64,000 nt of DNA from an uncultured bacterium (lineage in GTDB: Bacteria; Cyanobacteriota; Vampirovibrionia; Gastranaerophilales; Gastranaerophilaceae), in NCBI GenBank assembly GCA_949284715.1, contig CASDWH010000036.1:1-64000 (forward strand), in the 5' to 3' direction. Positions 1-64,000 of this stretch are shown one piece after another. Every line of letters starts with the position of its first letter. Positions within the stretch are counted from its first letter, which is position 1. The translations under genes and the position numbers were made by a program. The notes beneath the pieces are model-generated. The model ran no database searches. It was not told the DNA's origin and worked only from the letters and a program-made list of their open reading frames with translations.

Positions 1-1
1 C

Positions 2-367
2 AAAATTAACCGTATTAAAGTCTATGATTTCGCCTTCAAAAAAGATGATATGAAAACCCCGCACGTCGGTGTTATTGCTCAGGAACTTCAAAAAATCTTC
101 CCTAACGCTGTTACTAAAGACGAAAACGGGTATCTGCAAATAAGACACGAAGATATGTTCTATACAATGATTAATGCCTTAAAAGAGCTTGATACCAAAA
201 TCAAACAAATAGCTGAACAGCTAGCAGATAACATTAAAGTCGTAACCTCAGACAGCGCTAAGATTAAAGACCTGACACTCCGCGTTAATCAGCAGGACAA
301 GGAAATAAAAGCGCTTAAAAAAGAAATCGCTGAGCTTAAAAAAGCTATTAGCAGATTACCTAAATAA
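2..367 (+). CDS. S74-type tail-fibre/autochaperone protein, C-terminal fragment
   Basis: The reading frame is open from the window edge, so the gene starts upstream; only about 121 C-terminal residues are visible. The segment matches the intramolecular-chaperone (peptidase S74) domain found at the C-terminus of phage tail spikes and bacterial surface fibres: an arginine/lysine-rich strand, then HVGVIAQELQKIFP and a later YTMINALKEL helix. After this comes a heptad-like Lys/Glu/Leu coiled coil to the stop. In characterised members this domain trimerises the fibre and is then cleaved off. Whether the missing N-terminal part is phage-derived or a host surface protein cannot be seen. A hairpin with a T-run follows the stop. 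Confidence 0.75.
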   Translation, partial: KINRIKVYDFAFKKDDMKTPHVGVIAQELQKIFPNAVTKDENGYLQIRHEDMFYTMINALKELDTKIKQIAEQLADNIKVVTSDSAKIKDLTLRVNQQDKEIKALKKEIAELKKAISRLPK

Positions 368-402
368 TAACCGTGCTGTGAACGGTTATGTGCTTTACAA
401 CT

Positions 403-427
403 GCGGGTGCAACAGCCCGCTTTTTTT
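403..427 (+). terminator. intrinsic terminator of the S74 gene
   Basis: GCGGGT (403-408) pairs with GCCCGC (415-420), with one G·T pair, around a 6-nt loop. Seven T residues follow directly at 421-427. It lies 36 bp after the S74-protein stop codon, on the coding strand. Confidence 0.8.
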
Positions 428-474
428 ATTGCATTCCCCGCACAAGCAAAGGGTGGGAGCGGTTTGTTATAGCC

Positions 475-511
475 TCCCCCGCCCCAACCTGGGGCAGAGC
501 ATGGCGGGGAG
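475..511. repeat. nested GC-rich inverted repeat
   Basis: CCCCGCC (477-483) is complementary to GGCGGGG (503-509). Inside it GCCCC (481-485) can instead pair with GGGGC (491-495). The GC-rich block stands out from AT-rich surroundings in the gap between the S74 gene and the Gly-rich gene. No T-run follows, so it is not a standard terminator. Function unknown. Confidence 0.45.
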
Positions 512-614
512 TGTTTTGGAGTGTAATGTTAAGTTTGTAAACTTTTTCTTAAATTATAGCAATTTATATATTCCAAAATACTTTATATAAATAAGAAAAA
601 GAAGAGGAACAATT

Positions 615-893
615 ATGAGTTTTGACGCAGCAAAATTAGGACAATACCTGTCATTTACCGGCGGATTCAATAATCTTCGCACCGGCGGTGTTCAGGGAGT
701 ACCGGGCGGCGAACAGGGCGGCGGCGGTAAAACAGGAGGCGCGGCCGGTGTTGAACACACAGGCGGTGTCGATAGTTACGGCAGACCAACTTTTAATGAT
801 GCCGTACTTGCAAGGATTGGTGCAATTAATGGTGAATTAGCGCCCAAAGTACCGCCAACAGGCAATGGCCAGCATTTGTTTATCTATGCGTAA
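615..893 (+). CDS. glycine-rich small protein, unknown function
   Basis: A 92-residue protein starting with MSFDAAKLGQYLSFTGG. Residues about 16-52 are very glycine-rich (GGVQG, GGEQGGGGKTGG), and the tail is more ordinary and ends HLFIYA. AGAAGAGGAAC just upstream is an acceptable ribosome binding site for the ATG at 615. There is no signal peptide, membrane segment or recognised domain. The stop lies 3 bp from the convergent stop of fliI, with no terminator between. Being beside the flagellar operon hints at nothing specific. The good ribosome site and composition unlike a chance ORF support a real gene, but I do not recognise the family. Confidence 0.6.
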   Translation: MSFDAAKLGQYLSFTGGFNNLRTGGVQGVPGGEQGGGGKTGGAAGVEHTGGVDSYGRPTFNDAVLARIGAINGELAPKVPPTGNGQHLFIYA

Positions 894-896
894 TCA

Positions 897-2213
897 TTAT
901 TTCATTTCACTTAACTTGATAAGATTGGCTACAGTACTATCGTAGTCAATCTTTTCGTGTGTAGCCTGTTTTAAAAATTTATTTATCTCAGGCATAAGTC
1001 TTATGGCTCTGTCACATTCGGCATTTGAGCCGCGGACATATGCGCCTATAGTAATTAAATCCTCGTTTTGTCTGTATACTGCCATCAAATTTCTCAACTC
1101 TCCGGCTGCTTTTCTGTGTTCAGGGCTTGTAACTTCCGGCATAACACGGCTTATGGATTCTAATACATCAACTGCCGGATAATGGTTTTTATGCGCCATT
1201 GCCCGTGAAAGCATTATATGTCCGTCTAAAATACTCCTTGCGGTATCTGATATTGGCTCATTAAAATCATCACCCTCAACAAGTACTGTATAAAGTCCTG
1301 TAATTGTACCTTTATCATTTGTTCCGGTTCTTTCTAGAAGTTTAGGCATAAGCGCAAACACTGACGGCGTATAACCCCTTGTTGCAGGCGGTTCACCGAC
1401 TGCAAGTCCGACTTCTCTCTGCGCCATTGCAATACGGGTTACACTGTCCAGCATAAACAATACGTCCATTCCCTGATCCCTGAAATATTCAGCGATTGTT
1501 GTTGCAACAAATGCAGCCTTAATCTTAACAAGTGAGGGTTGTTCCGAAGTTGCAGCCACAACTACAGAACGTTTCATCCCCTCTTCTCCAAGAATGTTTT
1601 CTATAAACTCCTTAACCTCTCTGCCGCGCTCGCCAATCAGTGCTATAACATTTAAATCAGCACTTGTATTTTTTGCAAACATACCTATTGTTGTACTTTT
1701 ACCAACACCTGAACCTGCAAAAATCCCCATCCGCTGGCCTTTACCAACCGTTATAAATCCGTCAACCGAACGCACTCCGAGTGCAAGAGGCTGTGTTATT
1801 CTGGTTCTTCTAAGCGGGTTAATTAGTTCTGCCGTTGTAGAGCGGAAATCATTTATTTTAATAGCACCAAGCGTATCAATCGGGCGCCCCAGTCCGTCAA
1901 GCACCCTTCCTATCAATTGTTTTCCCACTCCGACCTGCATTGCACTGCCTGTACTTTCAACAATTGAACCCGGTCTTACACCCTCAACAGAACCCAGAGG
2001 CATTAATAAAATCCGGCTTTCTCTAAACCCTACAACCTCCGCCCAGATGGGTTCAGCACCAAACGACGGATAAATGTAGCACAAATCTCCGATTGAAGCA
2101 GCAGGGCCGTCTGATTCTATAATCAAACCTATTATCTCTACAACACGCCCGATTAGCTTTTTTGTATTCGTTGCCTTTATTATTTCAAGATAACGCTCTT
2201 TATTAAATGTCAT
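897..2213 (-). CDS. fliI: flagellar export ATPase FliI
   Basis: A 438-residue F1/V-type-like ATPase that energises flagellar protein export at the cytoplasmic face. Walker A GSGVGKST is at about 167-174, GERGREV near 194-200 carries the catalytic Glu, and Walker B VLFMLDS is at about 251-257 followed by VTRIAMAQREVGLAVGEPP, the signature of the FliI/YscN group. Length is normal. FliI is preferred to a type III secretion ATPase because fliH, fliG and fliF lie directly upstream on the same strand. The start overlaps the fliH stop by 11 bp, suggesting translational coupling. It is the last gene of the visible fliF-fliG-fliH-fliI operon. Confidence 0.95.
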   Translation of the reverse strand: MTFNKERYLEIIKATNTKKLIGRVVEIIGLIIESDGPAASIGDLCYIYPSFGAEPIWAEVVGFRESRILLMPLGSVEGVRPGSIVESTGSAMQVGVGKQLIGRVLDGLGRPIDTLGAIKINDFRSTTAELINPLRRTRITQPLALGVRSVDGFITVGKGQRMGIFAGSGVGKSTTIGMFAKNTSADLNVIALIGERGREVKEFIENILGEEGMKRSVVVAATSEQPSLVKIKAAFVATTIAEYFRDQGMDVLFMLDSVTRIAMAQREVGLAVGEPPATRGYTPSVFALMPKLLERTGTNDKGTITGLYTVLVEGDDFNEPISDTARSILDGHIMLSRAMAHKNHYPAVDVLESISRVMPEVTSPEHRKAAGELRNLMAVYRQNEDLITIGAYVRGSNAECDRAIRLMPEINKFLKQATHEKIDYDSTVANLIKLSEMK

Positions 2214-2970
2214 TTTTCAACGCTTCCGCACGCAGTCTTTTTACTATCTCTTCTATCTTTGAAGAAATCCTTGCATCAACCCTCGATGATATTGATTCTA
2301 CAATAGTTCCGTCATCAGACAAGGCAGAATCTTCTACTATTTTGATATTTTTAACATTTGGTATCTCGTATTTGAACCTTTCACTAAAAGATGCAATCCT
2401 GCCGACAAGTTTCGGGTTAACAATTATTGTAATATTCTCTTTATCCGGAAGCTGCATAACGGTTTCTGCTGTGATTTTATAAAGCAGGTTATCATCAATC
2501 GGTTTGCCGCAAATTTTCAGCGCAATTGCATTTATAAGCTCTACAATATCCTTCTCTGCCGATTTAATAATATCGTGTTTCATCTCAAAAGAACTCTGCG
2601 CAAGTGTATCGAGAGATTTTAAAGCTTCGGCCGCGTCATTATCAAATTTTTCCAGCCCATCATGCAGCCCCTTTTCAAACCCTGCATCATATCCTTCCTG
2701 TTTAATCTGTTCATACTCTTCTTCCGCCTTCTTTCTGGCATCCTCAATAATGTGTGCTGCCCTCGTTTCTGCCTGCTCAATTATTGTATTTGCTTTACCC
2801 TCAGCAGCAGCCATCATCTCTTTCTTTTTCATTTCAGTCTGGGCAATAATCGCCTTGACTTTTGCCTGCTGCTGGGTTACAGGGGTATCCTCTATCGGAA
2901 GAACATACTCTCTGCCCATTTGCACATTTGAACTCTTTATTCGGCTGTTAAGTTTATTTTCGTTATTCAA
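2203..2970 (-). CDS. fliH: flagellar assembly protein FliH
   Basis: 255 residues. FliH dimers bind and restrain the FliI ATPase and link it to the export gate and C-ring. Residues about 35-110 are rich in Ala/Glu/Lys with heptad spacing (coiled coil), including MAAAEGKANTIIEQAETRAA and a YDAGFEKGLHDG stretch typical of FliH. The C-terminal half matches the FliH/V-ATPase E-subunit fold. Sequence conservation in this family is low, so the call rests partly on position between fliG (8-bp overlap) and fliI (11-bp overlap). Confidence 0.88.
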   Translation of the reverse strand: MNNENKLNSRIKSSNVQMGREYVLPIEDTPVTQQQAKVKAIIAQTEMKKKEMMAAAEGKANTIIEQAETRAAHIIEDARKKAEEEYEQIKQEGYDAGFEKGLHDGLEKFDNDAAEALKSLDTLAQSSFEMKHDIIKSAEKDIVELINAIALKICGKPIDDNLLYKITAETVMQLPDKENITIIVNPKLVGRIASFSERFKYEIPNVKNIKIVEDSALSDDGTIVESISSRVDARISSKIEEIVKRLRAEALKNDI

Positions 2971-4003
2971 TTAACTCATCCTCAACACTAGCACGGGTAA
3001 TTGTAATCTCACCTGATACTTCAAGAGATCTGATTGTTGCAACAATTTTAGTCTGTGCTTCCTGTACATCTTTAGCACGAACAGGGCCGAGGTATTCCAT
3101 ATCGTCTTTAAGCATTTGTTGCGCACGCTCTGACATGTTTTTAAAGATTTTATCCTTAATCTCATCCTTGGTGCCTTTAAGTGCAAGCGAAAGTTCCTTG
3201 GAATCCACTTCTCTGAGAACTTTTTGGATAGAGCGGTCATCAAGAATAACAATATCTTCAAATACAAACATAAGGTCTTTAACTTCCTGAGCAAGTTCCT
3301 GATTTTCTATATCCAGCCATTCCATTATATTCTTTTCTGTAGCTCTGTCACAGCAGTTTAAGATATTAGCAAGCGACTCTACACCGCCCGCTGTAGAGAA
3401 ATCCTGAACAAGAAGCGCTGAAAACTTACGCTGCACAATATCTTCAATTACAGAGAGAATTTCGGGGTTTGTAGGTGTCATCTCTGCAATACGCATAGAT
3501 ACGGCAGCCTGTATATCAGGCGGGAGAAAAGATAGAACCTGAGCGGACAAGTCCGGTCTTATATATGCAAGAATAAGCGCTAAAAGCTGTGGATTTTCAG
3601 ACGAAAAAGTGTTTGCAAGCTGGCTTGGATCAGCGTCATTAAGGAAGTGAAACGGGTTTGTGTTAATAAGTGAATTAACCCTATCAAGCATTTTGCTTGC
3701 TTCTTCGGCTCCATAAACATTTTCCAATAACTGTTTTGCGTATCCTACACCGCCCTGGGCAATATAGTTTTTAGCCTGAAAAACTATTTTAAATTCTTCT
3801 AAAATACCATTTAATACCTCATCAGGCAGCTTGCCCAAATTTGCAATATCAAGCGTAATTTGCTCCAATAAATCTTTATCACCGATATTTTTAAGGATTT
3901 CAGACGCTGTATTCGGACCAAGCGCAATCAAAAGAGCTGCCACCTTCTGGCTCGGGCGGGTTATTTTCTGTTCTTTCTGTTTTTTTAAATCCTCTAATGA
4001 CAT
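2963..4003 (-). CDS. fliG: flagellar motor switch protein FliG
   Basis: 346 residues, the usual FliG length. FliG sits on the MS ring and generates torque against MotA. Three armadillo-like segments are visible. The middle-domain EHPQ motif, which contacts FliM, reads ENPQ at about 136-139. The C-terminal domain carries the charged torque helix (DDRSIQKVLREVDSKELS), with the Arg/Lys and Glu/Asp residues expected to meet MotA. It starts 6 bp after the fliF stop and overlaps fliH by 8 bp. The His-to-Asn change in EHPQ is the only oddity. Confidence 0.95.
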   Translation of the reverse strand: MSLEDLKKQKEQKITRPSQKVAALLIALGPNTASEILKNIGDKDLLEQITLDIANLGKLPDEVLNGILEEFKIVFQAKNYIAQGGVGYAKQLLENVYGAEEASKMLDRVNSLINTNPFHFLNDADPSQLANTFSSENPQLLALILAYIRPDLSAQVLSFLPPDIQAAVSMRIAEMTPTNPEILSVIEDIVQRKFSALLVQDFSTAGGVESLANILNCCDRATEKNIMEWLDIENQELAQEVKDLMFVFEDIVILDDRSIQKVLREVDSKELSLALKGTKDEIKDKIFKNMSERAQQMLKDDMEYLGPVRAKDVQEAQTKIVATIRSLEVSGEITITRASVEDELIE

Positions 4004-4009
4004 CTGCTA

Positions 4010-5581
4010 TTAATCCTTTAAATACGATGTTAGTAATTTTGCAGCATCTTCCGGCGACTGCATTACTATATCATTAAGTTCGCTGATACGCGCCTCTTTT
4101 TGTGATTGGGCATAATTTTGACGAAATTCTATTATAGGTTCTCTGTCTGATATCTGTTCAATAATTTCATCTCCGGCAGGTGATACGGAAACAGAAGCCG
4201 CGGAGCCGGAATGGCTGTGTCCTGACGGCATTTTGACTTTAGTGAACTTATCAATTATACCTTTCAGCATAACAAGTGCTATCAAACCTAATGTAAACAG
4301 AATTATCAACGGAAGAACACTATCTATAACAGTACCTATAACTTCTTCGCGCTGATAGCTTGCGCGTATTTTAGATTGGCGTTCCTCTTCTGCTGCAAGT
4401 CCTTCAAACTGCAATCCTGATACAGTTATAACATCACCGCGTTTATAATCACAGCCGGATGCTGATAGAACAAGATTTTCCAGTTCTTTCTTTTCTGAAT
4501 CTGTTAATATTTTATTTACAGCAACAGCAATAGTTAAACGCTTAATTGTACCGGGAGCATAAACAACCTGTTTAATCTCTTTTGAAACACTGTAATTAAT
4601 TGAACTTTTTTCTTTTGAGTAATTCAAGTTTTTAGGATTAGCTGTTACACCGTTTTGCACCGGTATTTGATTCGGGTTTTCATAAGTTTCAATCTCGGTC
4701 TGAGAACTGGTCATGACTCCCTGATTAGTATTTCCGACAGGTATATAGCTTTCAATTGTGGATTTTGCCGAATTAAAATCAATATCTGCATTAACCTGTA
4801 CGGAAACATTCCCTGCGCCGACTATCTTTTCAAGAACTTTTGCAATTTTAGAAGCAGTCTGGTTTTCTAAATTAGATTTAAAACTCTCCATATCAGTAGA
4901 ATTTTTAGAAACTTCATCAGAAAGACTTGCACCATTCTGGTCGGTAATAAATACTCTGTCAGGAGAAAGGCGGGGAACTGAGAACGCAACCAGATTTTTA
5001 ATCGCTTTGACCTGTGTGGTTTTAAGCCTGTAGCCAGGTTCCAATACAAGCATTACAGAGGCAGACGGCGCCTCATCTCTATCCTGAAATATCGAACGTT
5101 CAGGCTCAGCAAGATGAACTTTTGCGTACTTAATCCCTTTCATCTTTTCTATCGCACGCGTTAACTCTCCTTGATAAATCCGCTGTTTAGTCAATTTGTT
5201 CTTAAAATCTGTAGAACCTAACTGCATATCGTCAAGAAGCTCAAACCCGGAATCCTCACGCTGAATCATATCGTTTTCAACAACAAAAATCCTTAGCTCA
5301 TCACGAACATTAGAAGGTACAAAAATTGTCCGTTTATCCTCTGACAACTTATAAGGATGACCATTCTTTTTCAACCCTTCAACTACGCTTATTGCATTAT
5401 TTTCGCTTAAATCGGAATACAAAACCGCCCAATCCGGCTCCAGCGCCTTGGACAGGAAGAACGACGCCGCAACGAGCGTTAATACGACAATAACCAGCAT
5501 TGCAAATTTCTGGGTGCTGTCTAATCCATTCCATAAACGTTTTACATCCGAAGCTAATAAATTAAAATAATTGCCTTCCAT
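4010..5581 (-). CDS. fliF: flagellar MS-ring protein FliF
   Basis: 523 residues. FliF forms the membrane MS ring on which the flagellum assembles. Transmembrane helices flank the periplasmic part: one near residues 26-47 and one near 425-447. Between them are the YscJ/FliF domain (DWAVLYSDLSENNAISVVEGLKK, then KVHLAEPERSIF near 160) and the FliF C-type domain (SKEIKQVVYAPGTIKRLTIAV near 335). The cytoplasmic tail ends in an acidic/Leu segment (DIVMQSPEDAAKLLTSYLKD) that in homologues binds FliG, whose gene follows 6 bp later. It is the first visible gene of the operon, so a promoter is expected in the AT-rich gap above 5581. Confidence 0.95.
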   Translation of the reverse strand: MEGNYFNLLASDVKRLWNGLDSTQKFAMLVIVVLTLVAASFFLSKALEPDWAVLYSDLSENNAISVVEGLKKNGHPYKLSEDKRTIFVPSNVRDELRIFVVENDMIQREDSGFELLDDMQLGSTDFKNKLTKQRIYQGELTRAIEKMKGIKYAKVHLAEPERSIFQDRDEAPSASVMLVLEPGYRLKTTQVKAIKNLVAFSVPRLSPDRVFITDQNGASLSDEVSKNSTDMESFKSNLENQTASKIAKVLEKIVGAGNVSVQVNADIDFNSAKSTIESYIPVGNTNQGVMTSSQTEIETYENPNQIPVQNGVTANPKNLNYSKEKSSINYSVSKEIKQVVYAPGTIKRLTIAVAVNKILTDSEKKELENLVLSASGCDYKRGDVITVSGLQFEGLAAEEERQSKIRASYQREEVIGTVIDSVLPLIILFTLGLIALVMLKGIIDKFTKVKMPSGHSHSGSAASVSVSPAGDEIIEQISDREPIIEFRQNYAQSQKEARISELNDIVMQSPEDAAKLLTSYLKD

Positions 5582-5669
5582 TTATATAATTTTACCTTTT
5601 ATTCCCAAATTGATAGAATACTCCCATAATATTATAATAATAGCGTGGAATAAAAATCTTTTCAATTTT

Positions 5670-5685
5670 GTAAAGCTAACTTTAC
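5670..5685. promoter_or_regulatory. inverted repeat upstream of fliF, possible operator
   Basis: GTAAAG (5670-5675) and CTTTAC (5680-5685) form a perfect inverted repeat with a 4-bp spacer, about 90 bp upstream of fliF and 210 bp upstream of the divergent SulP gene. It could be a protein-binding site for either promoter. With 6-bp arms it could also be chance. Confidence 0.3.
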
Positions 5686-5810
5686 AGTATTTGTATTAGA
5701 TTTTTTTGTTTAAATTTATAAAAAAATTAAAATTGCCGGCGTATTGAAAGCAGCATTTCCCCTGAACAGCTATGTATAGTGCATTACAGATTTTCTATAC
5801 TTGCTTTATC

Positions 5811-5865
5811 TATTATTTACCCCTATCATTTACCCCCGTTTATTTACCCCCGTTTATTTACCCCC
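5811..5865. repeat. four tandem ~14-bp repeats containing TTTACCCC
   Basis: Units at 5811-5823, 5824-5837, 5838-5851 and 5852-5865. The last two are identical (GTTTATTTACCCCC); the first two differ at the left end but keep ATTTACCCC. The array ends 27 bp before the SulP start codon. The reverse complement, GGGGTAAA, occurs twice at the 3' end of the same gene. Confidence 0.85.
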
Positions 5866-5892
5866 GGAGCTTTTTATTGTAAAATAAAACTA

Positions 5893-7500
5893 ATGAAAAT
5901 ATTAAATCAAATACGAGGTGATTTTTTAGGTGGAATCGTTTCTTCAATTGTTGCACTACCTCAGGCACTTGCTTTTGGGGTAGCCACAGGTCTCGGCGCC
6001 GGCGCAGGTGTCTGGAGTGCTATTATTCTCTGCTTTATTGCCGGTATTCTCGGCGGCACGCTGGTTTCAGGCCCGACAGGCCCTGTCACAATTATCCTTA
6101 CTTCGATGATTCTGACTAACTCATTCGGCCTCCAAATGATTGTTACGGTTATGGCGCTTGCCGCTGTTTTTCAGTTCTTTATCGGCTTAACACCTCTGCC
6201 CGGGATTGTTAAATATGTTCCATACCCGGTTATATCCGGATTTATGAACGGTGTCGGAGTACTGCTCATACTTTTACAATTAAATCCGCTTGTCGGGCAG
6301 CCGATAGAAGCTTCGCCGATAGAAAGCCTGAAAAAACTTTTTACTTCCTCCGTAAATCACGATGCACTTATTCTCGGCGGATTAACTCTGTTAATTGTAT
6401 TTTTGATTCCTAAAAAAATAAACAGGTTTTTTCCTTCACAAATTATCGCTCTTATACTCGGCACCATTATTTCTATAAAAATGGGGGCAGATGTTGCAAG
6501 GATTTCAGAAATCTCGTTTAATTTCCCTAAGTTTATTCTTCCGGAATTAAACCCCAAAGTAATTTTTGATTGTATCCCTTTCGCCCTCGTTCTTGCTGTT
6601 ATTGCTTCATCGGAAAGCTTGCTGACAGGGCTTGTTGTTGACTCGCTTACAAAAACCAAAACACCGCCCAAACGGCTTTTAACCGCTCAGGGGATAGGGA
6701 ACTTTTTTTGTGCAATTACCGGTTCACTGTTCGGCTCTGCTGCAACCATGCGCAGCGCTGCAGCAATTAATGCCGGCGCGTCAACAAGACTTGTAACAAT
6801 TATAAACCCGCTCATACTTCTTGCTGTACTTATTTGTTTCTCTGATTTTGCAAAACAAATCCCGCTTTGTGTTCTTGCCGGAATCCTGATTAAAATCGGA
6901 TACGATATTATTGATACAAAATTATTAAAAGTCATAAAATATGCCCCTAGAGATGATTTATACGTTCTTGCTGTTGTATTTCTGCTTACAGTATTTTATA
7001 ACCTGATTTTTGCAGTCGGAGCAGGAATTACACTTGCCTCTCTTCTTTATGCAAAAAGAGTTGCGGACAAAACATCGCTCGGGGTCAAAACCGTTCAGGA
7101 TGACGAGATTGACAAACTTGAAAAACAATTGTTTAAAGTTTACAACTATCAAATCCGCGTTGTCCACATTGACGGACAATTCTTCTTTGGCTCTGCAACA
7201 CAGCTTGTTGCCCAGTTTGAAGAACAACTCGGAACAAAATTTCTCTTACTTAACTATGAATCAGGCGCACTGCTTGACATTTCAGCCATCTTTGCACTGG
7301 AAGATATTATTATAAGACTGCAAGGACAAAAAATAAGAGTTTTGCTGATTGTCAAAAATGAAGAAGTAAGAGGACAGTTAAAAGATTTGAATATTATTTC
7401 TCAAGTCGGTGATGAAAATGTATTCTATAATGAATATGATGCCGTTGAAGAAGCTAAAAAACAAATTAAAAATAAATTCTTAAACAAAGAACAGGGGTAA
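5893..7500 (+). CDS. SulP-family anion transporter with STAS domain
   Basis: 535 residues from the ATG at 5893 (MKILNQIRGDFLGGIVSSIV). The frame is open further upstream to a GTG at 5779, but that extension is translated from the tandem repeats and looks non-coding. The membrane domain (about 10-12 helices, residues 1-410) opens with the SulP signature VALPQALAFGVATGLG and GTLVSGPTGPV. The cytoplasmic STAS domain follows (FKVYNYQIRVVHIDGQFFFG to about 520), with LDISAIFALEDI at its conserved loop. SulP proteins carry sulfate, bicarbonate or other anions; the substrate is not predictable here. A perfect 13-bp duplication spans the stop codon. No partner gene is adjacent. Confidence 0.92.
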   Translation: MKILNQIRGDFLGGIVSSIVALPQALAFGVATGLGAGAGVWSAIILCFIAGILGGTLVSGPTGPVTIILTSMILTNSFGLQMIVTVMALAAVFQFFIGLTPLPGIVKYVPYPVISGFMNGVGVLLILLQLNPLVGQPIEASPIESLKKLFTSSVNHDALILGGLTLLIVFLIPKKINRFFPSQIIALILGTIISIKMGADVARISEISFNFPKFILPELNPKVIFDCIPFALVLAVIASSESLLTGLVVDSLTKTKTPPKRLLTAQGIGNFFCAITGSLFGSAATMRSAAAINAGASTRLVTIINPLILLAVLICFSDFAKQIPLCVLAGILIKIGYDIIDTKLLKVIKYAPRDDLYVLAVVFLLTVFYNLIFAVGAGITLASLLYAKRVADKTSLGVKTVQDDEIDKLEKQLFKVYNYQIRVVHIDGQFFFGSATQLVAQFEEQLGTKFLLLNYESGALLDISAIFALEDIIIRLQGQKIRVLLIVKNEEVRGQLKDLNIISQVGDENVFYNEYDAVEEAKKQIKNKFLNKEQG

Positions 7501-7513
7501 AGAACAGGGGTAA
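7488..7513. repeat. 13-bp perfect tandem duplication over the SulP stop codon
   Basis: AGAACAGGGGTAA occurs at 7488-7500 and again at 7501-7513, copying the last codons and the TAA. GGGGTAAA is the reverse complement of the TTTACCCC core upstream of the same gene. Confidence 0.85.
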
Positions 7514-7564
7514 ATAGAAAAAGCATAAATTGTACGTAAGCCCTTTTTGTGCTACTCTATACTT

Positions 7565-8071
7565 ATGATTGAACTCCTTATTTTATATTTGTTGAATAAA
7601 TACCAGCTTACAATGTATGCACTTACAAAAAAAATATCAGAGGACTTTGCAATATATACAAAACCCGGCTGCGGCACGATTAAACCGGCACTCGTAAGAT
7701 TAGAAACAAAAGGATTTATCACCTCGCGCCGGTCAATTTCTGACGGGGGCAGAATTGCTGTATATTATACTATTACTCCGGCAGGAATGGAAGAATTAAA
7801 ACGCCTTATTGTGGCAAGGACATCGGACAATCCCGTAAAATTTCTAAACACGGCGCGTGTTAAATTAATCTGCGCTTCTCTCCTTACTCCTCAGGAGCAG
7901 GTTAAACTTATTGACCGGTTAAAACTCAAAGCCGAAAGCATATATAATAAAACAGCAGACAAGATAGAAACCGCTGACTTTTACTATAAAATGGTAACAG
8001 ACAACCAGTTACATGAATATAAAAACTTTATGTCGCTTCTGGAAGGTATGAGAAATGGCTGCACTGGTTAG
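7565..8071 (+). CDS. PadR-family transcriptional regulator
   Basis: 168 residues from the ATG at 7565 (MIELLILYLLNKYQLTMYAL). An upstream TTG at 7547 is less likely. The N-terminal winged helix shows the PadR pattern: LLILYLL, then GTIKPALVRLETKGFI (recognition helix) and a wing ending YYTITPAGMEELKRL. The C-terminal part is helical, as in members that dimerise through it. Metabolite responses differ among PadR proteins and cannot be inferred. The stop overlaps the start of the DUF512 gene (ATG 8055), so the two are probably co-translated. No Shine-Dalgarno is visible. Confidence 0.82.
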   Translation: MIELLILYLLNKYQLTMYALTKKISEDFAIYTKPGCGTIKPALVRLETKGFITSRRSISDGGRIAVYYTITPAGMEELKRLIVARTSDNPVKFLNTARVKLICASLLTPQEQVKLIDRLKLKAESIYNKTADKIETADFYYKMVTDNQLHEYKNFMSLLEGMRNGCTG

Positions 8072-9326
8072 TGAAGTAATAGAAGGCTCAATTGCTGAAG
8101 AACTCGAGATTTCATCGGGCGACGAAATCCTGTCTATTGACGGAGTGTCCCCCCGCGATATGATTGACTATAAATTTCTTACCTCTTCGGAAGAATTAAC
8201 TATTGAAATTAAAAAGCAGGATGGTGAGATAGAAGAAATTGAACTGGAAAAAGATTTTGACGAGGATTTGGGTATTGTTTTTGAAAGTGCGGTTTTTGAT
8301 AGAATAAAGCCCTGTCTTAACCACTGTATTTTCTGTTTTGTTGACCAGCAGCCAAAAGGTTTAAGAAAAACATTATATATAAAAGACGATGATTACAGAT
8401 TATCCTATCTGCAAGGAACGTACATAACATTAACAAACCTGACTGACGAAGATAAAAAACGGATAAAATCTATGAGCCTCGGGCCGTTTTATATCTCTGT
8501 TCATACAACAAATCCGGATTTGCGGGTCAAAATGCTAAGGAATCCGAATGCTGCAAAAATTATGGAAGAATTAAAATGGTTTAAAAAGAACCACATCCCT
8601 TTTCATACACAAATCGTACTATGCCCCGGGTTTAATGACGGTGCAGAGCTTGACCGGACTCTCAAAGATTTAACTTCACTAAAAAACGAATTGCTGTCTG
8701 TTGCAATAGTACCTGTCGGGATTACAAATTTTAGAGAGGGAAATCTTTTAAAACCGGTTACAAAAGAAATTGCAATTGAAACAATAAAGATTGCAAACAA
8801 GTACAAAAAAGTCTGCTGTTCGGATGAATTTTTTCTAAAAGCCCAAATGGATATTCCGCCTGAAAAATATTACGGGAACTACCCGCAGTTATCTGACGGC
8901 GTTGGTTCTATAAGACTCCTGTTAGAAGATTTTAAAGAGTGCCGCCTTCCCAAATCAATAAAAAAGCCGCTCAAACTTATTTTCGCATCATCTGTTGCAG
9001 CATTTAATGCAATAAAGATTATTGAAAAAGAGTTTAATAAAGTAAAAAACCTTGAATGCGTCACGCTTCCTGTCAAATCCAAATACTGGGGCGAGGATAT
9101 TACAGTTGCCGGATTAATTACATCTGATGACCTCATAAATACAGTAAAAGATTTTAGTGCAGATTATGTTATAATCCCGTCGGTTATGCTTAAACCGTAC
9201 AGTGAAGATTTTCTGGACGGCCGCAACCTTGATTATGTCAGAAAAAAAACAGATAAAAAGTTTTTTGTAGTTAAAAACAATTATTCATTTAAAGAAGTAG
9301 CCGATTTTGTAAATTCTTTGTCATAA
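8055..9326 (+). CDS. PDZ / radical-SAM-like / DUF512 protein
   Basis: 423 residues. The order is a PDZ-like domain (about 1-60: GSIAEELEISSGDEILSIDG), a radical-SAM-type cluster motif C87-x3-C91-x2-C94 (CLNHCIFC) followed by FVDQQPKGLRKTLYIKDDDYRLS, and a C-terminal DUF512 domain with FLKAQMDIPP..YYGNYPQLSDGVGS. This architecture is the family first described as a cyanobacterial Fe-S protein and also found in Firmicutes. Its reaction is unknown. GGAAGG at 8040-8045 serves the ATG at 8055, inside the end of the padR-like gene. The Cys spacing is CX3CX2C, typical of radical SAM. A metalloenzyme role is inferred. Confidence 0.9.
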   Translation: MAALVSEVIEGSIAEELEISSGDEILSIDGVSPRDMIDYKFLTSSEELTIEIKKQDGEIEEIELEKDFDEDLGIVFESAVFDRIKPCLNHCIFCFVDQQPKGLRKTLYIKDDDYRLSYLQGTYITLTNLTDEDKKRIKSMSLGPFYISVHTTNPDLRVKMLRNPNAAKIMEELKWFKKNHIPFHTQIVLCPGFNDGAELDRTLKDLTSLKNELLSVAIVPVGITNFREGNLLKPVTKEIAIETIKIANKYKKVCCSDEFFLKAQMDIPPEKYYGNYPQLSDGVGSIRLLLEDFKECRLPKSIKKPLKLIFASSVAAFNAIKIIEKEFNKVKNLECVTLPVKSKYWGEDITVAGLITSDDLINTVKDFSADYVIIPSVMLKPYSEDFLDGRNLDYVRKKTDKKFFVVKNNYSFKEVADFVNSLS

Positions 9327-9374
9327 TTAATTAAGAAACAGCAATTTTTCAACAAAAGAAGTTTTATTATATAT

Positions 9375-10241
9375 ATGGGAATTAACGAGATAAATTTCAA
9401 TGCGTTTAATCCGGGGATGAGCGGGTATTATAGCAGTTATAGCCCTTCCTCAAATGAGTTTAACGCGTTCAATCCGGGAATGAGCAGCGCAGATTCCTTC
9501 ACGGGTGACAGCTTTACCAGAACAGCCGCCCCGTCTGTAAAAGAGCTTTATGGTATTGACAAATACAATTCAATGAGTGCCGCAGAGCGTGCGCTTATTG
9601 AGATTACGCCGGAGAGCAGAAAACAGATTGATGAAGTCTTAAGTATGACAAATACTATTGAAAAGGAACTTAAGCACCGCTACCCTAGCGGGGTTAACCT
9701 TGTAGGCCTCGGGCGTTCGCCATCACTCTTAATGGAGGTGTTCAAAGCTAAAGGATATGATACAAAAACATGCGCCCTGTCCAATCTTACAAGCGGTGAG
9801 TATGATATAAGCGGGAAATACAGTTATTTAAAACAGCTTGATGTTAATGATGTAAAAGCATATAACGAATATTTAAAAGAACTCGGGTTAACACCTGAGA
9901 AGATAAAAGCAAGTTCAAAACCAACTGTTTTTGTTGACTACACGAGAACGGGCAACTCGTTAAGAAGTTTTGCAGAACTCTTAAAGCGCCCCGAAATCGG
10001 TATCGGAAATCTGGACAATGTTGCGTTTTTAAGTCTTAATAAAGACCTTATGCCAAATCAGACAATGGCAGACAAAGCCCTGATTGATAAATTCTGGGAA
10101 AATCTCGGAATAAAAAACTTTTCATTTACCCCGCGCGTAAATATTTCAGAACTTGGCAGAGCCGGAGAAATTGTACGAAACTTTAGACCGGCGGAAAGCG
10201 CAGCAAAATTTCTTCTGCAAATCATTAAAGTAATAAAATAG
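9375..10241 (+). CDS. PRTase-like protein with N-terminal FNAFNPGMS repeats
   Basis: 288 residues of unrecognised family. Residues about 6-14 and 28-36 are exact FNAFNPGMS repeats in a Ser/Tyr-rich leader of low complexity. The folded part (about 55-270) has VGLGRSPSLLMEVFKAKGYD and then VFVDYTRTGNSLRSF, which resembles the PRPP-binding loop of type I phosphoribosyltransferases (hydrophobic strand, D-x-x-x-TG, small residues). The usual two acidic residues are reduced to one Asp. No signal peptide is present. It ends at a strong bidirectional hairpin, convergent with tyrS. No Shine-Dalgarno is visible. PRTase fold is an inference, and catalysis is doubtful. Confidence 0.7.
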   Translation: MGINEINFNAFNPGMSGYYSSYSPSSNEFNAFNPGMSSADSFTGDSFTRTAAPSVKELYGIDKYNSMSAAERALIEITPESRKQIDEVLSMTNTIEKELKHRYPSGVNLVGLGRSPSLLMEVFKAKGYDTKTCALSNLTSGEYDISGKYSYLKQLDVNDVKAYNEYLKELGLTPEKIKASSKPTVFVDYTRTGNSLRSFAELLKRPEIGIGNLDNVAFLSLNKDLMPNQTMADKALIDKFWENLGIKNFSFTPRVNISELGRAGEIVRNFRPAESAAKFLLQIIKVIK

Positions 10242-10246
10242 TATAT

Positions 10247-10276
10247 GAAAGGCGGGAATTTCCACTCCCGCCTTTC
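10247..10276. terminator. bidirectional terminator hairpin
   Basis: GAAAGGCGGGA (10247-10257) pairs perfectly with TCCCGCCTTTC (10266-10276) around an 8-nt loop, midway between the convergent PRTase-like gene and tyrS. The T-runs are short on both strands. Confidence 0.75.
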
Positions 10277-10294
10277 ATTATTCAATATATGATT

Positions 10295-11521
10295 TTATTC
10301 CGTTACAAGTTTAGCAAATTTTCTTTTTCCTGCCTGCAAAACAACCTCTGAAAGGTTTTCCAAAACTAGTCCCGTATCAGAAACCTTTTCGCCGTCAAGC
10401 TTTACGCCGCCGCCCTGAATTAAGCGTTTTGCCTCGCCTTTTGATGCCGTAAATCCTAATTCTACAAGTAAATCAAGAAGGGATTTACCGTTTGCAATCC
10501 GAACGGTTTGAATATCATCAGGAATTCCTTTATTTGATACAACATTAATAAAATCTGCCTGTGCAGCATCAGCGCCGTCATTACCATGATATTCCGCAGT
10601 TATTGTATGTGCCAGTTTCATTTTCAAATCCCGCGGATTGACACTTGATGATGCAATCTGTTCATCCATTTTATTAAGTTCATCGGCAGAAACATCAGTT
10701 AATAACGAATAGTAACGCGTAATCATATTATCAGGAATAGACATCAATTTCCCAAACATGTCTTTTGCGCTGTCTGTAAGCGAAATACAATGTTCAGGAT
10801 ACGTTTTAGACATTTTAACGACCCCATCTGTACCTTCTAGAAGCGGAAGCAGACATACAAGCTGCGGATATTTTTTCCCGTAAGCAGTTTGAATATCACG
10901 CCCGAGAAGAGTATTAAATCTCTGGTCAGTTCCCCCGAGTTCTATATCCGCATCAATTTCAACAGAATCATACGCCTGCATTAGCGGATAAAAGAATTCG
11001 ACAATAGAAATAGGCTTTCCGTCTGCATATCTTTTTGCAAAATCATCTCTTGTCATCATCTGTGCAACTGTTACTTTAGAAGATAATTTAAGCAGCTCAG
11101 TAAAACTCATTTTATGCAGCCAATCCGCGTTATTTACAACCTCGGCCTCAGACACATCAAGGACTTTGGACATTTGCTCAAAATATGTTTCGGCATTTTT
11201 CTCAACTTCCTCCTTACTTAAAGCAGGACGCGTTTCGGATTTGCCTGACGGATCACCGACCATTGCAGTTGCACCGCCTACCAGAAGCACTATTTTATGT
11301 CCGAGTTTCTGGAACTCTCTCAATTTTCTCATTACAACAGTATGCCCTAAATGCAAATCAGGCCGGGTAGGATCCATGCCTAATTTTATTCTTAACGGTT
11401 TTCCTGTATCGTGCGAATACTGAAATTTGGCCGCAAGCTCTTCAATTCCGCCCGGGAGAATCTCACTGTTTCGCGCAATCATCTTTGCCTGTTCTATAAA
11501 TTCTTCTCTTATCTCTGTCAT
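10295..11521 (-). CDS. tyrS: tyrosyl-tRNA synthetase
   Basis: 408 residues, charging tRNA-Tyr. The class I HIGH motif is HLGH at about 57-60 (PTRPDLHLGHTVVMRKL), with VGDPSGKSETR soon after. YPLMQAYDSV and ELGGTDQRFN form the tyrosine/adenylate site. The KMSKS loop reads KMSKT at about 236-240 and then departs from the usual pattern (YPEHCISL). A C-terminal S4 RNA-binding domain spans about 345-405. The domain order fits the TyrZ-like subgroup. It begins 17 bp after the stop of the DHA2 transporter on the same strand, so co-transcription is possible. No T-box leader is present. Confidence 0.95.
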   Translation of the reverse strand: MTEIREEFIEQAKMIARNSEILPGGIEELAAKFQYSHDTGKPLRIKLGMDPTRPDLHLGHTVVMRKLREFQKLGHKIVLLVGGATAMVGDPSGKSETRPALSKEEVEKNAETYFEQMSKVLDVSEAEVVNNADWLHKMSFTELLKLSSKVTVAQMMTRDDFAKRYADGKPISIVEFFYPLMQAYDSVEIDADIELGGTDQRFNTLLGRDIQTAYGKKYPQLVCLLPLLEGTDGVVKMSKTYPEHCISLTDSAKDMFGKLMSIPDNMITRYYSLLTDVSADELNKMDEQIASSSVNPRDLKMKLAHTITAEYHGNDGADAAQADFINVVSNKGIPDDIQTVRIANGKSLLDLLVELGFTASKGEAKRLIQGGGVKLDGEKVSDTGLVLENLSEVVLQAGKRKFAKLVTE

Positions 11522-11538
11522 ACTTATATTTCCTTCCG

Positions 11539-13086
11539 TTATTTTTTAAATGTCTTAACAAGAAAAACTAATGGTATTATTATAATACAAGCAACTGCAT
11601 AAATCCTGAAACTATCAATAAAAGCCCAGAGAGTAGACTGCTGTATCATTTCATTATATAAAAGGCTTTTTCCTAAATACGAAGCCGTATGCGGGTCAAC
11701 CGTCGTCATAAACATTGATGAATACGCTTGTAATTTCTGATTAAAAATATCATTAAGCGGATGAAGTTTACCAACAAGCATATACTGATGCATTTGTGAA
11801 AATCTTGAAATCATTGTTGATACAATAGATGTGCCGATTGCGCCGCCTATAATTTTAAGCAGGTTTTGCAGCCCGCTTGCATTAGTCATTTGTTCGTTTG
11901 AAATAGTTATTACCGATAATGATATAATAGGTACCATTGCAAATCCCATACCTAATCCAAAAATAAAGTTAGGGATTTCAACATTAAGCGAGGATATTTG
12001 AAGATTAAGGAATCCCAGCATCCAGCCGGCAAGTCCCATAAATGTCAAACCTAAAGTAACAAGCCACCTGTTATCAACTTTATTTGCGAGCTGTCCGCAA
12101 AATACAAGTGCAATCAGCGCACCAAGTCCGCGCGGCATCATTGTAATACCGCTTAAAAAAGCATCATATCCCATCATTGATTGCAAAAACTGCGGCAAAA
12201 TCGCCATTGAAGCAAGCATTACCCCCTGCATTACAACCTGTACAAATGTTCCGATAAAATAGTTTTTATCTTTTAATACAGATAAGTCTACCAGAGGATG
12301 TTTGTTTTTTATCTGCGAGATTACAAATAAAATTAATGAAATAACAGATATAATAGACAGTCTGGTAATAAGTTTAGAACCGAACCAGTCGAGGTCATTC
12401 CCTTTATCCAAAACAACCTGTAAAGTTACAAGCCACGTGAATAAAAGAAAAAAACCGAGAAAATCTGTTTTGACACCGGCCTGACGTCTTGCATAAGGCG
12501 GATCTTCAATAAGTTTTTGGGCTAAAAACAGAGAAATAATACCAATCGGAATATTGATAAAATAAATATAAGGCCACGACCAGTTAATAGTCAGCCATCC
12601 GCCGATAATTGGCCCTATAATCGGCGCAATAACAACAACCAGTCCGAACATTGCCATTGCTTTACCACGCTCTGCGGGTTCAAAGTTTTCAAGCAGACAT
12701 GCCTGCGCTATTGGTAATAACCCGCCTCCGCCGATACCTTGCAGGATTCTGGAAAGTATCATCATCTCATTAGAAGTTGATATCCCGCACAAAAACGATG
12801 CAAAAGAAAATAAAGCAATTGAGAGCATAAAAAAGTTTTTACGTCCCATAACTTTAGAAAACCAGCCGACCATAGGTATAACAATACCGCTGGCTACAAG
12901 ATAACTTGTTAATATCCACATAGATTCCTGACGGCTGATAGAAAACGATCCAGCCATATAAGGAAGTGCAACGTTTGCAATTGTTTCATCCAATACAAAC
13001 ATAAATGCAGCACCCATTAAAGGTATAGAAGCTAACCACGGATTAATCTTAGGCACCCACTCTTCTGCTGCAATTTCATCGCTCAT
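11539..13086 (-). CDS. DHA2 (EmrB/QacA-type) multidrug exporter, MFS
   Basis: 515 residues with about 14 membrane helices, the DHA2 layout. Seen are MFS motif A between helices 2 and 3 (GWFSKVMGRKNFFMLS), the motif near helix 4 (ILQGIGGGGLLPIAQA) and the antiporter-type helix 5 (VVIAPIIGPIIGGWL). Family members export drugs or bile salts using the proton gradient, often with an EmrA-type periplasmic adaptor; no adaptor gene is adjacent. The ATG at 13086 is chosen over 13092 because GGGG at 13095-13098 is 8 nt from it. A TATAAT box lies about 30 bp upstream on this strand. Confidence 0.9.
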   Translation of the reverse strand: MSDEIAAEEWVPKINPWLASIPLMGAAFMFVLDETIANVALPYMAGSFSISRQESMWILTSYLVASGIVIPMVGWFSKVMGRKNFFMLSIALFSFASFLCGISTSNEMMILSRILQGIGGGGLLPIAQACLLENFEPAERGKAMAMFGLVVVIAPIIGPIIGGWLTINWSWPYIYFINIPIGIISLFLAQKLIEDPPYARRQAGVKTDFLGFFLLFTWLVTLQVVLDKGNDLDWFGSKLITRLSIISVISLILFVISQIKNKHPLVDLSVLKDKNYFIGTFVQVVMQGVMLASMAILPQFLQSMMGYDAFLSGITMMPRGLGALIALVFCGQLANKVDNRWLVTLGLTFMGLAGWMLGFLNLQISSLNVEIPNFIFGLGMGFAMVPIISLSVITISNEQMTNASGLQNLLKIIGGAIGTSIVSTMISRFSQMHQYMLVGKLHPLNDIFNQKLQAYSSMFMTTVDPHTASYLGKSLLYNEMIQQSTLWAFIDSFRIYAVACIIIIPLVFLVKTFKK

Positions 13087-13184
13087 ATACATATCCCCTT
13101 TTTGCTGACCAGATTATAATACCTCAAATACAAAAAGGGGTAAAGCTTGGTTTTCTTTAATAAAAAACGCAAAAGTCTAAACAT

Positions 13185-13685
13185 TTATCTGTAATTGGTA
13201 AACTGCAGAGGATAATTATATTTATCTTCATTTCCCCGTACAAGCCTGATAACTTCTTGCAAATCATCCTTGCTTTTTCCGCTGACCCTGACCTGCTCGC
13301 CCTGTATAGAAGCCTGAACCTTAATTTTACTATCCTTTATATCCGCGACTATTTTTTTTGCAAGTTCCTGTGTCAAGCCCTTTTTAAGATTATATACCTG
13401 TCTTACATTACCGCCCAGCGCATTCTCAACAGGCTGAGGATCTAAGAGTTTTATACTCAAACCGCGTTTAACAAGTTTTGACTGAAGAATATCAAAAATA
13501 TTCCTTAACTTCATATCATCGCTGGTTGTTATCGTTATTGTTTTATCACCTTCAAGAACAACATCAGAGTTGGAATCTTTTAAATCAAACCTTGAGGAAA
13601 TATCACGTTTAACCTGATCAACGGCATTAACCAATTCCTGTTTATCAAATTCCGATACAATATCAAAGCTGCTGTCTTTTGCCAT
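13185..13685 (-). CDS. yajQ: YajQ-family nucleotide-binding protein
   Basis: 166 residues, full length for the family. It starts MAKDSSFDIVSEFDKQELVNAV, and the conserved patches SSRFDLKDS, GGNVRQVYNLKKGL and the closing EDKYNYPLQFTNYR are all present. The fold is two ferredoxin-like halves. YajQ proteins bind nucleic acid or nucleotides, and some bind cyclic di-GMP and alter gene expression; which applies here cannot be told. GAAGGAG precedes the ATG. It is a stand-alone gene on the minus strand. Confidence 0.93.
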   Translation of the reverse strand: MAKDSSFDIVSEFDKQELVNAVDQVKRDISSRFDLKDSNSDVVLEGDKTITITTSDDMKLRNIFDILQSKLVKRGLSIKLLDPQPVENALGGNVRQVYNLKKGLTQELAKKIVADIKDSKIKVQASIQGEQVRVSGKSKDDLQEVIRLVRGNEDKYNYPLQFTNYR

Positions 13686-13771
13686 AATTCAAAACTCCTT
13701 CTCAATAACACTTAAATGTAATTCTACCATGAAGTTAAATTTTCGTAAACCTGCCGCACGGATTATTTACA

Positions 13772-13801
13772 TAAAAACAGAGCCGGACTAAACCGGCTCT
13801 G
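13772..13801 (-). terminator. intrinsic terminator after rpmE
   Basis: On the minus strand CAGAGCCGG (13801-13793) pairs with CCGGCTCTG (13786-13778) around a 6-nt loop, followed by five T residues. It lies about 20 bp past the rpmE stop. Confidence 0.9.
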
Positions 13802-13822
13802 CAAAAACTATTTAATAAAAAA

Positions 13823-14023
13823 CTACTTTGTACCGTAACGTTTTTTAAATCTTTCAACACGTCCTTCAGAGTCAAGGATTTTTTGTTGACCGGTGTAGAA
13901 CGGGTGACAGTTAGAACAAATTTCAACAGTGATATTGTCTAAGACAGAACCTGTTTCAATTTCGTTACCGCAAACACATTTTACAACTGTTTTTTTATAA
14001 TCAGGGTGAATACCTTTTTTCAT
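13823..14023 (-). CDS. rpmE: 50S ribosomal protein L31
   Basis: 66 residues, the zinc-binding (C+) form of L31. [10 protein letters not shown] is followed by KCVCGN and then [12 protein letters not shown], so the Cys-x-Cys and Cys-x2-Cys zinc ligands are intact. The end is [14 protein letters not shown]31 bridges the ribosomal subunits and in many bacteria is swapped for a zinc-free paralogue under zinc starvation. No paralogue is in this window. It is monocistronic, with its own strong terminator. Confidence 0.97.
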
Positions 14024-14157
14024 TTTATACCTGCTTTCTTTTCAAGATTCCAAACTTGAACATTATACTTCGACCAATAATATTCTAACGCGAAGGGATT
14101 TTAAAAGCAAGTATATGTAAATTCCTGTAAACATTACATACTGTGACCATAATTTAA

Positions 14158-14970
14158 TTATTCAACAATATTTTTAGCAGCTTCATTAATTAATTCATGC
14201 AAATATTTATATCGTTCAACATCTTTATCTGACATAATATATCCATCACCGCCAGAAATATTTTTTACTGCTTTGTCAAGAATTATGTACTCTTTTATCA
14301 TATTATCCGGTATTATATGACCGCTTCCAGCAGCAGCATCAAGCTCTACAATCTTACGCAATTGTTTAAATTTTGCTTCATCTTCCGGTTCCAGAGTATT
14401 CTCTTCTATCTCCGATGAAACCTCTATATGCGGAAAGGCCCTATCCACTCCTACACTTTCGTTTTTTGCTTCAAATTCAAGAGATTTAGCTATTTTTTTT
14501 ACTTCTTTTGCAGTAACCCCGTCTGCCTCTTTTGTAGTAAACCCATCTGCCTCTTTTGAAACCTCCCGATGGGGAAACGTCATATCCGCACCTACACTTT
14601 CAAACATATCCAAGGTTATATCGTTTTTCTGAATATATTTATACAATTCTTTTAATTCTTTTGCGGACATATTTTCAATATGTTTTGCTACAGCACTATT
14701 ACTATCTGCGCCTAAATATTCGAGAATATTGTTGTAATACTTTAACTTCTTATCACTCCATTCCCCGCGCGGTTCTTGTACCTGCTGCGAACTACCGGCA
14801 AATCCATCCCCTATTTTCCCCCAGTTTGCATCATTATTCAAACCACTTTGAATTTGAATATTACGTTCTTTACAGGCGGCCTCAAGTTGTTTTTCTGACA
14901 TTTCCGCAACTTTTGCAGAGGAAACCCCGCTCGCCACCAAAAGTTCTTTCATTAATTGTAACTTTTCCAT
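14158..14970 (-). CDS. internally repetitive hypothetical protein
   Basis: 270 residues from the ATG at 14970; GAAAGGAG sits 8 nt upstream, so the in-frame ATG at 14994 is not used. The N-terminus has a SAP-like or helical pattern (MKELLVASGVSSAKVAEMSEKQLEAACKE). Two copies of ESVGxDxxFPHxEVS flank KEADGFTT/KEADGVTA. Near the C-terminus GSGHIIPDN..IILDKAVKN is echoed by GGDGYIMSDK..LHELINEAAKN. The protein is hydrophilic and acidic, without signal or membrane segments. I do not recognise a family. It is a solitary minus-strand gene. Confidence 0.65.
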   Translation of the reverse strand: MEKLQLMKELLVASGVSSAKVAEMSEKQLEAACKERNIQIQSGLNNDANWGKIGDGFAGSSQQVQEPRGEWSDKKLKYYNNILEYLGADSNSAVAKHIENMSAKELKELYKYIQKNDITLDMFESVGADMTFPHREVSKEADGFTTKEADGVTAKEVKKIAKSLEFEAKNESVGVDRAFPHIEVSSEIEENTLEPEDEAKFKQLRKIVELDAAAGSGHIIPDNMIKEYIILDKAVKNISGGDGYIMSDKDVERYKYLHELINEAAKNIVE

Positions 14971-15205
14971 AATACAAATGCTCCTTTCGTACATAAAAAT
15001 TTAGTCTAACAACTTGTATTACGGCAATTTTAGAAAAAACTTTAATCACTCCACCCCATCATATCATTTCATATAGGGCATTATAACTTAATTACATACT
15101 GTGCAAACTCATCTTTACAATTTGTCACATATGAACATTCATTAAAATATTACTTCACAATTTCCGGTATTTAACGACTAGCCTGACCGAAAAATAATAA
15201 AATAC

Positions 15206-16963
15206 TTAAGAAACACGCCTGATTAATTCCAGCGCATCTTCGCAATCAGGAAATATATCAAGAAGTTTTTCAGCCTGAGCAAGCGCATCATCTTGGCTGT
15301 TTAATTTTTCATAACATTTCGCTGAATTTAAAAGTAAAATTGTGTTTTTAGGATTTCTATTCAGCAGATTCAGAAATATGTTATTTGCGCTTTCATACTC
15401 GCCCAGCTCAAAGTATGTCAACCCTAAAAGATTCATTGTATCATCGCTGACTTTTAGCTCCAGAGCTTTAATAAGATAATTCTTTGCACAATCATAATCT
15501 TTAAGAGCAAAGAAAATTCTGCCTGCAACAAACAGAATATATTCATGTTCCCCTGCCGTATGCAAAGCATCAAGTATAAGTGTTTTAGCTGATTCTAAAT
15601 CATTCAGGGCCAGCTTATTAAGTGCTGTAAATGTTTTTACAATAGAATTTGAATCAATACTCATCGCTTTTGTATAAAACTCGTCAGCCTTTTTGTAATC
15701 TGCTATTGCGTATAAATAATTTGCATACTCAAAGATTATATCCAAATCATTCGGAGCGAGTTTAATAGCCGTATTGAATTCATCCTCCGCCCAGTCAAAA
15801 AGTCTTTTGCCAAGATAAATAACACCTAAATCTTTATGTGCTTTTGCTGCGTTAGGATTCATTTTTATAACTTTTTTAAGTATTTTCTCCGCTGTATCAG
15901 TATCACACAACTGTGTCGACAATATTGCGTACTGATAAAATACTTCGGCATTTACTTTGTTTTTGAGTATTATTTTGTCATAAATGTCTTTGGCTTTCCT
16001 TAATTCTCCTGTTTCAATATAAAGCGCAGCAAGCTTTTGAGCGGGCATTACAAACTGGGGATTAAGCATAACAATACTCTCCAGTATTTTTATAGCTGTT
16101 CCGAAATCTCTTTTTGCCTCGTAACACAAAACCATATTGTATTGATAATTGGTTTTCTCAGGATGAGCTACTGCCAGTTTTTTATATATCTCAATTGCCT
16201 CATCTGGACTCGGAATTTTCATTAAAGATAAAGCCCACGCAACAAGAAAAGTTTCAGATTCTTCTATACTGTTAGCTTTTTCAAAATATCCGCAAGCTTT
16301 TTCATGCTGTCCTAAAATCTGATATACAGAACCTACATTATAATTTGCAAGTGCATCCTGCGGGTTTGCATTAAGTGCTTCAAGGTAGACTTCAAGCGCC
16401 TTATCGTTACGCCCCATTGTCAAATAACATGTACCGATACTGTTTATGACCTGAGAATTATTACAGGAAAGACTGCGTGCCTTATTAAAAAACACAATCG
16501 CATTATCAAACTCTTTTTGCGCCATATAAGCCGTTCCTATAAGATACGGAAAAATATACTCCTCCGGTTCAATTTCCGAACCTCTTTGCGCACACTCCAA
16601 CACTCTATCAAATTTTCCCTGCTTCATATAAATTAAAGCCAGGCTCTTTAATCCTTCGGCATAGTCAGGGCGAAGTTCCAAAACTTTTTTATACGCTGAC
16701 TCTGCTGACGGATAATCTTCCAGTTCATTATAACAATTACCCAGATAAAACCATGATGTTGCATCTTCCGGATTGTATTTTATTACATCCTCAAAATTAA
16801 CTCTTGCTTCCAGATATTTATTAAGGTTTATATTACAGAGTCCAAGAAGTTTTTTATACTCAAAATTATTCGGCTCGGCATTAATAATATTTATTATTGC
16901 GGTTTTAGCCTCCTCAAATTTATTTCCGGCTATTAAGTCATTTATCTCTTCTATTGTTTTCAT
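15206..16963 (-). CDS. tetratricopeptide-repeat protein
   Basis: 585 residues, almost wholly TPR: about 15 units of 34 residues with the pattern W/Y-x-LG-x2-Y-x8-A-x3-Y-x8-P. Clear units are AEPNNFEYKKLLGLCNIN, PEDATSWFYLGNCYNELEDY and PQDALANYNVGSVYQILGQH. The ATG at 16963 (MKTIEEINDL) is chosen over an upstream TTG. There is no signal peptide or membrane helix, so it is probably a cytoplasmic scaffold; the partner is unknown. It lies 42 bp downstream of the HEAT gene on the same strand, in a DprA-like/HEAT/TPR unit. Confidence 0.88.
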   Translation of the reverse strand: MKTIEEINDLIAGNKFEEAKTAIINIINAEPNNFEYKKLLGLCNINLNKYLEARVNFEDVIKYNPEDATSWFYLGNCYNELEDYPSAESAYKKVLELRPDYAEGLKSLALIYMKQGKFDRVLECAQRGSEIEPEEYIFPYLIGTAYMAQKEFDNAIVFFNKARSLSCNNSQVINSIGTCYLTMGRNDKALEVYLEALNANPQDALANYNVGSVYQILGQHEKACGYFEKANSIEESETFLVAWALSLMKIPSPDEAIEIYKKLAVAHPEKTNYQYNMVLCYEAKRDFGTAIKILESIVMLNPQFVMPAQKLAALYIETGELRKAKDIYDKIILKNKVNAEVFYQYAILSTQLCDTDTAEKILKKVIKMNPNAAKAHKDLGVIYLGKRLFDWAEDEFNTAIKLAPNDLDIIFEYANYLYAIADYKKADEFYTKAMSIDSNSIVKTFTALNKLALNDLESAKTLILDALHTAGEHEYILFVAGRIFFALKDYDCAKNYLIKALELKVSDDTMNLLGLTYFELGEYESANNIFLNLLNRNPKNTILLLNSAKCYEKLNSQDDALAQAEKLLDIFPDCEDALELIRRVS

Positions 16964-17005
16964 AACACACGTATTATTATCCAAACACAACCTGATATCA
17001 AGTAA

Positions 17006-18172
17006 CTAGAGAACCTCGGCAACAAACCTGATATTTTCATTAGTTATATGTGCAAGACCTCTGTTTTTTGTATCGAAATCTAATAACCCCAGTTTTTTTA
17101 ATCTTTCCATAGCTTTTAATATAACCGTCTGGTTTTGACCTTCAACAAGCGGAGCAAGCGCCTGATAATCATTAAGCAAATCTATAACAAAAAATATAAA
17201 CGGACTCTCCTCATACGCCTCTTCTAAAATTCCGCTTTCCAGCTGTGTTGCAGGAATATGAGATAATATTGAATGAATTTGTGCAACTTCATCTTTTGTA
17301 TTCTTATCCAAATCAAATAAATACTCATCGTTATCCGCAATTTCTGTAAACAACTGTTTCGCAAGAGCAAGGACTACCGAAGCACCGCTGTCTTTGGACT
17401 CAGAGAGTTTTTCAAGGATTTCCGCCACATTGAGTTCAAACACAGAATCTAGCGATATCAATTCACTTAAGCCGGAAAAAATATGACACAGGGCAAGCAG
17501 CGCCTGTTCAGAGTGTTCGCCCTGAATACCTTCAATAAACGGTTCAAGAGTATTTATTTCCAGTGCAACATATTCGGGAATTGAAGATTTTTGCATTATC
17601 TCATACATTTTCGCGACAAGCCGTCTATCACCCCAGCGGGCAATCAATTTTACCCCGCTGTAGACTTCATAATCATCACCGGAATCGAGCTTTGCAAGCC
17701 CGAGTGCAAATGTATCTTTATCATCAAGTTTTTTAAGTGCATCTATAGAATTTAGCGATAAATATTCATTCTCGGAAAAAATATAATTCCTTAGAACGAC
17801 AGCCGCTCCGGTATCAGGGTTTTGCGCAAAATATTTAGCCGCATAACACTTTTCAGATTCAGAGCCGGAGGATAATAATTTAAGCATCTTTTCATGAGCG
17901 TTTGACGCATCATACCTTGCTAATACAGAAACTATAACATCTTCATAATACGGTGAATAGTAAGGCAGGAATTGATACAAATTCTGATAATTATTTTCGT
18001 TGCAAGCAGAAAAAATTCGTTTAGCAACATTCTGTTTAATGAAACCAAACATATAATCATCTCTTGCAACAAGTTCTTTAAAAAGGTTCACATCAGGAGT
18101 GTCAACCAGCTTCTTAGCCGCAGGCTCAAATTCCGCCGGATTTTTGCCGGTAAGTTTTTTTAAAAGTTCCAT
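17006..18172 (-). CDS. HEAT-repeat-like protein
   Basis: 388 residues of paired helices with HEAT/PBS-lyase-like character, e.g. EKCYAAKYFAQNPDTGAAV, SLNSIDALKKLDDKDTFALG and YEVYSGVKLIARWGDRRLV. The rest is helical and acidic with no catalytic motif. Such repeats bind other proteins. It begins 4 bp after the DprA-like stop and ends 42 bp before the TPR gene, so the three are probably one transcript. Exact function unknown. Confidence 0.75.
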   Translation of the reverse strand: MELLKKLTGKNPAEFEPAAKKLVDTPDVNLFKELVARDDYMFGFIKQNVAKRIFSACNENNYQNLYQFLPYYSPYYEDVIVSVLARYDASNAHEKMLKLLSSGSESEKCYAAKYFAQNPDTGAAVVLRNYIFSENEYLSLNSIDALKKLDDKDTFALGLAKLDSGDDYEVYSGVKLIARWGDRRLVAKMYEIMQKSSIPEYVALEINTLEPFIEGIQGEHSEQALLALCHIFSGLSELISLDSVFELNVAEILEKLSESKDSGASVVLALAKQLFTEIADNDEYLFDLDKNTKDEVAQIHSILSHIPATQLESGILEEAYEESPFIFFVIDLLNDYQALAPLVEGQNQTVILKAMERLKKLGLLDFDTKNRGLAHITNENIRFVAEVL

Positions 18173-18176
18173 AAAA

Positions 18177-18758
18177 TTAATCCAGATAGAAAACAGTTAC
18201 TACTTTGTGGCCTTCTTCCGCATATTCTACAGCCGTATGCAGGGTTTTTGAAGTATGCGACAAGAAACAAATCAACTGATTGCAATCGTCGATAATCTCT
18301 CTGTTACAAACTCTTGACGCGTCAGCAAGGGTCATCATTGCCCTGTCAGCGTGTTCTACAATATTTGGAACTCCAATCAATTGATCCTGAACATCACTTG
18401 GCTGCTGCCCTATTGTCTGCGGCAGAATAACCTTTAATTTATCAGGATTAGATTTCATCGCCCCGCGGATTGCAGCAGCATTGGTTCCGCATGAACCGCC
18501 GGAGGTAATTATTGTATTTCCCTGTTGAACAAGTGCGGTTGTTAATGTTTCAATCATCTGCTGGTGAGTAATTGCAAGGTTTCTGGAACCGATTATAGCA
18601 ATCCTTTTAGCCGGCTGTTTAATTGTTGCCAGCTCCATTGCAAGTTCATCAACCGTATCAGGAGAAGCGTGTGCTACATCCATATCATCTACAGGCACCA
18701 TAATTGATGACTGTTGTTGTTTTTCATCTTCATCAGCAAAATTCTTAATTTCTGTCAT
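18177..18758 (-). CDS. DprA/LOG-like Rossmann-fold protein
   Basis: 193 residues. After a Gln-rich, acidic leader comes KRIAIIGSRNLAITHQQMIETLTTALVQ, then IITSGGSCGTNAAAIRGA and LPQTIGQQ, the phosphate-binding pattern of the DprA/Smf and LOG families. Full DprA is longer and has a winged-helix tail, absent here. Short proteins of this kind are annotated in cyanobacteria as 'DNA recombination-mediator protein A'. True DprA loads RecA on incoming single-stranded DNA; whether this one does is unproven. First gene of the operon with the HEAT and TPR genes, divergent from pcrA. Confidence 0.78.
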   Translation of the reverse strand: MTEIKNFADEDEKQQQSSIMVPVDDMDVAHASPDTVDELAMELATIKQPAKRIAIIGSRNLAITHQQMIETLTTALVQQGNTIITSGGSCGTNAAAIRGAMKSNPDKLKVILPQTIGQQPSDVQDQLIGVPNIVEHADRAMMTLADASRVCNREIIDDCNQLICFLSHTSKTLHTAVEYAEEGHKVVTVFYLD

Positions 18759-18846
18759 ATTATTTACCGCCTTCTAATTGCAAAAAATGTTTATTTTGAG
18801 TATGCTGAACTATACTAGCATAAAAACGTAATTTTGGGAATAGGGA

Positions 18847-21336
18847 ATGGAAAACATTTTAAACAATCTTAATCAGGAACAACTGGAAGCAGTCAAAACA
18901 ATAAAGGGTTCTTTACTCATACTCGCAGGCGCAGGCAGCGGCAAAACAAGAGTTTTAACCTCACGTATCGCTTATATGATTAAATCCGGCGTACGCGCCA
19001 GAGAGATTCTTGCTGTTACATTTACAAATAAAGCGGCAAAAGAAATGCGCGCCAGATTGTCTTCAATTCTTGGCGAAGAAACGGTAAGGAATATGTGGGT
19101 TGGCACATTCCACAGTATTTGCGGAAGAATTTTAAGACAGGATATCGAAAATTACAAATTCCAATCCGGAAGATTTTTAGACAAAAATTTTTCAATCTAT
19201 GACGAGCAGGACTCTCTGGCGGTTATAAAACAGTGTATTAAAAAACTTAATCTTGACGATAAATTGTATCAGCCCAAACTTGTTAAAGCGGTTATATCTA
19301 ATGCAAAAAACAAAATGGAAGATGCTTACACTTTTTCAACTTTTGCCAGAGATTTTAAAACTCAAAGAATTGCGCAAATCTATGAAATGTACGAAAACAC
19401 TCTTACAAATAATAATTCCATAGATTTTGATGACATGCTTATGCTTGCTGTCAAACTTCTTGAACAAAACAGTGAAGTCCGGGGGAAATATTATAAAAAA
19501 TTCCAGCACATACTGGTTGACGAATTTCAAGACACAAACCAGGCGCAATACCAGCTTGTAAGAGCTTTATACACAAACAATCTTGAAGAGATTCCGCCGG
19601 AACGCTCATTATGCGTTGTAGGCGACGTTGACCAATCTATCTATAGCTGGCGCGGTGCTGATTTTAAAATTATCCTTAACTTCCAGAAAGATTTTAAAGA
19701 TACCAAAATTATAAAACTTGAACAAAATTATCGCTCCACCGCAAACATACTTGCAGCAGCAAATGCAGTTATTGAAAATAATGAGGAACGTGTTGATAAG
19801 GTTCTATATTCCCAAAAAGGCGACGGTGAAAAGATTACACTGTATGAAGCCGAGGATGAAACAGATGAAGCCACTTATATTGCATCTACCATAAAAAGAA
19901 CATCTGAAGATTACAATAAATTTGCAGTACTGTACCGTACAAACGCTCAATCAAGGGCAATTGAAGAAGCGATGATTGCAGCCGGAATTCCATATCGAAT
20001 ATACGGCGGCCTTAAATTCTATGACAGAAAAGAAATTAAGGATGCTGTCGCATATTTAAAGATTATTTATAACCCTGATGATTCACAAAGTTTCAGAAGA
20101 ATTGTAAATGTTCCCAAACGTTCAATCGGCGAAACAACACTGAAACACTTGCAGGATTTTGCAGATTCCCACGAAATTAGTCTATATCAAGCTGTTAAAA
20201 GACTTGATGAAATTCCGGAAATAAAATCTGGCACCGGCACTAAATTGAAAGACTTTATAAATCTAATCGACAAATTCAAAGAAGAACAGCCAAATTACCA
20301 GCTATACGAATTTATCGGGCTTGTTCTTGAAAGAAGCGGCTATATAAGAGAGCTGCAATCACAAAATACGCCCGAGGATGAAGCAAGAATCGAAAACCTG
20401 CAAGAATTTGTAAATGTTGCAAATGATTTTGAGCCTGAGGACATTAATAATGCGTTCGGAGAGTTTCTTGCACAAATTTCTCTGGTATCCGACCTTGACG
20501 GACTGGATGAAATAGCGAACAATGTAACTTTAATGACACTTCACTCCTCCAAAGGTTTGGAATTTCCTATTGTATTTCTTGCAGGTATGGACGAAGGGAT
20601 TTTCCCGTCGCAGCGTACATTTAATTCTGCGTCGGAAATTGAAGAAGAGCGCAGACTCATGTATGTCGGAGTCACACGTGCAGAAGAAAAACTCTACCTT
20701 CTAAATGCAAAACGCCGTCAAATGTGGGGTGAATACAAGTATTACAACCCGAGCCGTTTTCTGGAAGAAATCCCGGTAAAACTATTAGATGTACAACAAT
20801 CAAGTGCCGGACAACTTACAAGAACCTTCAAAAGCGCTGTCGATAAAATTAAAACAGGCAAATCAACTTTTGACAGCGACGGATATGTCAAACCGGTCAG
20901 CGGCTTCGGCAGTAATTTCACTGCACCCGGCACAAAAAGAATTCCTGATAATTCAAACAAAACCAACTCATATTCCAAACGCCCCCAAACCTCGCCGGCA
21001 AGAACAATTCTTGTAAAATCACAAAAGAATATCGAGAAAAATAAAGAACGCGCCGACAAGTTTTTTGAGGACAATGCCATAAAACGGATGCTTGAAGAAA
21101 AACGCAAAAATGATAAAATTCAAGCTGAACTTGCCCATAAAAAGGAACAGGAAATCTCCTCGGGTCACGTTGAATACTATTTTAATGAAGGGGAGCGGGT
21201 TTTCCACGAAAAACTAGGAATAGGACATATCGTTGAAGTTATTCAGGTCGGGTCAAGTACAATGTATACAATAGACTTTGGGGTGCATGGCAAAAAGGCT
21301 ATGGATGCAAGCTATGCTAAACTTAAAAAATTCTAA
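18847..21336 (+). CDS. pcrA: PcrA/UvrD-type superfamily 1 DNA helicase
   Basis: 829 residues, a 3'-5' helicase for repair and for removing recombinase or stalled RNA polymerase. Motifs are in order: Q-motif LNQEQLEAV; Walker A GAGSGKT (28-34); ILVDEFQDTN (II); VVGDVDQSIYSWRGAD (III); LEQNYRST (IV); MTLHSSKGLEFPIVFLAGM (V); EEERRLMYVGVTRAEEKL (VI). A C-terminal Tudor-like domain (FNEGERVFHEKLGIGHIVEV) is the RNA-polymerase-binding module typical of PcrA. Ribosome site AATAGGGA precedes the ATG. Followed by mscS after 23 bp. Confidence 0.95.
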   Translation: MENILNNLNQEQLEAVKTIKGSLLILAGAGSGKTRVLTSRIAYMIKSGVRAREILAVTFTNKAAKEMRARLSSILGEETVRNMWVGTFHSICGRILRQDIENYKFQSGRFLDKNFSIYDEQDSLAVIKQCIKKLNLDDKLYQPKLVKAVISNAKNKMEDAYTFSTFARDFKTQRIAQIYEMYENTLTNNNSIDFDDMLMLAVKLLEQNSEVRGKYYKKFQHILVDEFQDTNQAQYQLVRALYTNNLEEIPPERSLCVVGDVDQSIYSWRGADFKIILNFQKDFKDTKIIKLEQNYRSTANILAAANAVIENNEERVDKVLYSQKGDGEKITLYEAEDETDEATYIASTIKRTSEDYNKFAVLYRTNAQSRAIEEAMIAAGIPYRIYGGLKFYDRKEIKDAVAYLKIIYNPDDSQSFRRIVNVPKRSIGETTLKHLQDFADSHEISLYQAVKRLDEIPEIKSGTGTKLKDFINLIDKFKEEQPNYQLYEFIGLVLERSGYIRELQSQNTPEDEARIENLQEFVNVANDFEPEDINNAFGEFLAQISLVSDLDGLDEIANNVTLMTLHSSKGLEFPIVFLAGMDEGIFPSQRTFNSASEIEEERRLMYVGVTRAEEKLYLLNAKRRQMWGEYKYYNPSRFLEEIPVKLLDVQQSSAGQLTRTFKSAVDKIKTGKSTFDSDGYVKPVSGFGSNFTAPGTKRIPDNSNKTNSYSKRPQTSPARTILVKSQKNIEKNKERADKFFEDNAIKRMLEEKRKNDKIQAELAHKKEQEISSGHVEYYFNEGERVFHEKLGIGHIVEVIQVGSSTMYTIDFGVHGKKAMDASYAKLKKF

Positions 21337-21359
21337 TAAAAATCATAGGAGATATCTAA

Positions 21360-22211
21360 ATGGACTTTAATACAAAAGCAGGTGATGCCGCAGTAAAATT
21401 CTTTCTTACTCACAAGGCACTAATGTTTAGCATTGTTGCAAATGTTATAATTATCTACATTGCAATAAAAGCTCTGGACATACTATACGTAAAAGCACAG
21501 GAAAAACTTAAAAACCATAAAAATGATGCACCCATCTTAAGACTTGTGCCTGTTTTAATTAAAATTTTTAAAATCCTTATAATATTTCTGATAATAGCCT
21601 CATTCCTTCAATCAAACGGATACTCTGTAACCTCTTTAATAGCAGGTTTTGGTATTGTCGGTATGGCGGTAGGTTTTGCAGCAAAAGAAACAATTGCAAA
21701 TGTCTTTGGTTCATTTGCAGTTATCTGGGATAAAGTTTATAAAGTCGGTGATTTTATAAGATTTAATGGTATGGAAGGTACTGTTGTTGATATTAATTTC
21801 CGTTCAACTAAACTTGTTACAATGGATAATTATGTTATTAACATTCCTAATAACATTATGGCAGATTCAGCAGTAACCAACATAACAACAATCAAAGCCC
21901 GCAGAATTGATATGTTAATAGGCATTGAGTATTCAACGCCAAACGAAAAAATAGCACGCGCTGTTGAAATATTAAAAGCGGTTTCTATAGATAACCCGCA
22001 GGTAGAAGATGACCCGCTTGCATTTGTAAGCTCTTTAGATGACAGCCAGATTACACTGAGATTATATGTAAATACAAAAACACGGATATGGGCAGAATAC
22101 TGCCTTATAAAAGATGAAGTAATAAGAGAAATTATACGAAGATTTCGTGAAGAAGGAATTGAATTTGCATTCCCGTCACAAACTGTATACATTCAAAAAA
22201 ATGAAAATTAA
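21360..22211 (+). CDS. MscS-family mechanosensitive channel
   Basis: 283 residues. Two or three N-terminal helices are followed by the pore-lining signature helix (SLIAGFGIVGMAVGFAAKETIANVFGS, about 93-119) and the beta domain (VGDFIRFNGMEGTVVDINFRST; NIPNNIMADSAVTN). Such channels open under membrane tension to release solutes on osmotic downshock. Length is that of the minimal MscS. AGGAGAT precedes the ATG. The 3' end overlaps rlmH by 11 bp, so it belongs to a pcrA-mscS-rlmH unit. Confidence 0.93.
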   Translation: MDFNTKAGDAAVKFFLTHKALMFSIVANVIIIYIAIKALDILYVKAQEKLKNHKNDAPILRLVPVLIKIFKILIIFLIIASFLQSNGYSVTSLIAGFGIVGMAVGFAAKETIANVFGSFAVIWDKVYKVGDFIRFNGMEGTVVDINFRSTKLVTMDNYVINIPNNIMADSAVTNITTIKARRIDMLIGIEYSTPNEKIARAVEILKAVSIDNPQVEDDPLAFVSSLDDSQITLRLYVNTKTRIWAEYCLIKDEVIREIIRRFREEGIEFAFPSQTVYIQKNEN

Positions 22212-22671
22212 GATAATTGCACCCGGAAAATTAAAAGAAAGCTATATTAAAGAAGGAACAGCAGAATTTTTAAAACGGATTCAGCCTTACTGCCCTGTTG
22301 AAGTTATCGAAATAAAACCGGAACAGGTTTATGAAGAAGCTTTGATTGAAAAATCACTTGATATAGAAGCTGACAGAATTTTGAATTGTATAAAACCGGA
22401 AAGTTATGTAATAACACTCGAAATTACAGGGAAACAATTATCCTCCGAAAATTTTGCCGCAAAAATCAATGAAATAAACAACTCCGGCATTAGTGAACTT
22501 GTATTTGTAATCGGTTCATCTCATGGACTTTCACAAAAAGTGTCACAGAGAGCCGATTTTAAACTAAGTTTTTCTAAAATGACATTTTTGCATGAGTTTG
22601 CAAGGTTAATTCTCACAGAACAAATTTACAGGGCTTTTAAGATTATAAAAAACGAAGCATATCATAAATGA
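22201..22671 (+). CDS. rlmH: 23S rRNA pseudouridine-1915 N3-methyltransferase RlmH
   Basis: 156 residues from the ATG at 22201 (MKIKIIAPGKLKESY); the frame is open earlier but that part overlaps mscS. It is a SPOUT-class methyltransferase using S-adenosylmethionine. The knot signature is present: VFVIGSSHGLSQKVSQRADF, LSFSKMTFLHEFARLILTEQIYRAFKI and the terminal YHK. The first loop reads GSSHG rather than the common GGxxG. It overlaps mscS by 11 bp and is followed by a short weak hairpin. Confidence 0.93.
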   Translation: MKIKIIAPGKLKESYIKEGTAEFLKRIQPYCPVEVIEIKPEQVYEEALIEKSLDIEADRILNCIKPESYVITLEITGKQLSSENFAAKINEINNSGISELVFVIGSSHGLSQKVSQRADFKLSFSKMTFLHEFARLILTEQIYRAFKIIKNEAYHK

Positions 22672-22740
22672 TTTTTCCGCATTCTCAAATAGGAAATCTG
22701 AGGAATGTAAAAAACTATAATAAGAATAATAATTAGCATT

Positions 22741-23457
22741 ATGAAAAAATTTTTACTGCTAATAATACTGGCAGCACTGCCCTGCCTTGCTTACGAAGTT
22801 TTTCAGCCGGAGAAGCTTCCTGAACAAAAATTCAGAACACAAGATGAACATCTGCTTTTTGTAATAGATTTTTCGCAGAGCATGGAAGAAACATTAAACG
22901 GAGAGTCAAAAGCAGAAATGGTACAATCAGTTATGGAAAAATACCTGCCGGAAATTCCCGCAGATATTCCGGTAGGACTTAGAGTATACGGACACAGGTG
23001 CGGATTTACCGCATACCACGCCTGCAAAGCGTCTGAACTTGCTGTTCCGATATCTTATAATTCAGTCAGTACTATTTCTCAAAAACTCTCGGATTTTAAA
23101 CCTCGCGGCATGACACCAATAACTTACTCATTAAAACAGGCTGTCGCAGGAGATTTTGGAGAGTTCAACGGGACAAAACATATCGTATTACTTACAGACG
23201 GGGGTGAAAATTGTGACGAAAGCCCTTGCAAATACGCAATTGAACTCTCCAGACTAAGACCGGATTTTTTAATAGATGTCATAGCTTTTAATATTGGCGA
23301 CAAAGACGATTTAGAGCAGCTTGAATGTGCGGCGGTCGTTACAAAAGGCTGTTTTTATCAGGCTGATACGAAGGCTGAATTAATGAATATTCTCGGGAAT
23401 ATTGTAGAAAAACAAAAACATGTAGAAGCCAGAATTTTGCCTGACCGCGGAGAATAA
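22741..23457 (+). CDS. secreted von Willebrand factor A domain protein
   Basis: 238 residues. Residues 1-18 are a signal peptide (Lys-Lys, Leu/Ile core, ending CLA or PCLA, so a lipoprotein is possible). The VWA fold begins with the metal-adhesion motif DFSQS at 43-47, continues with a conserved Thr in RGMTPITYSL, and has LLTDGGENCDE as the distal MIDAS Asp. Cysteine pairs (RCGFTAYHAC; CDESPC; CAAVVTKGC) suggest disulfides. It is probably an envelope protein binding a partner through a divalent metal. No neighbour explains the ligand. Confidence 0.85.
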   Translation: MKKFLLLIILAALPCLAYEVFQPEKLPEQKFRTQDEHLLFVIDFSQSMEETLNGESKAEMVQSVMEKYLPEIPADIPVGLRVYGHRCGFTAYHACKASELAVPISYNSVSTISQKLSDFKPRGMTPITYSLKQAVAGDFGEFNGTKHIVLLTDGGENCDESPCKYAIELSRLRPDFLIDVIAFNIGDKDDLEQLECAAVVTKGCFYQADTKAELMNILGNIVEKQKHVEARILPDRGE

Positions 23458-23560
23458 TATTAAGAATTATTAAGTCTGTTAACACAAATTAGCAATTAAT
23501 AAAAGTCTTGTGTTTTTATTTAAATATAGGTTTTAAAGAATAAGGAAGGTTAGGTAAGTA

Positions 23561-24484
23561 ATGAGTGCAATTAATAATACCCCGCAGGTTACAGCAGCAC
23601 CTACGGTTCAAAACATACCGCCAAAGCCGGTAACAACCGTAGATGATATAGTAATTCCGGAGCCTGAAACACAAAAAGATAACTCCAATTTACTGGTAAA
23701 TGCATTGACCGGACTCGCACTTCTGGGAGCCGGCAGTTATCTGGTATATAACCTCAAAAAAGGCAAGGGTATTCCCGAAAAAACAATAGAAATGTTTAAA
23801 AAAGAAGGCAGTTTTTTTGAGCGAGGCATTGCAAAAACAAAAGACGGAGCCGTGTTTAACGGAAAAATTACCCAGATAACAAAAAGCGGTGATAAAATTG
23901 AACGGTATTATGTAAACGGCAGATTACAAAAGGCAACAAAAAACATTGACGATAAGGGATTCTATGACCCGACCAAGGCAAGTAACTATGATAAAACTTA
24001 CTCTTATACCCCTGACGGGAAGTTATCGGGAGTTACAAAAACCGTTGGAATAGAAGGCGAAGCCGTTTCATCAGAATTAGTACGCCCTATTATTCAAAAA
24101 GCAGACGATTTTGCAGCAAGCGGCGGGACAGTCGTTGAAGGAAAGGCGCTAAAAGCAGACGGAACCCCATATACAGGAATTATTGTTGAACAAAAAGGTG
24201 CCGATAGACTGTTGAAAGAATACAAAGACGGAAAACAAGTATCAGAACGCCTTAATACAACTCTTCAAGACCGTGTAACAAAACCGGATAGAGAACACTA
24301 CGTACGCAATGAAGCAGAATTAGATGCATTAGCTGAAGAAGCAGCAAAACAAGCAGAAGAAGCGGCACGGTTGGCAGAAGAGGCTGCAAAACGCCAAAAT
24401 AATCCAATAAATAAAATCAAAAACTTCTTTAAAGATTTATTTGCTTCAAAACCAAAAACTGAAAAAACTGATGATATTATATAA
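23561..24484 (+). CDS. membrane protein with MORN/YwqK-like repeats
   Basis: 307 residues. A Pro/Thr-rich leader (1-45) precedes one membrane helix (about 47-67: LLVNALTGLALLGAGSYLVYNL). Repeats of the form xNGKITQxxxSGDKIExYYVNGxLxK and YTGIIVEQKGADRLLKEYKDGK resemble MORN-2/YwqK variant repeats. An Ala/Glu coiled coil (EEAAKQAEEAARLAEEAAKR) follows near 265-285, with a basic tail. GGAAGG precedes the ATG. Topology suggests a single-pass anchor, with the side of the repeats unclear. Family function unknown; a strong terminator follows. Confidence 0.75.
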   Translation: MSAINNTPQVTAAPTVQNIPPKPVTTVDDIVIPEPETQKDNSNLLVNALTGLALLGAGSYLVYNLKKGKGIPEKTIEMFKKEGSFFERGIAKTKDGAVFNGKITQITKSGDKIERYYVNGRLQKATKNIDDKGFYDPTKASNYDKTYSYTPDGKLSGVTKTVGIEGEAVSSELVRPIIQKADDFAASGGTVVEGKALKADGTPYTGIIVEQKGADRLLKEYKDGKQVSERLNTTLQDRVTKPDREHYVRNEAELDALAEEAAKQAEEAARLAEEAAKRQNNPINKIKNFFKDLFASKPKTEKTDDII

Positions 24485-24487
24485 TCC

Positions 24488-24525
24488 AAGAGGTGCAGGA
24501 AACATAGCTTCCTGCACCTCTTTTA
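24488..24525. terminator. bidirectional intrinsic terminator
   Basis: AAGAGGTGCAGGAA (24488-24501) pairs perfectly with TTCCTGCACCTCTT (24509-24522) around a 7-nt loop, between the convergent MORN-like and coiled-coil genes. Four T residues overlap the right arm. Confidence 0.9.
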
Positions 24526-24545
24526 CATACTTACAATAATTGCTG

Positions 24546-24884
24546 CTATTTTTTATACTTTTTGAATGCATCTATTGAATTTTTAAGGTTAGTAACATCT
24601 TGATTAATTTGCTGCTGTTTAGCTTCACGCGCTCTTTGTCTTTCTGCGCGTGCGCGTGCTGCTTCACGCTGTTGTTTACGATACTGAGCCTCTTTTGCCG
24701 CGCGTTCTTTTTCAGCAGCTTCTTGTTTTGCCTGAAGCTCTCTTTCTTTATCAGCAAGAGGTTTTGCTAATTCATTCGCTTTTTTGTTAATCCATCTTTC
24801 TGTATAAGTAGAATTGTCAGCAGCAACTGCTACAGTTGTTCCCACAATACATAGAGCAAATAATGCCGTTAACATTTTTTTCAT
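24546..24884 (-). CDS. small secreted coiled-coil protein
   Basis: 112 residues. An N-terminal signal peptide (MKKMLTALFALCIVGTTVAVAA) has a likely cut after AVAA. The rest is an uninterrupted, highly charged Ala/Glu/Arg/Lys/Gln helix (KERELQAKQEAAEKERAAKE; RARAERQRAREAKQQQ) expected to form a periplasmic coiled coil. GGAGGGTTC lies just upstream of the ATG. No family recognised. It is the only minus-strand gene between the MORN-like gene and wecG-like gene. Confidence 0.75.
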   Translation of the reverse strand: MKKMLTALFALCIVGTTVAVAADNSTYTERWINKKANELAKPLADKERELQAKQEAAEKERAAKEAQYRKQQREAARARAERQRAREAKQQQINQDVTNLKNSIDAFKKYKK

Positions 24885-24949
24885 AAAATGAACCCTCCTT
24901 TACTTAACCTTGTTGTAATATTTTAAAACGTATTTTTTTATTTTTCAAG

Positions 24950-24962
24950 TATAATTTAATTA
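24950..24962 (+). promoter_or_regulatory. consensus -10 box at leaderless distance from ATG
   Basis: TATAAT (24950-24955) lies 6 nt before the ATG at 24962, so transcription would start at or next to the start codon. No Shine-Dalgarno is present. No convincing -35 is visible, and the upstream tract is T-rich. Confidence 0.45.
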
Positions 24963-25684
24963 TGAAAACTGCAAAATTATTTGAGTATGATATAGCAGAT
25001 GTAACACAGAAAGAAGCCTTAGATAATGCATTGAGGCTTATTGAAGGGAATAAACCTGCCCAAATTGTTACTATAAATCCGGAAATGGTTAATTTTAGTT
25101 TTAAAAATGCAGAATTTGCTAAACTCTTGCAAGATGCTGATATGCTAATACCTGACGGTGTAGGAATTAAAATAGCAATGAACCTTCTTGGCAAAAAAAT
25201 TAACCGGATAGCAGGTATAGATTTTGCATACAAACTGCTTCAAGATTGTGAAAAAAGCGGTATTCCGGTTGCTATGATAGGGACAAGTGAAAACATTTTA
25301 AATAAAGCTGTCGAAAATATAAAGAATAGTATGCCTGATTTAAAAATTGTCTATACGCATAACGGCTTTTTTGACAATGCTGATGAAATATACAAACACT
25401 TACAAAATACTGCGCCAAAGCTTGTACTTGTAGCGCTAGGCTCGCCCAAACAGGAATTCTTTATACAAGAAGCAAAAAAATATTTAAAAAATGGTCTATT
25501 TATCGGAATCGGCGGCAGTTTTGACGTATGGTCAGGAGAAATTAAGCGCGCACCCGTAATTTTCCAGAAGCTCGGACTGGAATGGCTTTACAGGGTATTA
25601 ACACAGCCTAAGCGTCTGAAAAGAATTTTCCCGGCCATGCCTGTTTTTTTCCTGAAAGTTATCAGCAAAAGAATCGGGGTATAA
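24962..25684 (+). CDS. WecG/TagA/CpsF-family glycosyltransferase
   Basis: 240 residues (GT26). Seen are TINPEMVNF (acidic/Thr site), IPDGVGIKIA with the catalytic Asp, GIDFAYKLLQ, VALGSPKQEFFI and GIGGSFDVWSGEIKRAP, all family hallmarks. The amphipathic C-terminal tail (LYRVLTQPKRLKRIFPAMP) fits peripheral membrane binding. WecG adds ManNAcA to lipid-linked GlcNAc and TagA adds ManNAc in wall teichoic acid; the substrate here is unknown, but an envelope polysaccharide is likely. It is followed within 5 bp by the transketolase N-half. Confidence 0.92.
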   Translation: MKTAKLFEYDIADVTQKEALDNALRLIEGNKPAQIVTINPEMVNFSFKNAEFAKLLQDADMLIPDGVGIKIAMNLLGKKINRIAGIDFAYKLLQDCEKSGIPVAMIGTSENILNKAVENIKNSMPDLKIVYTHNGFFDNADEIYKHLQNTAPKLVLVALGSPKQEFFIQEAKKYLKNGLFIGIGGSFDVWSGEIKRAPVIFQKLGLEWLYRVLTQPKRLKRIFPAMPVFFLKVISKRIGV

Positions 25685-25688
25685 TAAT

Positions 25689-26519
25689 ATGATTAACAAC
25701 CAAACATTGGACAATTTAAAAATTTTTGCAAAAAATGTCAGAAAAGATATAGTAACAGCAGTATATCTGGCAAAATCCGGACACATCGGCGGTGCGCTCT
25801 CAGGAGCAGATATTCTTACTGTTTTGTACAATCTTTCTCTAAACATCCCTGTAGAATGGGACAAATCTAATAATTATGAAACACGCGACAGATTTATTCT
25901 TTCAAAAGGACACGCTTCCGCATTATTATACTCGGTTCTGGCAGAAAGAGGATTTTTTGACAAAGAACTGCTTAAAACCTTCAGAAAAGCAGGTTCCAAG
26001 CTTCAAGGCCACCCATCTAAAGGATATTTGCCGGGAATCGAAGTATCCACAGGCTCGCTTGGACAAGGATTGGGTATGGGGGTTGGTATTGCGCTTGGAC
26101 TCAAATTAAACAACAATCCCGCAAATGTTGTCATCTATTTAGGTGATGGTGAATTACAGGAAGGCTCTGTATGGGAAGCTTTTATGCAGGCGGCTCACAG
26201 AAAGCTTGATAATATTATTGCAATTATAGACAGAAACGGACTCCAAATTGACGGCAAAACAGAAGATGTTACCGCGCTGAATCCTCTTGATGAAAAATTA
26301 AAAAGCTTCGGCTGGGAAGTAAATACAATAGACGGACACAACTACCAGCAAATCTACGATAGCATTGAAGAAGCAAAAAAAGCCTCAAAACCGTTTGCTA
26401 TCATTGCAAACACAATAAAGGGAAAAGGCGTATCATTTATGGAAAACCAGGCTGGATGGCACGGAAAAGCACCGAATAACGAAGAATATGAAAAGGCAAT
26501 GCAAGAACTTGAAGCTTAA
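25689..26519 (+). CDS. transketolase, N-terminal (ThDP-binding) subunit
   Basis: 276 residues, the length of split transketolase N-subunits. Present are SGHIGGALSGADILTVL, RDRFILSKGHASALLY, STGSLGQGLGMGVGIAL and the ThDP/Mg motif GDGELQEGSVWEA followed by IIDRNGLQIDG. Two-subunit transketolases need the C-terminal partner (pyrimidine-binding and C-domains); its gene normally follows directly, but here the next gene is a DRE-TIM synthase. The partner must be elsewhere, or this half has another role. The start is 4 bp after the wecG-like stop. Confidence 0.92.
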   Translation: MINNQTLDNLKIFAKNVRKDIVTAVYLAKSGHIGGALSGADILTVLYNLSLNIPVEWDKSNNYETRDRFILSKGHASALLYSVLAERGFFDKELLKTFRKAGSKLQGHPSKGYLPGIEVSTGSLGQGLGMGVGIALGLKLNNNPANVVIYLGDGELQEGSVWEAFMQAAHRKLDNIIAIIDRNGLQIDGKTEDVTALNPLDEKLKSFGWEVNTIDGHNYQQIYDSIEEAKKASKPFAIIANTIKGKGVSFMENQAGWHGKAPNNEEYEKAMQELEA

Positions 26520-26550
26520 TAACAATCAATAGAAAAGGGGTAAAATAAGA

Positions 26551-27855
26551 ATGGCAAAAATTTATATAGTAGATGTAACAAATAGAGACGGAGTACAAAC
26601 CTCCAGACTAGGACTTGCAAAACTTCAAAAAACTATTATTAACCTGATGCTTGACAATATGGGAATTACCCAGTCAGAATTTGGTTTTCCGACTACAAAA
26701 CACGAATTAAATTACCTCAATGCCAACCTTGAACTTGTAGAATGGAAAGCAATAACAAGAACAAAACTCTCAGGCTGGATGCGTGCAATTTCGGGGGATG
26801 TAGAAGAATCTTTCAAAAATGTTCCTAAACTCAAATACTGTAATTTATCTCAATCCACCTCAAAACAAATGATTGAAGGAAAATACGGCGGTAAAAAAAC
26901 ATATAACGATATAATAAAACTTACCTGTGATGCAGTAGAATGCGCCAAATCAAAAGGTGCAGAAATAATCGGCGTAAACGCAGAAGACGCCTCAAGAAGC
27001 GAACTTGAATTTCTAATAAAATATGCGCAGGAAGCAAAACGCTGCGGCGCAGACAGATTCAGATACTGTGATACTTTAGGATACGAGGATCCCTCTACCG
27101 CTTATGACAGAATATTTAAAATCGCAAAAGAAATCCAGTTACCGATAGAATTACACTATCACAACGACCTGGGTATGGGTGTAGCGTGTTCTGTAATGGG
27201 AGCAAAAGCCGCTGTTGATGCCGGTGTAGACGCGTATATTAATACCGCGATAAACGGGCTTGGAGAACGCGCAGGTAACGCAGATTTAGTATCCTGCATC
27301 CTCGCAATTCTAAAATCGGCAGGTTTTGGTAAAAAATACCAGCTAGACGAACAGATTGATATTTCAAAGGCCTGGAAGCTTGCAAAATATACATCATACG
27401 CTTTTGGCGTTCCTATTCCTATTAACCAGCCTGCTGTAGGTGACAACGCATTTGCACATGAATCAGGTATTCACGCTGACGGAGCGCTTAAAGACCGCAG
27501 AAACTATGAACTCTATGACTATGAAGAATTAGGAAGAGGTGAACCGGAAATTATTGAAACAGGAAGAATGATTACAACCGGCGAATACGGAGGTATCAAA
27601 GGGTTCAGAAATGTATATAACAAATTAGAACTAAGATTTCAGGATGAACATGAAGCGCGAAATATTCTTGAGCTTGTACGCTACGCTAACGTTCATACAC
27701 AAAAGCCGCTTACTGACAGTGAATTAAGATTTATTTACTTCTTCCCGGACATAGCTGCCAAAGTAATGACTGTAACACCGTATTTTGAACCGGCCGGAGC
27801 GCTTAAAAAACGAATAGAAAGTTCTCATTATACGAAATCAAATATGATTGTTTAA
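26551..27855 (+). CDS. homocitrate/2-isopropylmalate synthase-family enzyme
   Basis: 434 residues, DRE-TIM metallolyase fold. RDGVQTSR near residues 12-19 replaces the more common RDGEQ. HYHNDLGMG supplies metal-binding His residues. GLGERAGN and the loop HESGIHADGALKDRRNYELYDYEE follow. It ends about 100 residues after the catalytic region, so it has a subdomain but not the full LeuA allosteric dimer domain. This points to homocitrate synthase/NifV-like or a related condensing enzyme rather than classic LeuA. Substrate uncertain. GGGGTAAAA lies upstream of the ATG; the gene is followed by a strong terminator. Confidence 0.85.
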   Translation: MAKIYIVDVTNRDGVQTSRLGLAKLQKTIINLMLDNMGITQSEFGFPTTKHELNYLNANLELVEWKAITRTKLSGWMRAISGDVEESFKNVPKLKYCNLSQSTSKQMIEGKYGGKKTYNDIIKLTCDAVECAKSKGAEIIGVNAEDASRSELEFLIKYAQEAKRCGADRFRYCDTLGYEDPSTAYDRIFKIAKEIQLPIELHYHNDLGMGVACSVMGAKAAVDAGVDAYINTAINGLGERAGNADLVSCILAILKSAGFGKKYQLDEQIDISKAWKLAKYTSYAFGVPIPINQPAVGDNAFAHESGIHADGALKDRRNYELYDYEELGRGEPEIIETGRMITTGEYGGIKGFRNVYNKLELRFQDEHEARNILELVRYANVHTQKPLTDSELRFIYFFPDIAAKVMTVTPYFEPAGALKKRIESSHYTKSNMIV

Positions 27856-27860
27856 AAAAA

Positions 27861-27891
27861 AGAGTTCTGCTAGTTTGCAGAACTCTTTTTA
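27861..27891. terminator. bidirectional intrinsic terminator
   Basis: AGAGTTCTGC (27861-27870) pairs perfectly with GCAGAACTCT (27877-27886), with a 6-nt loop. A-tract and T-tract flank it, so it can serve the synthase (plus) and the XRE regulator (minus). Confidence 0.9.
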
Positions 27892-28206
27892 TCTGAAAGA
27901 TTTTATCAATCTATAAATGACCTGTATTTCTTCAATAGTAAGATTTATCAAATTATCCTTGATATAATCTATCATATCATTGGGTGATAAACTGTGATGC
28001 TCAAAATCAAATAAATCCGGCAATGAAATTTCTAACGCCTTTGCTAAATCCAATAATGATTTTGATGGAAAATTATCTCCGCATTCAATATGACTTAAAC
28101 TTCTTTGATCAATATTAGCTTTTTCAGCAAGAACTTGCTGGGACATCTTTTTCATTTTTCTTAATTCTTTAATTCTTAATCCAAGTAACTTTTTAATATC
28201 GTTCAT
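27889..28206 (-). CDS. XRE-family helix-turn-helix regulator
   Basis: 105 residues. The N-terminal HTH_3 domain is clear: LGLRIKELRKMKKMSQQVLAEKANIDQRSLSHIECG, then FPSKSLLDLAKALEISLPDLF. The C-terminal 40 residues are helical (MIDYIKDNLINLTIEEIQVIYRLI) and may dimerise or bind a signal. GGAGGAG precedes the ATG. A perfect GTTACA/TGTAAC inverted repeat lies 29 bp upstream and is a candidate autoregulatory operator. Targets unknown. Confidence 0.9.
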   Translation of the reverse strand: MNDIKKLLGLRIKELRKMKKMSQQVLAEKANIDQRSLSHIECGDNFPSKSLLDLAKALEISLPDLFDFEHHSLSPNDMIDYIKDNLINLTIEEIQVIYRLIKSFR

Positions 28207-28234
28207 TTCTCCTCCTTAGTTAACAGGATAGACT

Positions 28235-28254
28235 GTTACATTAATTTTTGTAAC
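28235..28254. promoter_or_regulatory. inverted repeat, candidate XRE operator
   Basis: GTTACA (28235-28240) and TGTAAC (28249-28254) are perfect inverted half-sites with an 8-bp spacer, 29 bp upstream of the XRE start codon, where a self-repressing regulator would bind. Confidence 0.4.
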
Positions 28255-28276
28255 GTAATAAACAGAGAAAAAACTG

Positions 28277-28304
28277 CGCATTTAGCCGTTTTAGTACAAA
28301 TGCG
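28277..28304. repeat. hairpin in XRE upstream region
   Basis: CGCATTT (28277-28283) pairs with AAATGCG (28298-28304) across a 14-nt loop. It is one of the few GC-containing structures in the AT-rich 216-bp gap upstream of the XRE gene. No T-run follows. Confidence 0.3.
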
Positions 28305-28422
28305 GAGTATTTCATTAGTTTATAGGCAATGTATATACTAAATCATTTTTTTTATATGAACATGTTTTATAAATAAACATATTTTAATATCCGGCAGTTA
28401 TATATTCTAAAAAGGTAATATA

Positions 28423-29124
28423 TTATAAATCAGAATTATATACGTTAAATTTATAATTTTCTAATATCCAGTTAAATCCTAAAACCATCAGAATGATTAA
28501 AAACAGAGCTAAGGTATAAATTAATAGGGAAATTCCTTTTTTCGCAAACTCAAAAATTAACAAAATAAGGGCAAACTGGGCAACCGAAACAGCCGTAAAC
28601 CTTGCAAGCTTTGCTGAGGAATATTTATAAACAAGCTGTTTAAAAGCAAATAGGGATTTAAAATCAAAATTTTTTGAAATATATTCCAGCTCTATTCCAG
28701 CAATAAATGTAAAGAAGAACATTATAAACAATACGGCAGTAAATACTGCAAGAATAACAAAATACAACATGTCTGTTTTAATTAAAGCACAGAATATAAA
28801 TTCAAAAAGCACAAATATTGCTGCGCAAAGGGGATAAAAAATATAATACAGTCCCAAGCCAAAACCTTCTTTAATGGCTGCAAGTGAAAATGTTCTCTGC
28901 TGATTGCGATAAAACATATTGATAAGATAATTTATCCTAACAGTATTAATTATTCCAAAAATAAAAAATCCTATCGCTATCAGCACCCAAAATCTCAGCC
29001 ATGAGGGCGGATAGGTAATATATATATATCTGGCACACAGAATCAAACCGGAACATACGGCAGCAGATAAGATAATGTCCCATTTAAAAATATCTGCTGC
29101 TATACGTTTAATTTTCTGCATCAC
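28423..29124 (-). CDS. hypothetical polytopic membrane protein
   Basis: 233 residues with about six hydrophobic helices (near 18-36, 43-62, 90-112, 116-142, 175-194, 198-222). Charged loops carry RINYLINMFYRNQQRTFSLAAIKEGFG and ISKNFDFKSLFAFKQLVYK. The pattern is like YesL/DUF624-type or YihY-like helper membrane proteins, but no motif is decisive. It starts 8 bp downstream of alaS on the same strand and is probably co-transcribed with it. Unknown function. Confidence 0.7.
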   Translation of the reverse strand: MMQKIKRIAADIFKWDIILSAAVCSGLILCARYIYITYPPSWLRFWVLIAIGFFIFGIINTVRINYLINMFYRNQQRTFSLAAIKEGFGLGLYYIFYPLCAAIFVLFEFIFCALIKTDMLYFVILAVFTAVLFIMFFFTFIAGIELEYISKNFDFKSLFAFKQLVYKYSSAKLARFTAVSVAQFALILLIFEFAKKGISLLIYTLALFLIILMVLGFNWILENYKFNVYNSDL

Positions 29125-29132
29125 AACCTCTT

Positions 29133-31745
29133 CTACTTACAGGAAACCGTTAATAGTGAAGCTTCAACATCTTGAAGGATATTATCTATCATTGAAAAAT
29201 CTTTAATACCGCCCTGTGCCATATTAGGACGTCCGCCGCCGTTAGCACCGCAAGCCCGTGATATTTCACCGGCAATTTTTCCTGCATTAATACCCTTTTG
29301 TATAAAGCCGTCTGATACTTTTACAAATACAAGTCTGTTATTTACAATGATAATAATACTTTCACCAAGTTTAGAAGCCAAATACTCAGCACCGGCTTTA
29401 ATTGCATCAGCATCAGTTATTTCTGTTTTGGAAATAAATAACTTGCCGCCCTCAATATCTTTTGCCCTCGTAATGAATGCTGCAAACTTATTACGTGCAT
29501 TTTCTTCTTTTAATTCCTGAATTTGTTTTTGGAGTTCTTTATTCTCTTCTGCCAGTTTTTCGACTCTTGATTCCACTTCATCGTAATGAACTTTAAATTT
29601 TGCAGAAAGCTTATCAATCTCATCAGCCTTGGCATTTAAGTAATTAAAAGCCGCAGAAGAAACAACTGCTTCTATCCGTCTGACACCGGCAGAAATAGCA
29701 CTCTCTGAAACTATTTTTATTAATCTTAAATCACCTGTATTAGAAGCATGTGTACCGCCGCAGAATTCTTTGGATATACACCCTGATTTTTCATTACCTA
29801 TTGATACAACACGCACTTTTTCATCATATTTTTCACCAAAAAGAGCGGTAGCCCCGGTAAGTTTTGCCTCTTCAATATCCATAACCTGCGTTGTAAGAGG
29901 GAGCTGTTCCAGAATCCATTCATTAATTATATTTTCGGTTTGCTGTACCTCGGCATGCGTCATAGCTCTGGAGAGATTAAAGTCAAACCTCATTCTATTT
30001 TCTTCAACCTGCGAACCTGCCTGCTTAACTTCATTACCAACGACTTTAATCAAAGCTGCCTGCAAAAGGTGGGCTGATGTATGGTGAACTTTAATCTGGT
30101 TGCGGCGCGGCAAATCAATTGCTGCATACACCTTTTCACCAATTGTAATCTCGCCGTTCAGAAGCTTACAGCGATGTATAAACAGTTTATTTACTTTAAA
30201 AGTTGTAATAACCTCTAGTTTAAGGCTGTCATTTTCGATAACACCGCTGTCACCGATTTGTCCGCCTGATTCAGCATAAAACGGAGTTGTATCAAGAACA
30301 ACATCAACAAAACCTTCCCCTTCGACAGTTGCAAGAATTTTAGCCTCAGACTCGTATTTTTCATAGCCGACGAATTCAGTTGAACCGACTTCATTCTCTA
30401 TTTTTGCATATTTTATATCACCGGTTACACTTATTTTTTGTGCTGCGGCTTTTGCACGGTCTTTTTGTTCCTGCATTGCTTCTAAAAAGCCGTTTTCTGA
30501 TACTTTTAACCCGTTTTCTGCGGCAATTTCTTTTGTCAATTCAAACGGGAAACCGTATGTATCATAGAGTTTGAAAGCGCTTGCACCGTCTATGTCTTTC
30601 TTATTTATAATAAATTCATCAAGCAGTTTATATCCTCTATCGAGTGTTTTAGCAAAACGTTCTTCTTCTTTTTTTATCGTATCTATAATTTTAGCTTTAT
30701 TTTTCACTAAATCAGGGTAAGCAGCACCGTAATTATCAACAACAACATCAACAAGTTTGTATAAGAATGGTAAATCCATACCGAGAATTTTACCATGCCG
30801 TAATGCACGGCGGAGAATCATTCTTAAAACATAGCTTCTGCCTTCATTACCCGGGATTACGCCGTCAGAAATAAGAAAAGTAACACATCTTGCATGGTCA
30901 GTTATTATTCGGAGTGAAATGTCTGTCTTTTCGGATTTTTTATACGGAACACCGGACATTTCTGACACTTTATCAAGAATTGGTTTTAATAAATCGGTTT
31001 CAAATGTGGAAGTAACCCCCTGGCATACCATTGCAATTCTTTCAAGCCCCATGCCGGTATCAACATTTTTGCTTTCAAGCGGCGACTGGTTTCCTTCTTC
31101 ATCCTGATAGAGTTCTGTGAATACAAGATTCCAAATCTCAACCCACCGGTCACACTCACAGGTATCAATCCCGCAATCCGGAGAGCATTTAAACTGTTCG
31201 CCCAAATCATAGTGAATTTCAGAACACGGGCCGCAGGAGCCTGACGCGCCCGGAGGCCCCCAGAAATTATCCTTTTTGCCTTTACGTTTAATTCTTTCTG
31301 CCGGAACACCTACACTGCGCCAGATTTCATAAGCTTCATCATCAGTTTCAAAAATTGTTATCCAGAGTCTGTCTTTATCCAGTTTCAAAACATTTGTAAC
31401 AAAATCCCACGCCCACGGGATTACCTCTTTTTTATAGTAATCACCAAAAGAAAAGTTTCCGAGCATTTCAAAAAAAGTATGGTGGCGCGGAGTTCTGCCC
31501 ACATTCTCTATATCAGAATCCTTGCCGCCGGCTCTTGCACATTTCTGGCAGGAGGCAGCACGCGGCGGATTGTAGGGAGATTTAACTATCCCTAAAAATA
31601 TCGGCAAAAATTGCAGCATGCCGGCAGTTGTAAGCAGCACCGTAGGATTATCCGGCACAAGACTCGAGCTTTCAACAATCGTATGCTGGTGTTTTTCCTT
31701 AAAAAAATTCAAATATAAATCCCTTATTTCATTACCTTTTAACAT
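29133..31745 (-). CDS. alaS: alanyl-tRNA synthetase
   Basis: 870 residues, full length. It starts MLKGNEIRDLYLNFFKEKHQHT, with class II motif 1 to 3 features in the N-terminal third (TTAGMLQFLPIFLG, FFEMLGNFSFGDYYK, GMGLERIAMVCQGV). The editing domain has HHTSAHLLQAAL and CGGTHASNTGDL with the zinc-binding His/Cys residues. A coiled coil and the C-Ala domain follow, ending with GANGGGRPNMAQGG. It charges tRNA-Ala and clears Ser/Gly mischarging. The leader holds a hairpin-rich element (31818-31903) that may be a separate small RNA or an attenuator. Confidence 0.97.
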   Translation of the reverse strand: MLKGNEIRDLYLNFFKEKHQHTIVESSSLVPDNPTVLLTTAGMLQFLPIFLGIVKSPYNPPRAASCQKCARAGGKDSDIENVGRTPRHHTFFEMLGNFSFGDYYKKEVIPWAWDFVTNVLKLDKDRLWITIFETDDEAYEIWRSVGVPAERIKRKGKKDNFWGPPGASGSCGPCSEIHYDLGEQFKCSPDCGIDTCECDRWVEIWNLVFTELYQDEEGNQSPLESKNVDTGMGLERIAMVCQGVTSTFETDLLKPILDKVSEMSGVPYKKSEKTDISLRIITDHARCVTFLISDGVIPGNEGRSYVLRMILRRALRHGKILGMDLPFLYKLVDVVVDNYGAAYPDLVKNKAKIIDTIKKEEERFAKTLDRGYKLLDEFIINKKDIDGASAFKLYDTYGFPFELTKEIAAENGLKVSENGFLEAMQEQKDRAKAAAQKISVTGDIKYAKIENEVGSTEFVGYEKYESEAKILATVEGEGFVDVVLDTTPFYAESGGQIGDSGVIENDSLKLEVITTFKVNKLFIHRCKLLNGEITIGEKVYAAIDLPRRNQIKVHHTSAHLLQAALIKVVGNEVKQAGSQVEENRMRFDFNLSRAMTHAEVQQTENIINEWILEQLPLTTQVMDIEEAKLTGATALFGEKYDEKVRVVSIGNEKSGCISKEFCGGTHASNTGDLRLIKIVSESAISAGVRRIEAVVSSAAFNYLNAKADEIDKLSAKFKVHYDEVESRVEKLAEENKELQKQIQELKEENARNKFAAFITRAKDIEGGKLFISKTEITDADAIKAGAEYLASKLGESIIIIVNNRLVFVKVSDGFIQKGINAGKIAGEISRACGANGGGRPNMAQGGIKDFSMIDNILQDVEASLLTVSCK

Positions 31746-32073
31746 AACATTCCCTCAATAACTAATCTTATATTATTATAATTCAAAGATACCAAAAATA
31801 TACATTCATTGAATTATAAAAACGCGCAGGTAGAGAAAAACCTGCGCATAGAGAGGAGTAGCTTCCTCCTGGATTAAGAATAGCGGCAGTTATACTAACC
31901 GCATGCGTTTTTATATCAAATTATTCAAAATCTGGCTAAAAATCTTATTTTTCCCCTTATTATTTCATGTCTTGCAAAATTATTCATATTTTATGCACAC
32001 ATTACGAAGTATTTATAAATATATTATTAATATATTATAATTGCAAGAATTATTTTTATGAAACTGTAACCCT
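31746..32073. other. intergenic region: alaS leader, candidate sRNA, AbrB-like gene promoter
   Basis: 328 bp between the divergent alaS and AbrB-like genes. It holds the structured element at 31817-31913, closed by TAAAAACGC / GCGTTTTTA inverted repeats. Beyond that (31920-32073) it is very AT-rich, and I see no ORF or tRNA there. Confidence 0.6.
31818..31903 (-). ncRNA. candidate small RNA or alaS leader, copy 1 of an 18-nt-core family
   Basis: On the minus strand an extended -10 (TGATATAAA, ending at 31910) precedes a 5' hairpin (GCGG/CCGC, 31901-31882 region). Next is CTATTCTTAATCCAGGAG, a small AGGAG/CTCCT hairpin, and a terminator GCGCAGGT/ACCTGCGC (31847-31824) with GTTTTTA. The core CTATTCTTAAT(T)CCAGGAG recurs at 50611-50629, also just before a minus-strand terminator. 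No Rfam family comes to mind. It could be an independent small RNA or an attenuated leader of alaS, 80 nt downstream. Confidence 0.45.
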
Positions 32074-32415
32074 ATGACTCTTAAGAAATTACTAACTTTA
32101 AACGGAAATTCCTGGCAGCTATATCTGAACAAACCAATCTCCAAGCTTGCCGGAATAAGCAGTAATGAGTTTACTGTCTTACTTACGGTTGATAAAAATA
32201 CTCTTTATGTTAAGAAAATAGCAGGCAATGAAATAACAAAATACAACAACATGCTCGTAAAAAAACTCATTAAACGCGGCTCCGGCTACGGGCTTAATCT
32301 GCCGTTGCCAATATTAGATTTACTTGAAATTAACCCTGAAACGGATATGCTGGAAATTGATATCGACAACGACAAACTTGTTATAAGAAAGAGCCGCGAA
32401 GAAGCTGAGAATTAA
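32074..32415 (+). CDS. AbrB/MazE-like swapped-hairpin protein
   Basis: 113 residues. The second half matches the SpoVT/AbrB fold: KKLIKRGSGYGLNLPLPILDLLEINPETDMLEIDIDNDKLVIRK. The first half repeats the pattern more loosely (LTLNGNSWQLYLNKPISKLAGISSNEFTVLLTV), suggesting a tandem domain in one chain. AbrB-type folds bind DNA as regulators or antitoxins. No toxin gene is next to it, so a regulator is more likely than an antitoxin. It lies between the candidate sRNA and a perfect terminator hairpin. Confidence 0.75.
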   Translation: MTLKKLLTLNGNSWQLYLNKPISKLAGISSNEFTVLLTVDKNTLYVKKIAGNEITKYNNMLVKKLIKRGSGYGLNLPLPILDLLEINPETDMLEIDIDNDKLVIRKSREEAEN

Positions 32416-32449
32416 TCCGGTTCAGATATGGCTGAAAGTACAGGAAATA

Positions 32450-32485
32450 AAGTTCAGTATAATATGAATATACTGAACTTATTTT
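32450..32485. terminator. bidirectional terminator hairpin
   Basis: AAGTTCAGTATA (32450-32461) pairs perfectly with TATACTGAACTT (32469-32480) around a 7-nt loop, followed by ATTTT. It separates the convergent AbrB-like and Skp-like genes. Confidence 0.8.
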
Positions 32486-32495
32486 GACAACTTAA

Positions 32496-32927
32496 TTACT
32501 TAACAGAAGCCGAAACCTCGCTCGTTATATCATCCCCGCCGTATAAAACAACGCTCTTGGCAAACACATAATCATATTTCTTTTCCTGTGCTTTTTTCTT
32601 TATCTGCTCGCGGATTTTCGACTCAATAGCACCTACTTTTGAATTATACTCACGTTCAAGAGCGGATTTTTTAGCGTTAAACTCTTTTGTATACTTTTCT
32701 TCTATAGCCGCAATTTTTTGCAAATCCGTTTCTTTTGCAACCTCAATACGCGCATTAGCTACAATTTTATTAAGCTCTTCGAGTTTTGTATCATACTCGC
32801 GTTTTAATTGTTTCACCTGCGCTGAATTGTTTACAACCGCCTGCAAATCAACAACTCCTATATTTTCTGCAAATGCAAGGTTTGAAAACATAAACGGAAG
32901 CAGAGCCAATAACAAAATTTTTTTCAT
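32496..32927 (-). CDS. OmpH/Skp-like periplasmic chaperone
   Basis: 143 residues from the ATG at 32927; GAGGTA lies upstream, so the earlier in-frame ATG is not needed. Signal peptide MKKILLLALLPFMFSNLAFA, then the Skp opening IGVVDLQAVVNNSAQVKQLKREYDT, a long Lys/Glu/Ala coiled coil (about 40-115) and a short beta end. Skp holds unfolded outer-membrane proteins in the periplasm, implying a two-membrane envelope. Its leader carries a strong sigma-70-like promoter and an early terminator with an alternative fold. Confidence 0.88.
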   Translation of the reverse strand: MKKILLLALLPFMFSNLAFAENIGVVDLQAVVNNSAQVKQLKREYDTKLEELNKIVANARIEVAKETDLQKIAAIEEKYTKEFNAKKSALEREYNSKVGAIESKIREQIKKKAQEKKYDYVFAKSVVLYGGDDITSEVSASVK

Positions 32928-32989
32928 AATAAAATACCTCATCAATAATCTACACTGACAAGATACCCCTATTTATAAAAAAATTAATC

Positions 32990-33032
32990 GCCCTACAGGA
33001 TAAAAAAAACAGGTAGGGCAATCCTTCCTGTT
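32990..33032 (-). terminator. leader terminator with competing fold, Skp-like gene
   Basis: On the minus strand AACAGG (33032-33027) pairs with CCTGTT (33013-33008) and a run of about seven T follows, giving a terminator inside the 5' leader. ATTGCCCTAC (around 33022-33013) can instead pair with GTAGGGCGAT (32996-32987) with one G·U. The two helices are mutually exclusive. This looks like attenuation or a short stand-alone transcript. Confidence 0.5.
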
Positions 33033-33069
33033 AAGATTTTACACTAGCCGAAATATAAATAGCAATTTC

Positions 33070-33098
33070 ATTATACAACATTATTTCGGAAATTACAA
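33070..33098 (-). promoter_or_regulatory. sigma-70-like promoter toward the Skp-like gene
   Basis: Minus strand TTGTAA (33098-33093), 17-bp spacer, TATAAT (33075-33070). Predicted start near 33063, about 135 nt before the ATG. The -35 lies within a perfect 15-bp palindrome. Confidence 0.6.
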
Positions 33099-33152
33099 AT
33101 TTTGTAACAATTTATTTTTATGTATTCTGTATATAACTCAAAGCAGTAAAGG

Positions 33153-33208
33153 GTTAACAAGTTTTTTAAATTACGTTAATAATTGTTACAAACATCTGTT
33201 TTTATAAT
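33153..33208 (+). promoter_or_regulatory. candidate Pho box and -10 for DUF47-pit
   Basis: Near-repeats GTTAACAA (33153), TTTAAATT (33165), GTTAATAA (33175) and GTTACAAA (33185) are spaced 10-12 bp, as direct repeats of PhoB/PhoP-type boxes are. They end 10 bp before TATAAT at 33203-33208, which has no good -35. That is the layout of an activator-dependent promoter upstream of phosphate-uptake genes. Confidence 0.45.
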
Positions 33209-33247
33209 TTTTTTTTAAGTAACATGATTTTGGAAAGGATGTTGGAA

Positions 33248-33889
33248 ATGGTTAAATTAGGAATATTAGAAAAACTACTTCCGCCGGATAATAAAGTTTT
33301 CTTTGATTGTTTTATTGAAGCGGCACATATCTGTAAGAAAAGCGCTATTTTATATAATGAAGCTCTCATCCATGGTATAGATGAAGAGCTTTTACTTCAA
33401 ATGAAGTTTCAAAAACACAAAGGCAAAGATAAAGAAAGAGAAGTTATTACCATGCTTAATAACACTTTTATCACGCCTATTGACCGTGAAGATATACAAT
33501 TATTAACTATTTCTATCAGAAAGATTAATAAAAAAATCTGCAAAGCATTTATGAACTACAACCTCTATAAAATAACAAAACCTACAGAAGAAATGTTCCA
33601 GCAGGGGAAAGTTATTATCAAAGCAACAACCGAACTGGTTCATTGTGTAAGTCTTTTAAAAAAGCTCCATAAAATTCAGACAATTACCGATTCAAGAAAC
33701 ACAATGAAAGAAATTGAAACCCTTGGTGATGATGTTCTATACCGTGCGACAGAGGAACTTTTCTCGGGGAAATTTGATCCTATAACGGTTATCAAATACC
33801 GCGATATATACAAAGACCTTGAAGATGCACTGGATAAATGCACATCTGTCGCAGATATGGTACTTAATATAGCAGCAAAGAACAGTTAA
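33248..33889 (+). CDS. DUF47 PhoU-like phosphate-transport regulator
   Basis: 213 residues from the ATG at 33248 (MVKLGILEKLLPPDNKVFFD); GGAAAGGA fits this start better than the ATG at 33224. All-helical, with the PhoU-like E/D-x3-D patterns: REVITMLNNTFITPIDREDIQLLTISI near 65-95, and KYRDIYKDLEDALDKCTSVADMV near the end. DUF47 genes commonly sit directly before Pit-type phosphate transporters and modulate them, as here (2-bp gap). Membrane-associated metal-binding bundle is the expected form. Confidence 0.92.
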   Translation: MVKLGILEKLLPPDNKVFFDCFIEAAHICKKSAILYNEALIHGIDEELLLQMKFQKHKGKDKEREVITMLNNTFITPIDREDIQLLTISIRKINKKICKAFMNYNLYKITKPTEEMFQQGKVIIKATTELVHCVSLLKKLHKIQTITDSRNTMKEIETLGDDVLYRATEELFSGKFDPITVIKYRDIYKDLEDALDKCTSVADMVLNIAAKNS

Positions 33890-33891
33890 TT

Positions 33892-34971
33892 ATGACACAT
33901 TTGATTTTATTTTTAGTAATAATAATTGCAGTAGCTCTAGTATTTGAATTTATTAATGGTTTTCACGATTCTGCTAATGCAATTTCGATGGCGGTTTCAA
34001 CGAAAGCACTAAGCCCGCGCTACGCTGTTTTGTACGCCGCAGTTTTCAATTTTGCCGGAGCGCTGTGCGGAACACATGTTGCAAAAACAATAGGCGTAGG
34101 CATGGTGGCGCACGATGCAATAACACAATTAACTATCCTGTGTGCATTGCTGGGCGCCATTATATGGGGACTGATAACGTGGTGGGCAGGAATACCGTCT
34201 TCTTCATCGCATGCTCTGATTGGCGGACTGCTGGGTGCGTCAGTGGTTCACGCGTATTTCAAACTGGATCAGCAGTATGATTTAATTTTCAGATTTAGTA
34301 CAATGCACCTTGAACATCCGGCTCTCGATGTTATTAACGGCCAAAATGTTTTAAATAAAGTTCTTATTCCGATGGTAACATCACCGCTTTTAGGTTTTAT
34401 CATCGGATTTTTAGTAATTGCTACTTTGATTTTCCTTTTCTGGAGAATTAAACCTGAATACTTAAACAGAACTTTCAAAAAATTACAACTCATCTCCTGC
34501 GGTTTTCTGGCCTTTTCACACGGTTCAAACGATGCACAAAAAACCATGGGTATAATTACACTTGCATTAATAACCTTTGGACTCATAAAAGGTGAAGATT
34601 TTCATATTCCGTTATGGGTTATCTGCCTTTGCGCGTTTACACTTGCACTCGGTACAATGGCAGGCGGCTGGAGAATAATTAAAACAATGTCCTCCAAAAT
34701 AGTTAAAATAAAACCAATACACGGATTTGCGGTAGAAATATCCGCTTCCGGAATAATTCTTGCATGTTCCCATCTGGGTATTCCAGTAAGTACTACACAC
34801 ATTATTTCAACCGCTATTATGGGTGTCGGAGCAATGACAAAAGCAAGAGCCGTAAAATGGGGTATTGTTAAAAATATTGTTCTTGCCTGGGTTCTTACTA
34901 TTCCTATCTGTATGATTTTATCAGGCTTAATTTATACCATGCTTATGCATACACCTCTTTCGGATTTATAA
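33892..34971 (+). CDS. pit: Pit-family inorganic phosphate transporter
   Basis: 359 residues with about 10 membrane helices. The two PD001131-like signatures are present: FEFINGFHDSANAISMAVSTKAL near 20 and GFLAFSHGSNDAQKTMGII near 205. IPSSSSHALIGGLLG and IPVSTTHIISTAIMG are the repeated Ser/Thr-rich half-helices that line the phosphate site. These carriers take up metal-phosphate with H+ or Na+. Co-directional and nearly overlapping with DUF47. Its stop abuts the convergent stop of the next gene with no spacer. Confidence 0.95.
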   Translation: MTHLILFLVIIIAVALVFEFINGFHDSANAISMAVSTKALSPRYAVLYAAVFNFAGALCGTHVAKTIGVGMVAHDAITQLTILCALLGAIIWGLITWWAGIPSSSSHALIGGLLGASVVHAYFKLDQQYDLIFRFSTMHLEHPALDVINGQNVLNKVLIPMVTSPLLGFIIGFLVIATLIFLFWRIKPEYLNRTFKKLQLISCGFLAFSHGSNDAQKTMGIITLALITFGLIKGEDFHIPLWVICLCAFTLALGTMAGGWRIIKTMSSKIVKIKPIHGFAVEISASGIILACSHLGIPVSTTHIISTAIMGVGAMTKARAVKWGIVKNIVLAWVLTIPICMILSGLIYTMLMHTPLSDL

Positions 34972-35877
34972 TTATTCCTCGATATATACATACTCACCGC
35001 GGATAATAGGCAGATTTTTAAACCTTGCACTACCGGTAACTGTGCTGTCAAAAGATTGTATTTTCCAGGTTCCCATAAAAAAATACGTATAATATCCGCC
35101 TTGAATAACAATATTCTGATACTCCGGATTCGGCTTTACAAAAACATTTGTAGGATATCTCCTGCTTCTGATACCGTTGCCGTCACGGGTCTGGAATACG
35201 ACTTTATCATCAGCCGGCGCCATATATATATTCGACGGATTATTGAGCCAGTTTTCAAAGATATTATGCTCTATCGTTAACATTTTTTCTTCCGGTGACA
35301 TTTGTTCAGTCCATTTTCCTTTGTAATCCGTTGTATCAATTTTATTTTTATTAAGCCAATCAGCAAGCTTTTCGGGCGAGTCAAGCAAAAGCTGAGGCTT
35401 ACCGGCTTCAAATACAACAATATCTGAGTGCTGCTTTTTAACCGCAATAATTCTGCCGTCTTTCAGATATTTAAACCCGAGCGGCTCATAGTTTTTTAAT
35501 TTATCAAGCGGAAAAACAACTTCTCCCTGCTTGTTATAAATAATCATTTCCGCTTCATTATCCTGAACAGATTTAGCCTTTATTAACTGGACAAAATTCC
35601 CGTCAGATATTACTATTAACGGATACCCTAATACCAGATATTTATCGGCATCAAGCGGTTTGCCTGAGATATCCGCACGATAATACATATTGCTTTTATC
35701 GCGGACAATAATAAGTTTTGGGGAATAGTATTCAACCGACAAATCAGACAGCGCTAAAACACCTTCACCTTTAAAATTATACACAGCAAGCCTCCGCCAG
35801 GAAGCATCTGTTCCTGAGGCGAATACAACGCCGGATAAAGAAATTAATACAAAAAATAAAATCAAAAATTTTTTCAT
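34972..35877 (-). CDS. secreted hypothetical protein
   Basis: 301 residues from the ATG at 35877 (MKKFLILFFVLISLSGVVFA, a clear signal peptide). The longer upstream frame reads into the repeat-rich gap and is rejected. The body is beta-rich, with strands such as LAVYNFKGEGVLAL, PKLIIVRDKSNMYYR and DGNFVQLIKAKS, which may form a propeller or sandwich. A motif SPEEKMLTIEHNIFENWLN follows near 205. The end is TVTGSARFKNLPIIRGEYVYIEE. Exported, family unknown. Convergent with pit with zero spacing. Confidence 0.75.
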   Translation of the reverse strand: MKKFLILFFVLISLSGVVFASGTDASWRRLAVYNFKGEGVLALSDLSVEYYSPKLIIVRDKSNMYYRADISGKPLDADKYLVLGYPLIVISDGNFVQLIKAKSVQDNEAEMIIYNKQGEVVFPLDKLKNYEPLGFKYLKDGRIIAVKKQHSDIVVFEAGKPQLLLDSPEKLADWLNKNKIDTTDYKGKWTEQMSPEEKMLTIEHNIFENWLNNPSNIYMAPADDKVVFQTRDGNGIRSRRYPTNVFVKPNPEYQNIVIQGGYYTYFFMGTWKIQSFDSTVTGSARFKNLPIIRGEYVYIEE

Positions 35878-36158
35878 AAAAACAATTATACAAGTTTTTT
35901 CAATATAAACCAGTATGTGAAATTTAGTTAACAAAACCCGGATTTTCAAGTTTTTTCTGCAAACTCTTATACTTAAGTCGAAAAATAACAAATTTTGAAG
36001 AAATCCTGCTTGCCGGCGTAAAACAGCATTTGCCTTCACAAACACCTTCATCTTCTGCCGGCAATGCGCTTTTCAAATCAGACTTTAGGTGTGTGAACAT
36101 CAGGTCGTGTACACTGTCGTCCAGGATAATTTCAAACAAATATTTTCCTTTTTTTCTA

Positions 36159-36240
36159 CAGTCACTTAACAAAACAGCAACAAGGCAAAATTTGTCTGAA
36201 CGCAGTGAGTTATTTTGCCTTGGGTTGAGTTTAGTGACTG
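36159..36240. repeat. nested perfect inverted repeats
   Basis: Outer arms CAGTCACT (36159-36166) and AGTGACTG (36233-36240); inner arms CAAGGCAAAAT (36181-36191) and ATTTTGCCTTG (36212-36222). The whole block could form a cruciform or a large RNA hairpin. Confidence 0.75.
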
Positions 36241-36279
36241 GGGGTAAATGGGGAATTGTTGAGCGTGTTTTTCTTTCTT

Positions 36280-36349
36280 TTTCTTTCTTTTGCCTCGCAA
36301 CCAAAAGAAAGAAATACAGTGCGGGGGCAGGGGGTGCATAACCCCCTGC
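36280..36349. repeat. two perfect hairpins
   Basis: TTTCTTTCTTTTG (36280-36292) with CAAAAGAAAGAAA (36302-36314), loop 9 nt; then GCAGGGGGT (36327-36335) with ACCCCCTGC (36341-36349), loop 5 nt. No gene spans them convincingly. Confidence 0.75.
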
Positions 36350-36483
36350 ATAAATTATTGTCTTTTCTCTTTTTAATAACTTTTATTCAAGCTTTTAACA
36401 GTTATTTAAATAATTTTATTAAAATTATCTAGGACTACAGTGCAGGTCTTGTACGGGATAGTACACAACCTGATGTAAAACCG

Positions 36484-36525
36484 TTCCCCGAAGTTTGCGG
36501 GGAAATATATATTTTTCCGCAAACT
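36484..36525. repeat. overlapping hairpins sharing GTTTGCGGGG
   Basis: TTCCCCG (36484-36490) pairs with CGGGGAA (36498-36504). AGTTTGCGG (36492-36500) can instead pair with CCGCAAACT (36517-36525). A close relative of the second hairpin lies at 50543-50573. Confidence 0.6.
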
Positions 36526-36580
36526 CAATATCCAACGTATAAATTATTTTATAAATCATATCCTGTGTTAATATAGGTTT

Positions 36581-37426
36581 ATGAACAGAAGATTTTTGAC
36601 AGGGTTTGTATCACACACGATTTTAATAATTGTATCAATTTTATCAATATTCCCGTTTATCTGGCTCACATCAACATCTTTCAAGGGAATAAACGAAAAC
36701 ATATTTGCATACCCGCCGGTATTTATCCCGTCAGACTTTACTTTTGCAAATTATACAGGTGTATGGAGGAAAGTCGATTTTATGCGGTATTTTTACAATT
36801 CTGTTGCAGTGTCCGGCTTAACAGTAATATTTAACCTTATTTTCTCCTCGCTTGCCGGATATCCTCTTGCAAGGATGAAATTTGCAGGGAAAAGATTCAT
36901 ATTTTTCGGCATTTTAGCAACTATTATGGTGCCTTTTCAGGCAATAATGGTACCCGTTTATTTAATAACAGTAAAACTCGGGCTTACAGACGGAGTTAGT
37001 ATTTTAAACGGATATATCGGGCTTGTAATGCCGTTTGCCGTATCAGCATTCGGAATATTTTTAATGCGGCAGGCGTTTATAAAAATCCCCGTTGAACTTG
37101 AAGAATCAGCAATTGTTGACGGGTGTAACGTATTTCAGGTTCTGTGGAAAGTTGTACTTCCTATGGTTAAGCCGACGCTTGCCGTGCTTGCCGTATTCAC
37201 ATTTATCGGCTCGTGGGGAGAATTTTTATGGCCGAGTATTCTGTTAACAAAAGAGAGCATGTTTACACTGCCGGTCGGAATTAATAATTTGCAGGGAATG
37301 TTTAGTTCTAACTGGCGCTATATTGCAGCCGGCTCTATACTCTCGACCATTCCAATTATCGTATTTTTCCTTGCTATGCAGAAATATTTTATAAACGGCG
37401 AAAACGATGGGGCATTAAAGGGGTAG
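36581..37426 (+). CDS. carbohydrate ABC transporter permease (MalG/UgpE type)
   Basis: 281 residues, six membrane helices. The N-terminal ISILSIFPFIWLTSTSFK is typical of the MalG branch. The cytoplasmic EAA loop, which docks the ATPase, reads ELEESAIVDGCNVFQVLWKVVLPMVKPTLA near 182-211. MalG-type permeases need a MalF-type partner, a binding protein and an ATPase; none is adjacent, so this is an orphan in the window. Sugar or glycerol-phosphate uptake is the family norm; the substrate is unknown. Confidence 0.9.
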   Translation: MNRRFLTGFVSHTILIIVSILSIFPFIWLTSTSFKGINENIFAYPPVFIPSDFTFANYTGVWRKVDFMRYFYNSVAVSGLTVIFNLIFSSLAGYPLARMKFAGKRFIFFGILATIMVPFQAIMVPVYLITVKLGLTDGVSILNGYIGLVMPFAVSAFGIFLMRQAFIKIPVELEESAIVDGCNVFQVLWKVVLPMVKPTLAVLAVFTFIGSWGEFLWPSILLTKESMFTLPVGINNLQGMFSSNWRYIAAGSILSTIPIIVFFLAMQKYFINGENDGALKG

Positions 37427-37508
37427 AGGCGAAAAAACGGCGCAGACGAACAGCGGCAGGGTGCTTAACAAAACTTAACAAAACCCCTCAAATTCAACCG
37501 GGGCATGA

Positions 37509-37537
37509 TTGTATTAAAAATATGTTTGTTTTACAAT
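37509..37537 (+). promoter_or_regulatory. rpsB promoter
   Basis: TTGTAT (37509-37514), 17-bp spacer, TACAAT (37532-37537). Predicted start near 37544, which is the first base of the leader's closing helix. Confidence 0.55.
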
Positions 37538-37543
37538 ACTTGT

Positions 37544-37621
37544 GATTACACTGGCTTGATAGGTTCGCCCTAGTCCTTAAATTGGGATGAAGCATTGTAA
37601 TCCGTAGTACAATACACAAGT
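37544..37621 (+). promoter_or_regulatory. structured rpsB 5' leader
   Basis: GATTAC (37544-37549) pairs with GTAATC (37597-37602). Inside, GCTTgAT pairs with ATgAAGC, and TAGG-TTCG-CC(C)TA forms a UUCG-type tetraloop hairpin near 37560-37572. The Shine-Dalgarno AAGGAG is at 37625-37630. An S2-binding autoregulatory leader is the natural reading. Confidence 0.5.
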
Positions 37622-37637
37622 TATAAGGAGAAACACG

Positions 37638-38396
37638 ATGCCCGTTGCATCAATTATTGAACTTTTAGAAGCAGGTGTTCACTTCGGACACCAAACACAA
37701 TTCTGGAACCCGAAAATGAAACCGTATATCTACGGTGCAAGAAACGGAATTTATATTCTTGATTTGAGAAAAACTTCCGATTTATTAGACGCAGCTTACG
37801 AATTAGTAAGAGATTACGCTGCAAAGAATAAAAATATTCTGTTCGTTGGTACTAAAAAACAAGCCGCTGACGTTGTTGCAGAAGAAGCAAAACGTTCAGG
37901 CGCATATTATGTTAACAGAAGATGGCTCGGCGGTATGTTAACAAATTTTGAAACTATCCGCGGCAGAATAAACAAGTTAAGAGAACTTGAAGAATTTATT
38001 GAAAGCGGACATGCTGAAAAATTACCTAAAAAAGAGCAGGCTCAGCTTAACAGACAACTTCAAAAATTAAGCAAAACCTTAGGCGGTATCAAAGAAATGA
38101 GAGGTCTGCCTGATTTGATTTTTGTTGTTGACCAAAAAAGAGAAGATATTGCAATTGCAGAAGCAAACAAACTTAACATCCCTGTTATTTGTCTTGCTGA
38201 CACAAACGCTGATCCGTCAGGTATCAACTATGTTATTCCGGGCAACGATGACGCAATCCGCTCTATCAAGCTTATTGTATCCAAACTTGCCGATGCAGTC
38301 CTTGAAGGAAAACAACTAAAAGAAAACAATGCCAACACAAAGGCTAAACTTGAAACTATCAGACCTGAAGACGCAGGCGTTGAAGTTTCTGTATAA
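37638..38396 (+). CDS. rpsB: 30S ribosomal protein S2
   Basis: 252 residues. The start [33 protein letters not shown] is the canonical S2 N-terminus (one Val/Ser-type variation). [16 protein letters not shown] and [27 protein letters not shown] are also conserved. A coiled-coil insert (about 115-150) is present. AAGGAG is 8 nt before the ATG. It is followed by tsf after 67 bp, the almost universal order. The leader upstream is structured. Confidence 0.98.
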
Positions 38397-38406
38397 AACA
38401 CGAATT

Positions 38407-38448
38407 AACGGGGCAGGGGCAGATTTTATGTCCTAAGTCCCGTTTTAT
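38407..38448 (+). terminator. weak hairpin between rpsB and tsf
   Basis: AACGGGG (38407-38413) pairs with TCCCGTT (38438-38444), one G·T, followed by TTAT. It may reduce read-through so that S2 and EF-Ts differ in level. It is too weak for a complete stop. Confidence 0.4.
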
Positions 38449-38463
38449 ATAAGGAGAAAATAA

Positions 38464-39327
38464 ATGAATATTACAGCTACAATGGTTAAAGAACTCCGCG
38501 ACAAAACCGGTGCAGGTATGATGGATGCAAAAAAAGCACTTGTTGAAGTTGACGGTGATATGGAAAAAGCGACAGAACTTTTAAGACAAAAAGGCATTGC
38601 ATCTGCTGATAAGAAAATGGGAAGAATCGCAGCAGAAGGCAGAGTTGGTTCTTATGTTAACGATTCTTGCGGCGCTATGATTGAAATTAACTGCGAAACA
38701 GATTTCGTTGCTAAAAATGCTGAATTTGTTGAATTAACCAACGGACTTGCACAGCTTGTTGCTGAATCAAATCCTGCTGATGTTGACACATTAATGAACA
38801 CAACATGCCCGAAATGCGGCAAAATAATAAGCGATGTTCTAAAAGAAAAAATTGCTTCTATCGGCGAAAAAATCACAGTTAGACGTTTTGTACGCTACGA
38901 AGGCAATGTTGCAACTTATATCCACAACGGTAAAATCGGTGTTCTTCTAGAAACAGATAAAGCTGATGCGGAACTTACAAAAGATATTTGCTTACACATC
39001 GCATCTTCAGCTCCTGAGTTCGTTTCAAGAGCTGATATTCCGGCTTCTGTTATCGAAGAAGAAACAAGAATCGAAATGGGTAAAGAAGACCTTGCAAATA
39101 AACCTGAACAAATCAGAGCAAAAATTGTTGAAGGCAGAGTTAACAAATTAATGTCACACAGATGTCTGCTTGAACAACCATTTGTTAAAAATCCTGATAT
39201 GACTATTGAACAGCTAATCAGCGGTAAACTTAATATTGTTAAGTTTGACAGATTTGTTCTCGGCGAAGGCCTTGAAAAACGCAGCGATAACTTTGCTGAT
39301 GAAGTAATGAGCCAATTAAACAAATAG
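38464..39327 (+). CDS. tsf: translation elongation factor Ts
   Basis: 287 residues. The N-terminal UBA-like domain has MVKELRDKTGAGMMDAKKALVE, and the core has EINCETDFVAKNAEFVEL, the EF-Tu-contacting signature. EF-Ts exchanges GDP for GTP on EF-Tu. One oddity is CPKCG at residues 115-119, a Cys-x2-Cys in a region that is usually a helix-loop; a second Cys pair is absent, so a zinc ribbon is unlikely. GGAG precedes the ATG. A strong terminator follows. Confidence 0.97.
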   Translation: MNITATMVKELRDKTGAGMMDAKKALVEVDGDMEKATELLRQKGIASADKKMGRIAAEGRVGSYVNDSCGAMIEINCETDFVAKNAEFVELTNGLAQLVAESNPADVDTLMNTTCPKCGKIISDVLKEKIASIGEKITVRRFVRYEGNVATYIHNGKIGVLLETDKADAELTKDICLHIASSAPEFVSRADIPASVIEEETRIEMGKEDLANKPEQIRAKIVEGRVNKLMSHRCLLEQPFVKNPDMTIEQLISGKLNIVKFDRFVLGEGLEKRSDNFADEVMSQLNK

Positions 39328-39348
39328 TTGTTTAGAAATCAAAATTAT

Positions 39349-39387
39349 ATATCGGGCGGAAAAATAAATTTTTCCGCCCGATATTTT
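39349..39387. terminator. bidirectional intrinsic terminator
   Basis: ATATCGGGCGGAAAAA (39349-39364) pairs perfectly with TTTTTCCGCCCGATAT (39369-39384), loop TAAA, then TTT. It separates the convergent tsf and the 419-residue hypothetical gene. Confidence 0.92.
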
Positions 39388-40645
39388 AATTAATAATTCC
39401 CGGTTCCAGTTTTGACCCTGTAATCCATTCTCTGAATTTAAACTGGAGTTTTGGAAGCCCGAAGGCAAGCAGGCCGGATGTAATCAACACATTACTTAGA
39501 ATATTAATAGTTTTAACTTTTTGGGCTTTCTTGGCAAATTTTTCCACACTTTTAATAAGTTCCTCATCGCCGGCACCGCCTCTTGCCATAGAAATAAAGT
39601 TTTCAAGACTGTTTCTAAACTCGCCAAGGGCTTTAAAATCGACATACGCGCGCGGGTCGCGAAGATTTTCATTAAGCATTTTTACCTTGCCAAACTCACC
39701 AGCATACTTCGTAAACATTGAATCAGGCCTGTTATCTACAAATTCAATCAAATCTTTCGGGTTAACACTTACAGGTAATTCTAACTGTCCGGACTTTACA
39801 GCAGTCAAAAACTCTTTATTAGCAAGGAGTTTAACATCTAAGTCCATATTTGTTTTTAACGCTTTTTCTGTGAGAAAATTAGACACTTTTTCCAGTTGTT
39901 TCGGGAAAAGGTAGTTAAGATACATCATCCCGCCCATTCTAAACGCGATATCATACGCTTCATTACGTTTACGGGCAGTTGCAACACGTCCCGCAGCATA
40001 TCCGCCGTCTATCATTATAAGTTTTTGCAGATTAGTTAACTCTGCAAGCGAGCCGATATTTACACCTTTAAAAGCCGGCGATTGCTGCTTTTTATCTGTA
40101 TTAACCCGATTTTGTTTTTCAAATTTATCTCCGCATTGCTGTCCGTGTTTTCTTTTAGAGTACGCAGTCCATTTAAAAATTAGTTTAGGAATTATCCAGC
40201 CCATAAGTGCAACAGGAATAATTGTCTGCGCTAGAAACTTTCCTGCAAGACACCCGCGGTATTTATCGGCATTTTTAAGCGCATTTTCAAGTTCTGCGAC
40301 TTCTTTAGGTGCTTTATTTTTAAATTTTGCAATATTATACTTAAGCCCCTGAAAATCCTCTTCTTTATAGAGTTTACTGCTAATACTAGGGTTAAAACCG
40401 TATTTATTTATTATATAGTCGGCAATCTTCCCAATTAACGGCACTCCGCCAAGCCAGACGGCAGAAACGGCGTATTCATCAACAAAGCGCTCTCTTGCAC
40501 CAAGATAGGCAATATACTTGTCCGACCGATTCTGATAATATGTCATGCCAACTTTCGCAGGAATCTCTATCCCGCAGTCGCGTACTATTAACGGGTAAAT
40601 TGATGAGTTATTGCCGATTGCAGATATTATATTTACTAATGACAT
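39386..40645 (-). CDS. large hypothetical protein with membrane segments
   Basis: 419 residues. Hydrophobic segments lie near 137-157 (CLAGKFLAQTIIPVALMGWI) and near the C-terminus (LSNVLITSGLLAFGLPKLQF). The middle has a basic stretch (KRKHGQQCGDKFEKQNRVNTDKK) and an FKG-type motif SPAFKGVNIGSLAELT near 193. There are no catalytic motifs I recognise. GGAAAAG lies upstream. The stop touches the tsf terminator. Its upstream neighbour is a 407-bp gene-free gap. It may belong to a lineage-specific family, but that is a guess. Confidence 0.65.
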   Translation of the reverse strand: MSLVNIISAIGNNSSIYPLIVRDCGIEIPAKVGMTYYQNRSDKYIAYLGARERFVDEYAVSAVWLGGVPLIGKIADYIINKYGFNPSISSKLYKEEDFQGLKYNIAKFKNKAPKEVAELENALKNADKYRGCLAGKFLAQTIIPVALMGWIIPKLIFKWTAYSKRKHGQQCGDKFEKQNRVNTDKKQQSPAFKGVNIGSLAELTNLQKLIMIDGGYAAGRVATARKRNEAYDIAFRMGGMMYLNYLFPKQLEKVSNFLTEKALKTNMDLDVKLLANKEFLTAVKSGQLELPVSVNPKDLIEFVDNRPDSMFTKYAGEFGKVKMLNENLRDPRAYVDFKALGEFRNSLENFISMARGGAGDEELIKSVEKFAKKAQKVKTINILSNVLITSGLLAFGLPKLQFKFREWITGSKLEPGIIN

Positions 40646-41052
40646 TTTCTTTTCCTCTTTTCGCTGCTACCATAGATTGTAACCGTTCAAATACGGCCGG
40701 GGCATCGGTGCTAACGAAAAAAGTTTTATAAAAACAATAGAAATCAGACCTCCATCATTAGCGCCTAGCCCAAATGATGGTGATGATGTAATCTGTTTTG
40801 ATTTCCTGTTTTCATATATTAATACACATCCTTTTTTAATTTCTGTGCGCAAACACATCTGTTGGATAAGATAAGTTTTGCACAAACATTTTTTTTTGAC
40901 AAGAGGGGGATTTGTGTTTTTGTGCAGATATTCCCCGGAGTAGGGTGTAATTTTATTGCACCAGCAATCGTTCCCCGTCACCAGTTGGGGCGGGAAAATC
41001 AATAATAATGTTCCTTCCCCGGCTTTAGAATGGTTATGACAAGGAGCAGCGC
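40646..41052. other. gene-free region with inverted repeats
   Basis: 407 bp. CCATCATT (40752-40759) pairs with AATGATGG (40773-40780). A TGCACAAA stem near 40877 pairs with TTTGTGCA near 40920. A minus-strand ORF (40667-41002) is open but lacks a ribosome site and spans these stems, so I do not call it. GC-rich patches (CCCCGG, GGGGCGGG) occur near 40930-41020. Confidence 0.5.
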
Positions 41053-41433
41053 CTACGCTGTTTTATCAAGAATAGCACTGCCTTTAACCGTCGGAGCCGC
41101 ATCTTTTACCACATAAGGTCTTACAAAACTCCAGATACCATACAGGTTTACAAGGTTCCCTGCAATCATAACACCTGTTTTAACCTTCTTCGCTTTTTGC
41201 GGAATAAATGTTCCCATCGTAAGCGCCGCAGTACCAAGCATAAAAGCAAGATACCCCTTAAAAACGCTTCTCGGCACCGATACACAGTCGTTTAAATCCG
41301 CTGAATTTTTTATTCTCGTCGAAAATTTATCAGTAAATGATTCTTTCCGTGCTTTCTCAGCACCATCCGCCGCTGCTGCACCATGTGATAAACTTCTAAA
41401 ATTATTTTGTGATTGGATTTTCTGTACTTTCAT
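41053..41433 (-). CDS. small membrane hypothetical protein
   Basis: 126 residues from the ATG at 41433 (MKVQKIQSQNNFRSL); a TTG further up is not favoured. Two hydrophobic helices lie in the second half (YLAFMLGTAALTMGTFI and VMIAGNLVNLYGIWSFV), separated by PQKAKKVKTG. The N-terminal half is hydrophilic, with AAAADGAEKARKESF. Weak GTAGGT lies ahead of the ATG. It is divergent from def with 75 bp between starts. No family recognised. Confidence 0.6.
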   Translation of the reverse strand: MKVQKIQSQNNFRSLSHGAAAADGAEKARKESFTDKFSTRIKNSADLNDCVSVPRSVFKGYLAFMLGTAALTMGTFIPQKAKKVKTGVMIAGNLVNLYGIWSFVRPYVVKDAAPTVKGSAILDKTA

Positions 41434-41508
41434 ACCTACATAGTATCGCAAACATATTAACTTTCAAGCATAATTTCTTTTATGCTATAATAAAAATGAG
41501 GTGAAGTT

Positions 41509-42096
41509 ATGGCTATAAAAAAGATTTTAAGATACGGGGAACCCTCCCTTAGACTCCCTTCCAAGGAAGTACATAAAGTTTCAGCAAAAGTAAAAGCAAT
41601 CGTTGCAGATTTATATGACACAATGTATGCCAACAACGGTGTAGGACTTGCAGCACCGCAAATCGGAGAAAACTTAAGAATATTTGTTGTAGACTGCTCA
41701 ACAGGCGATGAGCCGCTTAATCCGATTACATTTATAAACCCTAAAATCATAAAAAAATCCGGCGCCTGCAAAAGCCACGAAGGATGTTTAAGTTTCCCGG
41801 AAGCCTATACCGACGTTAGAAGATACGCTGATATTATGGTTAAAGCAACCGACATTCACGGGCGCCCGTTTGTTATGGAAGTAAAAGACGGCGTTTTACT
41901 TGCAAGAGCCATTCAACACGAGTTTGACCACCTTGACGGAATTTTATTCATTGACCATTCAATTAACAGGTTTGAAGCCGATGAAGTATTAAATAAATAC
42001 AACCTCCCGCCGGTAGAAGTCGACAAACTTTTATCAGAACCCGAACTTGATGAAATACTCAAAAATCAACAGGATAAAGGAAACGATAATGATTAA
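41509..42096 (+). CDS. def: peptide deformylase
   Basis: 195 residues. It removes N-formyl from nascent proteins. The three family motifs are intact: GVGLAAPQ (44-51), EGCLS (91-95, metal-binding Cys93) and QHEFDHLDG (136-144, metal His137 and His141, catalytic Glu138). Length and the acidic C-terminal tail are normal. GAGGTG precedes the ATG. It overlaps fmt by 8 bp and begins the def-fmt-aroH-receiver operon. Confidence 0.97.
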   Translation: MAIKKILRYGEPSLRLPSKEVHKVSAKVKAIVADLYDTMYANNGVGLAAPQIGENLRIFVVDCSTGDEPLNPITFINPKIIKKSGACKSHEGCLSFPEAYTDVRRYADIMVKATDIHGRPFVMEVKDGVLLARAIQHEFDHLDGILFIDHSINRFEADEVLNKYNLPPVEVDKLLSEPELDEILKNQQDKGNDND

Positions 42097-43024
42097 AGTC
42101 GTTTTCTGGGGTACCCCGGATATCGGGGTTAAAACTCTTCAATACCTCCATAACTCGGAAGATTTTGAAATCATCGGCGTTGTAACCCAGCCCGACAAAC
42201 CGGCAGGGCGGGGGAACAAGCTTACAGCTTCACCTATAAAAAAAGCCGCCATCGAATCGAATATTCCAGTATTCCAGCCTAAATCCATCAGAAAAGAACC
42301 GGATATTCAACAAAAAATAAAAGCGTTAAATGCAGATTTTTTTGTCACTTTTGCCTTCGGTCAAATTCTGCCGCAGGAAGTTCTTGACATGCCAAAATAC
42401 GAAACTATTAATCTCCACGCTTCCCTGCTGCCCAAATACCGCGGCGCTAACCCTATTCAAAGATGTATTATTAACGGTGATAAACAAACAGGTATATGTA
42501 CAATGATTACAGAACTAGGACTGGATTGCGGTGATATCTGTATATCTTATCCCATTGATATCACTGATGATATGACTTGCGAAGATTTGTACCAAATAAT
42601 TTCCGATAAATCCCCGGAACTCGTTGCTCAAACCCTTAAAGGTATTTACGGAGGAACTCTTAAAGCCGTAAAACAATGCGAAGAAGGTGTTTGTTTTGCA
42701 AACAAACTTACAAGCGACGAGTTTAAAATAAACTGGAACAACAGCGCAAAAGAAATCCACAACCTTATCCGCGGAATATACAAATCCCCGGGTGCCTATT
42801 TCTCTCTAAACAACAAAACTATTAAAATAATGAAATCCTGCGTTATCAACGAACCTGCAAATGCAGCTCCGGGAGAAATCCTTCACGCCGGCAAAGATGG
42901 GGTCGATTTTGCAACAGGAAACGGGATTCTAAGAGCTATTACAGTTAAGCCCGAAAGCAAAGGAGAAATGCCGGCACGCGACTGGTATAACGGAATTGCT
43001 AATACTATAGGAGTAAAAAAATGA
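42089..43024 (+). CDS. fmt: methionyl-tRNA formyltransferase
   Basis: 311 residues from the ATG at 42089 (MIKVVFWGTPDIGVKTL); AAAGGA is 6-8 nt upstream. It transfers formyl from 10-formyl-THF to Met-tRNA. LHASLLPKYRGANPIQ (109-124) and the following GICTMITELGLDCGDI are the catalytic signatures, and the C-terminal OB-like domain includes GIYKSPGAYFSLNNK. Overlap with def (8 bp) and with aroH (ATGA) implies translational coupling of all three. Confidence 0.97.
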   Translation: MIKVVFWGTPDIGVKTLQYLHNSEDFEIIGVVTQPDKPAGRGNKLTASPIKKAAIESNIPVFQPKSIRKEPDIQQKIKALNADFFVTFAFGQILPQEVLDMPKYETINLHASLLPKYRGANPIQRCIINGDKQTGICTMITELGLDCGDICISYPIDITDDMTCEDLYQIISDKSPELVAQTLKGIYGGTLKAVKQCEEGVCFANKLTSDEFKINWNNSAKEIHNLIRGIYKSPGAYFSLNNKTIKIMKSCVINEPANAAPGEILHAGKDGVDFATGNGILRAITVKPESKGEMPARDWYNGIANTIGVKK

Positions 43025-43371
43025 TTTCACGCGGAATAAGAGGCGCTATTACTGTTGATAATAATACGGAAGAAGATATTAAAAATGCAACAATAGAGCT
43101 GCTTTCTGAAATAATTTTGAAAAATAATATTGATTTAGATATGATTTCTCACGTTATTTTTACAATGACAGATGATTTAGATGCAGCATTTCCTGCAAAA
43201 TTTGCAAGAATTGATTTACACTGGAAAGATATTCCAATGATGTGTTATAACGAACTTAAAGTAAAAAACGCGCTTCAAAAATGTATACGCGTAATGATTG
43301 TCGTAAACTGCGGAGAAAATTTCACTCCTGAATTTATATACTTGAAAGGTGCAAGCGGTTTAAGAAAATGA
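43021..43371 (+). CDS. aroH: AroH-type chorismate mutase
   Basis: 116 residues. The start MISRGIRGAITVDNNTEEDI, FTMTDDLDAAFPAKFAR and CIRVMIVVNC match the trimeric AroH class: Arg7 and the later Arg90-type residue bind chorismate, and the preceding FPAKFAR supplies Arg63. It converts chorismate to prephenate for Phe/Tyr synthesis. ATGA overlap with fmt and again with the receiver gene. No other aromatic-pathway gene is nearby. Confidence 0.93.
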   Translation: MISRGIRGAITVDNNTEEDIKNATIELLSEIILKNNIDLDMISHVIFTMTDDLDAAFPAKFARIDLHWKDIPMMCYNELKVKNALQKCIRVMIVVNCGENFTPEFIYLKGASGLRK

Positions 43372-43751
43372 AAAAAATTCTAATCGTTGATGATGTAAAA
43401 GGCTGGAGAGATCAGCATATACTTATTTTAAATGAACTTTTAGGCGGGCAGGCAGAGTTTGAAACAGCAGCATCAGCCAGAGAGGGATACGAAATAGTTT
43501 ATAATAATCTAAACGCCCCCTTTGATTTGATTATAACAGATTTACAAATGGAAGAAGATTTTTTACCTAAATACGCCGGAGAATGGTTTGTTGAGCAGGT
43601 AAGAAAATTAACCCGGTATGACAAAACAAGAATTATCATAATCTCTGCAACATACAATCTAAGATTAATAGCTGAAAGCCTTAATGTAGGATACATTTCA
43701 AAAGCCGCAGCCTCTAAATTCCCGCAAAGCTATCTGGATGCAGTTTTGTAA
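43368..43751 (+). CDS. stand-alone response-regulator receiver domain
   Basis: 127 residues, a receiver domain only. The acidic pair is D8-D9, the phosphoryl-accepting Asp is D58 (FDLIITDLQM), the switch residue lies in ISAT (about 92-95), and the Lys is in SKAA (K112). No output domain and no adjacent histidine kinase. It overlaps aroH by ATGA. Lone receivers act as phospho-relays, or bind partners such as FliM (CheY); no chemotaxis gene is nearby, so CheY is not proven. It ends 4 bp from the convergent priA stop. Confidence 0.9.
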   Translation: MKKILIVDDVKGWRDQHILILNELLGGQAEFETAASAREGYEIVYNNLNAPFDLIITDLQMEEDFLPKYAGEWFVEQVRKLTRYDKTRIIIISATYNLRLIAESLNVGYISKAAASKFPQSYLDAVL

Positions 43752-43755
43752 TTAT

Positions 43756-45954
43756 TTATAAAATATCCAGCGGGTCAACATCTATAGATAATTTTATGTC
43801 TTTTGGCATAATTATTTTATTGAGAAATGATGACACAAATTTATGTCCCTTCTGCGAGAGTTTATTTTTTATCAAAATCTGAAACCTGTATTTATTACTG
43901 ATTTTTTCAATAACGCATGCCGAAGGGCCTAAAACTTCAAGATACTCGTTCACCCCGTGTTTCTCTGTAAGCTGTGAAAATCTCATACCAATTTCCATAG
44001 CAGATTTTTCAGCACGAAAATTATTCTCAGAACTTATGATTAACCTTATAATCTGACTGAACGGCGGATAGTCATATTCCTGTCTGAGCTTAATCTCTTT
44101 TTCATAAAACTTATCATAATCCTGCTCTTTTGCACTCTCAAACGCATAATAGGCAGGATTATACGTTTGAAAAATCACCTGACCGGCATCCGCCCCTCGG
44201 CCGGCTCTGCCTGCAACCTGTGTTAATAATTGAAATCCACGCTCAGATGCACGAAAATCAGGAAGTGAAAAGCCTGCATCAGCATTAAGTACACCGACCA
44301 GTGTAACATTTGGATTATCAAGTCCTTTAGCAATCATCTGCGTTCCGATTAAAATATCAATTTCGCGTGAATTAAATTTGTTTAAAAGTTCTATATGCGC
44401 ATTTTTCCTGACCAAAATATCACTATCAATCCTTGCAACTCTCGCATCAGGATAAAGTTCTTTAATCAACAGTTCTATCTTTTGAGTACCGGCCCCCGAG
44501 TTTCTAAGAGCATCTGAGCCGCAATTTGGACATACATCGGGAAACGGCAAAATCTTATTACAGTAATGACACTTCAAAACTTTATCTGTATTATGCCATA
44601 TCATCGGAATTGAACAATCCGGACATTCTATAACATACCCGCAAGCTTTACATTGAGTAGATGTAGAAAAGCCCCGCCTGTTCATTAAAAGAATTACCTG
44701 ATGTTTTTCCTCAAGCGTTTTTGCAATTTCTGTCTGCAACGGCTTCGATATCATACCTTTATATGCAGCATGACCGTATTCCTGCATATTAATTACACGT
44801 GTCTTAGCCGGCGGCTGATTATTAAACCGTTTCTTTAATTCAAACAAATTATTATTGTTACTTGCATAATAATACGATGATATATCGGGCGTCGCAGACC
44901 CTAAAATAATCGGTGCCTGATGGAATTGAGCCAGACGCCGGGCTATTATTTTTGCATCATATCTGGGCGCAGGGTTTGATTGCTTATACGCCCCCTCGTG
45001 TTCCTCATCGACTATAATAAGCCCGATATTATTCAGCGGCGCAAAAACAGCCGAACGAACACCCGCAAGAATTTTTACATCGTTATTATATAACCTTTTC
45101 CATACATCGTACTTTTCTCCCTCTGAAATACTGCTGTGCCAGATTGCAACATCATTAATTCCAAATTTTCTGGCAAGACGTTTTACAAGCTGCGAGGCTA
45201 ACGCTATTTCAGGAGCCAGAAACAACACGTTTTTCCCTGTGTCTATGACATCTTTTATTAATTTAAAATAAACTTCTGTCTTACCCGAAGCAGTAATACC
45301 ATGCAGTAGCAACGGTTTTTGAGAACGCAGTTTTGCAGAAATTTCACTATATACCCTCTCCTGCTCTGCGGAAAGTTCATACAACGGCTCAATTTGAATA
45401 TCTTTAAATATACTTAACGGATTTCTATAAACTTCTTCATCAGTAATTTTCAATAAACCTGCATCCGACATTTTATTTATTGTTGCAATTGTTGTTTTAT
45501 TTTCTTTTAAAAATTTATTTAACGGCGATTTGCCGGACTCTTTTAGAGCTGTAAGTATTTCTGTCTGGCGTTTAGTTGCGCCCTCACAGGTAATAAACTC
45601 AACAGCTCTGGACACTTTAGATGACATTTCTATAAATTTAGACGGAATTGCCATATTTATTACAGTAACTAAATCCGTACAGTAATAATTAGCAACCCAC
45701 TCCAATAATTTCAGGTATTTTAGCGAAAATAACGGATTTGTATCAAGAATTTTGTTTATTTTCTTAGGTGTAAAATCCCCCGGCAGATAATCAGAAAACC
45801 CGACAACAAAGGCATTTACAAGCCCGCGTTTGCCAAATGGGACTAAAACAGGCTGCCCAATACGGATAACCTGTTTCATATCCTCAGGTATAAGATAACT
45901 GAATGTCTTTACCCCTAAACCCGTTATATTTACCAGTACAAGGGCATAATTCAT
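43756..45954 (-). CDS. priA: primosomal protein N' (PriA helicase)
   Basis: 732 residues. PriA restarts stalled replication forks. An N-terminal 3'-DNA-binding domain (1-100) and winged helix precede Walker A GITASGKT (219-226) and DEEH box (317-320). Eight zinc Cys residues lie at about 436, 439, 445, 448, 463, 466, 476 and 479. The helicase C-lobe has DIDILIGTQMIAKGLDNPNV and a QVAGRAGRG motif VI. The ATG overlaps the PC4-like stop as TAATG, so the two are coupled. No terminator before the convergent receiver gene. Confidence 0.96.
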   Translation of the reverse strand: MNYALVLVNITGLGVKTFSYLIPEDMKQVIRIGQPVLVPFGKRGLVNAFVVGFSDYLPGDFTPKKINKILDTNPLFSLKYLKLLEWVANYYCTDLVTVINMAIPSKFIEMSSKVSRAVEFITCEGATKRQTEILTALKESGKSPLNKFLKENKTTIATINKMSDAGLLKITDEEVYRNPLSIFKDIQIEPLYELSAEQERVYSEISAKLRSQKPLLLHGITASGKTEVYFKLIKDVIDTGKNVLFLAPEIALASQLVKRLARKFGINDVAIWHSSISEGEKYDVWKRLYNNDVKILAGVRSAVFAPLNNIGLIIVDEEHEGAYKQSNPAPRYDAKIIARRLAQFHQAPIILGSATPDISSYYYASNNNNLFELKKRFNNQPPAKTRVINMQEYGHAAYKGMISKPLQTEIAKTLEEKHQVILLMNRRGFSTSTQCKACGYVIECPDCSIPMIWHNTDKVLKCHYCNKILPFPDVCPNCGSDALRNSGAGTQKIELLIKELYPDARVARIDSDILVRKNAHIELLNKFNSREIDILIGTQMIAKGLDNPNVTLVGVLNADAGFSLPDFRASERGFQLLTQVAGRAGRGADAGQVIFQTYNPAYYAFESAKEQDYDKFYEKEIKLRQEYDYPPFSQIIRLIISSENNFRAEKSAMEIGMRFSQLTEKHGVNEYLEVLGPSACVIEKISNKYRFQILIKNKLSQKGHKFVSSFLNKIIMPKDIKLSIDVDPLDIL

Positions 45955-46193
45955 TATTCTTCTGCTTCTGCCATAAATTCTTTCTTGGCTTCTTCAATAG
46001 CATCTGATAAAATATCAAGCTGGTCAGGCGCAAACGTAACACCTTTTTTTGTCGGCAGCCAGGTTGCTCCATCATCAGTTGTATAGAAAATTCTTAAATT
46101 AAAATAGCTCTTCCCGCGATATTCACTTATAGATATCTGCAACTGTTCTGTATCAGTTCTTTGTATTGCTGCTAAAATTTTTGCTTCTGCCAT
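45954..46193 (-). CDS. PC4-like (transcriptional coactivator p15) ssDNA-binding protein
   Basis: 79 residues. The PC4/Sub1 fold is suggested by ISISEYRGKSYFNLRIFYTTDDGATWLPTKKGVTF, then the helix LDILSDAIEEAKKEF. Known members bind single-stranded DNA or RNA as dimers. The N-terminal MAEAKILAAIQRTDTEQL is a short lead. GAGGGAAA lies ahead of the ATG. The stop overlaps the priA start by one base, and priA too handles ssDNA at forks. The family assignment is good; a joint role is inference. Confidence 0.85.
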   Translation of the reverse strand: MAEAKILAAIQRTDTEQLQISISEYRGKSYFNLRIFYTTDDGATWLPTKKGVTFAPDQLDILSDAIEEAKKEFMAEAEE

Positions 46194-46362
46194 TATTTTT
46201 CCCTCCCTTATTAAATTGTAAAAAAATTATAACACAAGAGAATTTATACAATAAGATATTCTTTTTTTATGCCCTCAGCGCCTGTTAATACTACAAATAA
46301 ATGATACAAAATAACCTGAAAACGTTTAAAATAAAAGTAAAAAAGAATATAGTGGAGAAGAT

Positions 46363-47136
46363 ATGGATATTTTTGCAATAATAGGCTTATTCATGGGACT
46401 TGGCTTTATATTAACCGGTCAGGCTCTCGAAGGCGGTAATATTGGACAGTTAATACAGATAACAGCAGCCTTTATCGTTATAGGCGGTACATCGGGTGCC
46501 GTATTCTTAAGCTTTCCGATACCTGTATTAAAAGATGCCATGCTATCTATAAAAGATATTTTCATGCCTCCGGTTGTCGATTTAACAGCGCTGATTGCAG
46601 AAATAGGCCGTTTTGCAACTAAAGCAAGAAAAGAAGGTATTATTGCTCTCGAAAAAGAAGCGGCACTTGCATCAGATCCCTTATTAACTCTAGGACTTGA
46701 AGCCGTAGCCGATGGAACAGACCCCACTCTTGTACGCGAAATTATGGAAAACCAGATTGAACAATTAGAAAATAAAATCGGTACTTCAGCAAAAGTATTT
46801 GAGTCCTTTGGCGGATATTCACCTACTTTGGGTATTATCGGCGCCGTTCTGGGTTTAATTCAGGTTATGCAGAACCTGTCTGATCCCTCAAAACTCGGAG
46901 CAGGTATCGCGGTTGCATTCGTTGCTACAATTTACGGGTTGTTTGCAGCTAACCTCGTTATGCTCCCGTTTGCCAGCCGTTTGAGATGTAATTATGCTAA
47001 AGTATTTCTCGCAAAAACAATTATCTGCGAAGGTATTCTTTCAATTCAGGCCGGAGAATCTCCAGCGCTAATTGAGAGAAAACTGCAATCATTTATTCTG
47101 GACAGCAAATCCTCAGCTCCTAAGAAAGGTCAATAA
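46363..47136 (+). CDS. motA: flagellar stator protein MotA
   Basis: 257 residues with four membrane helices. The cytoplasmic loop between helices 2 and 3 has ARKEGIIALEKEA, the family signature with the Arg/Glu charges that contact FliG. Helices 3-4 are conserved (GGYSPTLGIIGAVLGLI ... VAFVATIYGLFAANLVMLPFA). MotA4/5MotB2 forms the ion channel that turns the rotor. GGAG precedes the ATG. It overlaps motB by one base. Confidence 0.95.
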   Translation: MDIFAIIGLFMGLGFILTGQALEGGNIGQLIQITAAFIVIGGTSGAVFLSFPIPVLKDAMLSIKDIFMPPVVDLTALIAEIGRFATKARKEGIIALEKEAALASDPLLTLGLEAVADGTDPTLVREIMENQIEQLENKIGTSAKVFESFGGYSPTLGIIGAVLGLIQVMQNLSDPSKLGAGIAVAFVATIYGLFAANLVMLPFASRLRCNYAKVFLAKTIICEGILSIQAGESPALIERKLQSFILDSKSSAPKKGQ

Positions 47137-48209
47137 TGGCAAAAAAGAAAAAAGAAGAACCACATGAAAACCTTGAACGCTGGCTTGTTTCATACGGCGA
47201 TTTCATAACCCTGCTGTTTGCAACCTTTGTTGTACTCTATGCCCTCTCTCAGGTTGATATTGCAGATTTCACAAAATTTGAAGAATCTATCAGAAAAGCT
47301 TTTGAAGCAAACGCGCTTCTGACCGGGCAGGAAAGTATTCTCGAAAGCAGCGACAGTTTTTTTGATGAATCAACTATGGCTAACTCTTTTATCCCAAGCC
47401 TCATGTTTGAATATATGAATGCAAAATATGAGGATAACTCCTTTCAGGAAATAGAAAAAGTTATAAACGAACTTGTAAAAAATAAAGAGCTTGACGGAGT
47501 TTCTGCAAAAATAACAGAGAGAGGACTGCTGCTGACTTTTGATGATAAGTACCTATTCCCCTCCGGTTCTGCAAACCTGAGTCCATCAGCTAAACAAATG
47601 CTGGACAAAGTCGGAGTACTTGTCTGCGAAAAATTTATTCTGCACAATATGAGAGTAGAAGGACATACTGACAGTGCGCCAATTGCGACATCTCAATATC
47701 CATCTAACTGGGAATTATCTGCCGCACGGGCATGCTCTGTTGTCCGATATTTAATAGGAAGATTTAAGTTCTTCCCGCAGCTATTCACTGCTATAGGGTA
47801 CGCAGATACCAGACCTGTTGCAGATAATTTAACACCCGAAAACGCTCAAAAAAACCGGCGCATCGAAATAATGATACTCAAAAACAAGTACAAAGACGCT
47901 GAAAAACCCGGTATTAATTTAAAAGACATTCCCATTGACGAACAAAAACACCTGCAAGCAGAACGGGAAAAAATTGTTAGAGATGTTAAATTTGCGGCAA
48001 AAATGACTGATTTTAATTTCAAAACAAACGATACCAGGCCGCAGAATACAGATTCCAAATTAAAATATACAAAACTACCGCCAAAATCAGCAGCAGAAAG
48101 AAATAAGAATATATACCACGGACTGAATCAGGATTTAAAAACAAAAGAAGAAGTTCCGGTAATTATGTTAGATGTTCCGCTGCCCTCTGATGAAGATTTT
48201 GGTATATAA
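47136..48209 (+). CDS. motB: flagellar stator protein MotB
   Basis: 357 residues. One helix near the N-terminus contains the ion-binding Asp22 (SYGDFITLLFATFVVLY). After a plug/linker, an OmpA-like peptidoglycan-binding domain spans about 140-240 (MRVEGHTDSAPI; NWELSAARACSVVRYL; NRRIEIMI). The C-terminal tail of about 110 residues is hydrophilic and unusually long for MotB. Proton or sodium use is not certain. It abuts motA by a 1-base overlap and is followed by the RNase-H-like gene after 7 bp. Confidence 0.95.
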   Translation: MAKKKKEEPHENLERWLVSYGDFITLLFATFVVLYALSQVDIADFTKFEESIRKAFEANALLTGQESILESSDSFFDESTMANSFIPSLMFEYMNAKYEDNSFQEIEKVINELVKNKELDGVSAKITERGLLLTFDDKYLFPSGSANLSPSAKQMLDKVGVLVCEKFILHNMRVEGHTDSAPIATSQYPSNWELSAARACSVVRYLIGRFKFFPQLFTAIGYADTRPVADNLTPENAQKNRRIEIMILKNKYKDAEKPGINLKDIPIDEQKHLQAEREKIVRDVKFAAKMTDFNFKTNDTRPQNTDSKLKYTKLPPKSAAERNKNIYHGLNQDLKTKEEVPVIMLDVPLPSDEDFGI

Positions 48210-48216
48210 TTGATTT

Positions 48217-48816
48217 ATGAGTGAATACTATATAGGGTTGTCTTTGGGCGCCGCATCATCTATTGAATCAGGAGTTGCTGTTTTACAGGATAATGGACAG
48301 CTATGTTATGTTGATAAACTTTTTTCAATTAATGATGTAGTCTTTTTCTTTGATAATTTTTCTTCATTAAAAAATTCCAGCATTATGGTTTCGCTCCCCT
48401 GGGATAATGCCATGCTCAACGGGAAATGGCGGGTTCTTTCCAAGCCTTATCAAAGAATTAATGAAAATCCGCTATTTTTAAATAAAGATAACTGGATGCA
48501 GAGATTTTCACCAAGAGGCAGCGAATACCTCCTCAAACTTCATGATGAAGGAATAGATATTAACAGATTTGAAATCTATCTGACCAGACAAAAACTCAAT
48601 TTATATTCCAATTATAAAGAACGAAGTCCGGCAGACTGCAAATTCTTCCAATCCGCACTTAAATTAAATTACGGATTCAGCAATATGCCCGGCAATATGA
48701 TTCCTGCCGCACAGTTAGAAGCTATTGCAGGAGCGCTGCTCGCACGCGAGTATAAAAAAGGGAAAACTAAACGTATATTTGAATACAACGGATTAGATGT
48801 AATTAATATTGTGTAA
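48217..48816 (+). CDS. possible RNase-H-fold (DUF429-like) protein
   Basis: 199 residues. The N-terminal YIGLSLGAASSIESGVAVL, the strand SSIMVSLPWDNAMLNGKWRV and a late helix AAQLEAIAGALLAREYKKGK resemble the order of strands and helix in DUF429/RuvC-like RNase-H folds. The usual acidic residues are sparse (Asp in LPWDN, Glu in LEAIAG), so activity is uncertain. It is 7 bp downstream of motB, likely co-transcribed. The fold is inferred, not matched. Confidence 0.65.
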   Translation: MSEYYIGLSLGAASSIESGVAVLQDNGQLCYVDKLFSINDVVFFFDNFSSLKNSSIMVSLPWDNAMLNGKWRVLSKPYQRINENPLFLNKDNWMQRFSPRGSEYLLKLHDEGIDINRFEIYLTRQKLNLYSNYKERSPADCKFFQSALKLNYGFSNMPGNMIPAAQLEAIAGALLAREYKKGKTKRIFEYNGLDVINIV

Positions 48817-48902
48817 ATAATTGTTACAATTTATCATAATTTAGTCAATCTTTTTTATTCACGTGCGTTAATCCGCATGTAGTGTTAAAGAAAGGACTTT
48901 AT

Positions 48903-49109
48903 ATGACAATCATTCAACCAGCTCAACCTTGTTTTTGCCCTCAATGCTGTCTGCCGCAGACAAACAGTTATAACGGGGTTAAAATTGATATTACCAATCC
49001 TGCCGTAAATGTACCGCCTGCAATTACCGCGCCAATTTATGATATCCCGCAGACAAGCATTTATGAACCAGACAAAAACACCGCTCAAAATGTTGAAGAA
49101 ACAAAATAA
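48903..49109 (+). CDS. small Cys-rich protein with GVKIDI motif
   Basis: 68 residues from the ATG at 48903 (AAAGAAAGGAC precedes it). PCFCPQCCLPQ near 9-19 is Cys-rich and may bind metal. Then NSYNGVKIDITNPAVNVPP matches, with substitutions, the start of the next gene's product. The rest is Pro/Thr-rich. No signal peptide. With the next gene it defines a shared N-terminal module of unknown role. Confidence 0.65.
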   Translation: MTIIQPAQPCFCPQCCLPQTNSYNGVKIDITNPAVNVPPAITAPIYDIPQTSIYEPDKNTAQNVEETK

Positions 49110-49197
49110 ATGTAAATATTTTATAAGAAAATAGCAATTCTTAAAAGAAAGTAATCTTTATAATAATATACAATAAATGTGAAAGAAAGGTTAAAAT

Positions 49198-50526
49198 ATG
49201 GCAGGAGTAGATACAATAGGCAAAGGTGCTTATATAACAAATCAAAATTACAGCGGTGTTAAAATTGATATTCATAACCCTGTAGTAAATGTACCGCAGC
49301 AAGGAACCACTGTTCAAAAAACTGAACCTGTAAAAATATACAAATATACAGAAACACAAATTCCGCCTGAATATTATCCTCAAATGATTAAAAACCAGCC
49401 GGCATTACCACCTAAGACTGTAATTGTAAAGGAATTGCCCCGGCCAAAGACAGCGGACAAGCTGCCGGAGTCTGTTATTGAAAAAGTAACAGTTCCTGTT
49501 CCGCCGGCATCTTATATTGAGGAATCAGAACCTGCACCAAACAAAAATCAAAATACAGCTCCTGTTCAAGATAAAAATGAGCAAGAACCGGCTAAACCCG
49601 CAGAGGATACAGTTATAAAGCCTTCAAACACTCCGCCGGAAGGTATTAACATAGAAGATTTAAAAACTTATGCTGCACCTCCGTCGGAGCCTGTAAATAC
49701 AATACCAGCCCCCGAAATCTCAAACACAAATAACAATACCGTAGTGAATAAAATTGCAGATCCTGAGGAAAACATAAATCGTCAACTCTCAAAAGTAGAA
49801 ATAGTTCCTCCCGGCGACACATCACCAGTCATTGATTATATAAAAATAGTAGAAAACCTTGATTCTCCAAACTATGATGTACAGGCTCTCCAGCTAAAAG
49901 AAATTGTAGATGCGGGATTAAGCGGCAAACCGGAAGCTATAAAACCATATCTTATTGAACCGGTTTTCCATAGTGTAATAGATATTGTATCAAAAGATAC
50001 AACCACTCTTGCAGGGCCAACTGATTCACAAAATCAGATTAGGAGCATGATTGCTGAAAACCTGGCAGCACACGAAAAACAAAAACAAGAAAATGTACCC
50101 GATGATAAAATTGTTCTGCCCCACAATATATCAGAGCAGGATATAAATTATGCCAATACTCTTTCCCCTCTTGAACTGGCAGAAAGAAACAAAGAGTACG
50201 GAATAGCAACTCTTGCTTTACTATCAAAAGCTTTTGTAAACAGGGTTCAAAAAGACACCGGCAGTGTAGTTCCGGTTACTGATGTCCCCGGACTCTCAGC
50301 AATCGTAAATTCTCTAAAGAGTGATAACTACAAAATCAGATTAAATGCTCTTGATGCTCTAATCTACCTTCAAAGAGAAGAATACGCAAGAGAATTAACT
50401 CCAATCTATGAAGCATTAATAAATACTGATACAAATGAAACAGTAAGAGCCGCTGCTAATTTTGCACTCAACAGCCTGAATGCTAAAAAGCTGCCGGAAC
50501 AACAAGTACAAACAGCTGCGGCCTAG
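49198..50526 (+). CDS. Pro-rich protein with GVKIDI module and C-terminal HEAT-like repeats
   Basis: 442 residues. Residues about 17-34 (QNYSGVKIDIHNPVVNVP) copy the motif of the 68-residue protein 88 bp upstream. The middle (40-200) is Pro/Glu/Lys/Asn-rich and disordered-like. The C-terminal part is helical with HEAT-type pairs (SPNYDVQALQLKEIVDAGL; NYKIRLNALDALIYLQREEY; TNETVRAAANFALNSL). AGAAAGG precedes the ATG. No signal peptide. A cytoplasmic adaptor is plausible; function unknown. Confidence 0.7.
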   Translation: MAGVDTIGKGAYITNQNYSGVKIDIHNPVVNVPQQGTTVQKTEPVKIYKYTETQIPPEYYPQMIKNQPALPPKTVIVKELPRPKTADKLPESVIEKVTVPVPPASYIEESEPAPNKNQNTAPVQDKNEQEPAKPAEDTVIKPSNTPPEGINIEDLKTYAAPPSEPVNTIPAPEISNTNNNTVVNKIADPEENINRQLSKVEIVPPGDTSPVIDYIKIVENLDSPNYDVQALQLKEIVDAGLSGKPEAIKPYLIEPVFHSVIDIVSKDTTTLAGPTDSQNQIRSMIAENLAAHEKQKQENVPDDKIVLPHNISEQDINYANTLSPLELAERNKEYGIATLALLSKAFVNRVQKDTGSVVPVTDVPGLSAIVNSLKSDNYKIRLNALDALIYLQREEYARELTPIYEALINTDTNETVRAAANFALNSLNAKKLPEQQVQTAAA

Positions 50527-50542
50527 TATCCATATTAATTAG

Positions 50543-50573
50543 AGTTTGCGGGGAAAATGCATATTTTTCCGCA
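50543..50573. repeat. hairpin related to 36492-36525
   Basis: TGCGG (50547-50551) pairs with CCGCA (50569-50573), extended by AAAA/TTTT. The block starting GAGTTTGCGGGGAAA matches the start of the 36.5-kb hairpin. It may terminate the 442-residue gene, though no T-run follows. Confidence 0.55.
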
Positions 50574-50590
50574 TCCTCGTTATGTTCAAT

Positions 50591-50647
50591 AAAAAAAAAG
50601 AGCCTTTCGACTCCTGGAATTAAGAATAGTTGGAAGTATGAAAAAGA
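50591..50647 (-). ncRNA. candidate small RNA, copy 2 of the 18-nt-core family
   Basis: On the minus strand CTATTCTTAATTCCAGGAG (50629-50611) is followed by GAGTC-GAAA-GGCTC (50613-50600) with a U·G pair and nine T residues. The G·U pair and the T-run exist only on this strand, which fixes the direction. A TATAAT box lies at 50657-50652. The region is non-coding on both strands, between the 442-residue gene and fba. The core is shared with the alaS-side element at 31866-31883. Confidence 0.5.
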
Positions 50648-50787
50648 TTTAATTATATTAAATACTATTTACTGAATATATACAATGCCCCAACAGGGCT
50701 ATAATTTTAATCTGAACATGTTGTATTCCTTCTTTTTTTGTTGTACGTTAAGCATGTACGGTTTTAATTTTTAGAAGGAGACTCAAA

Positions 50788-51744
50788 ATGAGCGAAAGAA
50801 AACTCGTAGGAACAAACGAAATGTTCAAAAAAGCACTTGCCGGTAAATACGCAATCGGTGCTTACAATGTTAACAATATGGAAATTCTGCAAGGTATTGC
50901 TGAAGCGGCTGACGAAACTCGTTCGCCAATTATCCTTCAGGTATCCGCAGGCGCAAGAAAGTATGCTAACCAAACTTACTTAATCAAATTAGTTCAAGCA
51001 GCGTTAGAAACAACAACTATACCTATCGCTCTTCACTTAGACCACGGTGCTGATTTTGATATTTGTAAAGCTTGTATCGACGGCGGTTTCTCATCTGTTA
51101 TGATTGACGGAAGCCGTTTCCCGCTTGAAGAAAACATCGCTTTAACAAAACAGGTTGTTGAATATGCTCACCAAAGAGGTGTTTCAGTTGAAGCTGAACT
51201 CGGTAAATTGGCAGGCGTCGAAGATGACGTTAAAGTTGATAAAAAACACGCAACTTACACTGACCCTGAAGAAGCAGCAAGATTCGTTAAAGAAACTGGC
51301 TGTGACTCTTTAGCAATTGCTATCGGTACTTCTCACGGCGCTTACAAATTCAAAGGCGAAGCAAAATTAGACTTTGAAAGACTCGCTGAATGTAAAGCCG
51401 CTATCAATGCTGTAACAGGTTATGATTTCCCGATTGTACTTCACGGTTCATCTTCTGTTCCTAAATACTTAGTGGACAAATGCAACCAATTCGGCGGCAA
51501 CCTTCCGGATGCTCAAGGGGTTCCTGAAGAAATGCTTGCATACGCTGCTAAGAACGGTGTTGCAAAAATCAACATTGATACAGACTTAAGATTAGCAATG
51601 ACTTCTACAATCAGAGAATTCTTTGTAGAACATCCTGAAAAATTCGACCCTCGTGAATATATGGGGCCGGGCAGAACTGCCGTTAAAGAACTTGTTAAAC
51701 ACAAAATGCAAGTATTAGGTACTGCCGGTCATGCTGATGACTAA
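50788..51744 (+). CDS. fba: class II fructose-1,6-bisphosphate aldolase
   Basis: 318 residues. It cleaves fructose bisphosphate to DHAP and GAP in glycolysis, or the reverse in gluconeogenesis. Zinc and substrate motifs: HLDHGADF (83-90), AELGKLAGVEDD, GTSHGAYKF, VLHGSSSVP and KINIDTDLRLA. Length and order match the Fba/TagD group. GAAGGAG precedes the ATG. The transcript starts near a TATAAT at 50700-50705 that follows a GCCC/GGGC hairpin. A strong terminator follows. No adjacent glycolytic genes. Confidence 0.96.
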   Translation: MSERKLVGTNEMFKKALAGKYAIGAYNVNNMEILQGIAEAADETRSPIILQVSAGARKYANQTYLIKLVQAALETTTIPIALHLDHGADFDICKACIDGGFSSVMIDGSRFPLEENIALTKQVVEYAHQRGVSVEAELGKLAGVEDDVKVDKKHATYTDPEEAARFVKETGCDSLAIAIGTSHGAYKFKGEAKLDFERLAECKAAINAVTGYDFPIVLHGSSSVPKYLVDKCNQFGGNLPDAQGVPEEMLAYAAKNGVAKINIDTDLRLAMTSTIREFFVEHPEKFDPREYMGPGRTAVKELVKHKMQVLGTAGHADD

Positions 51745-51769
51745 TCAGTAAAAATCTAATTTCTAAAAA

Positions 51770-51803
51770 AGCGTGGAGAACTGCATATTCTCCGCGCTTT
51801 TTA
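51770..51803. terminator. intrinsic terminator after fba
   Basis: AGCGTGGAGAA (51770-51780) pairs with TTCTCCGCGCT (51788-51798), one T·G pair, 7-nt loop, then TTTTT. It also faces the convergent 221-residue hypothetical gene. Confidence 0.9.
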
Positions 51804-52466
51804 TATATCAGACAAATTCTCTAATTTGATATTGATTATTGTATCCTGCGAAAAATCTACGGCAGCAGAAGCTTTTTGATACTGTTCTATTCGCTCCCTG
51901 CACATTTTTTCAAACCTGTCTGAAACTTCAAATTTATTCTCCGTATTTTCATCCCCTGTCATTTCTAATACTAAATCTGTCAGCTTATCCAGCAGGTCAT
52001 CAAGGTTTTCTGTATTAATAGCTGCTATGTTATTGATTGCAGACGTAAATTCCTTTATCATCTCTGATAATTTTGGATAATCACCGGCTTCATATTTACC
52101 ATCCATTGTTTTTGACATCATTAAACTTATTACTAAATCCAGAAGCTGAGATATTTGTATTAACCTGTCTTTATTTTCGGATGTAAGCCCTGTATCCTCA
52201 GCAGGCGCTTCATATTTTTCTTTTGTTTTTTCTATTATCCTGTCAACAATCTCCTCAGGACTCATTTCCATATTAGGAATATCGGCAGCAGTTAATCCGT
52301 TATACAATAGGCCTGTTTTAATACCATCAGTATTATTTTTACTCTCTTTTTCTGATGAAAATATATTCATTATATTATCAAAAGAAATATTATTCTCGTT
52401 ACCAGTTCCGGTAAAAGCAGGAATCAGCAATTTTACCGCTGAATCTAATCCGATAGCTGTTGTCAT
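51801..52466 (-). CDS. hypothetical acidic helical protein
   Basis: 221 residues from the ATG at 52466; GGAGG is 7-11 nt upstream, so the longer frame to 52583 is not used. Helical and acidic: SPEEIVDRIIEKTKEKYEAP; LIQISQLLDLVISLMMSKT; NTENLDDLLDKLTDLVLEM. No signal peptide, membrane helix or recognised motif. It lies 82 bp downstream of the TonB-C gene on the same strand. Confidence 0.65.
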   Translation of the reverse strand: MTTAIGLDSAVKLLIPAFTGTGNENNISFDNIMNIFSSEKESKNNTDGIKTGLLYNGLTAADIPNMEMSPEEIVDRIIEKTKEKYEAPAEDTGLTSENKDRLIQISQLLDLVISLMMSKTMDGKYEAGDYPKLSEMIKEFTSAINNIAAINTENLDDLLDKLTDLVLEMTGDENTENKFEVSDRFEKMCRERIEQYQKASAAVDFSQDTIINIKLENLSDI

Positions 52467-52548
52467 ACAAGGCCTCCAATATACCAAGTAATATATAAAG
52501 TATATCATCCAGGCTGTATTTTTTATCCTCTGATTAACCGAAATTATA

Positions 52549-53334
52549 TTACTGCAAAATCCTGTGAATAAACTTTTCCTCAAATTTGCGGACAGAAGGG
52601 ATTTTTAACTCATATCTGAAAATAGATTCAAGTGAATCTTGCTCCGCTGACAGGGGAAAAACTAAAAAAGGTTCTGCTGATTTAACAGCATTAAGCGCTA
52701 GATTATCAAAGAACATATTACCGGAAGATGCGGATATTTTTGCATTATTTAATGAACCGTCAGGTAATATTGTATAAGAAATCTCAACTGCAACATCCAG
52801 CGGCGGTTTTATTTTGGGGGCATTTTTTGCTCTCTTTGCTTTTTTAAATTCTTTAGTAAACGATTTTTTTATCCGTTCCTCAATATCCGTTCTATAGTAA
52901 TTAACGACCCAAGCCATGGGGTTATGTTTTATATATTCGGCTCTTGATAGCGAAAGAGTTATCAACTGCCATTTATATTCATCAGAATTATCCGGGTCGA
53001 TAATTTCAAAATTCGCCGCAGATTTTGCCGTTAACGGAGAACAACTTTCACGGTCATATTTAAGATATTCTTCCGGTGAACAAGATTGACTAATCCCAAG
53101 ATGGTAATAAAAACGATTTTCACTATCAGAATAGCTAGTGTATTGCTGCATTGTATAAATCTTATTGTGTTCTGTATCTCTTAGATTAAAAAACACGCCT
53201 TCCGGCCGAACAACATAACTTCCTGATTCAACCTGCAAATTCTTTTTAGCTGTATTATCCCAATGATATTCAAAAGCCTCAGCCGCGGAGGCTGTCAATA
53301 AGATAAAACCCAGAAATATACAAAAATTTTTCAT
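52549..53334 (-). CDS. secreted TonB C-terminal domain protein
   Basis: 261 residues. Signal peptide MKNFCIFLGFILLTASAAEA. The last 90 residues fit a TonB C-terminal fold: VAVEISYTILPDGSLNNAKISASSGNMFFDNLALNAVKSAEPF, then a closing strand FRYELKIP. The expected N-terminal membrane anchor and Pro-rich spacer of true TonB are missing, so it is a free periplasmic TonB-C module rather than an energy transducer. A Cys pair (SCSPEEYLKYDRESCS) may bridge. A 30-bp palindrome lies just upstream. Confidence 0.8.
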   Translation of the reverse strand: MKNFCIFLGFILLTASAAEAFEYHWDNTAKKNLQVESGSYVVRPEGVFFNLRDTEHNKIYTMQQYTSYSDSENRFYYHLGISQSCSPEEYLKYDRESCSPLTAKSAANFEIIDPDNSDEYKWQLITLSLSRAEYIKHNPMAWVVNYYRTDIEERIKKSFTKEFKKAKRAKNAPKIKPPLDVAVEISYTILPDGSLNNAKISASSGNMFFDNLALNAVKSAEPFLVFPLSAEQDSLESIFRYELKIPSVRKFEEKFIHRILQ

Positions 53335-53347
53335 AAAATCCTAAAAA

Positions 53348-53382
53348 TGCAGCTTTACAGTATACTGTAAAGCTGCATAAAA
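53348..53382 (-). terminator. 30-bp perfect palindrome / terminator
   Basis: TGCAGCTTTACAGTA (53348-53362) is followed directly by its exact reverse complement (53363-53377). On the minus strand five T residues follow, so it probably ends the stomatin transcript; in RNA the central four bases form the loop. It could also act as a binding site. Confidence 0.75.
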
Positions 53383-53391
53383 TTTTAACTG

Positions 53392-54366
53392 TTATTGTTT
53401 ACTCAACATTTGTTTAATACCATCTATAGAACTCAAAATACCGGTTGCTTCGTATGGCATGTAAACGACTTTGTTATCTTTACCGGAGGTAATAGACTCT
53501 AAAGATTCAAGATATTTCATTGCAATAAGGTACTTATCAGGCTGACCATTTCCTTGAAGAGCGTCTATAATCTTTCTTATAGCCTCTTTTTCACCTTCTG
53601 CTTCAAGTATTCTTGCCTGAGCAATACCGTCAGCCCGGAGGATTGCAGCCTGCTTTTCACCTTCTGCCATATTAATAGCCGCTTCTTTTTCACCTTCTGC
53701 TTTAAGAATAGCTGCGGTTTTAAGTCCTTCTGCTTCAAGAATTGTAGCACGTCTGTCACGTTCGGCCTTCATTTGTTTTTCCATTGAAGCTTGAATATCC
53801 TTTGGCGGAATAATATCTTGAAGTTCAACTCTATTAACCTTTACACCCCATTTATTTGTTGCATCGTCAAGCACCATACGGAGTTCCTTGTTAATATGAT
53901 CTCTTGAAACGAGTGATTCATCCAAATCCATTTTACCAACCAAGTTTCTCAAACTAGTTTGGGTCAGTTTTTCTATTGCATCAGAAAGGTTAGTTATTTC
54001 ATAAACAGCAGATTTTGGTTCAACTATTTGGAAATAAATCAAAGCATTAATACTGATTGTTACATTATCTTTTGTAATAACATTCTGGCGGGGAAAATCA
54101 TATACTGTTTCCCTTAAATCAATTCTATCAATTTCTTTTACATAAGAATAAGTTGAGCCATCCAACGATTTATGTGTAATTTTCCAGGTAATGCCTCTTG
54201 TATTTTCAATAAAAGGAATAATATAATTAAGCCCCGGAGAGAGCATTCTGTCATATTTCCCTAAACGTTCAACAATAACTGCTTCTGCCTGTTTTACTAT
54301 ATATATACCTTTAACTAAATAAACTACAAGTAAAATAACCAGAGCTAAACTAAAAATTAACCCCAT
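53392..54366 (-). CDS. SPFH/band-7 (stomatin, QmcA-like) protein
   Basis: 324 residues. An N-terminal membrane helix (LVILLVVYLVKGIYIVK) leads into the SPFH domain (AVIVERLGKYDRMLSPGLNYIIPF) and QMKAERDRRATILEAEG, with Ala/Glu repeats EGEKEAAINMAEGEKQAA (about 210-260). Family members form membrane microdomain scaffolds. Its partner NfeD is the next gene upstream, 17 bp away on the same strand, the standard arrangement. Confidence 0.92.
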   Translation of the reverse strand: MGLIFSLALVILLVVYLVKGIYIVKQAEAVIVERLGKYDRMLSPGLNYIIPFIENTRGITWKITHKSLDGSTYSYVKEIDRIDLRETVYDFPRQNVITKDNVTISINALIYFQIVEPKSAVYEITNLSDAIEKLTQTSLRNLVGKMDLDESLVSRDHINKELRMVLDDATNKWGVKVNRVELQDIIPPKDIQASMEKQMKAERDRRATILEAEGLKTAAILKAEGEKEAAINMAEGEKQAAILRADGIAQARILEAEGEKEAIRKIIDALQGNGQPDKYLIAMKYLESLESITSGKDNKVVYMPYEATGILSSIDGIKQMLSKQ

Positions 54367-54382
54367 TAAACTCTCCTTTCAA

Positions 54383-54805
54383 CTAAATATTTTCTACATA
54401 CATAATAAGACTGTCATTTCTAATAATACGAACTTCACATCCTGCGGGAATAACATTGTCATTAATGTTGCGTGCTTCCCAGCGTTCGCCGTATATAGTA
54501 ATCACCCCGGACTCTTTTGTTATATCGGATTCAACTTTTGCAGTTTTACCAATGTATTTTCCTTCTATACCTGTTTGTTTGTCCTTAGACTCTTTTTTCA
54601 TCAGTATAGGCCTTATAAAGATAAGGATAACCGATGATAAAACAACAAAAATAGCAATCAAGCCAGGAATACTGCTATACCAGATTGATATAACAGCCGT
54701 TAAAAAAGCCCCGATAGCAAGATTAAGGAAAAACAATGTCGGAGTAAGAATTTCTAAAATACACAGGGCAACCCCTATAATACCGATAATTTGCCACAAT
54801 TCCAT
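54383..54805 (-). CDS. NfeD-like membrane protein
   Basis: 140 residues. Three hydrophobic helices (IIGIIGVALCILEILTPTLFF; IGAFLTAVISIWYS; IAIFVVLSSVILIFIR) precede an OB-fold soluble domain (IGKTAKVESDITKESGVITIYGERWEARNIN). NfeD proteins pair with SPFH proteins, and the gene is directly upstream of the stomatin-like gene. Short NfeD without the protease domain. Confidence 0.9.
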   Translation of the reverse strand: MELWQIIGIIGVALCILEILTPTLFFLNLAIGAFLTAVISIWYSSIPGLIAIFVVLSSVILIFIRPILMKKESKDKQTGIEGKYIGKTAKVESDITKESGVITIYGERWEARNINDNVIPAGCEVRIIRNDSLIMYVENI

Positions 54806-54815
54806 AAAAATCCGC

Positions 54816-55022
54816 CTATTCTGCGCCGATAAGTTCGTTTATTTCATTAATCATATCATCAGCATTAAACCCGTGAACTCTTGCACCGGCATCGAGATTT
54901 TCAAATCTGGCAGCCGCACATCCGATACAGCCTAAACCGTATTTTTGGAAAATTTCAATACTTTGCGGATATTCATTTACTATATCCAAAATATTCATTT
55001 CTTTTGTAACTTTTCCTGACAT
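54816..55022 (-). CDS. DUF1858-type redox-disulfide protein
   Basis: 68 residues. Fits the DUF1858 pattern: TKEMNILDIVNEYPQSIEIFQKYGLGCIGCAAARFENLDA, then GFNADDMINEINELIG. The CIGC motif (about 33-36) is the conserved Cys pair. Such small proteins often associate with hybrid-cluster or other redox enzymes. GAGG precedes the ATG. It lies 10 bp upstream of nfeD on the same strand, so it is likely in that operon. Confidence 0.85.
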   Translation of the reverse strand: MSGKVTKEMNILDIVNEYPQSIEIFQKYGLGCIGCAAARFENLDAGARVHGFNADDMINEINELIGAE

Positions 55023-55033
55023 AATACCTCCTT

Positions 55034-55061
55034 TTGACTAATCAACAAAAATCATTAATAA
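55034..55061 (+). promoter_or_regulatory. possible promoter of the small ORF
   Basis: TTGACT (55034-55039) and TAATAA (55056-55061), spacer 16 bp, 33 bp before the ATG at 55094 and divergent from the DUF1858 gene. Confidence 0.4.
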
Positions 55062-55093
55062 AAACATTGTAACATATTATAGAGGATTTGTGT

Positions 55094-55258
55094 ATGAACT
55101 TTTTAAGCAAAATTTTTAACACCGAAGAAAAGTATGTAGGACTATGCAGTCTGAAACGTGCAAACAGAAAACCTCTTATGAGAAAACCTGCTTACACGTA
55201 TCCATCATATTTTTCGTATAATAACAATACGAACAAAAATATTTATCTGGCTGTATAA
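55094..55258 (+). CDS. small basic protein, unknown
   Basis: 54 residues, too short for usual ORF cut-offs: MNFLSKIFNTEEKYVGLCSL, then a Lys/Arg/Tyr/Asn-rich tail ending NIYLAV. AGAGGA lies 7 nt before the ATG and a plausible promoter precedes it. The stop abuts the convergent stop of the aldolase gene. Composition is not that of a random frame, but the evidence is modest. Confidence 0.5.
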   Translation: MNFLSKIFNTEEKYVGLCSLKRANRKPLMRKPAYTYPSYFSYNNNTNKNIYLAV

Positions 55259-56239
55259 CTATATCCTGATTATTTTTTCTATTTCGAGTTTATTGAATTT
55301 ATACTTAAAAGACTCCGGAATAGAAGTCAGTATTCTTTTGTACTGCTGCTGTTTTACAGCAGTATTTTCAATATAAAGAGCATAATCCGGATGACAAAGA
55401 CTTTTAGCGGACTGATAGAGGGCATAAGATACTCCCCAGGGAGTTTTTTTGTAAATATCAGCAATTATTTTTCTTCCATTCATGTTTATTTGAAGATATG
55501 ATTTTTGTCCTATTTTTTTTATAATCTCTTCTGTCGAAAGATTTCCGGCCCCACGCCCCATGCCGGATATACAGCAATCCAGAATCAAATCATGGTTTAA
55601 TTTTTGCTTCACAATAGCAAGTGAATTAGTGAGTGATAAATTCAGATTATTATGAGAATGGAAATCAATAAGTATACCTGCCCCTAAGTTTTTATCAAAA
55701 TATTTCACAAGTCTTAATGTATCCTTTTTAGTCATACTGCCTGATGTATCAGTTATACAAACAGCAAACGGTTTAAGGATATTTACCGCCTTTATTAAGT
55801 TATACCTTTCATCCGGAGAATACGTATTGGTAAACATAGGATTGATAAAAACTTTTATCCCGCAATCAACGAGAAGCCCGGCCTCATAAAGAGCCTGTTC
55901 AAGCTGATTTTTTCTAAAGGCCATCCTTATAAACAGGTTCTGTGGAATTTTATCTTTTAAAAAGACTTCAATATCAATTTCACCGGTGTTATACATTAAT
56001 GTAAAATTTTGTTTAGGATAAGCGTCTATATAGCTTATAAGCGGGTTTATTCCTGTACACACCCCGTCAAACAAGCTGCTGCCGCTAATCCCGCATTTTT
56101 TTAAAAAGCCGCATTCTATAAAGTCCATGCCGGCACAGATTAGAGATTTTATTATTTTCTCTATATTTTCAGAACCAAACATCCAGTTATTAACATACCC
56201 GCCGTCACGAAGGGTGCAATCCAGCAAATGTACTTTCAT
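55259..56239 (-). CDS. HMG-CoA lyase-family (4-hydroxy-2-oxovalerate aldolase-like) enzyme
   Basis: 326 residues from the ATG at 56239 (MKVHLLDCTLRDGGYVNNW); the upstream frame lacks a ribosome site. DRE-TIM lyase fold: RDGG, ECGFLKKCG, ITDTSGSMTK, DFHSHNNLNLSL (metal His residues) and SGMGRGAGNLSTE. Catalyses C-C cleavage or condensation of an oxo-acid. The family includes sugar-polymer and aromatic-degradation aldolases; no pathway partner is adjacent, so the substrate is open. Confidence 0.85.
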   Translation of the reverse strand: MKVHLLDCTLRDGGYVNNWMFGSENIEKIIKSLICAGMDFIECGFLKKCGISGSSLFDGVCTGINPLISYIDAYPKQNFTLMYNTGEIDIEVFLKDKIPQNLFIRMAFRKNQLEQALYEAGLLVDCGIKVFINPMFTNTYSPDERYNLIKAVNILKPFAVCITDTSGSMTKKDTLRLVKYFDKNLGAGILIDFHSHNNLNLSLTNSLAIVKQKLNHDLILDCCISGMGRGAGNLSTEEIIKKIGQKSYLQINMNGRKIIADIYKKTPWGVSYALYQSAKSLCHPDYALYIENTAVKQQQYKRILTSIPESFKYKFNKLEIEKIIRI

Positions 56240-56357
56240 ATACCTAATACTATAACTAATAAGGTAATTATTCAATCACTAAAAACCGACGAAACAGTGG
56301 GGTAATAGCATGCCTTATAAAGTATGGTATAATTTGTGTAAGAAGAAGAGGAGTGTA

Positions 56358-57323
56358 ATGAAAATTCTGGGATACATATTTAAACGCATACTTCAAACGA
56401 TTCCGCTACTTATATTTGTATCAATAATAAGTTTTTTCATAATCCGCTTAAGTCCGGTTGACCCGCTGGGAGAACTCCGGCTCAATCCTTCAATCTCGCA
56501 GGAAACACTGGAAAAAGAACAAAGGCGGCTGGGACTTGATAAACCTATATATATTCAGTATTTTTTATGGGCAAAGTCTTTTATAAAGGGGGATTTAGGC
56601 TATACCGCAGCAGGTGAAAAGGTTTCTGTAAAACTAGCGGAAAGGATTCCAAACACCCTGCTTCTGACGCTTGTAGTTATATTTTCGACATGGCTTGCGG
56701 GAATACCGCTCGGACTTTTAGGAGCTGTTAAGCAAAAAACTTATATTGACAGACTGCTAACCCTTTTTACAAGCATGGGAATGGCTATACCATCTTTCTT
56801 CTTTGCAATCCTTCTTCTTACCTTCGCAGTAAAAACGGGCTGGTTTCCGGTCGGCGGATTAACCTCTTATAATTTTGCGGAATTAAGTTTTTGGGATAAG
56901 TTCTTTGATATTGTAAAACACCTTTTTCTTCCCGCTCTTGTATTGTTTACTATTTCCTTATCGGGATTGCAGCGGCAAATGCGTGCAAATACACTTGAAG
57001 TCTTAGACAGCGATTATATCAAATATGCACGCGCAAAAGGAATACCGGAGAGAAAAATTATTTTTAAACATGCCTTGAGAAACGCAATAAATCCAATGAT
57101 AACACTGCTTGGTTTTGAATTTGCAGGTTTATTAAGCGGCGCAGCATTAACAGAATATGTTTTTCAGTATCCCGGTCTTGGCAGGCTAATACTTGAAGCT
57201 GTAATGAAATCTGATATAAATCTTGTAATGGCCTCACTTATGATAGGAGCGTTTATGCTTGTTCTGGGCAATCTTATTGCTGATATTCTGCTTATTATTA
57301 CAGACCCGAGGATACGGGCATGA
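56358..57323 (+). CDS. DppB/OppB-type peptide ABC transporter permease
   Basis: 321 residues from the ATG at 56358 (MKILGYIFKRILQTIPLL); GAGGAG precedes it. About six membrane helices with the long extracellular loop (NPSISQETLEKEQRRLGLDKPIYIQYFLW) and the EAA loop DYIKYARAKGIPERKIIFKHALRNAINPMI. Pairs with the next gene by a 4-bp overlap. The binding protein and ATPase genes are not in the window. Substrate (peptide, nickel or other) unknown. Confidence 0.93.
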   Translation: MKILGYIFKRILQTIPLLIFVSIISFFIIRLSPVDPLGELRLNPSISQETLEKEQRRLGLDKPIYIQYFLWAKSFIKGDLGYTAAGEKVSVKLAERIPNTLLLTLVVIFSTWLAGIPLGLLGAVKQKTYIDRLLTLFTSMGMAIPSFFFAILLLTFAVKTGWFPVGGLTSYNFAELSFWDKFFDIVKHLFLPALVLFTISLSGLQRQMRANTLEVLDSDYIKYARAKGIPERKIIFKHALRNAINPMITLLGFEFAGLLSGAALTEYVFQYPGLGRLILEAVMKSDINLVMASLMIGAFMLVLGNLIADILLIITDPRIRA

Positions 57324-58387
57324 TAAAAGAAATATGGAAAGACAAATTTGCAAGAGCAGCACTTTTAGTCCTTATTACATTGTACGGGCTTATATTTTTT
57401 GCAGATTTTATAGCTCCATACTCAAAAGATTATTCTAACAGAGCATTTGCATATGTACCGCCCTCAAAAATGTACATAATAAATGAAAAAGGCAAGCTTT
57501 CTTTCCCTTATACATACAATTACATAAGGAAATACGACCCCGATTTAATGCAGACCATTTATAAAGAAGACCGGAGCAAAAAATACTTCATAAGACCTCT
57601 AACCCTTGGCGCAGAGTATAAAATACTGGGTTTAATTCCATGCTCGCTTCACCTGTTCGGCACAGAAAGAGGGGGGAATTTATATCTTCTGGGAACGGAT
57701 ATAAACGGCAGAGATGTTTTTTCCAGATTATTTTTTGGCGGACAAATTTCTATGACTGTAGGATTTTTAGCATTATTAATTCTGTTTCCTATCGGACTTA
57801 TTTATGGCGGAATATCAGGATATTTTGGCGGGAAAACAGATATAATCATGATGAGGTTTGCAGAAGCCATTATGGCAATTCCCTCCTTCTATCTGCTGAT
57901 AATCCTTGCTGCAATCCTGCCTACGGGCATGACAAGCGCTATGAGATTCGGGCTAATCGTAGTCATTCTTGCATTAATCGGATGGGCAGGGTTTGCAAGA
58001 GTTGTAAGAGGGATGGTATTATCAATAAAAAATGAAGATTTCGTGCTGGCTGCAAAAACTATCGGCGCAAGCCCGCTCAGAATAATTATAAAACATATAC
58101 TGCCCCAGACTACGAGTTATGTTATTATTGCAATGACTCTTGCCGTTCCGTCATATATTCTATCGGAATCAGGCTTAAGCTTTCTGGGATTAGGAATACA
58201 ACAGCCTGACGCAAGCTGGGGAAATATGCTTAAAGAGGCTCAAGAATTCACAAATCTGCTATACCGTCCCTGGCTTTTAGTACCCGGCGGACTTATTTTT
58301 ATAGCAGTCTTATCATTTAACATTTTAGGTGATACAATAAGAGATATACTTGATCCGAAAGGACGAAAGAGAGAGAACTTAAGATAA
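57320..58387 (+). CDS. DppC/OppC-type peptide ABC transporter permease
   Basis: 355 residues. A first helix is followed by a long extracellular segment (about 40-140), the DppC/OppC layout, then five helices. The EAA loop reads EDFVLAAKTIGASPLRIIIKHILPQT; SESGLSFLGLGIQQPDASWG follows. ATGA-type overlap with the DppB-type gene. The extracellular part is longer than in short DppC proteins, resembling OppC/microcin-C-type permeases. Followed by the MgtC-type gene after 11 bp. Confidence 0.93.
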   Translation: MIKEIWKDKFARAALLVLITLYGLIFFADFIAPYSKDYSNRAFAYVPPSKMYIINEKGKLSFPYTYNYIRKYDPDLMQTIYKEDRSKKYFIRPLTLGAEYKILGLIPCSLHLFGTERGGNLYLLGTDINGRDVFSRLFFGGQISMTVGFLALLILFPIGLIYGGISGYFGGKTDIIMMRFAEAIMAIPSFYLLIILAAILPTGMTSAMRFGLIVVILALIGWAGFARVVRGMVLSIKNEDFVLAAKTIGASPLRIIIKHILPQTTSYVIIAMTLAVPSYILSESGLSFLGLGIQQPDASWGNMLKEAQEFTNLLYRPWLLVPGGLIFIAVLSFNILGDTIRDILDPKGRKRENLR

Positions 58388-58398
58388 GGAAATCAGTT

Positions 58399-59121
58399 AT
58401 GCTGTCTGGACACGGAATAGTTGAAAATGTTTTTGATTACAACATAATTATAAGAGTATTTGCGGCCGTATGCTACGGATTTATACTGGGGCTTGAAAGG
58501 GAGTTAACAAATAAATACGCCGGTCTTAGGACACACATTCTCGTTTGTCTTGGTGCCTGTATATTTACAATAATCTCTATTTACGGATTTCCAACCGTTG
58601 TAACTGATGATTACGCAAACGGTATCAGGGATACCGGACGTGTCGCGGCACAAATAGTATCAGGGATTGGTTTTATCGGCGCAGGCGCTGTACTTAGAAA
58701 CGGGCCTATGATTTTCGGATTAACAACTGCTGCTACTCTGTGGATTGCGGCGGCGATAGGTATGGCTTGCGGTTCGGGAATGCTTACTCTTGGGCTTGCG
58801 GCTACTGTTTTTGCAGTCGCGGTATTAACCCTTATCAGAATTTTTGAAAAAGAATTTCTTCCCTCAGGCACACGTACTATCAGAAGATATAATCTTACTT
58901 TATACTGTAGTTCGGCAGATGAAGCTCCTATAAAAGAATTCCTTGATAAAAAGTTTGAGGTAATTAATTTTGCTGTAAAACAGACTAATTTTCAGGAAAA
59001 TAAAATTAAATTAACCGCAACTCTGGAAATACAAAAGAAAGAACGGTTAACATCTCTTTATGATGATTTAAAACGGTTTAGCAACATTGAATCTGCATCA
59101 ATTCTGGAGGTCAATGATTAA
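58399..59121 (+). CDS. MgtC/SapB-family membrane protein
   Basis: 240 residues. The family core is clear: FILGLERELTNKYAGLRTHILVCLGACIF, VSGIGFIGAGAVLRNG and GLTTAATLWIAAAIGMACG, within four or five helices. A cytoplasmic ACT-like domain follows (NLTLYCSSADEAPIKEFL to the end). MgtC restrains F-ATPase and supports growth in low Mg in some pathogens; SapB-type members are common in free-living bacteria. Overlaps the TPR gene by 8 bp. Confidence 0.92.
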   Translation: MLSGHGIVENVFDYNIIIRVFAAVCYGFILGLERELTNKYAGLRTHILVCLGACIFTIISIYGFPTVVTDDYANGIRDTGRVAAQIVSGIGFIGAGAVLRNGPMIFGLTTAATLWIAAAIGMACGSGMLTLGLAATVFAVAVLTLIRIFEKEFLPSGTRTIRRYNLTLYCSSADEAPIKEFLDKKFEVINFAVKQTNFQENKIKLTATLEIQKKERLTSLYDDLKRFSNIESASILEVND

Positions 59122-60415
59122 ATTTAAAAAGCCTGACTTCTTAAAAATCAAATATTTTTCTACATTCTTTGCAGCATTTTGCCTTGCTGTTATTGTTGTA
59201 ACCGGCATTATAATTAATGCCCGCCTCTCTATTGAGGACAGGTTATACCTTACTAAAGAACACAAAAGTGAATTCTACAAAAAATTTACAACAAGTATAC
59301 TCTCACAGGAAGAATTTTTAGGAAATCTTTACTCTGACGACTACAAATTCAATATTTACATCGGCGGATTGTATCATACAATTAAAAACTTTGAAAAGGC
59401 GGAATTCTATTACAAACGTGCGATACAGCTTGCTCCGGATGCGACTTTTGAACATTATCTAAAGTTAATAATGCTCTATCTTGAAAACAATAAACCGGAA
59501 GAGGCCGAAAAAATAGAAGCCTCCATTAAAGATACTAACGCACAAAGGCTTATAAGATTCAAATGCAGTGCAAATATTCTGCTTGCAGATTACTATTATA
59601 AGACCGGAAACCCGCTAAATGCTAATAAAAAATATACGCGCGCAAACTATTACTTTGATAAACTAAAAATCAGAAAAGTCCGGATACGTGAATATATAAT
59701 GAATGGAATACTGGCTTCAAATGTCAAAATCGCGGATGACTATGTCACAAAAGGTAATTACTACGAAGCGTACAGGTATTTAAAGCGGGCAGAAAAAGCA
59801 GCCCCGGGGAATCTTACAGTAAAATACAAACTTGCGCTGGTTCTTTCTTATATTCAGCCTAATAAATCAATCGAATATTTTGAGTTTATTAAAACAAAAG
59901 AACCGCAGCTTGTCAGTTTTTATCTTTACTATGAAACGCTTATGAGAGCCGCAGATATTGCAAGAGTCAGAGGTGATTTACCAACATCAAAGCTTTATAC
60001 TTACAAAGCAGGCTCTATAAAGAATTTTTATCAGAACAATATTATAAATAACGACAATGTGGAATTTGATTTTCTACAATCAAAAATCCAAACCTCAAAA
60101 AAAGCAGATAAATTTATACTTAGGTTCAGAGTTAAAAATATCTCTAATTTCAATATAAACAATATGAAGATTGATATTTTAATCTTCAGAAAAGGTAAAC
60201 TTAGTGCAAGTTATACCCAGACATTATTTGAAAAGAACCCGCTGCACATTAATGAAACATCACCGATTATTAATGTTGTACACACAGGAAGCAAACACTA
60301 TAAAAAAATTGCCTATCCTGATATTTCTTTTGAAATCTACATTTATAAAAACGAAAAATACAAAACACTTGTATATAAAGGGGACTTTGGCAGCAGTTTA
60401 GTAACAGAGTACTAA
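59114..60415 (+). CDS. membrane-anchored TPR protein
   Basis: 434 residues from the ATG at 59114 (MIKFKKPDFLKIKYF); CTGGAGG precedes it inside the MgtC gene. A single helix near 15-37 (FFAAFCLAVIVVTGIIINA) anchors a periplasmic or cytoplasmic TPR region: YIGGLYHTIKNFEKAEFYYKRAIQLAPD near 85-115 and YYEAYRYLKRAEKAAPGNLTVK near 215-240. The last 110 residues form a beta-rich domain (FILRFRVKNISNFNINN). Function unknown. Confidence 0.8.
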   Translation: MIKFKKPDFLKIKYFSTFFAAFCLAVIVVTGIIINARLSIEDRLYLTKEHKSEFYKKFTTSILSQEEFLGNLYSDDYKFNIYIGGLYHTIKNFEKAEFYYKRAIQLAPDATFEHYLKLIMLYLENNKPEEAEKIEASIKDTNAQRLIRFKCSANILLADYYYKTGNPLNANKKYTRANYYFDKLKIRKVRIREYIMNGILASNVKIADDYVTKGNYYEAYRYLKRAEKAAPGNLTVKYKLALVLSYIQPNKSIEYFEFIKTKEPQLVSFYLYYETLMRAADIARVRGDLPTSKLYTYKAGSIKNFYQNNIINNDNVEFDFLQSKIQTSKKADKFILRFRVKNISNFNINNMKIDILIFRKGKLSASYTQTLFEKNPLHINETSPIINVVHTGSKHYKKIAYPDISFEIYIYKNEKYKTLVYKGDFGSSLVTEY

Positions 60416-60421
60416 AAACTA

Positions 60422-60449
60422 TTGCAATAAATAATTTATCAAATATAAT
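60422..60449 (+). promoter_or_regulatory. rpsT promoter
   Basis: TTGCAA (60422-60427), 16-bp spacer, TATAAT (60444-60449). Start predicted near 60456, giving a 75-nt leader before the ATG at 60531. Confidence 0.6.
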
Positions 60450-60476
60450 AAGAATACTCACACTATCCTCAGTTGA

Positions 60477-60499
60477 TTTACGGAGTCATTAACCGTAAA
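60477..60499 (+). promoter_or_regulatory. hairpin in the rpsT leader
   Basis: TTTACGG (60477-60483) pairs perfectly with CCGTAAA (60493-60499), loop 9 nt, midway in the leader. It may be an S20 autoregulatory site; no sequence proof. Confidence 0.4.
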
Positions 60500-60530
60500 A
60501 AGACACTAATATAAATAGAAAGGATAAAAA

Positions 60531-60797
60531 ATGGCAAATATTAAGTCAGCAAAGAAAAGAATACTTACAGCGGAAAAAAACAGATTAAGGAATGTTGCAT
60601 TCAAATCTTCTATAAAAACAGCTATTAAAAAAGCATTAGAGCTTGCGGCAGGAGAAGACAAGGCAGCATTGAATTCTGCATTATCAAATGTTTACAAACT
60701 CTGTGACAAGGCTGTTTCAAAAGGTATTCTTCATAAAAATACAGCTGCACGTAAGAAATCTAGATTAACTCTTGCTATTAATAAACTTGCGAAGTAG
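60531..60797 (+). CDS. rpsT: 30S ribosomal protein S20
   Basis: 88 residues, the normal length. MANIKSAKKRILTAEKNRLRN opens the three-helix bundle; KGILHKNTAARKKSRLTLAINKLAK closes it. Highly basic, binds 16S rRNA early in assembly. GAAAGGAT precedes the ATG. Monocistronic between its own promoter and a strong terminator. Confidence 0.97.
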   Translation: MANIKSAKKRILTAEKNRLRNVAFKSSIKTAIKKALELAAGEDKAALNSALSNVYKLCDKAVSKGILHKNTAARKKSRLTLAINKLAK

Positions 60798-60815
60798 TTG
60801 AAATAAGAACATAAA

Positions 60816-60849
60816 AACAAGGACTGTTATAAAACAGTCCTTGTTTTTT
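60816..60849 (+). terminator. intrinsic terminator of rpsT
   Basis: AACAAGGACTGTT (60816-60828) pairs perfectly with AACAGTCCTTGTT (60833-60845), loop 4 nt, followed by TTTT. Confidence 0.95.
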
Positions 60850-61016
60850 ACAGAAAAAGCCAATCACCACGCTGCATCCTCAAGTCTGAGAAGCCGGGAT
60901 GGGGGAGGCAGACCGTATTCCTTTGTCCTGCGGAACTTGGTTATTAAGTTTAGTGCAATAAATTGCACCCTTGCTTAGCGATTCAAAATAAAATACAATA
61001 AAAAAGGAGGAAAGGT

Positions 61017-61484
61017 ATGTCAATTGAAAAAGTGCGGGATTATTTAAGAGCTTTCGGGCGGGATAAAGAGATAATAGAGCTTGAACAATCAAGCGCGACT
61101 GTAGAACTCGCAGCGCAGGCACTCGGTGTGGAACCGGCAAGAATAGCCAAAACCCTTACATTTAAAGCTGCTGATGGAGTAATAATGATAGTAACGGCAG
61201 GCGATACAAAAGTTGATAACAAAAAATTCAAAGCAACATTCGGTATAAAAGCTAAGATGTTATCCCCTGAAGAAGTCTTAGAATATACAGGACACGCAGT
61301 CGGCGGGGTTTGTCCGTTCGGTATAAACAATCCTTCCGTAAAAATCTATCTTGATAATTCGCTTAAACATTTTGAAACAATCTATCCTGCCTGCGGAAGC
61401 GGAAATTCTGCCATCAAACTGACGCCGTATGAGCTTGAAGAGCTGGCAAAAACTAATCGCTGGATTGATGTTTGCGTCTGCTAA
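61017..61484 (+). CDS. ybaK: YbaK/EbsC-family aminoacyl-tRNA deacylase
   Basis: 155 residues. Core pattern of the family: SSATVELAAQALGVEPARIAKTLTFKA, then VDNKKFKATFGIKAKMLSPEEVLEYTGHAVGGVCPFGI. Lys in IAKTLTFK and the GGVCPFG loop form the pocket. YbaK hydrolyses Cys-tRNA-Pro, and related members clear other mischarged tRNAs; which one this clears is not determined. AAGGAGGAAAGG gives a strong ribosome site. Confidence 0.93.
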   Translation: MSIEKVRDYLRAFGRDKEIIELEQSSATVELAAQALGVEPARIAKTLTFKAADGVIMIVTAGDTKVDNKKFKATFGIKAKMLSPEEVLEYTGHAVGGVCPFGINNPSVKIYLDNSLKHFETIYPACGSGNSAIKLTPYELEELAKTNRWIDVCVC

Positions 61485-61528
61485 ACTCCTTAATCCAGAT
61501 ATAAAGCAGGTTACAGAATGTTAATAAT

Positions 61529-61557
61529 TTGACACAAATACTTTTTTGTTGTGTAAT
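61529..61557 (+). promoter_or_regulatory. smc promoter
   Basis: TTGACA (61529-61534), 17-bp spacer, TGTAAT (61552-61557). A near-consensus sigma-70-like pair, 45 bp before the smc ATG. Confidence 0.65.
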
Positions 61558-61602
61558 TAATAATGGCAGGATTGGCTTTTCAGCCTGTATTTGGGAAGGA
61601 TT

Positions 61603-64000
61603 ATGTATATAAAACAACTGGAAATCGACAATTTTAAGTCGTTTGCCAATAAGATAGAAATCCCGCTGTTGAAAGGGTTCACAACAATATCAGGCCCCAA
61701 TGGTTCCGGGAAAAGTAATATTATAGACAGTGTTCTATTCGCCCTCGGGTTATCAACCTCCCGAACCCTGCGTGCTGAAAAACTTTTTCACCTAATATCC
61801 ACCTACACAAAGAAGAACGAAGCTTTTGTAAAAGTCACTTTTGCTGAAAACGATGAAGGCGCCGAGTTTTCTGTCGCAAGAAAAATTAAAAAATCCTCCC
61901 AGGGATATAACAGTATTTACTATCTGGATGACAGAATAGTTACCCTTTCTGATATCCATATGAAGCTGGAAAAGTTCAATATTACCCCGAACAGCTATAA
62001 TGTAATGATGCAAGGTGATGTTACAAGTATCACAAACTGTTCCCCGGGCGAACGCCGTAAAATTATCGACGAAATTGCAGGCGTCGCTGACTTTGACCGC
62101 CGGATAGAACAGGCAACCGGCGAACTCGAAACCGTTGAGCAGCGCGTTGAACGTGCTATGCTAATCCTCACAGAGGTTAACGCAAGAATTGAAGAGCTTA
62201 GAGAACAACGTGAAATCGCTCTTAAATACCAAAAATTAAAAGAAGATAAAGCTAAACTTGAAAGTCAGGTTACTACCGTCAAATTCTTTGATATAAGAAA
62301 AAGTCTTGAAAAGGCACACGAAAATATCCTTGAATTCACCAAGAAGAAAAAAGAAGAAGAAGTCCGGATGAAAGATTTGGACGAACGGTTAAAACTCATT
62401 AACGAAGAGTATCAAAAAATATGTGAACTTGTACGTGAAAAAGGGGAAGCACACCAGATTGAGATTAAGAAAAAAGCAGAAGAATTAAAAGGCGATATTT
62501 CCCGTAAAGAATCCGCTATTGTATATGCCGACAAGCAGATTCAGGATGGGCTTAAATCCATAGAAAACTTCAAAAACGGTATCGAAACACAGGAAAAGAA
62601 AATCAAAGATACTAAACTCCAAATTAAACTCAAAGAAGATGAAATTCTCGGTATTCAAGAAAATATTGACAAGCAAAAAGCAGAGTTGAAAAAAATTCTT
62701 GAAGATATGACCGGATTAGACCAGACAGCCGAGCAGCACATAGAAAAGCGGAATACTTTGAGAAAAGAGTTAGAAGCTCTTAAAGATAAAGAAACCTCAA
62801 TTATACAGAAACAGGCGCCGCTTGAGGCTGAACTTAGCGCATTAAGGCGTTTACTAAATGAATCAAAAGATCAGCTTGAAAAACTTACAAGTTTCAAGAA
62901 CGACTACACCTCCAACAAAGATAAAAATACCCTTATGATTGAGCAATTGAGCAAGGATATGGAGGATTTAAAACTCGCACAAAGCGGCGGTATGAGGGAT
63001 TTAGACCAGACTAAAAACGAAATTGAAGACTTAGAATTCAATATAAAAGCAGCAGAAACCAAAATTTATAAACTCGAATTAAGCAAACAATCCGCAAGAG
63101 AATCTAACGCATCAATTGCTGTAGACACTATTATGAACGCCAAAATTCAGGGTGTCCACGCTCCTCTGATGCAGTTAGGGAAAGTTGATAAAGAATATGC
63201 TACAGCGCTTGAAGTAGCCGTAGGCGGCAGAATGGCGCATATCGTAGTAGATGATCCGCATGTCGCTTCTGTCTGTATTGAACTTCTTAACTCCTCAGGC
63301 AAAGGACGCGCAACATTTATTCCTTTAAGCAAAATCGTTAAAGCACCCTCAAGCCTTCACCTTCCTAAAGAAAAAGGTGTCATTGATTTTGCAATTAACC
63401 TTATTGAGTTTGATGATGAGTATATAAACGCATTCTACTATGCAGTCGGTGATACTCTTGTTGTTGAAGACCAATCCACAGCACACAAACTTATGGGTAA
63501 ATACCGGATGGTAACTCTTGCCGGTGAAGTATTTGAAAAATCAGGCTCTATAACCGGAGGTTCTTTACAAAAATCACGACTCAAATTCTCACAAAATGAC
63601 GATGAGGAACTCAGCACCTTCAAAGCAAGACTTGAAGAAATGAAAGCCAAGTACAAAAATCTCATCACTAAAAGGCAGGAGCTTGAATCAAAGCTTGATA
63701 AAATCCGTTCCGAATACTCGGCAACAATGAATGAGTACAACAAAGCCCAGATTGAATTAAAATCCATGAACAAAGATTTTGACTCCAATCAGGCTTCTAT
63801 TGACGAAAAAACACAGATTATAAAAAATACAGAACCCAAAATAGCACAAATTTCAGCAAAGCTCGACAAAATGGAAGAAGAGTTAATTTCAATATCCGAA
63901 CAAATGACAGAAAAAAACACCCAGATTGAAGATGTTGAAAAACTTATGAATAATGAGGAGCTGAAAAAACTCAAAGAACAAACTGAATCTGTAGAATTTG
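61603..64000 (+). CDS. smc: SMC chromosome segregation protein, N-terminal part
   Basis: 799 residues visible; the frame is open at the window end, where the coiled coil is still running, so the ABC signature and Walker B are outside. Start MYIKQLEIDNFKSFANKIEI at the ATG 61603 after GGGAAGGA. Walker A GPNGSGKSN near 33-41; the Q-loop region VMMQGDVTSITNCSPGERRKIIDEIAG. Long coiled coil from about 165, then the hinge (IQGVHAPLMQLGKVDKEYATALEVAVGG near 515-545). SMC with ScpA/ScpB compacts and segregates chromosomes; those partners are not seen. Confidence 0.96.
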   Translation, partial: MYIKQLEIDNFKSFANKIEIPLLKGFTTISGPNGSGKSNIIDSVLFALGLSTSRTLRAEKLFHLISTYTKKNEAFVKVTFAENDEGAEFSVARKIKKSSQGYNSIYYLDDRIVTLSDIHMKLEKFNITPNSYNVMMQGDVTSITNCSPGERRKIIDEIAGVADFDRRIEQATGELETVEQRVERAMLILTEVNARIEELREQREIALKYQKLKEDKAKLESQVTTVKFFDIRKSLEKAHENILEFTKKKKEEEVRMKDLDERLKLINEEYQKICELVREKGEAHQIEIKKKAEELKGDISRKESAIVYADKQIQDGLKSIENFKNGIETQEKKIKDTKLQIKLKEDEILGIQENIDKQKAELKKILEDMTGLDQTAEQHIEKRNTLRKELEALKDKETSIIQKQAPLEAELSALRRLLNESKDQLEKLTSFKNDYTSNKDKNTLMIEQLSKDMEDLKLAQSGGMRDLDQTKNEIEDLEFNIKAAETKIYKLELSKQSARESNASIAVDTIMNAKIQGVHAPLMQLGKVDKEYATALEVAVGGRMAHIVVDDPHVASVCIELLNSSGKGRATFIPLSKIVKAPSSLHLPKEKGVIDFAINLIEFDDEYINAFYYAVGDTLVVEDQSTAHKLMGKYRMVTLAGEVFEKSGSITGGSLQKSRLKFSQNDDEELSTFKARLEEMKAKYKNLITKRQELESKLDKIRSEYSATMNEYNKAQIELKSMNKDFDSNQASIDEKTQIIKNTEPKIAQISAKLDKMEEELISISEQMTEKNTQIEDVEKLMNNEELKKLKEQTESVEF

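Follow-up and report, generated by a model that had tools for sequence, protein, structure and literature searches.

Does the minus strand around position 50591 carry a gene for a small RNA (sRNA), and if so, to what family does that RNA belong? The first-pass annotation of the window (the whole stretch of 64,000 nt analysed here) had proposed a new family of minus-strand sRNAs from two copies sharing an 18-nt core. As detailed below, the headline of that proposal, a new minus-strand sRNA family, is borne out by comparative evidence from related genomes (at ∼57–60 nt), whereas its basis, the pair of sites within the window, is not.

The two-site match within the window

At the 50591 site, the proposed core CTATTCTTAATTCCAGGAG is found on the minus strand at 50611–50629. 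It runs into the hairpin AGGAGTC-GAAA-GGCTCTT (50615–50598) and a run of nine T residues (50599–50591), and no open reading frame of at least 80 aa covers it. The proposed extent of 50591–50647 comes within ∼3 nt of the 60-nt RNA that we derive by comparison of copies (50591–50650). Core and terminator are where they had been placed, but the true conserved unit is longer and different, consisting of the 34 nt on the 5′ side of the terminator. The GGAG that had been counted into the core is part of the variable terminator stem, and its letters differ in other copies.

The partner site at 31866–31883 is present on the minus strand as CTATTCTTAAT-CCAGGAG and is one base shorter; however, the match is not exact and contains a one-base gap. 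An exact match of 18–19 nt had been thought not to be expected by chance. A full count of 18-nt matches that contain a single internal gap gave 10 pairs for the window and 2–11 for each of ten first-order Markov simulations of it. On its own, the 31866/50591 pair therefore carries no significance. Site 31866 is located 5′ of alaS (29133–31745), and its element ATTCTTAATCC(A/G)GGAG...CTCCTC is kept in 4/7 genomes of the genus but was seen in none of the other genera sampled. The covariance model of the 50591 family does not list the site even at E = 10. Because of the chance-level match, the restriction to one genus and the failure of the covariance model to find it, we rejected 31866 as copy 1 and as evidence for the family.

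It is very unlikely that the two sites nevertheless belong to a single sRNA family or encode separate RNAs with one functional motif. Such a motif would be ATTCTTAATYCC, which is unpaired and located just 5′ of a hairpin at both sites and which, at 31866, stays the same in four genomes of the genus despite changes around it; Yfr1 and Yfr10 provide a precedent for two RNAs with a common motif (PMC6778093). ATTCTTAATYCC may be functionally shared, but one-gap matches of the same length arise by chance, and 31866 differs from 50591 in its 5′ half and architecture.

The minus strand at 31820–31913 is predicted to form a leader-like RNA of its own that comprises three hairpins and a terminator and is strongly folded (z about −5 for both strands). 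A conserved promoter-like stretch lies further upstream, and the locus is conserved in 4/7 genomes of the genus. This RNA may be an attenuator of alaS or an independent sRNA at the level of the genus.

Anatomy of the 50591 RNA gene

The minus-strand sequence at 50591–50650 is AAATCTTTTTCATACTTCCAACTATTCTTAATTCCAGGAGTCGAAAGGCTCTTTTTTTTT. It starts with a conserved segment of 34 nt, AATCTTTTTCATACTTCCARCTATTCTTAATTCC, which is followed by a GC hairpin and a T-run (Table 1); ACUUCC and CUAUUCUUAAU are stretches of this RNA. Covariance model R1 matches the window copy over its full length, from 50650 to 50591, with 68 bits and an E value of 4.4e-12. Across copies, the predicted RNA has a length of 59–76 nt (median 64; 60 nt in the window). 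Its predicted fold contains the 3′ hairpin only, and the 5′ segment is unpaired, with no 5′ hairpin.

Table 1. Predicted features of the RNA gene at 50591 (window coordinates)
Feature	Position	Strand	Basis and remarks
Predicted small RNA, ∼60 nt	50591–50650	−	5′ end at 50648–50650, 3′ end in the T-run; covariance model R1, full length
Invariant 5′ segment AATCTTTTTCATACTTCCAACTATTCTTAATTCC, predicted unpaired, presumed pairing region	50616–50649	−	Core in 273/286 genomes
Intrinsic terminator, stem AGGAGTC/GGCTCTT, GAAA loop, nine T	50591–50615	−	Terminator prediction and comparison of copies
−10 box TTTAAT, overlapping TATAAT also present	50657–50662	−	Consensus of aligned copies gTTaaATATAAT; spacing of 17 to −35
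−35 box TTGTAT	50680–50685	−	Promoter scores exceed those of shuffled upstream sequence
Conserved upstream element GCCCTGTTGGGGCATTG	50683–50699	−	Family consensus CCA..TGG.TAATTG, overlaps −35

Within 31 nt of the segment, only one base varies among the 190 distinct copies, and it is either A or G. This figure overstates the invariance, as many of the copies were gathered by an exact pattern; still, searches free of this bias (the BLASTN-type search of 79 relatives and the search with a 32-nt core and up to three mismatches) also give mostly perfect matches. The hairpin behaves differently. An intrinsic terminator is predicted in 175/183 copies, compared with 16/915 shuffled sequences (1.7%), and is formed from 92 different 5′ stem arms. 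In nine copies of equal geometry, a set whose selection for geometry favours pairing, compensatory changes occur in all seven stem pairs and every cell is paired. The T-runs fix the strand: 177/183 copies have one on the 3′ side of the RNA, compared with 30/183 for the opposite side. Comparison of the copies thus shows a predicted terminator that is conserved in structure, not in sequence.

On the 5′ side, the putative promoter of the family consists of a TTG −35 motif, a 17-nt spacer and TTWAAT, is preceded by the CCA..TGG.TAATTG element and keeps a fixed distance from the segment. At a similar distance, 139/183 copies have a TAATTG-like hexamer (at least 5/6 positions), versus 72/183 after shuffling, and the element, which overlaps the −35 box, may be an activator site. 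Invariance sets in at the position where the geometry of the −10 box places the RNA start. Judged from the aligned sequences, the comparison shows a gene with its own predicted sigma-70-like promoter, a nearly invariant and presumably unstructured 5′ segment of 34 nt and a predicted factor-independent terminator.

Genomic context and coding potential

The 50591 site is situated between a HEAT-repeat gene (49198–50526, plus strand) and a gene for a class-II fructose-bisphosphate aldolase (50788–51744, plus strand), both of which lie on the opposite strand. Opposite-strand genes lie upstream in 141/175 copies and downstream in 115/172, window copy included. The neighbours vary, the commonest neighbour family being found at only 28/190 copies. 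Since the neighbours are not conserved and mostly lie on the opposite strand, the RNA appears to be an independent unit in varied surroundings and not a leader or 3′ UTR. Terminator-like ends are common to leaders, attenuators and 3′ UTRs, and a phage copy of the segment does sit in a 3′ UTR (see below). However, given the orientation of the downstream genes, the lack of a recurring neighbour and the finding that a same-strand frame of at least 80 codons ends within 60 nt upstream in just 5/181 copies, it is barely conceivable that the RNA is the leader, attenuator or 3′ UTR of a neighbouring gene.

We also rejected a small peptide, since the segment has no start codon and its third codon positions are frozen; the sequence of the hairpin varies freely. 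The gene does not appear to encode a protein and, with its own predicted promoter and intrinsic terminator in intergenic DNA, has the features of a trans-encoded sRNA.

Distribution across the order

A BLASTN-type search of 79 relatives with the whole intergenic region reveals that conservation beyond the genus is essentially limited to ∼49 nt, terminator included, with roughly 90–98% identity across most of the order. The first-pass annotation had called for a search of related genomes; with up to three mismatches allowed, the 32-nt core is present in 273/286 genomes of Candidatus Gastranaerophilales, an order of gut-dwelling, non-photosynthetic Cyanobacteriota, and in 255/261 of those of good quality, while the reversed pattern used as control gave 0 matches in the same 286 genomes. 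Records bearing the core are Candidatus Gastranaerophilales or gut/rumen-type metagenome assemblies. The core is absent from all sampled genomes of one family of the same order (f3) and from all other sampled orders and families of the class. Its lack in f3 may reflect either a natural loss or a later gain of the sRNA.

With the covariance model, which was built from nine copies, nearly every genome of the order gives strong matches, usually one to three; the exceptions are f3 and a small number of further genomes. The genome of the window has a true second copy (G000:C38:6847-6905(-), 73.9 bits). Weak matches in f3 or other orders (E 0.02–0.07) were inspected and rejected as homologues. The best match outside the order (G071) is a chance match in a 3′ UTR terminator that is not conserved in its family. 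An RNA that is almost letter-for-letter constant over an order is likely to have a strongly constrained role in core physiology.

Three diverged paralogues, L293 (G031:C1, about 50130), L295 (G040:C5, about 1730) and L296 (G027:C14, about 9390), retain a promoter-like region or terminator and differ in parts of the segment, which makes them useful for telling which bases of the segment matter. One genome contains an inverted pair of copies on opposite strands, ∼300 bases apart (L237:5617(+) and 6679(-), minus-strand reading; G033:C69:65269-65668), which suggests a local inverted duplication.

Proposed mode of action

We consider it probable that the locus is a stand-alone gene for a trans-acting sRNA of ∼60 nt that is independent of Hfq and pairs through its invariant 5′ segment. 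As an antisense regulator, the sRNA would use this segment to pair with several mRNAs, or with some other RNA, and would thereby change the translation or stability of its targets. With two or more loci per genome and different upstream regions, the same RNA activity could be switched on by different signals. Action would be Hfq-independent because Hfq was not detected in 39 relatives, in a search whose control was positive. The single tolerated A/G exchange should still allow pairing with U and fits a pairing role.

Searches for targets covered about 1.4 Mb of scattered sequence and are weak evidence either way. The mean duplex energy of the sRNA with 1,211 start regions is −11.7 kcal/mol, compared with −10.7 to −12.4 kcal/mol for shuffled sRNAs, and no complementary k-mer is enriched in the sampled sequence after removal of self copies. 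Two candidate signals were discarded. The k-mer excess at ATTAAGAATAGC stems largely from site 31866 and from variants of the sRNA that differ by indels. The complement of the core, GGAAGTATGAAAAAGA, resembles a Shine–Dalgarno sequence followed by an ATG-AAA-AAG start, but 11-mers across it reach at most ∼2-fold expectation.

A normal seed would require fewer invariant positions than these 34 nt, which leaves room for a protein-binding role. The main rival explanation, which we regard as unlikely, is a real RNA that acts by protein binding, titrating or guiding an RNA chaperone or global regulator, and not by mRNA pairing. The occurrence of UUCCA twice in the segment (ACUUCCA and AAUUCCA) and the absence of target enrichment from both the duplex-energy and the k-mer searches are consistent with it. 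On the other hand, the segment is predicted to have no fixed structure, Hfq was not found among the relatives, and the sole variable base shows just the change that pairing with U would permit.

A copy of the segment in a phage

Two IMG/VR contigs, IMGVR_UViG_3300028832_000174 (L290:8888-8955) and IMGVR_UViG_3300037512_000666 (L289:978-1045), contain the exact 32-nt segment of the sRNA. They are identical in this region and read AAATCTTTTTCATACTTCCAGCTATTCTTAAT, followed by a different hairpin and a T-rich tail. The phage segment begins inside the stop codon of a gene for an SNF2-type helicase, and neighbouring genes encode phage proteins, among them two related to proteins of phage Pam3, an endolysin-like protein and a reverse transcriptase. 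A search of 192 genomes of the order, run without a positive control, did not recover one protein of the helicase phage. More distant relatives of the helicase are present in other viral contigs; the core is in no other viral contig searched, and the plasmids and annotated phages searched gave no match.

We rejected the phage copy as an att site, since the records, which are possibly fragments, contain no tyrosine integrase. More generally, it is highly improbable that the conserved segment is a DNA element (a protein-binding or attachment site) and not RNA. Near-perfect sequence conservation and the recurrence of the same 32 nt in one phage lineage would suit such an element, but its two sides differ, with a terminator and compensatory stem changes on one side only and a promoter at a fixed distance on the other, and the phage copy comes with its own hairpin and T-rich tail.

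A more far-reaching idea is that the sRNA, with a nearly invariant pairing segment that matches no known family, is the central Hfq-independent regulatory RNA of the whole order, and that a phage took over this segment to terminate its helicase mRNA and so to imitate or hijack the host regulon. We put this forward as a tentative possibility, on the unlikely side. The phage copy represents a natural test of whether phages exploit the sRNA.

Comparison with known RNAs

The first-pass annotation had also suggested an Rfam scan. The 64-kb window has no match at gathering score in Rfam 15, and matches at E ≤ 10 are chance matches far below the gathering scores. In the literature searched, which included few subscription papers, we found neither an sRNA of Gastranaerophilales or Vampirovibrionia nor the 50591 family. 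We regard the 50591 RNA as a new family within a kind already known, probably that of the small trans-encoded sRNAs. It opens a direct way into post-transcriptional regulation in gut bacteria that are represented largely by metagenome assemblies and apparently lack Hfq.

Trans-encoded sRNAs of the enterobacterial type are likewise intergenic, with their own promoter, an unstructured 5′ pairing region (presumed for the 50591 RNA) and an intrinsic terminator. They differ in that no Hfq was found in the genomes with the 50591 RNA, and in that the invariant part of the latter is far longer than usual seeds. Yfr10 of Prochlorococcus is a precedent for RNAs that have one common motif and little else, as might be the case for 31866 (PMC6778093), but its motif is another one, and sharing between 31866 and 50591, a chance-level match, is not established.

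The closest likeness is to Yfr1 of photosynthetic cyanobacteria, which has 54–69 nt, an unpaired motif ACUCCUCACAC and a 5′ stem-loop (PMC2190773, PMC6778093). Both RNAs are short and ubiquitous in a large lineage, and in both a conserved unpaired sequence is followed by a GC-rich terminator hairpin with a U-tail; the 60 nt of the window copy fall within the size range of Yfr1, the copies as a whole having 59–76 nt. In contrast, the motif of the 50591 RNA is unrelated and about three times longer, and there are several copies per genome. Although ACUCCUCACAC is absent from the 60-nt RNA and the Yfr1-type 5′ stem-loop from its predicted fold, so that it lacks the defining motif and 5′ hairpin, the 50591 RNA would, by analogy, work most like Yfr1, whose hosts are the sister group of the organisms studied here.
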